64,000 nucleotides of DNA from Ascidia mentula (lineage: Eukaryota > Chordata > Ascidiacea > Phlebobranchia > Ascidiidae): NCBI GenBank assembly GCA_947561715.1, contig OX387205.1, positions 6,577,001 to 6,641,000 of the forward strand, read 5' to 3'. A program made the position numbers and the translations under genes. Of the stretch, positions 1 to 64,000 are shown one piece after another. How positions within the stretch are numbered: position 1 is the stretch's first letter; every line of letters starts with the position of its first letter. The notes beneath the pieces were generated by a model that was not told the DNA's origin, did not search any database, and saw only the letters and a program-made list of their open reading frames with translations.

Positions 1-173
1 GGTCATTTTTATTGAACCATAAAGTAAAAATTGGAAAACAATAAAGTAAATATTGGAAAAACAAGTCGAGACAAGTAATGCAATGTTTCTGTTGGCAGTT
101 GACACATGTGGTAAATGAGGCCTTAATTCCATATAAATCAGTAAGGTGTTTCAATGCTGCCTTTGCATATTAG

Positions 174-607
174 GAGGCTGCAGCTTACTCCGAGGAAAAT
201 GGACTATTGTTTATGGAAACTTCTGCAAAAACAGCAATGCATGTTAATGACATATTTTTAGCAATCGGTAAGTTTATTTTAAGAATTTTATCCAATATGA
301 TAATTTAAATAGCAAACCCAACTAAAATTTGATGGCCACATATTAGGTTTTAAAAGTTGTGCAAGGTAGAAAATGTAATTTATATCCAGTTGAATATAAA
401 AATAAAGAGTCTGTTTATTTTTGAAGTTGTGTTAAATATTTGACAAATATTATGATTTTTGTTGGCTTTACGCTTACGGCAAGAAATTGTTATGCAGCTG
501 AAAAATTACCTAAAAGTGAAGGCGGAACGAATCGCCCAGGACCAGAGTTGGACATAACACAACCAAACCCGCCCGGAGGTTCTAGGGGATGTTGTGGTTC
601 ACATTGA
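174..607 (+). CDS. RAB5: Rab5 small GTPase, last two coding exons (5' part outside window)
   Basis: Rab5 is the early-endosome small GTPase that controls endosome fusion and endocytic traffic. Two coding exons are visible: 174-267 and 498-607, joined in phase 1 by a GT-AG intron. The first encodes the G5 guanine-binding motif METSAKT, followed by a Rab5-like helix (VNDIFLAI). The second starts AEKLPK, as Rab5 proteins do, runs through a Pro/Gly-rich variable tail and ends CCGSH with a TGA stop. The two cysteines near the end are the expected geranylgeranylation sites that anchor Rab5 to membranes. The N-terminal GTPase motifs lie left of the window. The gene is convergent with the dolichyldiphosphatase gene. 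The family call is firm; which Rab5 paralogue it is cannot be told from this tail. Confidence 0.93.
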
Positions 608-1948
608 GCACTTGTACCTTTAATACTATTGTGCAAAATCGTAATTGGCCTTTGATCTCCTGTGATATAACTTTATTGTGAGTTGCTTTGCCAACTATGA
701 GCCCAACTACTTGGAAATGCATGAAAAAAGGTCAAATAACTTATTTTAATATGATGAAATTGTTGATGATTTGCTATGAATAATCTTTAATTTGGTTGCT
801 GAGATAAACATTGAAAAATAGTCCTGATTTCTAACTATAAAAAATTTCTTGACTTTTTTGTCATAATGCTTGGTGTAGTTGGGATTTAATCATGGCCTTG
901 TTTGATATAAAGTTTACAAATGTACATTAAAGTTTTCATATCGCCAAATGCTTGGTCAATTGCAAACTTTGTCCAATAGCAATTTACACTTTCATTTTGC
1001 AAATATACATAACATGTTGTATTCTATTTTACATCTGTAAATATTTCTATCAGCTAGGTTTTACTAAGTATCCTTGTCACAAGCTTACTGGTTAAGTCCC
1101 ATTTCTGGAAAATGCTAAAAGTCTGGATTTCATCTAAATGTCTGTTAATTCGACCTGTAATGCTGCTTAACATGTGACCAATCCTTCACATTATTCAAAC
1201 ACATTCCTCCAGGAATAATATTAACAAATGATTGTGATTGTTTCAAACTTTTATGTGCTCATGGTAAAAAAATAAAACTTGTTAAATTGTGACTTAAATT
1301 GGTTTCATGATAAAAAATTTCATTTACCTTTGCAATAGAAGTAATCAGTGTTGTTGGGAGTACTGGTGTATGGTTATGTTTCTGGAAGTTTAAAACTTGG
1401 TGGATTTTAGGAGGTGCAAAAGTATGTTTGTAACACTGCTGTGCAATGAGAAAAAAACTATTTCCCTGCGAGGACAAAATTCTTACTTCACTTACAGCCA
1501 CACATGTCTTGTTTTTAAATTGTTGAAAAAATTTAGTCCGATCTCTAGATGTTTGGTATAGGCAACCATGCCCAGGAGAGTGAATGTTTTGCAAAGGAAA
1601 ATAAAAAAAGGGATACATATAATTTTGTAAATTTACTGACATATGAGATGCAACAAAATGAAACATATTGAAAAGAACGACAATTTAAAACTTATTTTTG
1701 GTCCTTCTTTGAAGACTAAAATCCCAGACATGTCCGGGAAAATCTTGGCGTAAGTCATACAAACATTTGTGTGGAGATAATGGTCCTCATAATGTTGGCA
1801 TCAAACAATTTACTACAGCCCAAGCATATTTTGTTGTATAAGGAACAATCACCACACATAAGCACAAACATTTTATTAATTACTTTTTCTAGATGCAATG
1901 CGCAAAGGTTCCTGTTTAAAAAGGTAGAGTAATTTTGTAGGTGTGTTT
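608..1948. other. Convergent 3'-end spacer between Rab5 and DOLPP1
   Basis: AT-rich sequence between the two stop codons. It should contain the Rab5 3' UTR and the end of the DOLPP1 3' UTR. A reading frame of about 135 codons on the minus strand (1259-1666) shows no family motif and I do not consider it a gene. No RNA gene or mobile element was recognised. Confidence 0.5.
1872..1877 (-). terminator. Probable polyadenylation signal of DOLPP1
   Basis: AATAAA on the minus strand, about 70 bases past the DOLPP1 stop codon, the usual place for a short animal 3' UTR. The call is by position and hexamer only. Confidence 0.5.
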
Positions 1949-4900
1949 TCAGCTGTTCTTGTTTCTTGCAGTTTTGGATCTTATTCTGTTAAAAAGAGAT
2001 TTAGTTAATTAGATATATTTTCATATACATGATTTGGCCTACCTTGCCTCCTTTCGTGAAATTATATATTCAAACGTCAAGACGTTTGGTATGAATGTGG
2101 AGTCGCGAATCATAAAGAATTTGCATATGCTATGTTCAACAATTAGTGAGAAGTAACGAGAAAAAAGTACCTGCAAAACAACTTGACATATTGTGTGAAC
2201 AAGACCTAAATTTAAAGACTTAGACAAAGATCTGAGTTTGTGGCAAGGAAAATCCACCCTTTTCACATACTACCATGCATATTTTTAAACTCGTGGTTGA
2301 CAAGAAAACAAAACCAGCAGCTGTTTGCAAATAATATTTGTGTTTTGTAAATGGCTCTCAATGCTTTTGCAACAAAAAATTTGTTTGCTGCACTCTATGC
2401 CCAACTAAAATTACATTTAAATGACTGCACAGTGTCTGTTATTGGTCGTTTCAGTTCTATTGTCTTCACAGATACTAACCCTTACCTAAATCCAGGGCTC
2501 GGCCAATATTGACCTTGTTTTTTGGGACAGTGGCTCCCAACCAAGGTACCTTTTTTAAGTTTGAAATGTGCCATGAGCTTTTTTCTGCGTGTTGTCTTTG
2601 GAATTTTTTATAACATGTATTTTAAAGCTGACACTTTCAGGTTTCTAGATGGGTGCTGTAAAACGTTTTTTTATCTTCTGTCAGTTGAGGTTGGGAACCA
2701 CTGTTTTAAGACATACAAACTCAAGGAGTAAATATTAACTGATAATTATGTACCTGGGTCAAAGAAAACCAGATATTGCCCAATATAAATCCTATTAAAA
2801 TTCCAGCCAGTACTTGTGACCAAGTATGATAAACCAAGTATATGCGACTATAACATACAAGTCCAGTGACAACGAGACCAAGTACAGTAATTCCATGCTT
2901 CCAAACAACACCAAACCATGTTGTATACCCATGCAATCTAAAAATATATTTTAAAATCAATTGCATAGCCATTTAAGCAGTTTGTATAACTTTGCAGTGT
3001 TACAAGGTATAGTGTGAATAGGAAATATTTTCACAAAAAGTTCCATATCAAATACATAAACCTACAAAAACAATTCTTCTGCACCACAACCAAACAGTTG
3101 TATTAGGCATTAATAATAGGGTTAATTATGCAAATTCATAAGCTGCTTAATAGGCACATCTGGTTAAAAAAAGGTGTAAAACTCTTCTTAAAAGTGAAAA
3201 TTACACTATTGCTTTGAATAAAACAAAGCCACATATAATAAACTCACAACCCTGATTTTTTTAAAATCAACTTAGCACAAATAAATTACACTTATAGTTA
3301 CACTTATTAGACAAGTAAACACTGTCAGTTGTTCTCCATATGAGCAGATCCAGCCACAATTTTGTAGCAGATTGGAATTACTGTTATGTGTCATGTGAGA
3401 TTTGTTGCAATTCCTTAATCAAAGTCAGTGAGATAACTATAAGTTGGGTTCAGGATAGGGATGTGCCAAGGCGAACCCGAATCTATTCGCCGAATAGCAC
3501 AGATTTAATATTCGTGCGAATAACACACAAGATTTGTATGCTTGTGTACAATTATTGGAGCATAATATGGTTGTGTAATACACTAACTGAGGTTTAGTGC
3601 TTTTTTGAATAATCAACAATGGAAGCAGAGCGCTACGAGAACAAGTGTAGACATTTTTGCCATCGGTTAATCACCACGAATGTACAAATGTAACAATAAC
3701 AGCGTTTCTTTTGCAGCGAAATCCCTTTGGTCTAACATAGTTTCATAGTTATGGTCCAACAAAGTAAGTCTATTCGTGGCACGGGTTTGCATAACTAAAA
3801 CGCCTTTGACGACAAAAGAACTGAATCTCTGAGTTGTTTAACATTATATTTGATCAATCTGAGGGCACAATTACGTCATGTTAAGTCAAAGTATCGTTCT
3901 TCCAAAAAACGGTATAGCGGCCATTGTTTACCTGTGCGATAGTAGACTTGTTGGTTTCTGTAAGTTTATTATACTTTGCAGAAATCAACTGTATGTAATT
4001 ATTTTGTCGTATGACAGTAAAACAATCGTTCGTCAAGGAACATAGGCTACATGCGCGCATGATCTATTGCTCATGTCTTACTTACACACGAATATATTCG
4101 GGTTCGTGCGAATAATGTTTCCTATTTATTCGGGTTAGCACGAACCCGAATCTTTGTCCATCTGGCACATCCCTAGTTGAGGGTTGGGGTTTCATATGGA
4201 ATTCGTGTCAAAGTCGCTGAAAATACCACTCTGATGCTATTATTATTGCTATAAATTATTTCTGGTCTATTTTCATACTACAGTAGTCATAACTACCTCA
4301 GTATAATTTAACTCACCGAATATAGCAGAAAAGAACTCCGTATGTCACGAAAAAGCCCATAAACTGTGAATGTGCGGATGGCCACCCATATTTACCACTG
4401 TATTGTTCATGTGTAGCTTTTGGCCGAAGTTCACATATATACAGTTTTAAAAATGTGTTAACTATTTCATTCAACAGCAATCCAGCTAGATAGAATACCT
4501 GCAAGAAGACAAGTGTTATTTCTCTGAGGCATAGGCGTATCCAGGAATTTTTAAAGGGGGGGTCCAATTTTTTTTGGGAATTCCCCGATTATTAGGTGTA
4601 AACTAAGGTTAATTGTGGTCGAGAATCGAATGCCAGTGTTCCCGCCAATCGTCACATAAACGGTGGCTTAAAATAAACCGGACCCCCCCTGGATACGCCC
4701 ATGCTCTGAAGTAATTAATATGCAAGTCATTACAACAGAACATGAGGCATGCCAACATCGAACTGTACAACTGTACAACTGTACAAGACACTTACTGTGT
4801 GAATTTCTCTTCTAAAATATATGTGAGTAGCAAATGCAACCAAAGTAAATATAGGTGTTAAACTAGCCAAAGCAAGGATGAATCCGAAAATATCACCTGT

Positions 4901-6160
4901 AATGCAAAAAATTTTTATGGCACCAAACTCCAGCACTGCAAAATATATAATAACATAGTTTTTTCTCCCGCAAAAGAAATCAAAAATAGCACCTACTGAT
5001 AAATTAAAATTTGGATCGAAATATATTATTATTCAAATCTTTCAGATTTATTATTCTGAAATGATCACATCTATTTCTGACAGCAAAAGTTTTGTACGCA
5101 GATACCAGAAAAACCTACGCTGGAGACCAAATGGGCGATAGGTAATAAATGATGGATTGATTGGCGCTTGATGACAGGGCATATTTTCTCTTATAGCGTA
5201 AGTCAGTGTTTCCCAACCGGTGGTACGTGTGCCACTAGTAGTACGCAACCGCATTCCAGGTGGTACATGAGCACCTTTCCGTAATTTGCGGGTATAGTTT
5301 GAATTAAAAATATCGTAACTGATTTTTTTTCGATAGTTTATCCCCTAGGTTACTTTGTAACACTCAATTAGGTGGTACGCGTCGAAATTGTTTTACCTCC
5401 AAGTGGTACGCAACCACAAAAAGGTTGGGAATCACTGGCCCAAATGATTCAGTCCAATCTTTGTATAATTTATGCTACTTCGTAAAGGGCTTTTCTCGCA
5501 CGCTGAACTAAAAGTTATTGATTCTGATGTCACAATGAATTTTATGTGAGTCACCAATTAACGCTCAATCATCGCTATTCAGAAATTAGGATTTTCGGTG
5601 GTATGGTTTACTTGTTTTAACTAGACATTGGTATTAAAATATTAGAAATCAGACGAAATTGGTGTCATTCCGCCAACCTTACCCATCGCATTAATTGACA
5701 GGCAACAAATAAATTCGTTATGTTTTTTGTCTGTTCTGTTGGGAGTTGTTAAATGACCAAGGTATTTTGGGGGGGGTGCAGAAAAAAAGGTTTGAGAAAC
5801 ACTGGTTTAGACATTCGCATGCCAAAAAAAGTTTAACAACAACTTGTGTGTGCAGCTGCCATGCTCTGCAAACTGGTGCTAGTGCGTGACTATTGCAATT
5901 TTATGGTTAGAAGGATTAAAGTAGAAATACTTGAATATTTTTTTGGATAAACCAAGTGAATTATCCAGCAAAGACTTTTCTTAGTGTAAGGATAAGAGCC
6001 TTTGTGCTTTGAACTACTTTTTTAAGTGACAAATTTTATTTAGAAAATCACAACTCTGCGGTTAAGACATATTCTTTTTCTAACCTTCGAGATACTGAAC
6101 GTGCGTAAACGACAAAGGTTTCCATTTTTCTGCATTTCCAAAAACTTCCTTCTCCTCCAT
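1949..6160 (-). CDS. DOLPP1: Dolichyldiphosphatase 1, complete six-exon gene
   Basis: An ER membrane phosphatase that removes a phosphate from dolichyl pyrophosphate so the lipid can be reused in N-glycosylation. Coding exons in gene order: 6160-6085, 4896-4796, 4498-4317, 2937-2754, 2170-2043 and 1985-1949. All joins are GT-AG and phase-compatible, giving 235 codons; the human protein has 238. The lipid-phosphatase signature is present: K77-X6-R84-P85, P99-S-A-H102 and S150-R151-X5-H157. The C-terminal block FFMIRDSTFIPNV matches the family closely. Hydrophobic stretches fit a four-pass membrane protein. The ATG at 6160 is chosen because it opens a 25-codon lead into the conserved LSFTHVQY block, as in human DOLPP1. 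Introns hold hAT-like MITEs. A dispersed repeat begins about 12 bases upstream of the ATG. Identification is firm; transcript ends are not seen. Confidence 0.95.
3456..4175. mobile_element. hAT-like non-autonomous element (720 bp) in a DOLPP1 intron
   Basis: The ends are inverted copies of TAGGGATGTGCC. They are flanked by imperfect 8-bp direct repeats (GTTCAGGA at 3448-3455, GTTGAGGG at 4176-4183, six of eight matching), as expected for hAT insertions. Subterminal sequence rich in CGAACCCGAAT/ATTCGGGTTCG is also inverted. No transposase reading frame is present. Confidence 0.75.
4529..4704. mobile_element. Short MITE with GGCGTATCCAGG inverted ends
   Basis: A 176-bp element whose ends are inverted copies of GCAT(A/G)GGCGTATCCAGG. 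The flanks are similar (TCTGAG and TCTGAA), an imperfect short target duplication. It is non-coding and lies just upstream of exon 3 in the DOLPP1 intron. Superfamily not assigned. Confidence 0.65.
5204..5437. mobile_element. hAT-like MITE (CAGTG ends)
   Basis: Starts CAGTGTTTCCCAACC and ends with the inverted partner GGTTGGGAATCACTG, a common hAT terminal motif. The flanking octamers GCGTAAGT and GCCCAAAT match at five of eight positions. Repeated GTGGTACG words occur inside; no coding capacity. It lies in DOLPP1 intron 1. Confidence 0.65.
5765..5804. mobile_element. Right end of a truncated hAT-like element
   Basis: GGTTTGAGAAACACTG is the inverted form of the common hAT terminus CAGTGTTTCTCAAACC, preceded by a G-rich tract. 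I found no matching left end upstream in the intron, so this is probably a truncated copy. Confidence 0.4.
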
Positions 6161-6171
6161 TATGTTTTCGA

Positions 6172-6500
6172 CAATGAAATGGAAATTTGTTTGAACCGAA
6201 ATTATTACATGCATGAATAAATACAGCTTCAATTGATGTGTTTACACAAAATGTATATTAACTAAAAAAAAAAAAAAAGTTGTAATAACAAACGTTTTAT
6301 TCAAGAAGGTCTGCAATAGTTTTGAAACAATATTTATACCTATATAGTGGCAATTTTAAAAAACCTATGAAGTATATTGCAACGGAATGGGTTTGACCGC
6401 GGTTATATGTGAATCCCAGCGAGCATTTGGGGCGCTGTGCCAATTTAATAATGTTCCGGGCCTTAGAATGTTTAAAAATTGACTCAGGTCATATTTTATA
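6172..6500 (+). repeat. Dispersed repeat family A, copy 1
   Basis: Diverged copy of sequence seen again at 8625-9390 (same strand) and 22965-23345 (opposite strand). Shared words include GAAATGGAAATT, TTGTAATAACAAAC, TATATTGCAACG(G/A)AATGGG and GTGCCAATTTAATAATGTTC. It contains an A15 tract. It starts about 12 bases upstream of the DOLPP1 start codon, so it overlaps that gene's promoter or 5' leader. No coding capacity; class unknown. Confidence 0.7.
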
Positions 6501-6711
6501 GGTGTTCAAAATACGCAATGGTAATGTTACAGCATAGAATACTAAAACAGCAATGTTTTTTTTTATTATTTGGCAACGTAAAAACAACTGCCACGAATCA
6601 AAAGCAACAGGCGTAAACAACAGAGGGGTTAACGTCTAACTGAGACGGCGTAGAAAACAAAGGATTGAACACTAGGAGAGTTACGCCCAAAAACAATTAC
6701 AATACATCTAA

Positions 6712-7130
6712 TTCATAATGAATTGTGTAGAGGAGGGTTGGTGGCTTCACTTAATCGCAAATGGAGGGTACTTTCTGTGATTCATTTTTTCACAAAACAA
6801 ACCTACAATATTTTCTGCCTTTTTAGTCAAAATAATGTCCAAGGGACATAATGTCCCTGGGGGAGCGGTTAAAGTATCTATCTCGAATATAATTTTGACC
6901 AGAATTCCTAGACAAGGGTCGGGACTAACAGAAAATCACAAATTGAGCATACTTTCTGTGATTCATTTTTCCACAAAATCCACCTCAATATTTTGGTAGT
7001 TTTTCAGCTACATGTTCAACAGCACCCTCTACCAATTTACTGCCTGACTAATAACCCTAAAAACCATAGTAAAACTGTCCCCAAACACGCTAAAAATCGC
7101 CCTGGCAACAGCCTGTTCATTTGCCCTCAT
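6712..7130. repeat. Dispersed repeat family B, copy 1
   Basis: Related to 26010-26900. Diagnostic words are ATTGTGTAGAGGAGGG, AATGGAGGGTACTTT, TTCATTTTT(T/C)CACAAA and AATTTTGACCAGA. It contains two diverged internal units about 200 bp apart that share TACTTTCTGTGATTCATTTTT. Non-coding; family not identified. Confidence 0.6.
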
Positions 7131-7149
7131 TCATCCAAAACACTGGCAC

Positions 7150-8290
7150 TCATGCATGACCCATTGCATTGTTACATACAATCAACTCTGTTACGCAGCC
7201 GCAGTGGCAGCGTATGTGTAGTCTCTCACATTGTGGGTTGGGACAGCGATTACCAGTGTATGATGATTGTGGTGCCCATCTATTACAGGGGCACTTCCTG
7301 TGGATTGCCTTACACTTACATGTATATAGATGTTCATCGGTAGGATATATTACACGACAACATTTTGAATATTGTTTTCTCTGTGAGGGGCTCTTCCTTC
7401 TCTTTTTATTCCGTGTTGTTGTTGTTGTTGTTGTTGGTTTGACCGGTGTTGAAGTTGATAGAATTGCGGAGTCGTCGGTGGTGTATCTGATTGTTGGTGG
7501 GAGTAAAGTTGGGTCGATGTGTTGAACTGTTTCAGGAACTGGTGGAGTTTTTGTCGGTTTCGGAGCGGTGTTGGTACATAAGTTGGTGATGTAGGCGGAT
7601 ACATATAAGAAGATGGTGCAGTTCTTTTGGGCGTTATGTAGGATCGTTCTTCGGCTGTAGCAGTGGTAGTGGTGGTTGTAGCGGTTGTGGAGGAGGTCTC
7701 TTCTTCCGATGAGGATGTTTTCTCCTTCTCGTCTCCTGTTGGGTTGGAGTCTTCCTCCATTTGCTATTTGATGGTTTCTTTCTTCTTCTTTTTTTCGGCC
7801 AGGATGTGGCATTCGGCCTTGTTGTGGCCGTCCGCCTTGCAGTGATCATAGTGAGGTGGCTGTGATGTGTGGAAAGCCGAGACCAAATGTTCCCCGAGCT
7901 TGAGCTCCCGTGGGATTAGGTTCTTTTTAAGGACAGACCTCTTCATAATAAAGGCTCTTTTGCCATTACTTATTTTAAACCCGCCGTAGAGCCGCCAACC
8001 CCTCGACACTGGCGCATAGCGGCTCAGTAGTGCCTGGTTTGGCTGCTGTTTGATTTTGGGTGGCACATAACTGAGGACCACTCTCTCCTCGTCTTTGGTC
8101 CGCAGCATAGACCGTCGACGAGGAGTCTGTGATCATCTTTGCCAGTATTTTGGCTTGCGCGTCGTTTCTTGTGTAAAAGATGACTTTGCCGTTTGGGAGA
8201 AGCACAATGCCATTAAGGTTACTTATAGCAAATTTGATGGTTTTCAGTAGGCCATAGATCGCCTCCCGGTTCGCGCAATTATTTGTTCAT
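7150..8290 (-). pseudogene. Decayed ORF1-like zinc-knuckle protein gene, probably LINE-derived
   Basis: Read on the minus strand, the region encodes in order: an RRM-like piece (VLLPNGKVIFYT, near 8200), a second fold around GGFKISNGKRAFIM, and a degenerate zinc knuckle (YDHCKADGHNKAEC, tyrosine in place of the first Cys). A Ser/Thr/Gln-rich tail follows, then a cysteine-rich C-terminus (7170-7330). The order resembles ORF1 proteins of some LINEs and related Gag-like RNA-binding proteins. The frame is broken in several places, so no intact protein is made. A GTT trinucleotide run lies near 7417-7434. No reverse transcriptase lies nearby, so the parent element is uncertain. Confidence 0.5.
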
Positions 8291-8624
8291 ATTTTGACCC
8301 AAAAGGCAGTAGACAGCAAATCGCCGTAAAAAATGATGGGACACGATTTATTCAAAATCATCCACATATTTCAAAAGAAAAGGGACCAAATTTCTTGTTT
8401 CTTAAAAAACGTTTTAAATTTTGTTCTATTTAATGGGTTTTTTAGCCCCTTAAAAAAACACCAAAATCGCATTTAACCGAATGCATTTTTCATTTCACTC
8501 ATGCGTAACGGCGCACTTTCAGCAGAGTTTCCATACAGCGAGAATTCACGCTTGGCTGATTTCACCCTTAAGGCCGGGTACACCATAGTAAGAGTATACT
8601 ATGGGTACACACACCACCGTCATT

Positions 8625-9390
8625 TCGGCGAAATGGAAATTGGTTAAGACCGAAATTATTTCACGCATGAGTGAACACGTCTTTAAACCATTGTGTTCAC
8701 CCAAAATAAGCATTAACTCACGAAAAAAACAAAAATGAGTTGTAATAACAAACATTTCAATCAGCAAGGTCTCCAATATTTGCAAAACAATATCTATACT
8801 TTATAATTGCAATTTTTGAACACCTATAAAGTATATCGCAACGAAATGGGTTTGACTGCGGTCACGCTGTGTGAATCCCAGCATTCGCGTATTTCCGGCG
8901 CTGCATACAAGTGCCAATTTAATAATGTTCCTGGACATAGAATTTTTTAAAAATTGCTGTAGAATAGGCTTAGAACATGTAGATCACATTACAATAGCGT
9001 TTTCTGAACACCTATAAAGTATATCGCAACGAAATGGGTTTGACTGCGCTCACGCTGTGTGAATCCCAGCATTCGCGTATTTATGGCGATGCATACAAGT
9101 GCCAATTTAATAATGTTCCGGGCCATAGGATATTTTAAAAATTGGTATAGAATAGGCTTAGAACATGTAGATCACATTACAATAGCGTTTTTGGAACACC
9201 TATAAAGTATATCGCAACGAAATTGGTTTGACTACGGTCACGCTGTGTGAATCCCAGCATTCGCGTATTTATGGCGATGCATACAAGTGCCAATTAAATA
9301 ATGTTCCGGGCCATAGGATTTTTAAAAAATTGGTGTAGAATAGGCTTAGAACATGTAGATCACATTACAATAGCGTTTTTTGAACACCTA
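8625..9390 (+). repeat. Family A repeat, copy 2, ending in a 188-bp tandem array
   Basis: The left part (8625-8817) matches the 6172-6370 copy. The right part is three tandem units of exactly 188 bp starting at 8818, 9006 and 9194, each opening GAACACCTATAAAGTATATC; the same word restarts at 9382 and then breaks off. Units differ by only a few bases, so the expansion is younger than the dispersed copies. No open reading frame. Confidence 0.85.
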
Positions 9391-11234
9391 TACCACTGAC
9401 ATCTATGAACACTAGGTGGCGCAACTCCGCTCAAAGTTGAAGCAATTTGATTGGCGCAGCCGCCATCTTGGAAGGTCCAACTTTCTGGTTTGCTAGCATT
9501 GGTGTACGGTCAGTTTGAAATAGTAAATGACATTGTGGTTGTTTATTATGAAAATAATAGGTGTGAAAAATAAACAAGAGTTCGCTGTTCATGCGTCAAG
9601 TGTTCGTTGCATATAAAATGTTTGCAAATGTGAATTTACATCCGCAAAGCTGTGGACTGCAGTGCTATGCCGTAACCGTCTGGAACAAGTTTTTGTTTAT
9701 ATGTAAGGGAATAGCTAATAGTAATTGAAATTACATTAGTTTACGGGAATGTAAACTTTGGGGACCGTTTTAGATTGATCCGATTCCTGTTGAATAACCG
9801 GAATTCTGCCCAAGTGTAGAGGACAGAAGTTAAATCAAACAAGATAAAGTACTTGTAGGCCATGACAGAAATACAACAACTTTGAGAAATTTTTTTTTAA
9901 AACCTAAAACTCTACCGGTACTGGTACCAAAAGACAATTTATGATTTTTAAGTAAATCGCCTTATATTTGAGTTTTACTTTGTTCTATTGCAAAAGAATA
10001 CCAACAAGAATGGCTGTTTTCTTCAGAGAAGATGATGTGTTTTACAATGCACATGTTCTTACTCTGTCTACAGTAAATGCATATATATTTATAAGTTCTT
10101 AGTTTGAAGAAAAAACAATCCTTATGAAACTATGACTTCCATAACCACAGCATTGTATGTAAAGAATATATATTGTCATGTATCTGCAAGGTAGCATGCT
10201 AAACACCAAGTTACTACTTACTGTATCTATATATATGTTGTTTTACATATTCTCAAAATCTTCCATTATTCTCTCGTCTTGAAAGTTGTGATATAAATTT
10301 GTAGTTCTGAAGATTGCATAGCACAGGAACAGGATGTATACATTTGATGTTAACATCGGTTCGATCCAATCTTAAAATCCCCCAAATTAGTGTGAAATAT
10401 TGTTGCTTTAAAATGTTTTGTGCAATTCTTGCTCTTAGCAGGCTACACCAATATATTGCCAAAGTGTATGTTTGGGTAGCCCACTTAAGTAAAACATAAA
10501 ACCCAACCTTTATAAATACATCAAGTTAGTTTTTTTTAAAACAAAACTGTATATAATACCTGTTGTTTTTATAGGACTTGTTTCTGTTTGGTTTGCATTA
10601 AAACATGGTTGTCTAAGAACAAGGCCATGAACTTTGTGTAGTCGTGGGGGGACTGTAGCAACACGCATGTTTCCCTACTCAATTCTTTACACATTTGCAA
10701 CACATACGGACCGAAGACTGCAGACGGTGTTAAGCTTTCCTGCCGGAGCTCCCACAGGCTTTCTGGCATCCTGCTGGACAACACATTTTTTCTAACACTT
10801 TGTTATAAAACGCTCATTTTCGTAATCCTTCGACAGGCTAGACTTGTCTACTCTCTTAGTCGCTCGACCTCTCTTGGCCCTGTTGTTATTCTCGCTGCAA
10901 TTCAGGCACGTGTTAAACGCGCTTGAAACAAATTAAACTTAAGCCACCTGGTAATTGCAATCGCGCCTTTCAATATAATGAACAAGTCTGCCACGGAGTC
11001 GAATTTAGTATATACAGCAAGAACACGCAAGCAGACATAGCTTCAGCACAGCAGCAACCAGAAGAATTCTATTTGTACACTGCAGGACTGACCCTTTTCC
11101 TGCCAATTCCCAAAAAAATTTAGAATATTGCAATAACGATATTGTGTGGTGTAGTCAATTATTTGCTAAATTTCTTTGGGAAAAAACAACAATTAGCCTA
11201 TGGGAACAATATATTCTTTTCTTCTAGCCATCTT
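9391..11234. other. Intergenic stretch with one short conserved-looking repeat and one weak exon candidate
   Basis: At 9410-9422 is CACTAGGTGGCGC, and at about 9464-9490 GCCGCCATCTTGGAAGGTCC; the latter recurs inverted at 19633-19656. Both resemble vertebrate CTCF and YY1 sites but may simply belong to a repeat. On the minus strand 10784-10569 is an open frame of about 71 codons beginning after a CAG (MPESLWELRQESLTPSAVFG...). It has protein-like composition but no family I recognise; it could be a terminal exon. Nothing else supported. Confidence 0.3.
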
Positions 11235-11708
11235 TGCCCGTTAGATGCTCCCCGGTTCGTGGAGCGGAACGTCACACGAGGGAAAGGTTAAAACGCGCCT
11301 TCTGAACTTCCTCGAATATATTCGCAGTTTTTTATTCGGACAAAGAAGACGGTTTCTATAATGCATCACATCAACAAATGTACTTCAATGTACAAATTCA
11401 ATATAGGCTCACCAACTGTTTTCGGAACCGGCATGCAAACGAATAAATTGCTGGTTCAGTGTCACGCCTAAACAAAGAAGCAACGTATAGTCACAAATTC
11501 CCGCTACGACATTACACACAATGCTTACCAATTGTTGTGACAACAAACCACAAACACCACTTGATTAAATGGCACGAACACTCTAAGAATAAACAAAGCA
11601 GTGTAAACTACTCGTTAACTGTTACGTCACAAACTGCAACAATTATAGCAGTGAAAAAAAAGGTACATAAATAGAAATCAGGCAATTGCTGGCAAATAAG
11701 ATGTAACA
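11235..11708 (-). repeat. 3' LTR of the BEL/Pao fossil
   Basis: 474 bp, beginning TGCCCGTTAG and ending GATGTAACA on the plus strand, so TG...CA in both orientations. It aligns with the LTR beginning at 17829. Confidence 0.9.
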
Positions 11709-14700
11709 TACCCCCCACAATGTACGAATCCAAAAGGAGTACATTCAACACAAAACAAACCAGCATCGGCAGCAATTACAAACATATGTACAACACAACT
11801 AACCGCGGTACAACAAACACAACTTCGTGATTGGGCGTCCTAAGTCACCAGTGTGAGTCTTGACGACCACCTGACGCACCACTCCCTTCTTATCAGGAAG
11901 TACTTCGGTCACACGTCCCAAAAGCCATTTGCTTCGTGGCTGGTTGTCATCCGCCACAAGCACAACATCACCGATGCGGAAATTACCATGTTCATTGGCC
12001 CACTTCGTTCTGGGCATTAGCGTAGGCAGGTGCTCTCGTGACCATCGCCGCCAAAAAATTGGTCGGCCAAGTATTGCACCTGGCGCCAGCGATTACGGTG
12101 GTAACAGTCCTTTCCTGTAAATAGCACAGGGGGCATATTCGGCGCTGCACGTTGCAGCAGTAAATGATTTGGTGTAAGTGGCTCCTAATCCTTCGGATCG
12201 AACGTTACTGGAACCAAGGGACGGGAGTTCAGGATTGCTTGGACCTCCACCATCAGAGTTCTCAGCTTCTCATCAGATAAAGTTTGCTCCGAAAGCAGTA
12301 CATTGAAAACCTTGCACACAGAGCGTATCATCCGCTCCCATACCCCACCCATGTGGCTGGCAGCAGGATTGAAGCTCCACGCAATCTCAGGTTGTTGCAG
12401 ATATTCGTGAATCTGCTTTTGGTTCCACTTATGCAGTTCTTCACGCAGTATGCGCTCAGCTCCAACAAAGTTCGTACCGTTGTCACTGAAGATCTGGTCT
12501 GGCCGTCCACGACGACCGATGAAACGTCGTAGAGCTCCGATGAACGAGTCCGTCGACAATGAATCAGCTATCCCAATATGTGCAGCGCTTGTGGAAAGAC
12601 AAGTAAAGATGCATCCGTACCACTTCGCCTCACTTCGTCCTTGCTTGACAAGAAAGGGCCCAAAGTAATAAACACCGACCACTGAGGAAGGTGGCTTGTT
12701 CGCCTGCAGCCTTGCAGCAGAAAGATCCGTCATGATCTGTTTTCCCAGGGAACCGTTTCTTCGTCGGCAGGAAACACACTTGCCAAGTACACGTCGAACT
12801 GCCACTCCACCTTTAATAATTCAGTAGCGTTGTCGTAAGGACGACCACGTGTGTCCCATTCCGACGTGACCAACCTCATCATGCTGCTGCATGATCACCA
12901 GGTCTGTAACCCGATGGGTGTATGGTAGAATGATCGGATGCTTTACATCAAAGTCGAGAACTGCACGCTCAAGTCTTCCACCAACCCTCATAACTCCGTC
13001 AACAATTATTGGATTAAGTTTTCCTAGAGCCCTCTTTTTCTTTGGTAGACGAAGAGCTTCACTCTTTGCCTTTGACACTGCAGCAATGACGTCTGGGAAA
13101 CTGCACCCCTGCACGGTACTTTACGATCCCGAGCTCAGCAGCTTTGAGTTCTACGACAGTCAATTGACCAGTCGGGACCCTGTACTTCGACGGAAACCTA
13201 TTGGCTAGCAACATCGACTTGTATCGGAGCATCCATTTGACAGCCCTTTTTAGCCGATTCCAGGACGAGTACTTGGCGATAAGTCGATCAGTGGGAGACT
13301 CGTTGGCGACGAGACAAACAGTTTGAGCTTCCTTCTTTGCTTGAAGAAACTCAATCGGCACGTTGGACAGGTCGTGGGAAGAGGGCCATGTATCGTCTCT
13401 TTCCCAAAGAAACTGGGGTCCACTGAGCCATCGGCTAGATCTTAGAAATTTGTTCACACCAAGTCCACGTGACGATTCGTCAGCAGGGTTTACCTTTGTG
13501 CTTACATGCCTCCACTGATTTGGATGAGATGCCTCTTCAATTTTGGCTAAGCAGTTTGCTACGAACACCGGAAAGCGCTTGTTGCAGTTGGAAACAACAG
13601 CGGCCGTCAACTCCAGGTGGGGAATCGAACACTAGTCTTCAGTGGGGCAACACGTGCTTTACCCATTAGAAACTAGCAGTAAATGCGTCCTCGCTCATCT
13701 ACCAGCCTCAGGTATTTCATCGCACCATAAGCTGTAGATGACGCGTCTGCGAAATGGTGCAATTCCGTTTTTCGCACCTTACCGAAACTGCTTGGCTTCA
13801 CGCATCTAGGTAGAACGACATCCTTTGACCGCGGTGGTTGCTGCAACCATTTCCTCCACGTTTCGGAATCCTCATCGGAAAGCACGTCGTCCCAACCAAG
13901 TTGTTTCCTGCAGAGGTCTCTTAGCATCGTCTTTGCCACCACGACCACGGGCGCTGCAAAACCAAGAGGATCATACAACGAACTCACCACTGACAGGTTG
14001 GCTCTTCTGGTAAAGGACTTTGGCTGCTTTACGTCAACGCAGAATCCGAACTCGTCTAAGCAAATGTTCCACCCAACTCCGACAACCCTCTCGCACGACG
14101 ATCCATCGAGACTCAGCTCTTTCACCGATTTTGCTCGTTCCTCTTCTTCAATGGACGCGAGAACTCGCTCGCTGTTGCTGACCCACTTGGTCAAATAAAA
14201 TCCCTTCCTATTAGGAGGTGTGCAAATACTCTGGACAAGATTTATAGCGTCTGCCTTAGTTGATACAGACTTTAGACAGTCGTAGACGTAGAAATTCTTC
14301 TTTATGGTCTCTTCGACCTCACTAGGAAACCCGTTTCGCAAATCTTCAGCAGCCTGCTTCAGGCAAAAGCTCGCACACGAGGGGAAGGAAGCTGCCCCGA
14401 ACAGGTGGACCAGCATCCGGTGTGCCGTGGGCTTCTTCGACATATCGCCTCCGGGCCACCACAGGAATCGAAGTGCATCGCAATCATTCGGTTGTGCACG
14501 AATCTGATGGAACATGGCCTCCACGTCGGCCACCTGTCCCATCCGGAATCTTGAAAGAACACCTACCAACGAGTTGGTCAGGTCCGGGCCCTGAAGTAGA
14601 GCTTCATTTAGCGACTGCCCGCGATACTTGGCGGCGCAGTCGAAAACCACCCGCACCTTTCCTGGCTTGTGCAGATTTGTGACAGGATGATGTGGCAGAT

Positions 14701-17700
14701 ACCACACAACGTCTTTGGTCTGTTTCTCATTAGGAATCTCCTCTACATAGCCTTTAGCTATGTAACCCTGGACCGTCTTGGTGCAAGCGTCCTGCAGAAA
14801 GTCATCACGCATCAGGGGCCGTTCCAAAGATCTCAGACGGTTTAGAGCCATGTCCCTGTTGTTGCGCAGCGGCTGCGTATTCGGACGCCACGGCAACTGC
14901 AACTCACAATGTCCTGGAATTTCACACCGTTCTTCATTTTATCTAAAACATACCGGTCTTCACGGGACATAGGCATCTTTGTGAAGTTGGTATCCTGAAA
15001 GTCGGTCTTCCACATTCGCTCCAGCTTATCCTGTAGCGAATCAGGGTAAAGTTTACTGCAAACCAATCGTTTGATTTCTTGCAGACAGGTCCTGCTAAGG
15101 CCCATCCAAGTGGAACCCTTAATGCAATAGGCTGCTTCGGTTTTCCCTTCCGTACTTCTTGCACGATAAAGGCTTCTGGCACATCCAAACCAATGGAAAA
15201 CCAAAGCAAGGTTTCACTGCAGTCAACACGCGGGAATGACAGATCCTTGATATGAGGCAGTCCGTTCAATTCTATCTTTGTCGGCGGAAATGGGCAAACA
15301 ATCAACGGCAAACACTTCCGGGAGTTCCACAGTTGCAGCACCATCAAGCGAAGCAACGGTCAAGCCGACCCTCTTGCTCTCGCGCCTGCGACTGTCTCCG
15401 TTGACCGTTTTCAGCGTCACGTTGCTCGGTTCACCTTTCAGCCCAAGCCTTTCAGTTAACTTCCTGTCACACAAAGTGACACCAGAACCAGTATCCAGAA
15501 GAGCGTACGTGTTTACGCACCTTCCGTTGGCACTGATCTTTAAGGCAACCATCATCAGATTGACATTCTGGCGACCAGAAGAAGCATGACAGTCCTTTTC
15601 ACTTGCCGACACAACCGAACAGACAGTCCGTTCCGGTGCGGTTCCCATGACAGGGGAGGATTCGTCTTCTTTCTTCTTCGGTGGATGCAACAATGTATGA
15701 TGAGCTTCTTTGCAGTCCTTCACTGTGCACGCCCTCGGCTGTTGCACTTTGTAGCAAAATGTCCAAATCGAAAACACATAGTCTGCGGCGTCAAGTAACG
15801 CGCAAACGATCACGGTACGACCGGGATTTAAATTCCTCGCACTTTACAAGGCCGTGCCTTCCCGAACAGCACGGACACAAAGGGACTGCTGGAACTTGGG
15901 AAGGTCCAGCGCGAGCCTTGGGCTTAGACTCTTCTTCCTTTACAGAGGCCTTTACGTGACTACCTTTACCTTTTGCTTTCTTGGCTTCGTTGCGATGCTC
16001 GTCCAGCATACGACTAAACAACGAATTCGCAATCTGATCCTCAGTTTCCACCAAGTCAATAAGATGCTCGAACAGAGGTTCACGGCCAGTTTCTTTAATT
16101 AATTTTGCAACACGTCGTTTCCAAGATTCCTGCATCTTGAACGGAAGACGATTTGCAACAGCAATTAGCGTTGGACAGTTATTCATCTCAGAATGCTCGT
16201 CAACGTCTAAAAGAGTAAGTAGACAATCGCGCAGCGACTGCGCCATTTCGCTTAAACCAGCAGCGTCATTTGGCCGTAATTCTGGGCCGTTGACGACACA
16301 CCTTACGCATGCATGGGCAATTATGTGTGACTTGCACGCCATATTGATCGTACACCAACTGCCTCGCTTGCCGGTACCCGTTTTCCCTCAGTCTGTGGCA
16401 GTATTCTATCAGCTTTCGGGCTTTTCCTTCGCAATGCTGAACCAGGTACGATAGTTTGGCTCCCTCGTCATCGACCTTGTCGTCGATAGGAGAATCAAAA
16501 TTGCGAACAAACCTCCAATAGTCCATTGGATTGCCATCAAAAATAATCACTTCAGGTTTGGGCCGATTTATGTGTTTCACAAGCGATGCAATTTCACTAT
16601 TATGCATGTTTGTTGGCCTGGCAGGTTCATTTTTAGGGCTTACAGTCGGATTTATTGGAGTCGTGTAATCTCGCCCGTCAAACGAGGATTTCATATCAGG
16701 AACATATGGCGACGGAGACAAAATGGGGGTTACATAATCAACCACATACCGCTGGTCCGGAAGTCTTTGTGAACTGAACGACGTGAACTGAACGCGACGC
16801 TGTTCCTCAAACGGCTGCTCCAGGGTGGTGTATAGGCGTTCCTCCAGAACCATCCTTGACTGTCACGTACTCCGTGTTTCCTGACATCTCGTCCCAAACC
16901 TTCTCTTCAACCACGGCTGCCTGCAGTTTATGCTTTTCTTCTTCGGCTTGTCGACTTGTTTCGGTCATTTTTCTTTGTTCATGTTGCTTTACCAGCGCCT
17001 GTCTTTGCACAGTCTGTGGAATTGCAAGACGCGCGAGCTGAGTAGTCGCTTTGGCGCGAGCTCTACTACTTGAAGAACTATATAGCGTATACTTCGTCCG
17101 CAGGACGAGTTGTTGTCCTTCAGACTACCGTCGCCGCTTCCACATGGGCTAGCTGCATGCATAGGCGTAGAGTTTTGCACATCAACGGGGGTGCGGCGAA
17201 CAAAAAATACTAACGTCAGAAGGTCGTTTGCACGCCATAATATACAAGTTAAAGCGTCGTCTATGTAAGCACGTTCATCACCAACGTAATTTCGTTTGTT
17301 GCGTAATTGTTGTTCGCGAATACGAGGCAAACGAAACGCGTGTTAAGCACTTTGAGTGTTATCAGAAGAAAATGCGCCTTTATTTTTGCTGCGGTTTAAT
17401 CCGGCGAAAACCGAAAGGACACGATGCGATTGCGTTGTAAATTTAGAAAAGGTCGGGGGTGCACCCCCGTACTCTACGCCAGTGGCTGCATGCACAGGTA
17501 AAGCACTAGATGATTGTGAATTTACCTCACGAACCCAGTGTGAAACTCGGTCATCGAATTCAGCTTTATTTTTCTTGACACTTGCAAGATCTTCGGCAAG
17601 GTCGAGATGTGCCTTGTAGGCTTCAACTACATCAATGAAAAGGTGTTCAAGTGCCACCAAAATTGTTTCCAGCACCTTTATATTGCAATGGTCCTTCATT

Positions 17701-18545
17701 AGACACTCGGCGACGAGGTATTGTTCACTCAGTCGTCGTCGACATTCAGCCACCGCCATGGGAGTTATTGGTCGAGGGGTGGGTTCGCTCATATTGATGC
17801 TTTGAAATCAGTTGAAACTTTCATGTAACGCCCGTTAGATGCTCCCCACTTCGAGGAGCGGAACGTCACACGAGGGAAAGGTTAAAACGCGCCTTCTGAA
17901 CTTCCTCGAATATATTCGCAGTTTTTTATTCGGACAAAGAAGACGGTTTCTATGATGCATCACATCAACAAATGTACTTCAATGTACAAATTCAATATAG
18001 GCTCACCAACTGTTTTCGGAACCGGCATGCAAACGAATAAATTGCTGGTTCAGTGTCACGCCTAAACAAAGAAGCAACGTATAGTCACAAATTCCCGTTA
18101 CGACATTACACACAATGCTTACCAATTGTTGTGACAACAAACCACAAACACCACTTGATTAAATGGCACGAACACTCTAAGAATAAACAAAGCAGTGTAA
18201 GTATCTTGTCTTGGTTCATTTACCCAAGGTACAACGAATGGCATCTTAAGCCATTGCGTTCAAATAGCAATCATGGTTAACAATAATACAGTTTATTCCA
18301 CATACGCATAAGTAACTCACCGATCATTAAGCCCTTTACGACATAGAACCGTGCTCCACGGAAGCCAAACACGAAAAGGAGTTAACCTTTCTCAGCTTTC
18401 AGTTCAACAAAACTACTCGTTAACTGTTACGTCACAAACAGCAAATAGACTGCAAGCAGTGAAAAGAAAAACATAAATAGAAATCAGGTAATAATGTATT
18501 AAAATCCCAACACAGCGATCTTTAGACAGCTCTGATGGATTTATT

Positions 18546-18592
18546 AAGAGAAAAATAGATTTTCGCCTAAAAACGGCATCATCAGTTTCTCC
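18546..18592 (-). ncRNA. Hammerhead-ribozyme-like core, left arm
   Basis: On the minus strand: GGAGAAA, CTGATGA, a GCC/GGC stem II, GAAA, then TTTCTCT, which can pair with the first block as stem I. Stem III is only two to three A-U pairs, as in hammerheads thought to work as dimers. An extra T follows CTGATGA, so activity is uncertain. Confidence 0.55.
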
Positions 18593-19040
18593 ATTAACCA
18601 AAACTGCCAAAAAGGAAAAACAGAAAGGAAAGAGTCAAGAATCTAACGCAAAAAGGTTACGAAAGCTAAAAATTTAATAAAAACTATAAAAATATTCGGG
18701 TTTCAAGCATTAACTAAGAAATAACAAAAGTATGAATTAACTGCATGTGGTTAGACCTGTCTATACTGCTTTACATTCAAAAAACCACTGGCGCTGACAC
18801 CGAGTGAGCACACAAACAAACAGAAGCAACTGAATGTAAAAACAGAAAAAAAATGTGGAAGGGGAATGGACGTCACGAACTGCAGACAGGTAGGCCTGTG
18901 GGCGAACAGGTGTGACCGATAAGACTCGCTGAATGATAAGACATATCTCCGGTCCTACAGCAAAATTCTTTGCGTGCAACGAACCCGGATATGCGTATCT
19001 CTTTCCTTTCTGTTTTTCCTTTTTGGCAGTTTTGGTTAAT

Positions 19041-19085
19041 GGAGAAACTGATGATGCCGTTTTTAGGCGAAATATATTTTTCTCT
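19041..19085 (+). ncRNA. Hammerhead-ribozyme-like core, right arm
   Basis: Plus-strand mirror of the left-arm core: GGAGAAA, CTGATGA, GCC/GGC stem II, GAAA and a seven-pair stem I with TTTCTCT. A possible AUU cleavage triplet precedes stem I. It has the same extra T after CTGATGA. Confidence 0.55.
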
Positions 19086-19259
19086 CAATAAATCCATCTG
19101 AGCTGTCTAAAGATCGCTGTGTTGGGATTTTAATACATTATTATTGATACGGTATGCGATCGACAGCCTGCCAGGGGCCTTTGGTTTTTTGATCCAGTTT
19201 TTATTTAGTAATCACATTAGAAATCAGGTAATTGCTGGCAAAAAAGATGTAACAATCTT

Positions 19260-19726
19260 GATGAATGAATGTATCCAGTCTTGTAAAACTGCATATTCTG
19301 TGACATATTTCTTTGTTCTTCGTCAGAAGGAAATTTGTTTATAACAATCATTTACTTCCAAATAGCTTTTTAAAGTACATATGGTACAGTTTTAACCACT
19401 TAAAAATATTTTCGACTACCTTTCCTTTGCTGATTTTCATTCGTGCTTTCCTCACGATTTCTTCTATTTTCTTTTTTCGCAGCTAACTGCACAGCAATTT
19501 TAGAAATTCATATTTTTAAACAATGCTTACATACTCCTCTACAGTAGAAATTAGGTATTATCTGTAAATTCCCGTGATATTATTTTTCTTATCCTAAAAT
19601 CACCCTCTCCAATGCCTTCTGCACGGCAAGTTGGACCTTCCAAGATGGCGGCCGCGTCTTTCAGTTTGCTTCAAAAATCATTTATGCGTCACAGTGAGAT
19701 GCGCAATCCAGTGTTTATAGAGATCA
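19260..19726. other. Flank right of the BEL fossil, no gene
   Basis: AT-rich sequence with no supported gene. It contains TTGGACCTTCCAAGATGGCGGC (19632-19653), the inverse of a block near 9464-9490, suggesting a short dispersed repeat. Confidence 0.4.
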
Positions 19727-19858
19727 GTGGTCCACACTCACCCTTCAGGCCGGCGGATTCTTTGTTTGTTTCATTGTCCCAAGCGTACGCCCGCACGCCG
19801 GCGTATAATGAAACAAACAAAGAATCCGCCGACGCAAAGCGTGAGTGTGGACCCGGCC
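19727..19858. mobile_element. Palindromic MITE, copy 1 (TAA-type)
   Basis: A near-palindrome of about 130 bp with arms GGCGGATTCTTTGTTTGTTTCA and its complement, and ends related to GGCCGGGTCCACACTC. It is followed by TAA. The second copy at 25452-25586 is cleaner. Probably a PIF/Harbinger-type MITE, judged from the TAA target. Confidence 0.7.
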
Positions 19859-20086
19859 TAACCAGTAAAGTGTTCGTATTCATCCGCGCATGCGTCATTA
19901 GGACGACATGTTGTGTAAAGATAAAGTTGTACTGCTGTTAAACTTTTGTTGTGTTAAGAGACAACTAATTTATCCTGTTTCAATTTGGATAAGATGAATA
20001 AGACATATATTACTGCAAGACATGTTAATGCATATTAATTTTGGAACGTTGATGGAGCCACTAACCGCAGGCTATAGTAAGGACCT

Positions 20087-20151
20087 GGATTACCCCACAG
20101 TTGGTATGTTTAGTTTTTACTTGCGTTTTGATCTTGTGATGTGCCTTGACT
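20087..20151 (+). repeat. Direct repeat, left copy, bracketing the second BEL fossil
   Basis: GGATTACC(C/T)CACAGTTGGTATG continuing to GTGATGTGCCTTGACT. The right copy is 22166-22230, with few differences. TTAAATATTTT follows both copies, with a short extra segment in the left one. Confidence 0.8.
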
Positions 20152-20179
20152 CGGCGACGTAGTTAGCGAGTCTTAAATA

Positions 20180-22240
20180 TTTTCAACTTGGCATATCAAG
20201 ATGCTGAGAAAATAATGATCGACTCCTCGAATGTGCAAAAGTTAAAAGAGGTAACTTTGGCTATCGACTTTTTGTATGACGAATGTGTCGACAAACATGC
20301 AAAACGTTTGGACTCGGTAAAAAAGAAAAGGGACAAAAGAAAAATTAACGTTGCACTTTCAAGTTTACGAAGTGGCAAACAAAAGTTTGATGTACGTGTA
20401 AATGAATGGATGGAGCAAGTAATGTGTCGGGCAACTGAACGTGACAGCAAGGCATTGTCTGCGATTTTGGTTCAAAAAGCAAAGCTAGTTCACGAGTAAG
20501 CTCAAGCTCGAGTTGCAGACGTACTGAAGCTTTTGTAAGAAAAGAGGTTGCGCTTTTGGAAAAGGAGTTTCTGCAGAAGAAGACGGAAGCCGAGAGTAAA
20601 CTTCTTCAGAAAAAGATGGAAGCTGAAAGCAATCTTTTGCAGAAAAGGATGGAAGCTGAAAGCAATCTTTTGCAGAAGCCGATGGAAGCAGAAAATGAGA
20701 TAAAAATTCTTGAAGCTGACCATAAATTAAAGGCTGCCACAATGGAAGCTGAAATGTGGGAACGAAAGTCAACATCAGGATCGTGCGTTGATGGATTTTC
20801 TCCAGAGAATCGGACCGTTGAGTTTTCCCCGCCCTCTACACAGACCGAACCGCCGGAAATAAAAGAGGAAAATCAAGCGTTTGAGTCCGACGATGTCAAC
20901 GACAGTAACGCCAAGTTGAAGGTGGTAATGGATAGTCCAACCTCTTCATGCAGTGAACCTAAGTCGAAACCGGATGTGACAAATCATGAGCCGGAGGTGA
21001 GTGACTTGTACCGTGTTGCTGCTGCGCTAAAGGCAGGAATGGACCTTCCCAGACCGGAGTTGTTGTTTTTCAAAGGTGATCCACTAATGTATACGCATTT
21101 CATGATAAGCTTTGACGAAAATATTGGCCGTCGCGTAGACAGTGACAGCGCAAAGCTGAACTACCTGATTCAAAACTGTCGTAAGGAAGCGTATGACATG
21201 ATCTCCTTTTGTATTGGTCTGGAACCTACGTATGTTTACAGAAAGGCCCGAGAGTTGCTATACGAACGGTACGGTCGCCTTCTTGTAATCGAACGTGCGT
21301 ACGTGGAAAGGTTAGGTCATTGGCCTTACCTGAGATCCGATGATGCCGACGAATTGTCGGAACTTGCACGATCCTTAGAGGAGTGTTTAGTGACTTTGAC
21401 TCATCTGGGATACTTTGCAGACATCAACAACTTTGAAAACATGTTGAACATGGTAAAGCGGTTGCCGTTCACAAGGCAGGGCCGATGGCGTAGACACGCA
21501 GCCGGCATTGAAAGAAGTGGAGAAGAACCTCGTTTCTGTTACGTCACCTCGTTGAGTTTGTTAAGAATGAAGCTTATATTGGGAACACGATGTTTGGTCG
21601 TATGTTGGGTCCTCGGAAGGACAAGGATGTGCAGCAGAAGCGTAACAAAAACTTCCGACGAAAAAAAGAGCATCGACCAACGCAACATCGCTTGCTCCAA
21701 GAAACGATAGAAAGTTCGAACCGAGCACCACTCAGAAATCAGGATGTCCTCTGTGCAGCAAATCGCACGACCTTGCGAATTGCGACTTGTTTAAACGAAA
21801 AATCTTTGTTGAGCGAAGAAAGTCTCTTCGTCAAGCTGGGCTTGTTTTATGAAAGGCCATATAGCAAGAACTTGTAGTTTGCCAAGTTCTTGTGCAACCA
21901 GCGGATGTCGAGGAAAACATCACAGTCTTCAACTGCGCCCGTATGCGAAGCATCTACGCAATCGTCAGTGGAGACAACGTCATCGTCAAGTGCAACTGTC
22001 AGCTGGAAATGTATGAGCACTCATGCGGAAAGCGTGTATCTTAATATTGTTCCGGTAAAGGTTACGGGCAGTAATGGTAGGGAGCTGGAAACGTACGCTT
22101 TTTTGGACCAAGGATCGACTACAACCTTGTGTGATGAAAGGCTGATCAAGCAGCTAGACATTGTGGGATTACCTCACAGTTGGTATGTTCAGTTTTTACT
22201 TGCGTTTTAATCTTGTGATGTGCCTTGACTTAAATATTTT
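20180..22240 (+). mobile_element. Second BEL/Pao fossil, 5' part only
   Basis: Plus-strand Gag-like region with a repeated coiled-coil motif (LLQKKMEAES-type repeats near 20580-20690). It continues into a BEL Gag core (PRPELLFFKGDPL..., about 21040-21300) and a protease-like segment (TYAFLDQGSTTTLCDE, near 22095-22140). No reverse transcriptase or integrase follows. It is broken at a few points and truncated. It is bracketed by diverged 65-75 bp direct repeats at 20087 and 22166. It is a different lineage from the 11-19 kb element. Confidence 0.82.
22166..22240 (+). repeat. Direct repeat, right copy
   Basis: Same block as 20087-20151, here directly continuous with the end of the protease-like region of the BEL fossil. 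Confidence 0.8.
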
Positions 22241-22382
22241 AAAGGTTAATGATTAACGCAGATGCAATTTGTAAACTGTGGTGGGAAGCGTATTTTCGTT
22301 GTGCATTGTTTCACTACTTATATTGTGACGTAACAATCTGCTATTATGAATGTTTTGGTTGCAGGAAAACCGCTACGCTCAG

Positions 22383-22835
22383 CAGTGTTGCCAGTTGGGC
22401 CCTTTTTACGCCCAATTGGGCGTGTTGTCTTGGGTGTTTGCGCTTTTTTATTGCACCTTGCGATTTGGGCGTGTTTAAGAAATTAAAAATTTTTATAATT
22501 AACTCATTAATTATGTAACAAAACGCTGTTTCAGCCGTATTTAAAATACTGCAAACTGACCACACAACGAAATACGACGTCATAATCATATTGCAAAGAC
22601 GACTGTGATCAAAATAATGAGTGTTATAGGTGTTGCGTCCTGCTCACGGTCTTAGTTTACGGTTTAAGTGTTCAACCATAAGCATAAAATGACCATTGGT
22701 GTACGTAACTGATATGTGTAAACTTCATTAACATTGGGCGCATTTGGGCGTGTTGTTTTTGCATAAATTGGCGCTTTTAGGCGTGTTAAAACAAAAAAAT
22801 TAGGCGCTTTTGGTAAAAAAAATCTGGCAACACTG
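22383..22835. mobile_element. hAT MITE with perfect 8-bp target duplication
   Basis: A 453-bp element starting CAGTGTTGCCAG and ending CTGGCAACACTG, flanked on both sides by ACGCTCAG (22375-22382 and 22836-22843). Subterminal TTGGGCGTGTT/AGGCGTGTT words repeat near both ends. No transposase. The perfect duplication suggests a recent insertion. Confidence 0.9.
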
Positions 22836-22964
22836 ACGCTCAGAATAAACAAGACGACCATTCAGACCAGGAGTGGGTTGTCTTGAAAGTTGGGTCGGCG
22901 CGTTTTTGCCTAGTGGGACGAACGGCGCAGAACCAGGCTGCGCACAAGCGGTCGTAACAGGTAA

Positions 22965-23345
22965 TGTGATCTACATGCTCAGAGCTTTATCTACACTAAT
23001 TTTTTAAACATCGTGTGGCCCGAAACATTATTAAATTAGCACTTGTAGCGCCGCAAATGCTCGCTGGGATTCACATAGTGTAACCGCGGAAGAACCCATT
23101 TCGTTGCGATAAACTTCATAGGTGTTCAAAAATTGCAACTATATAGGTATAAATATTTTTTTGGAAATATTGGAGACCTTCTTGATTAAAATGTTTATTA
23201 TTACAACTAATTTTTTGCTTTTGTCATAAATTAACACTTAATTTGTTTAAACACATTGATTGAATCTGTGTTCACTCATGCATGTAATAATCCCGGGTTT
23301 AAACAAATTTTCATTTCTCCGAAATGACGATGGTCGCACGACACT
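22965..23345 (-). repeat. Family A repeat, copy 3 (inverted)
   Basis: Minus-strand copy of the repeat at 6172 and 8625. Recognisable are GTGATCTACATG, ACATTATTAAATTAGCACTTG, CCCATTTCGTTGCGAT and TGTTTATTATTACAACT. It holds a single unit, not the tandem array. Confidence 0.75.
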
Positions 23346-24069
23346 AATTTACGGAATAAGGAACGTGAGGAATCTAAGGAAAGTCACACTAATTTACAGA
23401 GCTAAGGAAAATCACAAACACTAATTTGTGGCGCTAAGGAACGGAAATAGTTCAAGGAAAATGCAAAACTCGTCTAAGGAAAGCAGATAGTGCTTTTAAC
23501 TAAACAAAACACTTAAAATTCTACACTATCAACAAGCACAACATTTGTTTAATAGCACTAAACAAATAGCATGCTATCATAGTAGGGTAGAATGGGGATA
23601 CCTCGGACCAGGTATGTTACGACACAATTAGGTGGTGTTAATAAGACACTTTCACAAAAGCTTTATGTCCCCATCACACGGTAACAGAAACTTTAGAATT
23701 AAATCAACATAGGAATGTGGTACATAATTTTGAAAAAATATGTGCAATTTTCAAAAAAACGTCCGCGCTATTTCCGTTCTCCCCTATATACTCTGATGCT
23801 ATTTCTGACATGACGATCGGACAGACTTCAGACTGAACATAAGTTTGACTTGCAGACGAAATTAATAATATCAATCCCGATTGGAATCCAACGCTACTTT
23901 GCACAGTTACACTCTTTTTGACTTTAACTGTAAAAACCGCTTTCTTTTAATTATTGCCTTTTAAGAGCGAAACAAATGCATTTTAATGTGCCAGTCAATA
24001 GTAAAGCTCTATATACAACACTCCATTTTGAATAGAACTGTAAAAACCCATTTTCTAAATCGACTCTTT
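23346..24069. other. Spacer with short degenerate repeats
   Basis: At 23340-23490 CTAATTT and CTAAGGAA words recur in a loose array. The rest shows no gene, RNA or mobile element I can support. Confidence 0.35.
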
Positions 24070-24275
24070 GTTATATCAACATTGACGTGCAATTGTGGTC
24101 GCATTAGGGTTGTTGGAAATGTATTAAATCAACGTATTTGTTACCTCAACATGGTCGTGCAGTTGCGGTCGCATTCGGGTTGTACCAAAACGTATCATAT
24201 CAACGCCTTAGTTACGTTAATATTTACGTGCAAAAATGGACGCATTCAGGTTTTTATCTAACATACATAGTGAAC
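24070..24275 (+). repeat. About 71-bp tandem repeat, three diverged units
   Basis: Units start GTTA at 24070, 24140 and 24211 and share an ordered series: TCAACAT, CGTGCA, TGG(T/A)CGCATT, GGGTTGT and ATCAACG. Units are roughly 70-80% alike. No coding frame spans them. Confidence 0.6.
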
Positions 24276-25451
24276 GTTTTACTCGCGTTATTTATGACGT
24301 ACTTTTTGTTGAAGACAACGTTTATTGCAAACGTCAGTTTTATCAACTTTTATGCGACGTTTAGTTAAAATATAACCTAGTACGTAACCAATTTTCGACT
24401 TTCTAGCGACGTTGCGACCGTCGAAACTACGTTGTGTGTTTGCTGGAATTAACACATTGATTTTCATTTCAAACTTTTCAGGTACCATTATCGCATCAGT
24501 AACAACCTGTTATGCAAGACGGTAAAAAAAATCACTAACTTTTACACACCCATCTGGAGTTTTTGATCAAAGTCTGTTGCACTTATTGGCATAAACAACA
24601 GCCTGATGAAACAATACATTGAATTTGTTGCCGACAGACTGCTTGTTGAATTGGACTGTCCAGAGGTATTGGTAAATCGAAATTAAAGACAACGCATAGA
24701 TTGTCTTGAAGCTCTTTTTTAACAATTTGTGGACTTTTGGTTCAAGATACGTAAAAATGACCACATTCACCCTTTCAGATTTGAAATTTGAAAACATGTT
24801 TGATTTCATGGTGTTGAACTCGATCGAGGAAAAAAATATCTACTTCAAAAACTGTATCGGCAAATCGGAACATTTACCTGGATGCAGTGTTTTAATCTTG
24901 CTTGGGGTTAAAAACTGCCCGTATCTCTATTTTGTAAGCTTGAGTTGTTAAGGAACACGCTTATACAAATTTTGAGTTGTTTGTTTTTATTATTAGCATT
25001 ACACATTATACGGTGATAAATTACCGGTACATACAATTAAAGATGTCCATGCAGGTAAAATCGATTTTCCAAAATCCAATAAATTAGCTGACATTAATAC
25101 TATGTTTGTTGTGCCATAAGTTACAAATTTGAAACACAATAACTTGATGTCACTGGCACCAAGACGGTGCATAAGCGGGGGTAAGACTTTGCTAGACTTA
25201 TATATCTGTTTCTAGTGATCACATCTATCTCATTCGGTGTATATAGCCTACTATTGCTTATGACATGGCACGCTATGTGTGTAATACCCTACGACGGGAA
25301 AACTTTAATTTGCTTGTAATGTAAGATTATTTTTTGGACATACCCCATGATTTCCACGCACCCTTGCCTTTTTTTAAAAAAAGCTCTATTGTTTTGCAAC
25401 TTGTACGCATGCTTACTTTTTTAAGTACCTATAATGCTAAAAAAACAGTAA
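24276..25451. other. AT-rich spacer, no gene recognised
   Basis: Overlapping short open frames on both strands (for example 24567-24951) lack family motifs or splice logic. Nothing further supported. Confidence 0.35.
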
Positions 25452-25586
25452 GGCCGGGTCCACACTCGCGCTTTGCGCCGTCGGATTCTTTGTTTGTTAC
25501 AATGTCCCGAGCGTACGCCCGCACGCCGGCGAATAATGAAACAAACAAAGAATCCGCCGGCGCAAAGCGTGAGTGTGGACCCGACC
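25452..25586. mobile_element. Palindromic MITE, copy 2, TAA target duplication
   Basis: A 135-bp element beginning GGCCGGGTCCACACTCGCGC and ending with the inverted match GTGAGTGTGGACCCGACC. TAA lies on both sides (25449-25451 and 25587-25589). The arms also share GGATTCTTTGTTTGTT. The TAA duplication fits PIF/Harbinger MITEs. The whole unit can fold into one hairpin. Confidence 0.82.
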
Positions 25587-25589
25587 TAA

Positions 25590-26009
25590 ACTGATTTGTT
25601 GGAATTTGTTCCTTTCGACGCATTAGGTCTAAACTGTGATTAGTTTAATTCACTTTAAGAGACAAAAAATCTGCGAAATATTCATTTTGGAGACCCTTCT
25701 TCTCCAGTCGATCCTTACTGGCCCTCATTTTTAGGTCTATCAATCCACTATGAATGAGTGGTAATGTGATCATACAAAATCAATGCATTAAGTTCCGTGA
25801 GGAAAATGTGCTGTATTTGGTTGCTCATTATGTCAAGGGCTCGAGGCCTTTTTAACATCTTAAAACAGTTATAAAGTAACGTGCTATGATGTAATGAATG
25901 ACTTGCAGTTTTCACCACCCAGGTAATCATCTCGGTTCTCATAACTGTCTGATGGTAATACGATAATTGATTGTTATCTTACACCCCAAATCTTACAATA
26001 AGATCAAAT
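25590..26009. other. Spacer with one weak minus-strand frame
   Basis: A minus-strand open frame 25942-25748 (64 codons, ending LILYDHITTHS) has protein-like composition but no recognisable family and no partner exon nearby. Treated as unproven. Confidence 0.2.
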
Positions 26010-26960
26010 TATAAACGGATTGTGTAGAGGAGGGCTGGTGACTGCACTTAATTGCAAATGGAGGGTACTTTTTGTGGTTCATTTTTTCACAAAGCAGACC
26101 TACATTTTTTTTTGCTTTATAGTCAAAATAACGTAAAACAGGAGGCAAAATGCCCCCGGGGTAGCTGTTAAGGTAGCTTTCTCGCATTTAATTTTGACCA
26201 GAGTCTGTTTCTAAGTGATGAGACTAACACAAATCAAAAATGGGATAATTTCCAATAATGTTTTTTGGTCTTGTGACTTATATTGGGACCTAATATTCTT
26301 TAAAGTTAAAAAATTATTTCCCCTGAATGGGACAGTACACAGGAAATGTGGTTCTGTGCAAGGGGCATCTCTCCATCACAGAATAGCACTTGCCCATGTG
26401 GGACAGTACACAGAACAGATTTGTTGAGCTTCCTGGAAGCTCTTGTGACCTACAGGGGGCATAAACACCCCTGGGTGTTTGCTTGGGCAACTATTCACAA
26501 CTAATTTTGGTCCTGTGCGATGGAGAGGTGGATCTTGCATTGAACCACAATAGATAAGATACTTAAACGTACATTTTTCTGCAAAATCCAATTGCATTTT
26601 TAGTTGCTTTTTTACTCAAAATAATGTCCAACAGCGAGGGATCAAATGCCCCCACGGGTCAAAAATGCACCTGTCCGACGATCAATTTCGACCAGAATGC
26701 GTAGATGAGGGATGACTACAAATGACTGGGGCCCTTAAAACGATTCATTTTTCTGCAAATATAGCCTTCTACAGCACCCGGCAGCAAGTAGCAACCTGAT
26801 TCAAAACCCCACTAAAACTACCCGAAACTGGCTTAAATTCGCCCTCGGACAACAAATGTGCTCGTTCAACCGTAAAATTAAACCCTATACATCACTGGTT
26901 GCTTAGTGACGTCCTCCTTCTATTGTGACAGAGGATTAAATGCTTTTCCCGCCGGCGAAA
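26010..26960. repeat. Dispersed repeat family B, copy 2
   Basis: Starts GGATTGTGTAGAGGAGGGC, like the 6712 copy. It then shows three diverged blocks carrying TTCATTTTT, CAAAATAA(C/T)GT, ATGCCCCC and TTTCGACCAGA/TTTTGACCAGA. Around 26330-26600 a different segment interrupts it, with two GGGACAGTACACAG words 70 bp apart. Non-coding. Confidence 0.55.
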
Positions 26961-27289
26961 CTTATTTTAATAGAAATACCAATATGCGTCCTTCACAGTG
27001 GCCGCAAGACCAAGCTTACCGTTCGACTGCGTGAAGTAACACATCGTTTTATTTCTTTTTGGAACAAGATAAGAGATTCAGTGGATATCTTTTGCTAAAG
27101 CACTTTTTATTAGTCTTTCAAGTTTTGAACAGGAAAGTTTGTATCCAAAAAATCTGGCGATGGGGGTGGTGGGGCAGGTGAAGACTCCTCCCGCGACATT
27201 TCCGATTTTCTGGTATTCTTACAAAACGTATATTTCATTAGAGCCAATACATTTACTCCGAAATATAGCCTACAGCCTAACCAATAGAG

Positions 27290-27810
27290 CAGTGGTTCTT
27301 AACCTTTTTAACTCGCCGAACCCCTTGGATCCTCTGCAAGCATTCGTCGCACCCCAATAGCAAAGAAACGAAATACGAACTAAAACCAATCTGACCAAAT
27401 TTTTCATGAATTTTTTGTAACTGTGTCCAAGCAAAGTCATTTTCGCATGCAGTTTTTTTTTCACCGCAACTAGAATGCAATGGTGTTCAAAGACGGGTCG
27501 GGCAGAAATGACGAAGTCCAAAATTTTGAATTCGCATATCATTCCATAGTTAGGGCGCCCAGGGTCATCTCCGTGCTTGGTCAGATATGGATCACAGAAG
27601 TGAAACTGTTTAGTGGTTACAATCCATTCTCCTACTTAACTTAATATTTTTGATCGAAACTCAATATTTTTGTTTCTGCAATTAATTAAAAAAAAAATAT
27701 ATGACTGAAACGTTTGCTGATTTTTTGTAAATCATTGGACCTTCGTCGAACCACTGAAACGTCGCAATCGAACCCCGGGGTTTCGATCGAACCCAGGTTA
27801 AAAGCCACTG
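27290..27810. mobile_element. hAT-like non-autonomous element (521 bp)
   Basis: Left end CAGTGGTTCTTAACCTTTTTAA; right end CAGGTTAAAAGCCACTG. The flanks CAATAGAG and CAAATAGA are similar, a damaged 8-bp duplication. GAACCCC words sit near both ends. A minus-strand frame inside shows no transposase motif. Confidence 0.75.
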
Positions 27811-28634
27811 CAAATAGATACAGTTCTTCTATTCCACAGGTTTGTATTAACCCGGATCTGACAAGACATCGACAGAAAATTTAAAGTCATGTTGTGATGT
27901 GGCACATGTCATTACATTTTTGTCTACAAGATACAGTGGTAAATGTGTAATACTAACACATTCTGAAACATAATCTCGTTACCAAGTCTGTTGCGTGAAA
28001 CAATGATAATAAGAGTTTATTACCCAAAATAAGACTTACTTGACATACTCTAGATGGCGTTGGTACATTTTTAGGTGATTGAACATCAGAGGAACTTTTT
28101 GCTTCCTTAATAAAATTTATCAGCAACAAGTTATTAACTGTGTGATTTAACTTTAATAACAAATGAACTATGCAGATACAAAAAAATATTTTATTTCAAC
28201 TACAATTACAGATATAAACTATGCAAATAACACTAAAAATCACTCAAGCATAACACTGGGTCACAGTACGTATTTGAATTGCAACACAATGTCAATTTGA
28301 TCTAAGTGACGTAATAATACCATAGAATGTAAGCAATGTGTGTCTGATTGATTTGATGATGTTTTTCCTATCTGGCTCAAAACTTTTTTTTATTGCAATA
28401 ATATCGGTGAATAGCTGGGATGATAAATGTATTTTAAAAAAAAAAAAAACTGTATTGTGAAATGTCGTTGTTCGTGTTTGTGAACGTGTCCGTGTGCCAA
28501 ATACACGCGTTTTCGGAAATTGAGATTCCATCGTAGTGTGACGACGGCGCGGTGGCCCACGCGTCAATTCTGCCGTTTATACATTGAACTTTTTGGAGGT
28601 TTTCTAAAACGAAGTTTCCAAGAAGTTTTACTTC
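27811..28634. other. Spacer before the third BEL fossil
   Basis: On the minus strand near 28100-28035 a short frame (EAKSSSDVQSPKNVPTPSR) lies between AAG and a GTAAGT-like donor and could be a small host exon. There is an A15 tract at about 28435. Otherwise nothing supported. Confidence 0.25.
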
Positions 28635-30102
28635 TTGACGATGGGTGATGATATGGATCAGACTGTGTCACCGCTTAATTCGTCGGGGCCTACACGGTTG
28701 AGACCTCTCGCCGCTCCACTCGCTCTGTCCATAATGAGATACACCGGTACGACGTCTTCTGCTGCTCGAGGTTGCACTTCCCTTTTCCAAAATGGGGAAG
28801 AACCACGTGACAACGGTAATCTTATTGTACGTTCTCCTGAATTAAATACACACCCGGATTAGGAAATGAAAGAGAGTCCAGCTGTAGTACCGTGCATCGT
28901 CAAGGCAGTTGGAGAAGGCATGAGTATGCCAAGGTCAGACCAGATGACGTTCTCAGGAAAACCTACAATTTATTGGATGTTTGTTCGTTACTGCGATTCC
29001 AATCCGGAATGCTGACATTGCTATCCAGAAGCAAGAAACTTTCTCTACGAGAACTTTCGTAAGACTTATAAAGTCACTAGAGCTTTCGTTGAGGAGTTGA
29101 CCAATGCTCCTAACTTGAAACCTGATGATGCAGTCGTATACGCGCATATGTACAGATTATGAAAAAATGCTTATTGGTACTTCGCCAACTTGGAAATTTT
29201 GCTGACTTAGGTGGCTTTTTGGCGAACAAGTTCCCATACGAGTCGCAAACGCTTTGGCGCCGCCGCCGATATGCGAAGACTGTCAGGAAAACCGACGGAT
29301 TTCACAGATCTTTTTGAATTTGTCGAAGAAGAATCTGCCGTAGTGAACACTTGACCTGGCCAGCTGTGTGTGTCCCGGAAAATTGAAGAAAAGAAACGTG
29401 CTGGTAAAGTGGAAAACGTGTTACCTGCGCCACTGTCACAACAAAACCAAGTTCGTCGCCTGCCCCAATATTGAGTTGTAAAGATGTGGTGCGTTTATTC
29501 CAAGGTTCAAAGAGAGTCGGAAAACTATAATAGAATTCCGCGCAGCGAGCCAGACCACCAATTCTACAACCAGGTGCAATGCGATGAAGAACGGCCATTC
29601 GTTGTACTTTTCGCTTATTCCGGTGAAAGTTCGAGCCTCAGTTTCCTCAGTTGTGTAATGGTGAGGTGCTGCTACTTATTGGCACTGACGTTCCGTATGC
29701 AAATAGAATCTTGGAGATGAAAATAGGAAACCTCAAACAACCATTTGCTGCGAGAACACCGCTGGGGTGGTCTCTCGTCGGCTATCCTGTCGTTGATAAT
29801 ATTTCAGTTCATTTCCTTAAATGTGAATCATGAAGAGAGGAATTCCAGAAAGAGTCTGATGACATTCCATTCCAATGTCAATTAAGGACAGGAGAGTTCT
29901 CAACATACCGATGGGCATTTCTATTTGTCGCTTGCAATGGCGAAGTGAAATTAGTCTGCATCAGGACAGCCGTTCTATGGCTGAGCGACGGCTTTGGTCG
30001 CTGAATAAACGCTTGTCGCGCGACCTCGTTGAGAATATCCAATGTTACATCGACGAGGCTACGCAGAGGAGGTCAAAGAAGAAGAAGGAGGTGCCCCAGC
30101 CA

Positions 30103-30240
30103 CACTGTAAATCTAAATGGTGGAAATCAAAGGGTGGGAATATTTAAAGGTGGAATGATCCACCTATCGAGGTGGTACGGACAAAAAGGTGTAATTTCAC
30201 ACCATTTACTAATCAAATTTCCACCTGTCTTGTTGAATTG
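30103..30240 (+). repeat. Left terminal and subterminal repeats of the EnSpm element
   Basis: CACTGTAAAT terminus followed by repeated AATGGTGGAAATC, GGTGGAATGATCCACC, GAGGTGG and TTTCCACCTG words in both orientations. Such subterminal arrays are the usual binding sites of CACTA-type transposases. Confidence 0.75.
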
Positions 30241-31429
30241 GTGTAAATATCATCGCTTAGTTCTCTACAGGGTGGGGCTATAGCCTATGTGCATTAGGCG
30301 CAAACGGCTTTTCGCAACAGAATTCATTGCAGGCAACTGACGGAAACGTGAGTATGGTCTTGCGTGGGAGATTTGAATTATATTTGTTTCAGTTTGAATA
30401 ATTGCCAATTAAATAAAGTGAAAATGCGTTTCTAATTTTATTGCAGGAATTGGTATTTTTGTCATAAAAGCCGTATCCAAAGATATGTTTGGCCGTGGCG
30501 ACTAGAACAGGTTTTTAGCGCAGATGGCACAAAAATCTTTGTAAACATGTTATTTATCACCACGGAGCTCATCCAGGCCGCATTTTACGTGTAACCTGCT
30601 GTTCGTAAACAACAGTAACACCAGTGAAAAACGTTCTAATCTGAATGAAACTTTAGTGAAGTGAACTACAACAGGATATGTAGATTGTTGCATAACAACT
30701 ACCATTCTCACATCAGACTTTATTCTGGGATCGCCCAGACTGAGTTGCAGGGGCATGTTTGTTTTATTATGACGTCAGTGTCAGCCGTGCTGTCCAGACA
30801 AGGTGTTTCAGTTCTCGCGGAAGCCACGTTTGTTGCGAAGGATTTGGATGTTGGATGGAGCAGTTTGAAGGTTTGTTGGTTAAACTTTTTGTTTATCTTT
30901 CAAACTTACATGTGTGTCCACATTAACCGGGTGTGCATAAACATATTTTTTTTCAATCTGGTAATCAATCCATGAAGCCCCTTTTTTTATTTTTTGTAGA
31001 TATAGCCTATTACTCTACTGCCAAAATTCAAATCTTTTTACTGCGTGTCCCTGACAATGTTTTTTTTTCAAAATATCATTCCATATCTTGTTGGCATGGA
31101 TAGCATCTTTCGATAATTAAGATTCTAAAATATTTCGCAAAATGTGAAATGGCCCATTGGTTATATTTGGTTATTGACTAGTGTACTTTTACTCACTGTA
31201 CTGTAGACAGTATTGCTTCGACGGGGGTATGTCTCCTATTTGGTTGTACTAAATGTTAAATTAGGTCAATGTCTTATTGTTTGTGGAATTATTTCGGCAG
31301 TACTGGTTCATTTGGATAGTTGCATGTTTTTTCTTACAGATATTAAAGTGTAGCCATTGAAAAAACAATAAAAATGCACTCTTAGGAATATTGAGGTAAA
31401 TAGAAAAATAATAAATCCAAATAAATGCA

Positions 31430-33841
31430 ATGGAAGGTAAAATTTTATGTCCACATGAGATGTGCAACTTTCAATGCATTTCTAAAAAACACCTCCTTCA
31501 ACATTTAAGAAATGAACATCATCATGCAGCAGTGTTGCCATTGTGTTGCAAAGTGAACTTTTGCTCCAAAAAGTATTCTTCATTGCGCAGTTATGAAAAA
31601 CATCTTGAGAGAGCCCACCAAGGTGTGTTTTTGAGTTTTCTTGAAACTTCCGAGGGAAGTTGTGTGCCTAATGGTTGTATGCTTTCATCTGAACAATCTT
31701 CTGGTAACAGTTCACATTTAATTTCACATACAAAAGGAACAGAATCTGATTTCATTGATAACTTTGTCCGTTTGATTCTCAAAAGCCAAGAGAAATATGC
31801 ACTGCCAAAAAGTGTATTTAGATACATGATGAATGACGTTGTCTCCTTGTTTTCTTTATTTCATAAGGATGTTCTTGAAGCCACCAATACTTCAGGTTCT
31901 CTGATTAATTCTCCCAATTACCTTACAGATGGAGAATTTTTACCTAAACTGTGGGATAAATTGTCGATTGATGAGAATTTTATTGACTATTGTATAGGTC
32001 TAGGATTGGTAAATTCGGTTAGAATCCAGTTGCCAGGAACAAAATCGTACCAGTATGTTCCAATTTTAAATACTTTAAAGCAATATTTGAAGCACAAAGA
32101 TGTAATGAGTAAAGTACAGACTGTATACCATGGTACTGATGGTGTTTTATCCGATTTTACCTCTGGGTCTTTTTTCAAAGAACATAAATTCTTCAAAGGG
32201 AATCAACTGCATCTGCGTTTACATATGTATTGCGATGAAATAGAAGTTTGCAATCCACTTGGTTCATCAAAGAAAAAGAATAAATTGTTGTGCTTCTACT
32301 TTAATGTTGGCAACATCGGTGTCAAGTACCTATCCTCCTTGAAAAGTATCTTTCTTGTGTTGGTTGTAAATTCTTGTTACATTTCGGAATTTGGTTATCA
32401 TGAATTACTTTCTCCACTTGTTCATGATTTAAAAATTCTTGAAAATGATGGGATATGTGTTGCAACCAGTGATGGCCAGGAGATGATTGAACATCATGTG
32501 TTTGGATCCGTTGCTGTTTTGTCTGCTGACAACTTGGCTGCTCATGATGTTGGTGGATTTACAAGATGTTTTAGTAGTGGTCGTATTTGTAGATATTGTA
32601 TGTGCAGTTATAGCCAGATAAAATGTATGTTATCAGAGGAACATTGCACCATGCGCAACATACAAGTTCACAACTCTCAAGTAGCCGATGTTCAACATGA
32701 CCAGTCTCTGCAGCGAATATATGGTGTCCGTTCAGAATGTCCATTTAATGAGCTTGTTGGTTTCCATGCAACAACCTCACTTCCTCCTGATCTCATGCAC
32801 GACTGTTTGGAAGGGGTTGTTCCACTGACAATGAGAGCTCTATTTAAATCCTTTTCAAATTCAAAGTTGTGTTCGTTCAATATGGTAAATACTCTTATTA
32901 AGCAGTTTCCATTTGGATTGTCAGACCAAACCAACAAGCCAAGAAGTCTACCATACGATGTAGTACAAAGTGATGGGAAAATAAGGATGAGTGCAAGTGA
33001 AAATTGGTGTCTTTTTAGGTTACTTCCATTAATTCTTGGTATTAATGTTCCAAAAGGAAATGAATATTGGGAACTATACATATTGCTGTCTCAGATTATG
33101 GATATTGTGTTAGCACCGAAGATTAAAGTTGAGTGGGTTGATTATTTGCATTATTTAGTTGGTGATTTCCTTTCACTTTGTGCTGCTCTACAGCCTGAAA
33201 TACTAGTTCCAAAGTTTCACTTCTTACTTCACTATGCAAGCTTGATTCGAAAGTTTGGACCACTTCGCCATGTGTGGTGTATGAGGTTTGAGTCCTTCCA
33301 TCGAAAGATTAAAGCTATTGCAGTAAAATCTCGCAACTTCAAAAATATTACTCATACAGTGACCAAGCGTATACAAATGCTTAAATGCTGGGAGCAGAGT
33401 AGTGTGGTTGGTTTGCTTGAAGAAGAAGATGCAGCTGGGAGGCGAAGCGTTTCATTTTGCATGTTACCAGTCCACACAAAAGAATATCTTGCAACCCAGT
33501 GGAATGATGTGGACGATTTACACATATTTACAGCCTCGTCAGTTTTAGTAAATGGGTTTAATTTTGTGGTAAACAATATATGTATTGTAGATGTTGTTGA
33601 TGAGGAACCTGTATTTGCTAAAGTGAGTGAAATTTTGTTTGTTGATGGAAATCTTTTGCTATGCTGTGAATTTCTTCGAACACTGTGTTTCAACAGACAT
33701 GTTCAAAGTTATGAAGTACTTGAGACTAACGATATATTGTTTGTAGGCAAATCTCAGATAATGTATCATGCTAATGATCTGTATACCATTGAAGGAAAGC
33801 TTTTGGTACGAATGCGTCACAAGATATTTAGTCATAGCTAA
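31430..33841 (+). CDS. EnSpm/CACTA DDE transposase with two N-terminal C2H2 fingers
   Basis: A single 803-codon open frame encoding the transposase expected to cut and join the CACTG termini. Two zinc fingers open it: C7-X4-C12-X12-H25-X4-H30 and C40-X4-C45-X12-H58-X4-H63. The catalytic core shows the acidic residues in family context: D269 in YCDEIEVCNPLG, D367 in SADNLAAHDVGGF and E621 in MRFESFHRKIK. A CRYCMC zinc-binding insert follows D367. The conserved blocks FHATTSLPPDLMHDCLEG and LIRKFGPLRHVW are typical of this transposase family. The start is the first ATG, just before the first finger. There is no internal stop, so it reads as functional. The minus-strand frames opposite it are shadows. 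Confidence 0.93.
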   Translation: MEGKILCPHEMCNFQCISKKHLLQHLRNEHHHAAVLPLCCKVNFCSKKYSSLRSYEKHLERAHQGVFLSFLETSEGSCVPNGCMLSSEQSSGNSSHLISHTKGTESDFIDNFVRLILKSQEKYALPKSVFRYMMNDVVSLFSLFHKDVLEATNTSGSLINSPNYLTDGEFLPKLWDKLSIDENFIDYCIGLGLVNSVRIQLPGTKSYQYVPILNTLKQYLKHKDVMSKVQTVYHGTDGVLSDFTSGSFFKEHKFFKGNQLHLRLHMYCDEIEVCNPLGSSKKKNKLLCFYFNVGNIGVKYLSSLKSIFLVLVVNSCYISEFGYHELLSPLVHDLKILENDGICVATSDGQEMIEHHVFGSVAVLSADNLAAHDVGGFTRCFSSGRICRYCMCSYSQIKCMLSEEHCTMRNIQVHNSQVADVQHDQSLQRIYGVRSECPFNELVGFHATTSLPPDLMHDCLEGVVPLTMRALFKSFSNSKLCSFNMVNTLIKQFPFGLSDQTNKPRSLPYDVVQSDGKIRMSASENWCLFRLLPLILGINVPKGNEYWELYILLSQIMDIVLAPKIKVEWVDYLHYLVGDFLSLCAALQPEILVPKFHFLLHYASLIRKFGPLRHVWCMRFESFHRKIKAIAVKSRNFKNITHTVTKRIQMLKCWEQSSVVGLLEEEDAAGRRSVSFCMLPVHTKEYLATQWNDVDDLHIFTASSVLVNGFNFVVNNICIVDVVDEEPVFAKVSEILFVDGNLLLCCEFLRTLCFNRHVQSYEVLETNDILFVGKSQIMYHANDLYTIEGKLLVRMRHKIFSHS

Positions 33842-34362
33842 AATGCTTGAACATACTAGTTACTTTCTGAAAGGTGTCAAAGAAAGTTTTGCAATTCTAG
33901 TCCTGTGGTTGTGTTTTAACATATGTGAAGTGTTTTTGAGTGTCCATGCATTGTGCATCGCTCTCATGGCGTGATTTTCCATCCCATATTGCACCTTTGC
34001 TGTACATAAATAAGTCCGTGGCTTTAGCCTGTGGGACCCTTATGAAGGCAAATTAAAAAATATGGTGCTTGCCATTGTATAAGTTTGTGTTTATTGCCAA
34101 CCTTTTTGTTAACACAGTTGTTGAAATTGGGATCATGATGACAGCTATATGCAAGAAAATTTCGAAAATGTTCTAGCCATAAACTCACTCTTTTAACTTA
34201 CACAGAGTGTTTTGGCATCCTTTATGCAGATTTCCAACTATTCTTTTTTGCACAAAACCATTTCTACAAAATAGATTGCAGTGTTTAAATGTGCAACTGG
34301 CTTTTTGTGACCTCACAATCGTGTAAACTTGGCTAATGTTTGTTTTCAGATTTAAAGTAATA

Positions 34363-36536
34363 ATGGAATTTCATGTGACTTGCGGGGAACGAAAAGCAAT
34401 ATTAACATGCCAGTCAAAACTGGATGTAACAAACCATATAGAGGCCAAATTTAGCATCACTAGACCTTTCTCTATACAAATGTACTCGCAAACGTTTAAT
34501 GACTGGGTAGATGTCGATAATCCAGTAGATTTGCCAGAAAGTGGCAAACTTCTTGTCAAAGGTATTTATCCTTCATACATCTGTTTGTTTGTTACACTTC
34601 TGCATAATATGTAAATAGGCTGTAATATTGTAATCGTTTGGACATTATTTGGTATTACTATTGTCAAGACAGTCCAATAATTTTCAGATTGTTTGCCGGA
34701 ATTACAAAATGATATGGAGACTGCAGCACAATCATCTTCGTCTTCTTCAATTACAACTGCATCTCCGCCAGTAGAAATTGATGGGTGGTTAGTGATGTAC
34801 AAGCTTCCAAAATTTCCAAAATATATTGTTGATGCATTGGAGCAGTGTATGAACTCACCAAGCAAACTTACAAAAAAAATTAGGTGCAAGATTGTCCAAC
34901 TTATCTGCGATTCAATTTCGCCACATAACATGTAAGTGTGCTATAGTTTGCATTGGAATAGATTTTGATGAAAACTGTTACAATATGACAAATTTATTAC
35001 AGGTATCCATCACCTTTACAAATAAGGACAGTTTTGATGGAATTAATAAGAGCATATCCTGTATTAAGAGATCAAAACAGTAGCAGTCCAATAGTAAGTA
35101 GATGACATTTTGTCCACCACGGTATTTAGTTTGGTTTATTATTTAGAGCACATGGGTTAGCAGTTTGAGACAAAGATTAAAAGACATAAGAAGGCCCCTT
35201 CACTCAGATGTGCAAATTGCTGCCATGAAAAAGAAATATGGTGCACGAGAAAAGCAGGGTTCATCAAAAAGGTTGTTTGAAGATGTGAGTGTATATTTCT
35301 TCCAGTTTTGGCCAGTTAAAGTGGTTCAACTTCAATTAATCACCAAAACTAAGGTTTTGTGTATTGATCAAAAGCATGTACATCTTTTTATCTTTAAGAG
35401 TTTTGAAGATGAGGAATCAATTTCATTGCATTCTAAAGTTGTAAGATTGGAGTTGGCCAAGCAAAATCCAAATTATGACTTAATAGAAGACCGCCATAGA
35501 CGTACTTTCCAGTTCCGTAGACAGATAATTGCTAAAGGTGCTGCTAGTAAGGATATTTTGGAGAAGTTTCCAACACTGGGTGAAATCAATCTGGTAGGTG
35601 CACATTTTCACAATGTTTTAATGTAAATCTACTACCTAAATTGGCATGATGTGCAAATTGTCATGGAATAATCTGGATTCTTTTAGATATTTCTGGAAGC
35701 TAAAATGATTGTTAAAGTAGATGTTTTGGAAACATTCATGGAAAAATTTCGGCTGGAAAATCTTGTCAAACCGAATGACCAGTTGCATTTCACAGGTACC
35801 TAGCTATCTAAATTTAATGTCTTTTAACATATGTGAGGTTACGCAAATACGTGATGAATTGAGTTTATGTGGTGTTTGTAACACATATTTCACATTTAAA
35901 TTTGTTTTATTGGCCTGTCAGATGGCATAACAAGTAAATAGTTAAAATAAAAGGAAAAATCTGGCTTGTGGGGCAATGAATTGTCTACCTCATATTTTAA
36001 TAAATACTTATTTTTTTTAGGAAGAATGGAAAAAGTCTTGTTGCTTTGGCCAACTATATTGAAAGAAAATATTGCATTGTATTTCTCAACAAACCAGGTC
36101 ATTGCATGTATTTTTACTATTTGCTAATCAGACTGAAAAAATATGTTTGAAACAGTTGTGTTTATTTAAAGTTTAATCTGATTTGACGCTATTTGGCACA
36201 TTAAGCTGTGTTGGTAATACCTATTATCTTGATATGCAGGAAGATGAAAACATGTTTCCACATCTGTTTTTAGAGAAAGACCAGTACTCTGTGTTTGGAG
36301 ATGGTATTAAGTTATGTGTTGCACCTAATTTGTCAGAAGCCGTGGTTGCAATGATATGCAGTTATTGGGTGTTCAATATTTGTTTTCCGAAACAGTTGGT
36401 GAAGTCTCTACAACTTTATTGCTGTATTTTGAATTTACCAGTGAAAAATCGCCATATTTGTGTACAACGTGTTTTAAAAAGCTGTAGGCCACAGGTGCAA
36501 ACTGTGCGCTGTACAATCGACAAGAGCGTGCATTAG
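34363..36536 (+). CDS. Second EnSpm/CACTA protein, eight exons, 449 aa
   Basis: Exons 34363-34561, 34688-34931, 35003-35093, 35147-35284, 35399-35593, 35687-35795, 36021-36097 and 36240-36536 all join GT-AG in consistent phase to give 449 codons and a stop. The N-terminal part begins MEFHVTCGERKA. The middle has a serine run, then MYPSPLQIRTVLMELI and WVSSLRQRLKDIRRP, a tryptophan-arginine block reminiscent of Myb/SANT-like DNA-binding regions. The last exon ends in a hydrophobic segment (IKLCVAPNLSEAVVAMICSY). Companion genes of this kind accompany the transposase in animal EnSpm elements; their role is not established, with DNA binding or regulation the usual guess. A CAG acceptor at about 34350 hints at an upstream non-coding exon. 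Exons are AT-rich like the element. Confidence 0.8.
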
Positions 36537-36542
36537 AATAAA
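36537..36542 (+). terminator. Polyadenylation signal of the second EnSpm gene
   Basis: AATAAA directly follows the TAG stop of the eight-exon gene, implying a very short 3' UTR. Confidence 0.5.
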
Positions 36543-36594
36543 ACTTGCGACACCTTGTTTTGTACTAAACAGCAGTGTCAATTCAGCCTTAAAA

Positions 36595-36785
36595 ACACCC
36601 TTGGGTGGTTCAGAGAGCTGAGTGGTAGTTACCACCAAGGGTGGCGAGTTCACATCTACAATGGTGGAAATCATAGGTGGAACTGACCACCTCATTTTTT
36701 TAGAGGTGGGAAGCGATCCCACCTTACGGTGGAGTTAGTGGACCACCATTTTTAGTGGCAATTTCCACGACTACCATTTACAGTG
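36595..36785 (-). repeat. Right terminal and subterminal repeats of the EnSpm element
   Basis: Many GGTGG/CCACC words (GGGTGGTTC, AATGGTGGAAATC, GACCACCTC, GATCCCACC, GGACCACC), then TTTCCACGACTACC and the ATTTACAGTG terminus. The terminus and the AATGGTGGAAATC word are shared with the left end. Confidence 0.75.
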
Positions 36786-38344
36786 CAAGGTGCATTGGTA
36801 CTTGCCACACTAACTGGTTCGACATCCACGAAAGTCTGATAAGGTACGCATTGTTTGTGTGGTGGCCGGGGGGACTTATCTGAAACTCCTACGGTTCATC
36901 AAATCCTGGTGCACATTTTTGGCGCTACGTCGTCGCCTAACTGTGCCACATTTTGCTTGCGGGAGACGGCCGAAAAAATCGGTGTCAGATTTGATAGGGA
37001 CGTTGGGGACATCGTTTGCAACGGTTTTTGTGTTGTCGACTGTTTGACTTCAACCGATACAGTCGAGCGCGCTGTTGGTATTGTATAGCGCAGCTATGTG
37101 ACTTGCTATAGAAATAGGAGGATTTTACCTCACTAAGTGGACGTCTAACAGACAAAATGTCTTGGATCAAATTCCGGAGACGGAAATCGATAACTGATGT
37201 TACTTTGGATGCCTCCGTGAAGGAACCTGTGTTGGGCGTCTACTGGCGTGTTTAGATTGACGAATTTGGGTTCAGCAGAGCTGATACAATGCAAGGCAAG
37301 AAATTTCCCGTCGCAATATTGTTTCTGCTGTTAATATTTTATCTTTTGAAGAGTTACAAGAAGATGACATTGAGGAATGGCGACGCTGGCTTTCCCAGCT
37401 GCCGGAGCTCCGGAAGTCAGAGATGCATCACTTTTCGGATGCGTCTACTCAAGGATATGGAACCGTGTCGTACATCCATCTGGTAAATGTTGATGGCAAA
37501 GTCCATTGTTCGTTTATATTTAGCAAGTGAAAGATGACACCACCTAAAACCGAGAGCATACCCGGAATCGAACTGGCCGCTGCTGTTCTATTGCGGCGAA
37601 AGTCGACAAATGGCTTCGACGCCAATTGTAGTTCGATAACTGTACGTCTGTGTTTTGGTTGGACTCGTGCGCCGTCTGGCTGAGTATTCGCAACCAAAGT
37701 TTGGTAAGTTTGTTGCAAACAGGTTGGCCAAAATTCATCGACAGACAAACCCTGAACAATAGAGGCACAACGGTTCACAGCAAAACCCCACAGGACGATG
37801 CTTCGCGTGGTTTATCGGTAAGTAAGCTGGGTGTACATTTTTTTTTGTAAAAGAATGCGGAATTGGAAATAATCAAGTACGTACAACGCCAGTGCTCCGC
37901 TCCTATGATAGACATTTTGTCACAGGTCGGAAAGTCTGAAAGGGAGTTACAAAAGAAACTGAAGAAGTCGAAATATACCAGTTCGTTGGCGAAGCTTAAC
38001 CCCCAGCTGTTTAATGGAATTCTGCGGATTGGGGAGAAGGTTGGAGGAGGCGATTTCCAACACATTGTATTTGATAGTACCTATTATACTGGAACTAAAC
38101 ATTAAGTTGAACATAGGCAATAAACATAATAATATGCTTCAGTCGTATAGTTTGTAACCTTGGATGACATTTTGTGAAAAGATTTTGTAGGTAGGATATG
38201 TCACTGAAGAGTATGATTCCAAATGGCGACTAGGTATTGTTCAATAAATGAAGTGAATTTTAAATTTATGTATTCTGTTGGTCATCTCCTTAATTTACCC
38301 AGCAAACCAAGATTTTAATAATTGCCACAAGTGTCTTTGATTTT

Positions 38345-38490
38345 TGGATCTTGCTCCAACTCAGTGGTTAATCTATCTTGGCTACAATGCCAGTGAACCT
38401 TATGATCAAAATAGAGATCGCCAAATACAAAGGGCCTGTGCAGTGGGGCGATCCTGCCCTGTCATGCAATGGCATGAAATTCTTCTGTGC
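38345..38490 (+). mobile_element. tRNA-type SINE, 3' fragment 1
   Basis: Shares GAACCTTATGATC, GGGCCTGTGCAGT and GGGCGATCCTGCC with the SINE copies at 40338 and 41904. The tRNA-like head is not clear here. Confidence 0.55.
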
Positions 38491-38587
38491 TGTGTGATTA
38501 TGGTGGTGGAGATCCCCTACGTAAATGTGAATGCCGTCAGGCAAGTTGTGCGCTTGTGCACCAGTGTATGTATATTTCTTTCAATCT

Positions 38588-38652
38588 CCTATGAACCTTA
38601 TGATCAAAATATGAGAGCTGAGATCAAAGATGCCCAGTAGGGCGATCCTGCC
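38588..38652 (+). mobile_element. tRNA-type SINE, 3' fragment 2
   Basis: Repeats CCTATGAACCTTATGATCAAAAT followed by CCCAGTAGGGCGATCCTGCC, the same tail module as the fragment 200 bp upstream. Confidence 0.55.
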
Positions 38653-40327
38653 ATTATTTTATACTTCTGCATTAATATACCCGCTCTTAAGTTATTAAGT
38701 TTATAAATTACCATAGATATTATTATGATATAGACTACACTCTGCCAAAATATGTTTTTAAAATAATTATAATCTAATAATTTAATTGCAAGAATTGGTC
38801 TTTTAAAATTCGTAAAAGTCCATTGAGAGATGATGGAGATACTACCAAAAAATAACTTTTCAAAACTACTTGGTCTAGTTTAACGTAATTTTGAACACAG
38901 TGGTTTTGTTTTGGCATTCACAAGCGTAGCAAGTATCATCAAAATCAGACAGGCTCATGTTTTATGGGTTGGTGATTTGATATTTAGACAACATTTACAT
39001 ATATAGTTGAAAACAAAGTACAGCAAAAGCAAAACTGCACATGGTGTGAAAAGTCATGTGTGAACAAATTGTGGCCATATAGATACCCTAATCGTGCACT
39101 GTATTGACAGGTAGTATTTCTATATAAATTTTGAAACATGATATTTAGACTTTACATTAAGATGTGATCTGATTTACACCTTTGGCAGTTTGAAACAGAA
39201 GATGCCCTAGTAGGATAAAGATATTTTTCTGAATAAAACACCAATGAGCCGTCTCTATGATCGTGGTTTTGAACTCATATAGAAATCTTACCACATACAT
39301 TCAGTGTATTTCACCAGTTTTTACATAATGCTAACTTGTGTTTCTAACCCTGCGTTAGTAAGTTTTGTTGCAAATATGTCCTGTTTTAGTTGATAAAAAT
39401 ACATATATATGTATATACCTGGGGCCAATATTCCATCCTAGAACCCACATCTTTTTTGGAGGATATGTTACTACTGCTGTCAATCGCACTAAACAATTAT
39501 AAAAAAAACACTTAATCCCAAACTAAACAAAAACACAGCTAACTTACAAGGCATTCTATCTTTTTTACCATGAAATTTTATTGGATTCATTTAGTTGTTT
39601 GTGGCAAATCAGTATGGTTATGATAAAAACATAACAAAAAATAGATATGCTACGAACCAATTTAAGTTGACATGTGATTGCTGTTGATTTGGGGATATTG
39701 TTGATTTTATACTTGGAACTGGTGTTTTTACAACTGAAGTATTTGACCTGGTCACATTTTCCTGTTGTTTTGGCCTTGTTGAAATACATCTTGGAAGCTG
39801 ATCTGGAGTTTCAAGCAGGGAAATAATCAATTATTTGCTGCCTTGTGGTGTTTATATACTCACATATATCCAATGCATTTCCCGAACAGCAAAATAGTTT
39901 AGGGCTTGTTGAACGCTGAACAGTTCTGTGGGATGACGTGGTTGTCAATGACTTGTTCCATTGTGTGGGAGCTGGTGTGATGTGACCAATAATTAACAAA
40001 AATTAAACTGTGACTGGTAATATCAACCACCAAAGCTTTCTTATTGTGCAATATTAGGAAACAGCAAAAAGCAATTTAATTTGACAGTTGTCAAACACTT
40101 ATCAATATTTGATTGACAATGGTATTTTACTTTATGTGAATTGTACCTGAATCCAATGGAGAACTTGAAAGCTTGACTTTATGCATATCATTGTCCACAT
40201 TCATCCTACTAACACAACCACAGTAAATTCTGGAGTGAAATGAAAACCTTTGCTTTTTTATAGGCCAAAAATTTCTATACCTTCACTGTAAATAATTGTT
40301 TGAATGTACACAGAAACTTTATTAGAA
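38653..40327. other. AT-rich spacer with possible minus-strand exons
   Basis: No mobile element recognised. Minus-strand frames near 39990-39890 and 39815-39650 are Ser/Thr/Pro-rich and are included in the tentative gene at 39650-43520. Confidence 0.25.
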
Positions 40328-43300
40328 TTGTACTCTGTTGGCAGAGTGTTGGGCCTGGTTGGCCAAGTGCCGTGAATTCAAACCTCATCAGGAGCTTGAT
40401 TTTGCAGAAGGTGTTTTTTTGGCTGCTATGCCAACGACCACAATGATCTCGATACAGTAACTGTGATTGCCAAGTAAGGACCTGTGCAGTAGGGCGATCC
40501 TGCCTTATCATGTGACATGAAACACTTATGAGTTGTATTCTGCAATTAATCATTAATAATTAAAAAAAAAAAAAAACCTTTGGATCAACTTGCTGCTAAT
40601 GGTTCTGTCCTGAGGTTTAAAAGTATGTGTTGCATTCGTACTAGGTTTCCATTTCTCCTTTTGCAGGTTCCCACCTTTGAATCTATAACAATGTCATGTT
40701 TGAATTTTAACTACATTGTTGAAAATGACTTTCTGCTGAAGTCTACAATTGAACTGTGATACTGTAACAGTGTGATAGCACACCTTTTCGCCATAAATGC
40801 ACTAATTTTGAGAGAGTTTTTCACAGTTGTTTGTTGATATATAATGGTATAAATCTATATTAATTTCTTTTAACAGCCACTGTGCCAGTTCAACCAAAAA
40901 TATTTGAGATAATGTATTTAACTATTAAAACAATCATCAAAGAATGAAACACTGACATAGAATCATCTGTGCAAAACAGGACTATTAAAATTTAATTTTT
41001 TCATTGCTGTAAATATGTGGTCTTCAAATTAAAATACCTTAAGTCGTGTTGTAAAACATGTTAAGTAGCAATAAAAAAAAAGCCTAAATAGCACAAAAAC
41101 TTGATGTTGTACAGTTGCATGTTTTGATTTTTATTGACACCAGTATAAAGATCAATAATTTAGTGCTTGAATTAACATGAGTTGTAGTGTTAAGTATATT
41201 TACTTACCCTGTGTTAGTAAGCACACCAGTCTCAGTTTGAGGTTTTGATTTAAAGGCAGTACAGACATAATCGCTATTAATATTGTTTGAAGAAAAAGGT
41301 TCCGGAAGATATATTCTTGATGTTTGAACAGTTGCAACTTTCCTGAAGACAAAACTGATCTAGTAAACAAATACTGAACATTTATGCATAATTTTTCAAG
41401 AGCAAATTTTACTTTTACAAACAAAGCTATAAATTGCACATAAATAGTGTTTCTTGTATTTCTGTGTAGTTAAATTCTTGTGATCATTAAGTTGCTTCTA
41501 AACTTAATGTACATGGATGTGTTAAATGGTATGAACACTTATTCAAACAAAATTAAGATAAAATGTAGCCTACCCTAAAACTGCTTTTCCAGGCAAAAAT
41601 CTTCCTTTTGTTTCTCTAAAAAAAGCAATGCAATGATGTTAACAAAAACAATATCAATGTACTGAAAATTTGGATTTGGTGATATTTATTTTGAAGAGAG
41701 AGAAAAATGCAATATACCTTTTAAGAAATCATTTTTTAAAGAAGAATTATAGTAATAAATAAACTAATACTGATACTGCCATGCATGTTTTATTGCTGCA
41801 ATACAGCTCTTCTGGCAATAACTTTATTATGTCAACATTTTGGCCACAATGCAGCAGTCTTCATCAGGATTTAAAAAATGTGAATTATAATTATGTACAA
41901 ATTACATGCTTCGCAGCCCAGGAATTGCAGCCTAGCTGGATAACCATGAAACCGCCAAGGTTCTGTAGCTTAGTTGGTAGTCGTGAGTTCAAACCTCATC
42001 AGGATCTTGATTTTTCAAATCTCGCTCTGACTTGTCAGGAAAAGTTGCTGATCCCCCAAGGCTGCAATGCCTCGGCTGCAAAGCCTGTAAACCTCATGAT
42101 CTTGAAACGATAGCTGTAATCACCAAGTAAGGATCTGGGCAGTTGGGAGATCCTGCCAATCATGCATGAAACATTACCATGTACAAATTTCACATTTTTT
42201 ACATCCTGATGGACTGAAGGTGGTCAAAATGTTGTAATAATAAAATTATTGCCAGAAGAGCCATACTGCAGCAAAACAGTACAATAAATATTGGTTATAA
42301 ACTATTGTACTTATAAAAATGGTATTCACAAATGTTGTTTAATTTAGAGTTTAACAGTTTAAATGAAAACACAAACACATTAATTGCCACAGTGTGAATA
42401 ACTAAAATATCGAAAAAAACAAAGAACCACTGTACTTAGGTGTAGAAGTTGATGTCCAGGTGTATAACTTTTTGGTGAAGAAATTGCGGTGAGACACTTT
42501 AAGATCAATTTTTGCACAAGAAAAAGAAACATTTTGATGATCAAATTTATCTTTAACACTTTTGTCAAATATTGTTGCCACATTATTTTCACAATTGAAT
42601 GTTTTTCCATTCGTAAATCCGTGAGAACTTTGCAGAGGTGTATTAGCTGGTGCTGGAGTTATTTCAATAAGGGAGCCTCTGCTAATAAACAGATGCTAAC
42701 AAAACAAAACTAACAGTGAAAAAATGGAAAGAAAACAGTAAAACCTGTTCCATGGTTCCCAGTTGTTATGTGGTGCATTTTCTCCTGAATTAGAAATGAG
42801 AGGAAGATGGCAATAATGTAGATTATTCTTCATGCCATTTTGTCCCAAATCAAGAATGGAAATCGTTGGCAAATAGTCTGAACAGAAAAGATGCTATTGT
42901 AAGTCAAATGATGGTATGGCCAAAAGACTGCAACAAAGATATGCAAGAACTACAACCCAAAAGTATGTTGGTAGAGTATGTATTTTTAGGACAACGCGAA
43001 AATTTACAGCTTGTTGTATACTAAAGTTGGTACTTGGTATTACATTAGTTGAAAACCATGCAAACTCTTATGAAAAACAACCATTAGTGGACAGTGGCTA
43101 GTAGTTTTGTTTCTTTGTTATTTTTGGTTTTGCTGTTAATATTTTGCTTACTTTTATTTACAGCAGATTTGCATCCAAGTTGACTTATTCTGGAACATAA
43201 ATTTTACATTAATGACCTTTACATTTCTAAAATGTAATCATGAAATAAATAGACAAGGACATTGCAGAAAAATGTTTTGTTTATTTAAGACATTTCAGCA

Positions 43301-43520
43301 GTAATCTCCTGAATAAATTAACATGTCAATGATTGTTGTAACACATTTAAAGAAGTTGGTAAATTTAGAACTAAACAAAAAAAATACATTGTTCTGTGTA
43401 TTTGCCTTTCAAGTTGGAATCCGCTCTCAGGTCTTGTTGTTGTCCATGAATTTGTATTTCTGCATGTCTGCCAGCAAACTGGGTGTTGACACAAATAGGA
43501 ACAACATACAGACTGCTTTT
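39650..43520 (-). CDS. Tentative unidentified multi-exon gene, candidate exons only
   Basis: Several minus-strand stretches combine open frames, protein-like composition and plausible splice sites. The candidates are about 43520-43390 (VVPICVNTQFAGRHAEIQIH), 42678 to about 42405 (SLIEITPAPANTPLQSSHGF), 41615-41574 (ETKGRFLPGKAVL), 41342-41208 (KVATVQTSRIYLPEPF), about 39985-39890 (TPAPTQWNKSLTTTSSHRT) and about 39815-39650 (QLPRCISTRPKQQENV). The 41615 and 41342 exons join cleanly in phase. The inferred protein would be mostly polar and disordered; I recognise no domain. SINE and foldback insertions would lie in its introns. The exon chain is my inference, and some pieces may be chance frames. 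Confidence 0.3.
40338..40532 (+). mobile_element. tRNA-derived SINE, copy with 10-bp target duplication
   Basis: 195 bp between TTGTACTCTG (40328-40337) and TTGTATTCTG (40533-40542). It contains a tRNA-like B box (GAATTCAAACCTC) near its start, then the shared body (GTGATTGCCAAGTAAGGACC) and the tail GCAGTAGGGCGATCCTGCC. A short A-rich run follows at 40561. The B box and duplication support a RNA polymerase III SINE. Confidence 0.75.
41767..42296. mobile_element. Foldback element with degenerate hammerhead-like cores, split by a SINE
   Basis: Left arm (41775-41880) and right arm (42190-42290) are inverted copies sharing TCTTCTGGCAATAA, CAACATTTTG and CATCAGGAT. It is flanked by ATAAACTA (41759-41766 and 42297-42304). 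Each arm has a worn hammerhead-like core: CCTGATGA then AAAA on the minus strand of the left arm, and CCTGATGG then AAAA on the plus strand of the right arm, so neither should cleave. The left end GATACTGCCATGCATG is shared with the insertion at 47324. A SINE occupies its loop. Confidence 0.65.
41904..42178 (+). mobile_element. tRNA-derived SINE inside the foldback element
   Basis: 275 bp bounded by an exact 11-bp direct repeat ATGTACAAATT (41893-41903 and 42179-42189). The A box is TAGCTTAGTTGG and the B box GAGTTCAAACCTC. The body shares CACCAAGTAAGGATCTG and the GATCCTGCC tail with the 40338 copy. Confidence 0.8.
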
Positions 43521-46209
43521 GCTCAGAGGGTATGCTAATAGAAGGCATGTTATCAAAATATAACTTTAACAATTCTTTAACATAAAAAGATACATTATGA
43601 ACAATGAACATTAATTGTATATACATAGTTGTTACTTCACAGTAATCTTTGTGCAATTTGCAACTCTAGCACCCACAGACCAAATTGGGAAGTTTAGAGT
43701 TTTTTGTATGTACAGATTGCTAATAATTTTATTAAATGTGACACAACATTCTTTCCAACCCAGGAAAGACTATCTTTAGTAGAACTTCTGTTTATATTTT
43801 CTTCTGATAACCAAAGCAAAACATGTCAAATGTTTTAACAATTTTCTGATGTCCATTGTTGCGTGACAATGACCATAATTCCCATTGTCCTTTTTACTGT
43901 ACATTTTACATAGCAGAAATTACTCCTTTCGCTGTGCAGTTTGGCCACATATTATGAGAGTAAAATTTACCAGAACCATGACAAGTGTGAAAGTGGTCCG
44001 CAGTCTTATCTGGTTGGGAGTATTTAGCCAAACTGTGCTGAAGGTTGCACAGGTAATAAATATTCAAATTTCAGCTGTGACACAATATTTGGGGCAGTGA
44101 ACAGAAAAATGTTTGGAATTACTGGCTTAAATCTAATCGAATAAAAGTAAAAGTAATAGTGCTATATCCTTCACGAAATTTTGCTAAAATTTACCACTAA
44201 TCTGCGGAATTAACATAGGAAAAAAGTTCTGATAATCCACACATGGTCCATGAAATTAACATTCGCTGAAAAAAATCCTCTGCACAAATTACAAACTTTC
44301 CCATCTGGTTGAGCTGAAGCATTTGCGGAAAGACAGCATAGACATCACTATCGATGACTGTAGCACTGAAATTTGGCTTTAATAATTTCAGATGCATAAT
44401 TTTTTACTTTTTGGTACTTCTCAGTCAATGTTTATCCATATGTTGTTTGTGCTCTTCACACTTCACAGTAGGTTCAACTATTGAGACCTGACTGGTCGAA
44501 ACAGTGAGCACTACTGTCTGCAACTTAATGAATAATATGTTTTTTTTCTTCTTTTTCCATGCATGTTTTGCAAAGTAAAAATTTAGTCAAGCCATAAACA
44601 TCTAGCAATAACCCATGATATCCACCTGATCAACTTTACAAAGAACAAAGCATCAAAAATTTTTCCTATTACTATGTGACCATATTGGAAAGTTGTTACT
44701 TGCGCGGAGGATTTTTTTAAGCGAATGTTAATGCATTGTATAAGTTTTATTGCGCAGATTATCCGTAATTTTTCGCAAAAGTGCAAACATATGTAACATA
44801 AGTATATGTATGTTTTACACATTTGAGGTCTGGACATAGTTCTACATTCTGACATAGTTCTACACAATTATACATTCTGGAAAATTTCACAAAATTACTC
44901 GTTTTCTGACCGATCTAGTTCAAAACGTAATATGTAGGAAACATGTCAAGGTTGTTTAGTTCCCGAAGATGGCGCGGTTTGCTTCTGGGGAACCTAGGCA
45001 ACTGCACCAACCACCAAGGTGCGCAAGGGATGAAACTTATTTTTGTTGATGGGGACCAGAAGGTTCAAATGTTACTTTACCACGGCCGGCATTACACGAC
45101 TTTTTCGTAAGTGCCACGAAGTTCGTAAGCGGAGATGAACATTTTCTTCGTATTTTTCAGTATTGATATCAGGCAAACACATTCTGAAGGATTTCGTAGA
45201 CAAAATCGGTTGTGAAGATAAGAACAGCATGCGTAAGTGTTTAGGAAACACGTGTAGGGATTTTGGCTTGTCGTAATTCGAATATTTATTGATATTTTGT
45301 TTCAAACTTGGTCTTTTTACTCTTTTTCATTTACACCCGTCTTTCTGACGCCATCATTATAATTATCTCACTTGCGTATTACATATTTCAACTAGTGCTA
45401 CTTCTTTTAAGTCGCCTTTGTCGCATAATTTCAGCAATTATCTCTTTGTTTCTGCCTCGTCTTTGATATCGCTCTATATATTTGCGACTCTTTCCACAAA
45501 TAAGCAGATCATGGCTTTCGGTCCAACAGATCACAACGTGATCTCTTAGATCATGGTGTTTGATATTATCGACCAGCACAGATCTCGGTTTTGTTCTGAC
45601 AGGACCTGCAGGCAGCATGTTGTCGCACCGGGACTTTCTTGGCAGGTTTGATTTGGGTTCGCGGTGATGCAATTCCATCTATACCTTTCGACAAACCAAC
45701 TGCGACCCTCACACGCGTTGGATATATTCTCGGCAAAGATGACTGCGTTGTCGGTTGCTGCAGAAGTACCAGTCCATTGGAAGGGCACAATTTCACTTAA
45801 TCGAAACAATTAATCATAATCGCACGATTTCGGAAATAAAACGTAAATTACATGTACTTGAGTCTTTTGTGGAAGCACGGCATGCTAAAAGCTTGGCATA
45901 ACCCTGAAGTTCAGGTATACCTACCGGCCCTGCATTTTTGTCTAGTCGGGCTCCGTATTGCCCACAACTGGCCCTGGGCATACTACATTTTCACATATTT
46001 AAACCGAAACGCTTTAAAACAAGGTAATACAAAAAATGCAGATCGACAGTTATAACATAGAACTACTTGGGCCTACACAATACTACTTTCCCACTAAACC
46101 CCCAAAATTTGTTAAAATATGACAATATGCTTAAATCCACTAATTCCTCCAATTTGGCAACTTCACAACAAAACATTTTAAAAATGTTTTAAACGAAACG
46201 TATACCAAT
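42700..46209. other. Long stretch with no firm gene
   Basis: Contains an inverted pair of about 50 bp (CATTAACATTCGCT(T/G)AAAAAAATCCTC, 44256-44305 against 44680-44740). A minus-strand frame 45678-45388 (96 codons, ending in a basic RRGRNKEIIAEIMRQRR region) overlaps another in a different frame at 45809-45546; I cannot assign either. A GC-richer patch with AAGATGGCGCGG at about 44968-44979 might be a promoter. Confidence 0.25.
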
Positions 46210-47760
46210 GCTGACCCTCTTTGGAATTTGGCTTGATTAGGGGGATGTCACCTTTTCTCAAAGATTGATCTCGTCAGAGGATACCATCAAGTTCCTGTCA
46301 CTTCCTCTGATATTATTAGAAGGGCTGTTGTTACACCATTTGGACATTTTGCATTTTTGCGCATGCCTTTAAATTTGAAGAACGCCGCACAGACATTTCA
46401 GCGCCTTATGGACACGGTATGTCAGGATTTTAACTTTATGTGTGTTTACCTTTATGACATTTTAGTTACAAGTCAAACTCCCCAGGAACATGTGGACCAT
46501 CTCAGAAAACTTGTGGAAAGACTCTCCGACTACGGATTGGTTCTCAACCCACAAAAATGTCAATTTGGCAAATTCACGATGGATTTTGTTAGGCATAGTC
46601 TTGATCAACATGGAATCAAGCCACTTCCAACTAAATTGAGACAATTGGGCGATTTTCAGCCCCGCATTCAAGAAAGCCTCTTCAAGAGTTCATTGGCATG
46701 GTAAATTTCTACTACCGATTCATTCCAAAAGCAGCACAAATTATGAAACCGCGAAGCTCTCCAATCATCGTTTGATGAGCTTTGGATTTTGACATTAAAG
46801 CTTGCTCAACAAACTGACGAGGTACAGGCGTATCACACAGTTTTGACAGACCTTCTTCTTTAGGACATTACGATTGGCATTTTAGGTGTTAAGCTTTTAT
46901 GCGACGTGTCACTCGGTAATCCACGCCCGGTCGTCCCAGCAACATGGACGAAAAAAGTATTTGACATTTTTCGTGAACTTTCTTACCCATCTATCTGCAT
47001 CACCATGCAGCTTATTGCATCCAAGTTTGTTTGGCATAGATTACACCAACAAGTGGGTCTATGGGCGAAGCAGTGTCTTTCACGTCAGCGAGCCAAAGTA
47101 CAAAGTACAACAGCACATCAAAGCACCAGTAATGGAATACCCACATCGGTCGAATCGGTCATGCCAACATTGGCATAATTAGACCATTACCATAACGTCA
47201 AGGAAAGAGGTATTTACTAATGATGGCGGACCGTTTCACTCGCTGGCCAGGGGCAATTTCCATGCGGGATGCCATAGCAATTCCCTGCGCCCGCGGTTTA
47301 AACTACCATTGGATATCCAGTTTGTTGCTGATACTGCCATGCATATTATTCAATAATTTAAAGCTCATCTGGCAAGAAAACTTGTTTGAACGACGTTTCG
47401 GCCGTATTGGCATTTTATTTTACTTCACTTGCCCTGATAAAGGTCTGTTTCATAACGACCGAAACGTCGTCCAAACAAGTTTTCTTGCCAGATGAGCTTT
47501 AAATTATTGATTGGATATCCAGTTTCGGAATCGAGAACCGAAGTTTACTTCGTAGTTATGGGCTGCCATCAACCAGCGTTTGAGAATTCAATTTCACCGA
47601 ACCACGTGATATCACCCACAAGCCAATGGATTAGTGGAGAAGTTTTATCATCACCTTAAAAGTGCAATCATGGCTCGTATCAGCAACTCCTGGTTGGATG
47701 AGATACACCAAAGCGTACAGTGTGCCTTATTTGCATGTGCTTTTTCGCCCTTTAAAACTT
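46210..47760 (+). mobile_element. Ty3/Gypsy retrotransposon fossil, partial
   Basis: Plus-strand remnants of Ty3/Gypsy Pol: reverse transcriptase around FAFLRMPLNLKNAAQTFQRL (46350-46410) and the worn YLDD-region counterpart, integrase zinc-binding and linker sequence (46970-47110), and integrase core pieces (47215-47320 and 47516-47700). No LTRs recognised. It has many breaks and is old. The integrase core is interrupted by the 186-bp insertion at 47324-47509. Confidence 0.82.
47324..47509. mobile_element. Foldback insertion with 16-bp target duplication in the Gypsy fossil
   Basis: Flanked by ATTGGATATCCAGTTT at 47308-47323 and 47510-47525. Arms 47350-47406 and about 47455-47508 are nearly perfect inverted copies (AATTTAAAGCTCATCTGGCA and its complement), with ACGACGTTTCGGCCG/CGACCGAAACGTCGT at the loop side. 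On the plus strand, CCTGATAAAGGTC and CGACCGAAAC form a hammerhead-like core with one changed core base. It shares its left-end word GATACTGCCATGCAT with the element at 41767. Confidence 0.75.
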
Positions 47761-48673
47761 CTGCTAGCGTGCGTTTTCAATTATTTTTCTAAGGCGCTCA
47801 AAATAAAAGCTGCAACGGCTTTAACAGCACACAATTTCTGTTCGCATAATTATGGTCAATTTTGGCACCTTTTTTCACAACGCTGTGCTGAATTGTTTGA
47901 ACATACAACCCATGTTTTTTGCATGACGTCATTATATGCTGAATCGCGTAAAGTGGATCTATTTTAAGGATCGATTTGGATATCAACTGCCATCTCAATT
48001 TCAAATTTTTGTGATTTTGTTATTTCGAGAAAATACGTCTTATACTATTGTTGCTTTTTGAACTGCTTGTGGACAACTGTAATTTGATTCTAATGCAAAA
48101 CAACCTATTTTTTAGTTTATATTTGTTGCACCTTTAAGATATGGTAAATTGGCATGATCATCCTGCCACAATTTTGTCATTTCCTTTTTGAACATCGTTC
48201 GCTTTTGCAAGTAATACCTCCTGGCATTCTACTCTAATTGTTTGCCACGCCAACCTCACATGTAAAGAGGATTGAAGTTTAGTGCCATGAATACCAAGTT
48301 TTTCAAAATCAGCATTTTTTTAAATGGGAAACAACGGCGGAAATTTGTGCGTGGTGAAAAAACACAGCGGAGCACAGGTATCATTCCACGTTTTCCAGAA
48401 GTGCACTGGGGGAGTTGCTTGGTTGCCTGCCTTTTGTTTGCAGTTTAACGTTGCCTGACTTGTTTGAACGGCACTTGGTAAGAATGAAATTGTACAAAGA
48501 CTGAAATAATTCAATACCCCTAAAAAGTCAAAAGATATTGTAAGCTTTTTAGCCCAAAGACTTTTCGCCTTCAAATTCTTATTGTATTGTATTTAGCATG
48601 CATTTTAGGAGCCATCTACGATAAAATAAAGACACGAAAGGTAAAGATGAGTTAAATAAAAAAATAACCTACT
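47761..48673. other. Spacer, nothing recognised
   Basis: AT-rich sequence with short open frames but no family motif or repeat partner that I can see within the window. Confidence 0.35.
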
Positions 48674-48904
48674 GTAGAATTTTGTCATGTGGCTTGCTTT
48701 GTTGAATTGGTATATATTGTCCCTTATCCGATCAACATCAAAAGGTTTTCTACTGAAGGCTACTCAGAATTACTGTGTATTCTTTTACCAAGTTAGTTTG
48801 TTACGTCATCACAACCACGTCATTCTGTCGTGGCCAACAACTGTTGCCATTCCCAACGCCATCGCAACAGAAAGCAGCCACACTATGAAAGAAAAGTCAC
48901 TTTA

Positions 48905-49051
48905 GGTGCAAAAAAAAACTTTTAGGCTACTAATTCATGCAAAAAAGCCAAAGATTTGAGGTTCCCTAAATTGCACTGATGATGAACGCAGCCGTGTTCG
49001 AAACGTTTGCATATAATGTACAGCAGCATAATAGCTTCGGCTTTTTTGTTT
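48905..49051 (+). mobile_element. Short hammerhead-bearing insertion with 12-bp target duplication
   Basis: A 147-bp insertion between two copies of AAAGTCACTTTA (48893-48904 and 49052-49063). The related repeat at 54605 has one uninterrupted site (54837-54850), which proves insertion. Inside are an inverted pair CAAAAAAGCC-AAAG/CTTC-GGCTTTTTTG and a hammerhead-like core. No coding capacity; A-rich left end and T-rich right end. Confidence 0.85.
48972..49011 (+). ncRNA. Hammerhead-ribozyme-like motif in the 147-bp insertion
   Basis: TTGCA, CTGATGA, an extra T, then a six-pair stem II GAACGC-AGCC-GTGTTC, GAAA, CGTT and TGCA. The two TGCA blocks pair as stem I. Stem III would be ACGU without a loop, so only a dimer could complete it. 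The core residues are intact. Confidence 0.6.
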
Positions 49052-49562
49052 AAAGTCACTTTACTTTATTATAATATGACTCGCCTTAAAGACAGGTTAC
49101 ACAGCATTAGAAACTGGTTTGGCAGTGACACGCAAACGTAACAACTAAAGGCACGTACTAATACGATGATAACAACGTCGTGTGAAAAATTGAAACCATG
49201 CTTCAGGGCATTTACGGTCCTTTTGTTTTGAAATTCAAAGTCACAACAGATTTTCCGAAGAAATAATAACATGTTCGCTACACTACTTTTTCGTTGTAGT
49301 CCAAAAGTTTAATAGTTAAAGTTATCAATGATTATGTAAACCATAAGAATCATCTTATTCAAATATTACTAATTTCGTAGTCCTAACAACGAGATTTTGC
49401 TGTTGCTAGAGCATGTACAAAAATATCGTTACTTGGAATCTCCCCATTGATGTAGCTGGGCAACAAAATAACAATTGCGTCTGTGCAATATGAAATCACT
49501 TTAAATACGCAGACAGGCACCGACTGTTCACAATACCTGAGGACAATAAACAGCTTTGCCAA

Positions 49563-52500
49563 ATGGCGAACGAGGAAAAGGATAATTTTGGTTTTAATAA
49601 CGAAGCTTTCGAATACAGGTAAGATATAACTGATCTGGAATACTTAATAAGGTTTTAGTTTCAAGTCAAAAAAAACTTTTTTTTCGATTTTACTTAAAAG
49701 AAGGATTTTGAAAACCAGTTAACCCAAAAAGGTTGGTTTCAAAAGCACTTTTAAAAAATTAAATGGGTGGTAATTAAGATCTGAGTTTCTTGACCATGTC
49801 AATGGTTTCCCCCAGTGTGAATGAAAGAGGAATGAAAATTTTATTTTTTGTATGGTATCTGGGCCTATTTTGTTTAAAACTAAGATTGGCTATCATCAGA
49901 CTGGCACTTAAACTCTCCTTATTTTTGAGGAATGTCCCTATTTTTGACATGAGACAATTATTTTTTGCGACCTTTGACATCACCTCTGAAAAAACGTCTC
50001 ACCATTCCATAAAAGTGAAATGTGCACAACAGTAAATAAAATTGCCGTAAACTTCAGTAGGTGTGACATAACCAAAAAATGTTGTATTTTTCATCTTGCC
50101 TTCGGAAGTGGAACCCAGAATCCACGCTAAACGTTACACTCGGCTTCAATTCAAGCTTCCCTATCGTCATAGGACACAGCAATCGATGTGGCTTACCTGA
50201 TATACCAATCAACAAAAAAGTTTATCATTAATTTTTTGCATCTTAAAGAAAAGAAAAGGAAAATATTTTCTCCTGCAAAATTGCTCAAATTGTACGTCAT
50301 GGGCCAACCACGACACACAGTATTTACAAAACGCACATAAAACATTGTGGGGCGGGGATTTATAACATACGGTCATCACCCCCACATACGTATCAAGTGC
50401 AGACGTGATGTACCGCAACGGTCGAGGTTGATTATTCTTCATGATGATATGCGACTTTCTCCACTACCTTTGCCCAGGGTGATAGGTGTGTTTCTTGGGG
50501 ATGCATGAATGCTAAACAATTGGGGTTGGTTATGCAAAAATAAACTAGGTCGTTTGAATTGAAAAGAATAGAATATTTAGTATAGTCATACAAAATCTCA
50601 AAAATTTACCTAATCATACAAAATCTTTGCAGTGTGCATGGTTTAAACTCGTAATTTTAAGACAAAGCCAAAAATTTATGATTTAGCGGAGCCCTTACCT
50701 AACATTGGGCAGGCGATTGGCAATATCGATCAAACAGCCGACATATATACTGAGAAAGGGCCTAATGGGTTCGAATCCTAGTTTGGTAATAAAAGACCTA
50801 ACATTGCTCTCGCTTATTCTCGATGGCAAACGCATTAATTAAAGTGGTCACAGTGCCAGTTGTCTTGACAGCGATATATTGAAAGTACATAGGTATGTGT
50901 GACATCATGCAATGATAAAAGCTTGCGAAGCACTGTATTAGGCCTAAGGAACATATTTTCCAAGCCATATACTTGTGTTCAACTGTAGTTCAAATGTATA
51001 GGAAAACCTTAACGCAAAAAAAACGTATTGCTACGAAACGATTCGACTGTATCTGAATGCTCAACAAGTATCGGGGCCTCGAAAACAATGCGCCGTGAAT
51101 CGTGATAACAACCTCCGAAGCAAGACGAAGCGTATTTGCGCGACGCCCACGGTTTTCACGCTCGCGACAAGAACATTGTCCAAAACAACTGGTGGTTTTC
51201 CTGAAATTTCCATAAAAGTTTGGCAAATGACCAAAAATGGTGCAGACGTTTGGTGTAACATAAAAAATAAAAAGACAACCCAGCTGCGATGCTAAGCAAT
51301 GTAAGTTATAGACGAAGCACTACGGTTTGACGCCACTTTTACGCAGAAGTGAATGGTTTATGCCTGTAGGCTCGTTGGGCAAACCCCCAAATGTTCTGGG
51401 ATTGGTGGGGAGCATTTGCAGGGTTAAAATAGTCATTTTACTCGGAATTTTACCATTTTGTAGAAAGTAGTTTGACTAATAATGTTATATAAGTCGATTA
51501 TTTTGTCAATAAACCTAAATAGACACAGGCTAAATTAAGGATTTAACAACTAAAGCAAGATCTCATAATAAACGAAGGGCATCCAGATTAATTATGGTCA
51601 TTAAAATAAAAAAATAAAGTTGTAAAAGAATATGCGAGATGAAAGAAACCAAGTGTTTTGTCGCAAGAGTAACCAATATAAGCCTATATGTAATGTTTCT
51701 TCGCAATTTTCCTCTGACTTTATATAAACTGTTAAGAAACTTCTAATCAAAATAGCCTGCGAATTATCATTGAAACTAAACGTTAGCGACAGACTAAATG
51801 ACTTACTGCAACTCACAGCCCAAGTCTGTGCTGTTTTTTCACGATTGCTTTTTCATTGCAATTGTGCCAATGCTCTTCTGTTGTGTTACTGACAAATAGA
51901 CTTAAAATAACGCTTTTATGTACAACTGAATTATACGATTGTGGCTTATGTAGGCATAAATAACAACAGCGTAGGCGCCGCTTTTTCCAAAGGGCTATAA
52001 ATTTCAAGTGCCAGTTTCACGAAAGACCCAATTATATAGGTCAAAACACGCTACACGCTTTTACGCGTCTAAAATGTGTTTTTATATAATAGCATAACCC
52101 ATATTATACTGTATACTTTTTTTTACTGCACTGGAATTAGAAACCAGGTTATCCTGACTACGAATCCCGATCAGGATTTTTTCTTCGTATTAGAGTCGGG
52201 TGCTTGACCGAAGTTGCCAATCGCCCGCCCAATCACTATGTGTCTTTTCCGAAGAGACTTTTCTGTAGCGCCACCATGAGATCACGTTATCGCCACCTAG
52301 TGATAACCAATACCTCCACCTAGTGATTGTATGGAATTAAACAACAGTGCTGATGTAACAGTAAAAAATACAATCGAATCAAATAAGTAAAGATGTAATT
52401 GTTACAGTAATGCCATATTTTTTTGTATAAAGCGGTACTGTTTTTTACGCACAAAGCCAAGATAGTCAAATAAAACTGGAGGCGTGGTCCCCTAAAACCA

Positions 52501-55500
52501 AGGAATAGGAAATTACCCTATGAATTTTTCGTTTCGCCTCCCACTTGATTTGTTTTAATTCTTTGAGGAACCCTAGTTATTCCGACATACGAAACGTCAG
52601 AAAAATAAATGTTTTCTTTGCCGAAAAATCGAACAGACTATTGTAAAAATAGAGAAATTGTATCATTGAGCTAGCTTCGTGATTAATTTTTGGAACATGT
52701 TTCAGAGTTACGTTAGGACTATGCGACGGGAAAGTTTTCGCGAAGCCGTACAGGTTTACAAAACAACCCGCGTTTAAAGTTGGCATGACTCGATGCAATT
52801 AAATTTTCACATATTTCAAAAGAGGAGCAGCCAAAGGTTTGCATTGATGGCACGCTTCAGTTCTTACCCGCTTTCCGCTATCATTGAAAAAGCTTTTGAA
52901 GCCCATGGTTTCGACTTCGCGTCACCAATGCGTCTGACGCCACAATGATGCAGGTAAAGATTGGCTGAAAATGCATTGTGGTTTAGATACAAGTTATTTA
53001 CTAAAACGCGTGTAGTGCAACCCTAAATCCTTTTGTGGGAAAACTTTTACGTTTAGGCAAAGCAGGAATTGTCGAAGAATGTAAGTACTTTGGCTGTTTT
53101 GTGCGTTTTTACTGCGGGGAATAAGTCTTGATCGCATGGAAACTGACAGTAGACGGACACTAAAGCTTATATATTATGTTTCTTTGTTAGTGCGTACGAC
53201 TAAGTTAGGAAAATTTCCTACATTTTTAATATCTTTGGTAGAACTTTCTAAAGTGACCTGGAGAATTAGGAGAACACGATTATAATTTGATTTTGAGTCT
53301 TTAGTTTCATATGCTGAGACTATTTTCTTCAACTTTACGTAAAATTTGGTTATTGGGCTTGGTACTTGCTTTGCCTAAACAAAAAAATTTCCAACAAAAA
53401 AGATTTTACCGCAGCGTTACACGCGTTTAATCTAAACCAATGCATTTTCTGCCAATCTTTTTCTGCAGCATTGTTAACGAGAGGTCGGAACCATGAATAG
53501 TTCAGAAACTAATTCGACCAATTTTTAATAGCAACAGAACGTCAAAAAATGCTCAAAAGTACAGTTATTCCTCAAGCTCGGTCAGGTTTTTTAAGTCCTA
53601 TGACATGATTGCTCCTCATAGATCTGCCCCTGCCTGTGGGCATATCGCACAACTTTGTGGCTGTGAGACGGCAACCCAATAGCATGTAACAATGCATCAA
53701 CTTCGTTCCGCTACTATAGCCATTTTTCGCGTTTACATTCTTTAAGGTTTGACAATGATGCTCAGCCTAGAGCACGTGCTGGTGCATGTAGAAGTTTTTT
53801 TTTTCTTTAAACACAAACTAACTAATTTTTTGCTGCTTTTAAGCTAAAACAATATCCAGCAAATAATAATAATGAAAATAATTGGACTTCGCTGTTTGCG
53901 ACGCAATAAAATTAAAGTATTTATGTTTTACATTGCAATGGACATCAGAAAAAGTATTAACATATTTGGCAAAAGAAAAATATGTGTTGTGTAAATTTCC
54001 TATATGAGTAAACCTCCAAGAAAGCAAATATATCTGTGCTTTTCAAACATATCTTTTACAAAAAGTATTTTTTGCAGTGCTACTGCCGATGCAGACATTT
54101 CAAGTAAGTTGAAAATACATGTTTCTGCAGTTTGGTGTGAAATACACTTGCTCAAGATATCAATACAAAATTTGTGAAGTATTTTTAAATATTAAGCACT
54201 ATCTTGTTTAAAAAAGTCATGATTTTTGTACTTTATAATAATGTTAATAACATGGTATTTCCCTGCCAGAGTATGAATTTGTATGTGGACTTACTAGTTA
54301 TTATAATTACTCAGAGCATGACTTGCCAGTTGCATACCCCCAAAAGTCCATGGATATGTTTGAGACCAATGAGTCGAACGAAAACTTACCAACCACTTCA
54401 ATATACTATCACATGCACAAGGGGAGCCAACATGGTTTGAAAGATCCACTCAAAGAAGAAGATATTGAACCAGGTAAGGTTGCAAAATGATTATCAAAAC
54501 ATGTACAATCACTTTTGCAGTGCTTGTGTTTTTGTCAAACTGGCGTAGATTACAACATGCAGGGCGTCGTGTAGAATTTTAATGTTTTTTTTTTCATATC
54601 AAGTGTAGAATTTTAAGTGTTTTTGCCTAGTTGAATTGGTATATTTATTGTTCTTATCTGCTCCATATCAGAATGTTTTCTACTGAATGCTGTTCAAAGT
54701 AACTGTGCAGTCTTTTGCCAAGTTATTTTATTACGTCATCACAATAGGTCAGCCTGTCGTGAGCACTGTTCCATTCCCATCGCCAAACATCTTGACATCG
54801 ACATTGTAACAAAACGCAGGCACATTACATAACAAAGAAAGGTCACTTTACTTACTATAATATGACTTGCCTTAAAGCCAGGTTACACAGTGTTAGAAAC
54901 TGGTTTTGCAGTGACACGCAAACGTAACAAGGCACGCACTAAAACAATGACAACAGCGTCCTAACGTGTCAGGGGAAAAGTTGAAAACATGCTTCAGGGC
55001 ATTTGCGGCTCTTTTGTTCTAGAGTCCAAGTCACAATTATATATGTAAAAAAAATTAAATATTAACATGTTCGCTACAGTCGATTTTTTATTGCTTGTCG
55101 AACATCTTGAGAAAAATTATTGTGCGTGTCGAATAGCAAAAATTTTAGAATACACGTTGAAATAACAACAAAAAACCTTGCATGTTGTGGGCTGGTATGT
55201 CTCTTTTAAGGTCCGATTGAAAGAAAAATGGTACTTGTTTCGTAACAATGCCTTGTGTTCGGTAACAATGCTCCATGTTTTTTCGTTAATGCCACGCGCT
55301 TTTTCGTTACGTAAATACTAACTGGTTTTTGTATGGATTTTGTCTAAATAATTATTTCGGTTCCGCTTATTTAGCCATCTAAACAGACAAAATTATTTTG
55401 GGTGGGGATCCCAGGGTAGCAAACGATAATGGTGTCGGGGTACGCCCCCGCTGAGTGAACGTTGGGTACGACTGCGTCTCGGGCCTCGCACCCAAAGGAT

Positions 55501-58500
55501 CCGACTAAGTCTCGATTGAAAATCGGCCATGCAGGCAACTTGCCTTCTCTATCTCAAGGTTACTGTTGGAGTTAAATAACTCCTTCACACAAGTCTGTGC
55601 GTCTTCTAGGTAGTTTAATTCCCGACTAAACACATACATCCACCAAGTTTCAAACCAGTCCAAAGTTGTTCATAAATCCGTTTATTGTCGATAATCCAGT
55701 AATATATACTACAACACAGTACAGAAGTTTCTTCAAAACATGGACAGTACTATTTAAGGCAGAACCAAAACAGCCCAGACCCTTGCACAGCAACAGTTAA
55801 AACACACTGGTTGGCAGCCGCTAGTCGCTCTGCTTTTTGGTCCGCGGTTGGCCACACGTATTGATTGATACCTAAAATGGAGTTGTTGCGCAACTTTGAA
55901 TGCAACTTGAAGTTGGTTACCGATTTGGTCGATTACGTCAGTTTATGGCTTGATTACCTCCCTAAATAGTGCCCTAATAGGTTTTATGTTTAGGTTGACT
56001 TTGTTTTCCGATTAACTTAAAGTAATTATGTTTATTTTGACTTTATTTATCATTTGCGATGTACGCGTGATTTATATGCGTTGAACGCTTGGTTACAATG
56101 ACAATTTCAAACCACTTTTGCCACCAGCATCTACGGCAAAAATTTACAACTACCGGTACATTTCAATGGGAAAATTGTTGGCGTCCAATCTTCGAAAAAA
56201 CTACTAAGATCGATGTGAATGTTGCAACGAAATTTAACGAAAAATGAATGCTTCGCAGTTGCACCAAGGGAATGCTTAGATAACCTGACTCAAACCAAAG
56301 AATAGCATAAACACAAAAATTATTTATATTGCTTAACAGTGTAATTAATGTGGACCAATGCCACACTCTTATTGTGTACACCAAAAGTTTTTAAATAAAA
56401 AATAAAAAGCATTGTACATTGATTACTCTTATAGATACAAACTGTGTGTCTGCTTTATACATCATTTTATAGTACAAAAATTATTATCACAAAACAATAG
56501 AACAATAGATAGATTTAATGAGTATTGCTCATTTTTAAGACATAATAGCATATATTTTTTACTAGTTAATTGCTTTAATTGCCACATGACTGCTAATTTT
56601 ATATATATATCAATTACTCATTACATATTACTCATTAAGAAGGTATGCAACACAGTTAATGTGTGTAACACACTACTCCTGAATTTGTGACTGTTCAGTA
56701 TTTAAAACTGGGGTCATAGAAATTTGACTTGAAGTACAGAAAGCAACAAAGCAATAAATAGCTTTTCTATTTTGAATAAACCTTTTCTACTTTACTCAAT
56801 CAACAGACTACACAAAAACAATTAAATCAAGGCTAATAATTTTTTTTTAAAAATAAATATTTTATAACTGTACAGCTGTGATTTTTGTACAATGAAAAAA
56901 GAGAGCAATATTTGGGTAATTGCACATACACCAAGTTACAAATTTGTTATATTTCTTTAGGTTGTGGATCACCATCAGACAAAACCCTTGGAAAATGTGC
57001 TTTGTTTTGGGGAACACAGTGTGGTTGTGAAACTGGGGATGAGTTTGTGGTTGGCCTTCGCCGTGTTGGAAGTCGTGGTATTGTAGCAGTTTACATGCCG
57101 CAATTTTTAATACAAATTGATTAAGCTATTTTGTAGAGTAAGAATGTTAAAAAAATCTGTACAGATTGGTGTTGTTTGCCAATATCTTTATTAATTCATA
57201 AATCCAAAAAAGTGGTAGGTGATCACAAAGTTTTAGCTCATTAAGCCAAACTTTGTTATATGAGTGGATTTTAAATTTGCAAACATTATTTGTATTTCTA
57301 AAACACACACACACACACACACAACGTACAGGTTCATAAGATCATACATTTTGTCTTTTATTTTTTTTAAATTGGTATTACAATGGTCTTTAATTTTAAT
57401 CCAACTACAAATATTGTCCATAAATCATTGTCATAATATATTTTGTTAATGAGTCCTAAATCAAAATAGCAGTACAGCAAAACGTTTATGCACGGATGGT
57501 GGAGTACATGATTTATGTACATTTAAGCAATAGAAAAAGCTGAAAATTAAAAGTACATCAAAAAACAATAGGACAAAATATCCTTTTATCAAAATTCAAT
57601 GCTCAATATACTTTTGGCTTTTTAAAACAGTTCGGTCATTATTGTACAATTAAAAATTTGAAGCAATTCTTTGTGAATAAACCTTTATGTCTTTTGTTGT
57701 TATGTATGTAAAATTAGTGTACATTTTCCATTTGTGCATTTTTCTTTCAAAATAATTTTTATGTTACAGTTCTGATGGCAATTCTATTTTGGGCATTTTT
57801 TTGGTCTATTACCGCACTTGGAGGGGGCTTTGCACTTCCAGGAGGAAATCTGTTTGGTAAGTTACATCACTGCAAATGTACATTGTACACACATTTCCTT
57901 TTATATCTAACCAAGCCATTGTATCACCAGTCTTAGATATGCACCAAACTTTTATCCTATGCTTCCCAATTATTGCAACAAACAGCACAGTTGTACATGA
58001 TTTTAAATAGATGGGGTAAGGAGAGTGGGTCATTTTTTGGCTGCTATTCTCATTCTTTTTAACCTGATCAGTTCTTGGTCAGCAAAGTCGTCTGAAAGTC
58101 ACACCAGCCGCACTGATGAGACCTTTTATGTCGAAACAGTGGCCATCTGTCTGCAGCTTACACAATTCATATTATTGGCTCCACTTTACTTATCTGACCA
58201 GTTCTTCCTGCTATGAATGTGGCTTAATTCTGTCAATTTGATGGCATTGAACCAAGTCATCCCATAATGCACAGGGACTAACAACACTAACCCTTTCTGT
58301 TTCTCCACTTTATTCCATTAATTAATTGCTGATTGTTGATGTTACACAAACAGTGTGCACAGTGCATTAACTGTTTTGTGGGTTAGTTAACAACAAGTAA
58401 CAGAATACTAAAATGGTTTGCAGTAAGCAGTAAGTACAAAAAGCTGCTGGGTAACAGTCGTTGAATGTGCGCATATGTAGAAATTGGGATGGGTGAGGTA

Positions 58501-61500
58501 CAATTTCAGAGAACCAATCCAAAGTGACTGGAAGGTTATGGTAGGTCACAAAAAATAGCCAGAGGTGCCTTTTTTTCACATCTCAACCTTTTTTGGTTCA
58601 TGGCCCCCGTCGTTAAAAATATTTCCATATACACAATTCCTATTCATTCTCAGTTTTAACAATGCAACTTGCAGTGACATTACTGCTGCATGATCGCAGC
58701 GAAACCAATTAAATATTTTTTTTAATGACAAAACTTTTTTTGATGATATAAAACATTAAAGTTTTAAACTAGAATCATTTTTTCCGACTTTTGGTTACAA
58801 ACATATTTTTATTCTGCTGTAACAGTTTAGTTCTGAATCTGACTGAGGTTTTGGGTTCTTCATTTAAAAAAAATATAATGGTTGGTTGTATATATGCTAA
58901 CTATGAAAGAAGATGTAAGATATTGTGTTTTTTGTATACTAGATTATGATGTATAACTTTGTGAGCTGCATCCAGATGGCCACTGTTTTGACCTATAAGG
59001 TCTCATCAGTGCAGCTTGGTGTAACTATTGACAATCTTGTGGGCGAAATGGCCAGACAAAGCTTTTCACTTTGTAGTGACTATACAGTCACTGTCATCTG
59101 TTGGGCACAAAACTAGGTGCAACCATTTATAAAAACAAGCTGAAAACACTATAGCTAAGCAAAAGCTATACCCATGGCCATGGTGCTATGCATCATATTA
59201 TTGGCTTCCTGCTTATTTATATGATGTATACTCTTCATAAGGTCATAGTTTAGCAAATATTAAATTTTTTTAGGTGAAAAACTTATAAACAACTGCTTGC
59301 CTGTTACTTGTTTAATGTATAATAAGTTGCTTGTTGTTGTAGTGTTTTAGCCATAAAAAGTTGGTTATGTTATGTAACTAACATGACAATTTCACTTGCT
59401 GCATGATAATGCACTATGTTATGCTAAAGTATTGTTGCTCTTTTTTGTGTGTGTCAAATATTATTTGATAGTATTTTACCAATAACATAGCCTGGCAATG
59501 TATAGATTAATCTCATAAAATCGTTATATGTAGCTTATTGAACTACAATAAGCTGCAGACAGATGGCCACTGTTTCGACCTAAAAGGTCTCATCAGTGCA
59601 GCTGGTGTGACTTTCAGACGACTTTGCTGACCAAACAGCCAAGCAAAGACTTCCACAATCATAAGATAAGCAAAGTGGAGCCAATAATATGAATTGTGTG
59701 AGCTGTTCAATTCATATTATTGGCTCCTCTTTGCTTACAATATTTTCAAGTTCATGAACTGTAAAAACTAAACACATTTTGCTTCAGGTGTTTTAATGGT
59801 GTTCCTCTTTGGAATTGTTACTGAAACATTGATTGTTTTAATCCCTTTGCCATTTGGCCTTCCAAACCTTCCACCTTTGCTTGGTAAGAGGTTTAAACTA
59901 CTTCTTCAGTAGAATATCCAGAAATTTGAAAAGTTGTATGCAGATTGCTTTGCTGTAACATAATTCGATAATACTAATTACCTAAAAAAGAATTCTTGGG
60001 TTTTTCACTTATGTTGCCAAAAGTGTAAATATAATACAGAAGCAGCATAGCTTTTGTGAAATTTCTTTCAAAAATCTAGGCTTAAGAAGACTGACTCGAG
60101 GAATTATAATTTTGAAAATGGTTGCACAAAATTTCAAAAAAGCTATGCTGCTTCTGTCTTAAAAAAAGCTCAGCAAAAATAGTTATCATTTACTACTTTT
60201 ACTGAGCTTTGAAACCAAAACTATTTGGTTTACAGCTTCCTTGTTTATGGGGATTATACTCCGCAATGTTCCTGTTATTAATGTTGCAAAGGAAATTAAT
60301 CCAGACTGGTCATTTACTCTGCGACAAATGGCTCTTGGTGTTATCTTGGGTGAAGCTGGAGTTGAAGTTGACAAAGAGGTATATATGTGTTTGGTATGAA
60401 ATTTTTGATTTGCTACAACGAAATTTTAAATTTCCCTGCATAATTGTGAGAAAGATTGAACTTTTTGTAAATGAATAGATGATGAGAAAACTAAAGTCTG
60501 TTGTTCCACGTCTGGCCTTTTCCCCTTGTTTGTCAGAAGCAATTGCATATGGAATATTTTCACATTTGATACTTGATTTGCCTTGGCTATGGTCCTTTAT
60601 GCTTGGGTAGGTAGCAACAAATATGAACAAACTATACTGTAACAGGTAACTTTATGGAAAACATCCTTTCTTTGATTAACACAAGTAAATAAGGATTATT
60701 GCAGTTAATTTGGAGCATAATTGCAAGTGTGTACAATGTTTCAACAATTTTTTTTTCTTTGACAAATATTTGTCCATGAAAGCTAATTCAAAGGAAATTA
60801 AATTTTTTGGATGCAAATATAGTTTTGTGTAAAGCAGCCAAAATGGGGAGTGGTTCTGGGTAATTAAATTCCCAAGTATAAACCATTTTTGGGATAAATT
60901 TGTAGTGGAAAAAACGAAATAGTTTAGTGGAAAAAATGAAATAAAAAAATAAATAAGTACTGTGTTATGTAATCATTATTAAAAAGGTTGGTTTAATTGG
61001 TGCAACTTTTTTTTTATTCCTTTACCGCTATTATTGGTTTAGTTTTTAATTTTTTAGAGTGACAGGGTAAAGATATAGTTTAAAAAATGTAAATGATGTG
61101 TACATATATCTGATATGATGGGAAATCCTAAAATGTCAATGTGAAGAAAGTTTATTAAACTGAAACATACTGATGACTATAAATAGGGGCCACATATATA
61201 ACTAATTTGCATACATAAAAATCATTGTTTTCTTTGGAGTTCTTGTATTAGGAAGTTGATCCAATGGGTTGTCCAGGATAAGGACAAAGTTTGAAATACA
61301 GTTTAAATTTCCCTTGGTATGTGTCGTTTGTTAAATTTCAGTTGCTTACTTTGATTTGAACATTGATCGTTTAATTGAAAAGGGGATACTATCATGGATG
61401 GCATAATCATAAAAAGTATATCAGTTGGTATAAAATAAATAATGTATTTTGTGTGAATTTGCCAAGGGTGGCTGGGATACAATCGAGTAAAAAAACTATG

Positions 61501-64000
61501 TTGTTAATAATGCAAATAAATGTATTGTCAAAGACTTAGGAACCTAATATTGTGGGTTTTCACGATACTCTTTTTACAGGTTTGTTTGTGGTGCTGTAGC
61601 TCCAGCCTGTGTGGTTCCATCAATGATTAAGTTTCAAGCGAAGGGTCTTGGAGTAAGTATTTTCATTTTAGCAGCATAAAGGTTAACAAAAATAAGGACA
61701 TACTTATGTGCAAACTATCAGCATGCCGGATAAAAACAGATCACCAATATCATATACTTGTCTGCACAAAGTTTACTACTTTCTTATTTATGATGAGGGG
61801 TGCAAAGTTAACTGAAAATTCTGATAGCTGCCACAAGTCAACCTGTACCCATTTAGCCTTGCTTAAACAATTTACACTTGAGAGTTATTGACAGACAAAT
61901 CTTCATACATATAAATTAAAATGTAAATGTCCTATTGGAAAGGTCTTCATAACACCAAAAAACTACAATTGCAATGTCAATATATTACTTTTATGTCTCA
62001 TTAGGTAGGTCATGGAGTTCCTACTCTATTGATGGCTGCTGCCTCCATAGATGACATTATTGCAATAAATGGGTTTAATATTTTGCTAACCATTACATTT
62101 TCAACAGGTTTGTAAAATATTGTCTAAATATATTTTGTTCTTAAATTACATATCCAGTGTATGTTACATGTAATATATTTTGTATTTCAAAACCAGCACA
62201 TAAAAAAATATGTTACATGAGTTTGGCAATGCAATATGACCTGTCCTCAGTTTTTTTGATGCAAATTGTAAGGTCCCCAGCACTTGATGACTTTGACACC
62301 CCTGACGTAAAATAAGAAGGGCATTTTTTTGTGTATGTGCAATCTTAAAACAGTAAAGAAATATAGATAGTAAGTTTGCAGCAACAATTTCTGCTAGGCC
62401 TGATGTTATGCCAATGTGTTGACAGGAGGAATTTGGTTTGATTTACTGAATGCGTTATTTGAAATTGTGTTCGGATTTGCTTTTGGAATTGTAACAGGGC
62501 TACTGATGTGGCTTTTTCCAGATCCAAGACAGGTGAAAATACTAAAAGGAATTGTAGTTATTTTGGGAGTCACACAAACCCAAACTTTATTTGCTGTACA
62601 ACATCATACAGTTTGTAGTTAATCAGTACACTGTCTTTTTCTGCTCAAATGGATAGTTACGATAAGTTTAGTCCTTTAAATCAGGGTTTCCCAAACTTTT
62701 TTGTAAACATGTTTTTTTCGGACCCCTAATCTTCAGATCATTTTTCCCATGTTATCAATGGAAAATACTACAAAACAATATCAACAGTAACGAATCATGT
62801 TTATTTACAGAGCTATATTGTGCTAGACAAACTCTTCAGTCCGAGTTTACGCATAGTCTGGACTCGACACACAATTTAGTTTGATGTAATCACACAATCA
62901 CCTGTAACTTTACTCCACAAAACAGCAAATACGACCTTAACCTTAGAATATGTCACCGGCAATTAGTGTGAATTCCCACGTCATAGACGCGTAGTAAAAT
63001 AAACAATTGTGAACAACGTTGAAATAAAAGATAGTGTAAGAACCATTCAAAAGTGAAGTAATTGTCCACTATACGTATTGTACAGCTTATGAAACCACTC
63101 AAGTTATAAATTACTGCAGTGAATTCTACTTACGCACTGTATGAAACTGAACAGTTGTTTATTTAAATATATCTTTACAGACCCCCAGTTTGGTTTAAAT
63201 AACCTCAAAATGGTATATTCTTTTTAAGCACATGTGTTTGTAGACCTTTAGTTTATTTATTATAATAACACATAAATCAGATGCAGATAAATGTATCTTT
63301 ATTGGGATTTAATAAACATATTGGTAAAAATGTTTATACAGTTACCAATTTTGATTAAAACAATTATACTCCTTGGTCTTTAGCATAACGTAGTTAGAGA
63401 CAGGACTATTTTACTGGTTGGAACTTCATGGCTACTTATTTTTGCAACCAATATCATTGATGTTCCTGGTGCTGGAACTCTAGGAACATTAACCTGTTCT
63501 TTTGTCGCATCAATTGGTTGGCCTCCACAACAAATGGTGAGTGTCAAATTTGAATGAAGTGTGTAAAGCTCTTTTAGAAAATTTGAGTTTTATTGAGATT
63601 ATAATATTGTTCCTACCAGCAGTTTATATGCATAATGCTGCTCTGACAATACTTTTTCGCATGCTTTGCCTGTCAGCAAGGTTTGTTCAGAGATGTGGAC
63701 TGAGTACTTTCAAAATAGAGAACCTATTACTCTTGTCCAAAGTGGACATGCCAATGAACATATACCATTTAATGGGTTTTGACCATTGGGAAACATAATC
63801 TAGTGAAAACAAGACCTGTCTATGCATAAAACTTTCTGATGCTACACTTGTCCAAACAACTAAGCTACTTTTCTCTAAAGCAGCAAAACACCAGAAAATG
63901 GCATAACATTTATACAAAGGTGCTTATAGATTTTGTTGTATTTTATGGAAAGATCTGAAAATAAACAATGTTAGTCAGCATGGGGGCAGTTTGAGGCCAC
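49563..64000 (+). CDS. SLC9B: SLC9B-type sodium/proton antiporter (NHA1/NHA2 family), 3' end outside window
   Basis: A multi-pass membrane antiporter exchanging Na+ (or Li+) for H+. Twelve coding exons are visible: 49563-49618, 54078-54103, 54270-54473, 56961-57077, 57770-57856, 59788-59883, 60236-60378, 60479-60606, 61580-61652, 62005-62107, 62426-62532 and 63384-63536. All join in phase, encoding 431 residues before the edge. Family landmarks are WSITALGGGFALPGGNLFG, LPFGLPNLPPLLG, ILRNVPVI and GVPTLLMAAASIDDI. The adjacent aspartates D326-D327 match the ion-binding pair of NHA2. The first four exons encode a hydrophilic N-terminus. The end of exon 4 (CGT G, then GTATTG) is chosen because its phase fits exon 5; an alternative 3' extension would stop at 57124. 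Introns carry hammerhead repeats and foldbacks. Exon 1 is the least certain. Confidence 0.92.
50036..52290. other. SLC9B intron 1, left part, nothing recognised
   Basis: AT-rich intron sequence. Short open frames on both strands lack motifs. No clear mobile element was found before 52290. Confidence 0.35.
52291..52327 (-). repeat. Two CCACCTAGTGAT words, CTCF-like core
   Basis: CGCCACCTAGTGATAACC and TCCACCTAGTGATTG lie 24 bp apart. The first contains, on the minus strand, CACTAGGTGGCG, as at 9410. It resembles the vertebrate CTCF core; function here is unknown. Confidence 0.35.
52942..53474. mobile_element. Foldback element with about 120-bp inverted arms
   Basis: Left arm 52942-53070 and right arm 53365-53474 are inverted copies sharing ACAATG(A/C)TGCAG, AAAGATTGGC, GAAAATGCATTG, AAACGCGTGTA and GTTTAGGCAAAGCA. 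The middle is unique and non-coding. I see no clear target duplication and no hammerhead core. Confidence 0.75.
54605..55100 (+). repeat. Dispersed repeat C, copy 2 (empty site)
   Basis: Diverged direct copy of 48674-49298 without the 147-bp insertion; its GAAAGGTCACTTTA at 54837-54850 is the empty target. It lies in an SLC9B intron. Confidence 0.8.
55101..56960. other. SLC9B intron stretch with a GC-richer unclassified patch
   Basis: From 55380 to about 55900 the base composition rises, with CGGGGTACGCCCCCGC and TCGATTGAAAATCGG palindromes. It looks like part of an old mobile element, but I find no ends or motif. The rest is plain AT-rich intron. Confidence 0.3.
57303..57323 (+). repeat. 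(AC)n microsatellite
   Basis: About ten AC dinucleotides in an SLC9B intron. Confidence 0.9.
58040..58215 (+). mobile_element. Hammerhead repeat unit, plus-strand copy
   Basis: Extends from GGTCAGCAAAGTCGTCTGAA, through the ribozyme motif, to CACAATTCATATTATTGGCTCC and CACTTTACTTATCTGACC. Both flanking modules recur, inverted, at 59600-59760. Non-coding. The exact ends are not determined. Confidence 0.65.
58107..58157 (+). ncRNA. Type I hammerhead ribozyme motif, copy 1
   Basis: In order: stem I strand GCCGCA, core CTGATGA, stem II GACC...GTC (one mismatch), GAAA, stem III CAG-TGGCCAT-CTG, cleavage triplet GTC, stem I strand TGCAGC (one mismatch). All core bases are intact. It lies in an SLC9B intron within a repeat that also contains CACAATTCATATTATTGGCTCC. 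Confidence 0.8.
58965..59015 (-). ncRNA. Hammerhead motif, copy 2, decayed
   Basis: The same 51-nt layout on the minus strand, with a perfect six-pair stem I and good stem II. GAAA is AAAA and the cleavage triplet is altered, so self-cleavage is not expected. It records an older copy of the same repeat. Confidence 0.75.
59545..59745 (-). mobile_element. Hammerhead repeat unit, minus-strand copy
   Basis: On the minus strand: ATTCATATTATTGGCTCCACTT, a unique 45-bp piece, GGTCAGCAAAGTCGTCTGAA, then the ribozyme motif. Relative to the plus copy the modules are in circularly permuted order around the cleavage site, as expected of monomers from a tandem or circular template. Confidence 0.6.
59552..59602 (-). 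ncRNA. Type I hammerhead ribozyme motif, copy 3, perfect consensus
   Basis: Minus strand: GCTGCA, CTGATGA, stem II GACCT-TTT-AGGTC, GAAA, stem III CAG-TGGCCAT-CTG, GTC, TGCAGC. Stem I is six perfect pairs, stem II five, stem III four counting A15.1-U16.1. Every conserved core base is present, and cleavage would follow GUC. The repeat continues into a CAATTCATATTATTGGCTCC palindrome at 59688-59740. Confidence 0.85.
60036..60157. repeat. 30-bp inverted repeat hairpin in an SLC9B intron
   Basis: ACAGAAGCAGCATAGCTTTT(G)TGAAATTT and its complement flank a 62-bp loop. It could be a small MITE or a structured intron RNA. No target duplication seen. Confidence 0.6.
62682..63193. mobile_element. Probable degraded hAT-like element in an SLC9B intron
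   Basis: Starts CAGGGTTTCCCAAACTTTTTTG, a typical hAT terminus. A GTTTAAAT at 63194-63201 resembles the left flank CTTTAAAT, suggesting the right end lies just before it, but the right terminus itself is worn. Non-coding. Confidence 0.4.

What the first reader, a model, noticed from the sequence alone, without database searches (positions are those of the whole stretch)
48893..49063. 147-bp hammerhead-bearing insertion with 12-bp duplication and an empty site in the same window
AAAGTCACTTTA flanks the insertion, and the paralogous repeat at 54605 has a single uninterrupted site at 54837-54850. That makes the mobile nature of the hammerhead unit directly visible. A 12-bp duplication is unlike typical DNA transposons and fits target-primed reverse transcription. 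The unit is too small to encode anything, so it depends on another element's enzyme.
Basis: seen in the sequence. Interest (0 to 1): 0.8.

Follow-up and report, generated by a model that had tools for sequence, protein, structure and literature searches.

The report
Tiny two-armed Penelope retroelement insertion
A 147-base insert in an animal genome is a short, two-armed scrap of a Penelope-like jumping gene copied into an AT-rich site; it is a known kind of insertion, but it shows unusually clearly how such elements enter DNA.

Summary
The insertion is real: AAAGTCACTTTA (48893-48904, 49052-49063) flanks 147 bp. Fourteen other places align across this site without the insert, and two of five fetched carry those 12 bp exactly once.

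It is not a 147-bp mobile unit: its left half matches only itself in the genome. It consists of two inverted arms. The right arm (48968-49054) carries a hammerhead-like motif and belongs to a dispersed family (at least 411 candidate places). The left arm (48903-48953) is the same family's 3' end, inverted and 28 bp longer. Penelope-like elements (PLEs) in this genome have the same two ends, an optional tail, head-to-head arms and 11-15 bp duplications. The ends fall after codon 13, and one base after codon 22, of a frame that looks like the start of the PLE gene.

In 13 of 15 two-armed family copies one arm ends at the tail site and the other near the tail-less site; none has two tails. Inner ends differ in all 15. 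This fits PLE protein priming on both target strands at two internal RNA sites, as shown in vitro for an anole PLE (PMC11167929).

Best reading: a dead-on-arrival PLE integration product, a kind already described in rotifers. The hammerhead is probably passenger sequence.

The parts
48893..48904 (.). Left copy of the 12-bp target duplication AAAGTCACTTTA; its last two bases (TA) also fit the element's tail end
   Evidence: one copy at the empty sites L067 and L070
48903..48953 (-). Left arm: family reference 131-178 in inverted orientation, with the 28-bp tail at its outer end
   Evidence: 76% identity, E 4e-5
48954..48967 (.). 14-bp filler between the arms, not matched to the family
48968..49054 (+). 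Right arm: family reference 64-150, ending at the tail-less site GTTTAAA
   Evidence: 92% identity, E 4e-31; dispersed family
48976..49004 (+). Hammerhead-like core CTGATGA-T-stem II-GAAAC, with one extra T after CTGATGA
   Evidence: no Rfam hammerhead match
49016..49054 (+). Thirteen codons that look like the start of the PLE gene (MYSSIIASAFLF plus AAA, the AAA shared with the duplication); predicted hammerhead cut after 49020 (by inspection)
49052..49063 (.). Right copy of the 12-bp target duplication; its first three bases (AAA) also fit the element's end
54838..54850 (.). Uninterrupted site in the paralogous repeat, AAAGGTCACTTTA

Best explanation
The insert is a 5'-truncated, head-to-head integration product of a Penelope-like element (PLE) terminal repeat. 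Inferred course: PLE protein cut both target strands about 12 bp apart; each strand primed cDNA synthesis inside PLE-type RNA, one at the tail site and one at the tail-less site 28 nt upstream; both cDNAs stopped early (about 48 and 87 nt) and were joined with 14 nt of filler; gap filling made the duplication. Shown here: the insertion, duplication and empty sites; two inverted arms with the two PLE end points; PLE genes in this genome with the same ends. Inferred: the enzyme, two-strand priming and the joining step. The hammerhead lies in the copied terminal repeat; nothing here shows that it acts.
For: Two inverted arms ending at reference 178 and 150. L060 PLE: GIY-YIG ORF with the same motif 148 bp after its stop. 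L086 PLE: RT ORF (E 9e-11), tail-less inverted arm left, tail right, duplication GAAGTTATTAGC(TTT). L060 pair: duplication GAAAGTAACGC. Young PLE ends L099, L103, L107: flanking repeats of 12, 13, 13 bp, in 3 of 20 fetched; L090 has 9; 16 have none of 9 or more in the 451 bp held, many reaching the edge. One tail and one tail-less end in 13 of 15 two-armed family-A copies and 6 of 6 simple family-B pairs. Inner ends unequal in 15 of 15. Two-strand extension and two internal start sites in vitro (PMC11167929).
Against: 23 of 34 family copies have no flanking repeat scoring 7 or more, so the duplication is often lost, decayed or absent. Eight of the 15 two-armed copies score 7 or less. L005 and L080 have no arm at the tail site. 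The family is about 17-20% diverged from the PLE terminal repeats found, and no gene-bearing element with family A's own end was identified. No full-length gene of the L060/L086 clade was found. L060 and L061 are long palindromes, which fold-back would explain at least as well. Frangieh et al. saw no strand difference in start site, so the one-tail rule is not predicted by their data alone.
Confidence: 0.88

Rival explanations
1. Fold-back: the inverted arms arose by self-priming of one cDNA or antisense RNA, as proposed for rotifer Penelope elements (PMC3846280), and the hairpin was then inserted by PLE protein.
For: Head-to-head repeats with palindromic junctions are described in A. vaga; L060 and L061 here are near-complete palindromes of about 95% identity.
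Against: In 15 of 15 small two-armed copies the inner ends of the arms differ by 27-108 nt, and the outer ends are two different discrete sites rather than one.
Confidence: 0.1
2. Animal retrozyme: a self-cleaving non-autonomous unit that moves through circular RNA, mobilised by PLEs.
For: Hammerhead-like motif; metazoan retrozymes have duplications longer than 4 bp and PLEs are candidate helpers (PMC7229834 passages).
Against: Arms are inverted, not tandem monomers; left half unique; ends match PLE start sites rather than a cut-to-cut monomer; motif not recognised by Rfam.
Confidence: 0.03
3. Miniature DNA transposon with terminal inverted repeats.
For: Inverted arms and a target duplication.
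Against: The two outer ends are not equivalent and inner junctions differ between copies; exact duplication length varies from 10 to 16 bp; single-armed 5'-truncated copies are common.
Confidence: 0.01
4. Old internal segment of repeat C, lost from the other copies.
For: None beyond the position inside repeat C.
Against: Fourteen other places lack it, with one copy of the site, and the family is dispersed, at least 31 kb from any other listed repeat C.
Confidence: 0.01

Closest known systems
Endonuclease-containing Penelope elements with inverted pseudo-LTRs, e.g. Pen2a_Av of Adineta vaga (PMC3846280; passages and Discussion read)
   Same: Inverted head-to-head terminal repeats, optional 31-bp tail on one of them, target duplications of 8-10 bp, pLTR holding the first 12 codons (22 with tail), sequences captured between solo pLTRs.
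   Different: Here the insert holds only two short arms, the tail is 28 bp, the duplication is 12 bp, and a hammerhead-like motif is present (the word hammerhead does not occur in that paper's main text).
Poseidon PLE of Anolis carolinensis (PAc; PMC11167929; parts 1-2 of 4 read)
   Same: Hammerhead at the pLTR-ORF junction, two internal start sites defining the tail, cutting and extension of both strands.
   Different: In PAc the ORF starts at stem II; here the frame from that ATG closes (by inspection) and the open frame starts about 40 nt further on. Enzyme activity was not tested here.
Metazoan non-LTR retrozymes (PMC7229834; abstract and passages)
   Same: Small, hammerhead-bearing, non-coding inserts with target duplications.
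   Different: Retrozymes carry canonical type I ribozymes in tandem monomers of 170-400 nt; here inverted arms and a degenerate motif.
Twin priming of LINE-1 (recalled)
   Same: Two target strands prime on element RNA, giving an inverted segment and a target duplication.
   Different: In L1 the second site is arbitrary and there is a poly(A) end; here both ends lie at fixed internal sites and no poly(A) was seen.

Membership tests
Penelope-like element (EN+), as a truncated copy | Terminal sequence shared with an element encoding RT and GIY-YIG | tested here: met
   Family reference matches L060, L061, L086, L088 at 77-83% beside PLE ORFs; GIY-YIG in L060, RT in L086
Penelope-like element (EN+), as a truncated copy | Optional 30-40 bp tail on one end | tested here: met
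   28-bp tail on the left arm only; ends bimodal, 25 and 21 of 48
Penelope-like element (EN+), as a truncated copy | Short target duplication | tested here: met
   12 bp with empty sites
Penelope-like element (EN+), as a truncated copy | Inverted terminal repeats | tested here: met
   Target and 14 other family copies
Penelope-like element (EN+), as a truncated copy | Own RT and endonuclease gene | tested here: not met
   147 bp; non-autonomous fragment
Penelope-like element (EN+), as a truncated copy | Working hammerhead ribozyme | not testable with these tools
   Motif present; Rfam negative; no cleavage assay
Metazoan non-LTR retrozyme | Canonical type I hammerhead | tested here: not met
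Metazoan non-LTR retrozyme | Tandem monomers of 170-400 nt | tested here: not met
   Inverted arms in 147 bp
Metazoan non-LTR retrozyme | Circular RNA | not testable with these tools
   No RNA data
TIR DNA transposon / MITE | Equivalent terminal inverted repeats and constant internal structure | tested here: not met
   Unequal ends, different junctions

The most novel reading that the evidence does not exclude
Genome-wide footprints show that PLE insertions are normally primed on both target strands, one cDNA starting at the tail site and the other at the tail-less site, so that a two-armed insert carries exactly one tail (19 of 21 here). The anole in vitro reaction would then be the natural pathway, and the tail a mark of which strand was primed where. 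Both start sites lie at the presumed first 22 codons, downstream of a hammerhead whose predicted cut would separate the start codon from the gene.
Probability: 0.35. Interest if true: 0.62.

Novelty: new member of a known kind. Interest (0 to 1): 0.42.

Why it matters
How Penelope-like elements integrate is poorly known; the anole paper presents itself as the first purified active PLE. Inserts with two short, independently truncated arms, two discrete end points and an empty site give in vivo evidence that can be counted. It also warns that a small hammerhead-bearing insert need not be a retrozyme: it can be a dead-on-arrival piece of a PLE end.

Tried and rejected
Rfam gave no hammerhead at the target or at L009. 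An SNORD123 match (E 0.2) is far below its gathering score and was set aside. GTTCGAAAC resembles a Pol III B box (recalled), but the PLE homology explains it. A first stem II string was misplaced and redone; covariation within the family does not exceed shuffles. Flanks at tail-less ends resemble the tail slightly more than random 14-mers (5.3 against 3.9 of 14; 25 ends), but composition and decayed tails confound this, so no claim is made. The family-B reference holds a duplicated CTT from a script slip, which shifts its coordinates by 3. L013 (11-bp flanking repeat) was dropped as a presumed duplicate of the L002 group before the count. L005's 11-bp repeat lies outside its called arms and was not counted. 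L012's inverted arm lies 230 bp away and was not counted as two-armed.

Full report
THE OBSERVATION. AAAGTCACTTTA stands at 48893-48904 and 49052-49063 with 147 bp between. The 54.6-kb paralogue has one uninterrupted site, AAAGGTCACTTTA, at 54838-54850. The window lies in a 195.8-Mb genome of 79 contigs. A search with the 54.6-kb copy scored 40 of 58 candidates and listed 54 matches; 14 places besides the query align in one piece across the site (several are mutual duplicates), and the 48.6-kb copy is the only one seen split by the insert. About ten C1 copies have a deletion just before the site and no room for the insert; one-sided matches say nothing. Of five places fetched, two (L067, L070) have exactly one AAAGTCACTTTA and three have one diverged copy. 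So the 147 bp is a derived insertion and the repeat a target duplication. Bases TA (left) and AAA (right) could belong to element or target.

NOT A UNIT. Searched alone, the left half (48893-48980) matches only itself, even at E 10. The right part matches a dispersed family: 411 and 415 first-look candidates, 40 scored in each search. In 30 loci examined, homology starts at many different 5' points and mostly stops at fixed 3' points, as in reverse-transcribed copies. Of 52 other family places and 41 repeat-C places listed by the searches, the closest two are 31 kb apart.

ANATOMY. Against a 178-nt family reference the insert resolves into two inverted arms: reference 131-178 reversed on the left (48903-48953) and 64-150 forward on the right (48968-49054), with 14 bp of filler between. 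Both 3' ends point outward. The left arm is longer at its outer end by a 28-bp segment, the tail.

THE FAMILY IS A PENELOPE-LIKE END. GIY-YIG domains are abundant here (121 matches; 382 candidates, 150 scored). L060 holds an ORF with GIY-YIG (Pfam E 6e-8; no RT model match in that 319-aa piece), followed 148 bp after its stop by the same hammerhead-like motif. L086, 96% identical to that protein, has a 456-aa ORF with RT (E 9e-11), the motif at 4072, an inverted tail-less arm on the left and a tail on the right, flanked by GAAGTTATTAGC(TTT). L060 forms a head-to-head pair flanked by GAAAGTAACGC; its duplicate locus L061 shows the same. The PLE end with its tail occurs 102 times with up to 3 mismatches, against 0 for the reversed control. 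Of 20 exact matches fetched (14 independent after merging groups of five and three with shared flanks), L099 and L107 (two-armed) and L103 (one arm) have flanking repeats of 12, 13 and 13 bp, L090 has 9, and the other 16 have none of 9 or more within the 451 bp held. Family A itself is about 17-20% diverged from these PLE ends, and I found no gene-bearing element with family A's own end.

CODING END. The tail-less site falls exactly after codon 13, and the tail site one base after codon 22, of an open frame whose ATG sits at the predicted hammerhead cut: MYSSILALAFLFK|LINSKFFAP in family A, MYNSILALAFIFK|VINSKYFAP in L086; differences by codon position are 2, 2 and 7. In another PLE clade (L087) the frame from the same place continues for 200 codons; that locus also holds an 804-aa ORF with RT. 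In Adineta vaga the pLTR includes 12 codons, 22 with the tail (PMC3846280). None of the 20 exact PLE ends was seen, by eye, to continue into a PLE gene, so for this clade the start codon is inferred.

END STATISTICS. From 45 loci 11 were dropped as presumed duplicates, leaving 34; one search dropped L028 too. Of 48 outer ends, 25 lie at reference 141-159, 21 at 174-178 and 2 elsewhere. Fifteen copies are two-armed: 13 have one tail and one tail-less end, 2 (L005, L080) have no end at the tail site, none has two tails. Six of six simple two-armed family-B copies also have one of each; L045's left end was called by BLAST 15 nt beyond the tail-less site, and its duplicate locus L046 shows that the extra belongs to the target repeat. 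L033, L034 and L043 were complex and L038 and L042 not two-armed, and these five were left out. Under equal odds 13 of 15 has probability 0.004, 19 of 21 has 0.0001, and 18 of 21 (L045 not counted as fitting) has 0.0007; loci were taken best-first, not at random. Inner ends of the arms differ by 27-108 nt in 15 of 15. Flanking repeats: score 7 or more in 11 of 34 against 9.4% of mismatched pairs, 8 or more in 8 against 2.9%, 10 or more in 4 against 0.27%, 12 in 3 against 0.09%. Four of the six family-B pairs have exact repeats of 10, 12, 14 and 16 bp; L041 and L045 have none.

MECHANISM. Frangieh et al. 2024 (PMC11167929, parts 1-2 of 4 read) report that an anole PLE protein cuts and extends both DNA strands and starts cDNA at two adjacent internal RNA sites that define the genomic tail; they saw no strand difference in start site. 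The insert has the form expected if each strand used one site and both cDNAs stopped early. Fold-back self-priming (PMC3846280) predicts matched inner ends and is not favoured for these small inserts, though L060 and L061 are long palindromes of about 95% identity. Enzyme, order of events and joining are inferred.

THE HAMMERHEAD. The core motif is present, with an extra T after CTGATGA that also occurs in PLE copies L060, L086 and L087. Stem II pairs in 94% of cells on 20 rows, at most 67% when slid, without covariation beyond shuffles. Rfam does not recognise it. The base after the predicted cut is C here and T in the family majority, which by inspection costs a stem I pair. Minimal hammerheads in PLEs are known (PMC7761336 and PMC7229834 passages). 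In the anole system hammerhead mutants did not affect insertion. I read it as passenger sequence here.

NOVELTY. Inverted pLTRs, an optional tail on one of them, short duplications, and sequences captured between solo pLTRs are in print (PMC3846280). Eight paper searches were run; four papers were opened, and I saw no count of the one-tail rule in the parts read. The library lacks most subscription papers, so this is no claim of absence. I file the insert as a new member of a known kind.

Noticed in passing
window 58075-58195 (+), 58964-59175 (-), 59547-59702 (-): A second hammerhead-bearing family (GCACTGATGAGACCTTTTAGGTCGAAACAG). The best 40 of 1441 first-look candidates in the genome are 98-100% identical to the query, so it looks young. 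Rfam hammerhead scores are below gathering. The 58075 copy has imperfect flanks TGATCAGTTCTT / TGACCAGTTCTT.
   Followed up: partly
L063 (G000:C72:14330000-14337000): A GIY-YIG ORF (E 7e-8) on the minus strand with a family-B-type hammerhead motif at 5671 on the same strand, about 1.9 kb upstream of the ORF: a possible autonomous partner of that family.
   Followed up: partly
L087 (G000:C72:14535500-14541900): Head-to-head pair of PLE genes with ORFs of 672 and 804 aa, 99.4% identical over 2350 bp of the inverted arms, hammerhead-like motifs on both sides.
   Followed up: partly
L107 (C73:11768320-11768770) and L099 (C52:22847800-22848250): Even smaller two-armed PLE inserts of about 100-150 bp, near-identical to the PLE end, with 13- and 12-bp flanking repeats: recent relatives of the target.
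   Followed up: yes
L089, L095, L096, L100, L101: Five of 20 exact PLE ends share the same 150 bp downstream at 96-99% identity, as if a larger repeat carries the PLE end.
   Followed up: no
L002, L003, L004, L006, L013, L017: Loci with a second, inverted, 74-80% identical copy of the motif about 1.0-1.6 kb away: a longer element whose inside was not examined.
   Followed up: no
window 59664-59737: Hairpin of two 30-nt arms (97% complementary, 11 nt apart), made of the family-B optional tail in both orientations.
   Followed up: no
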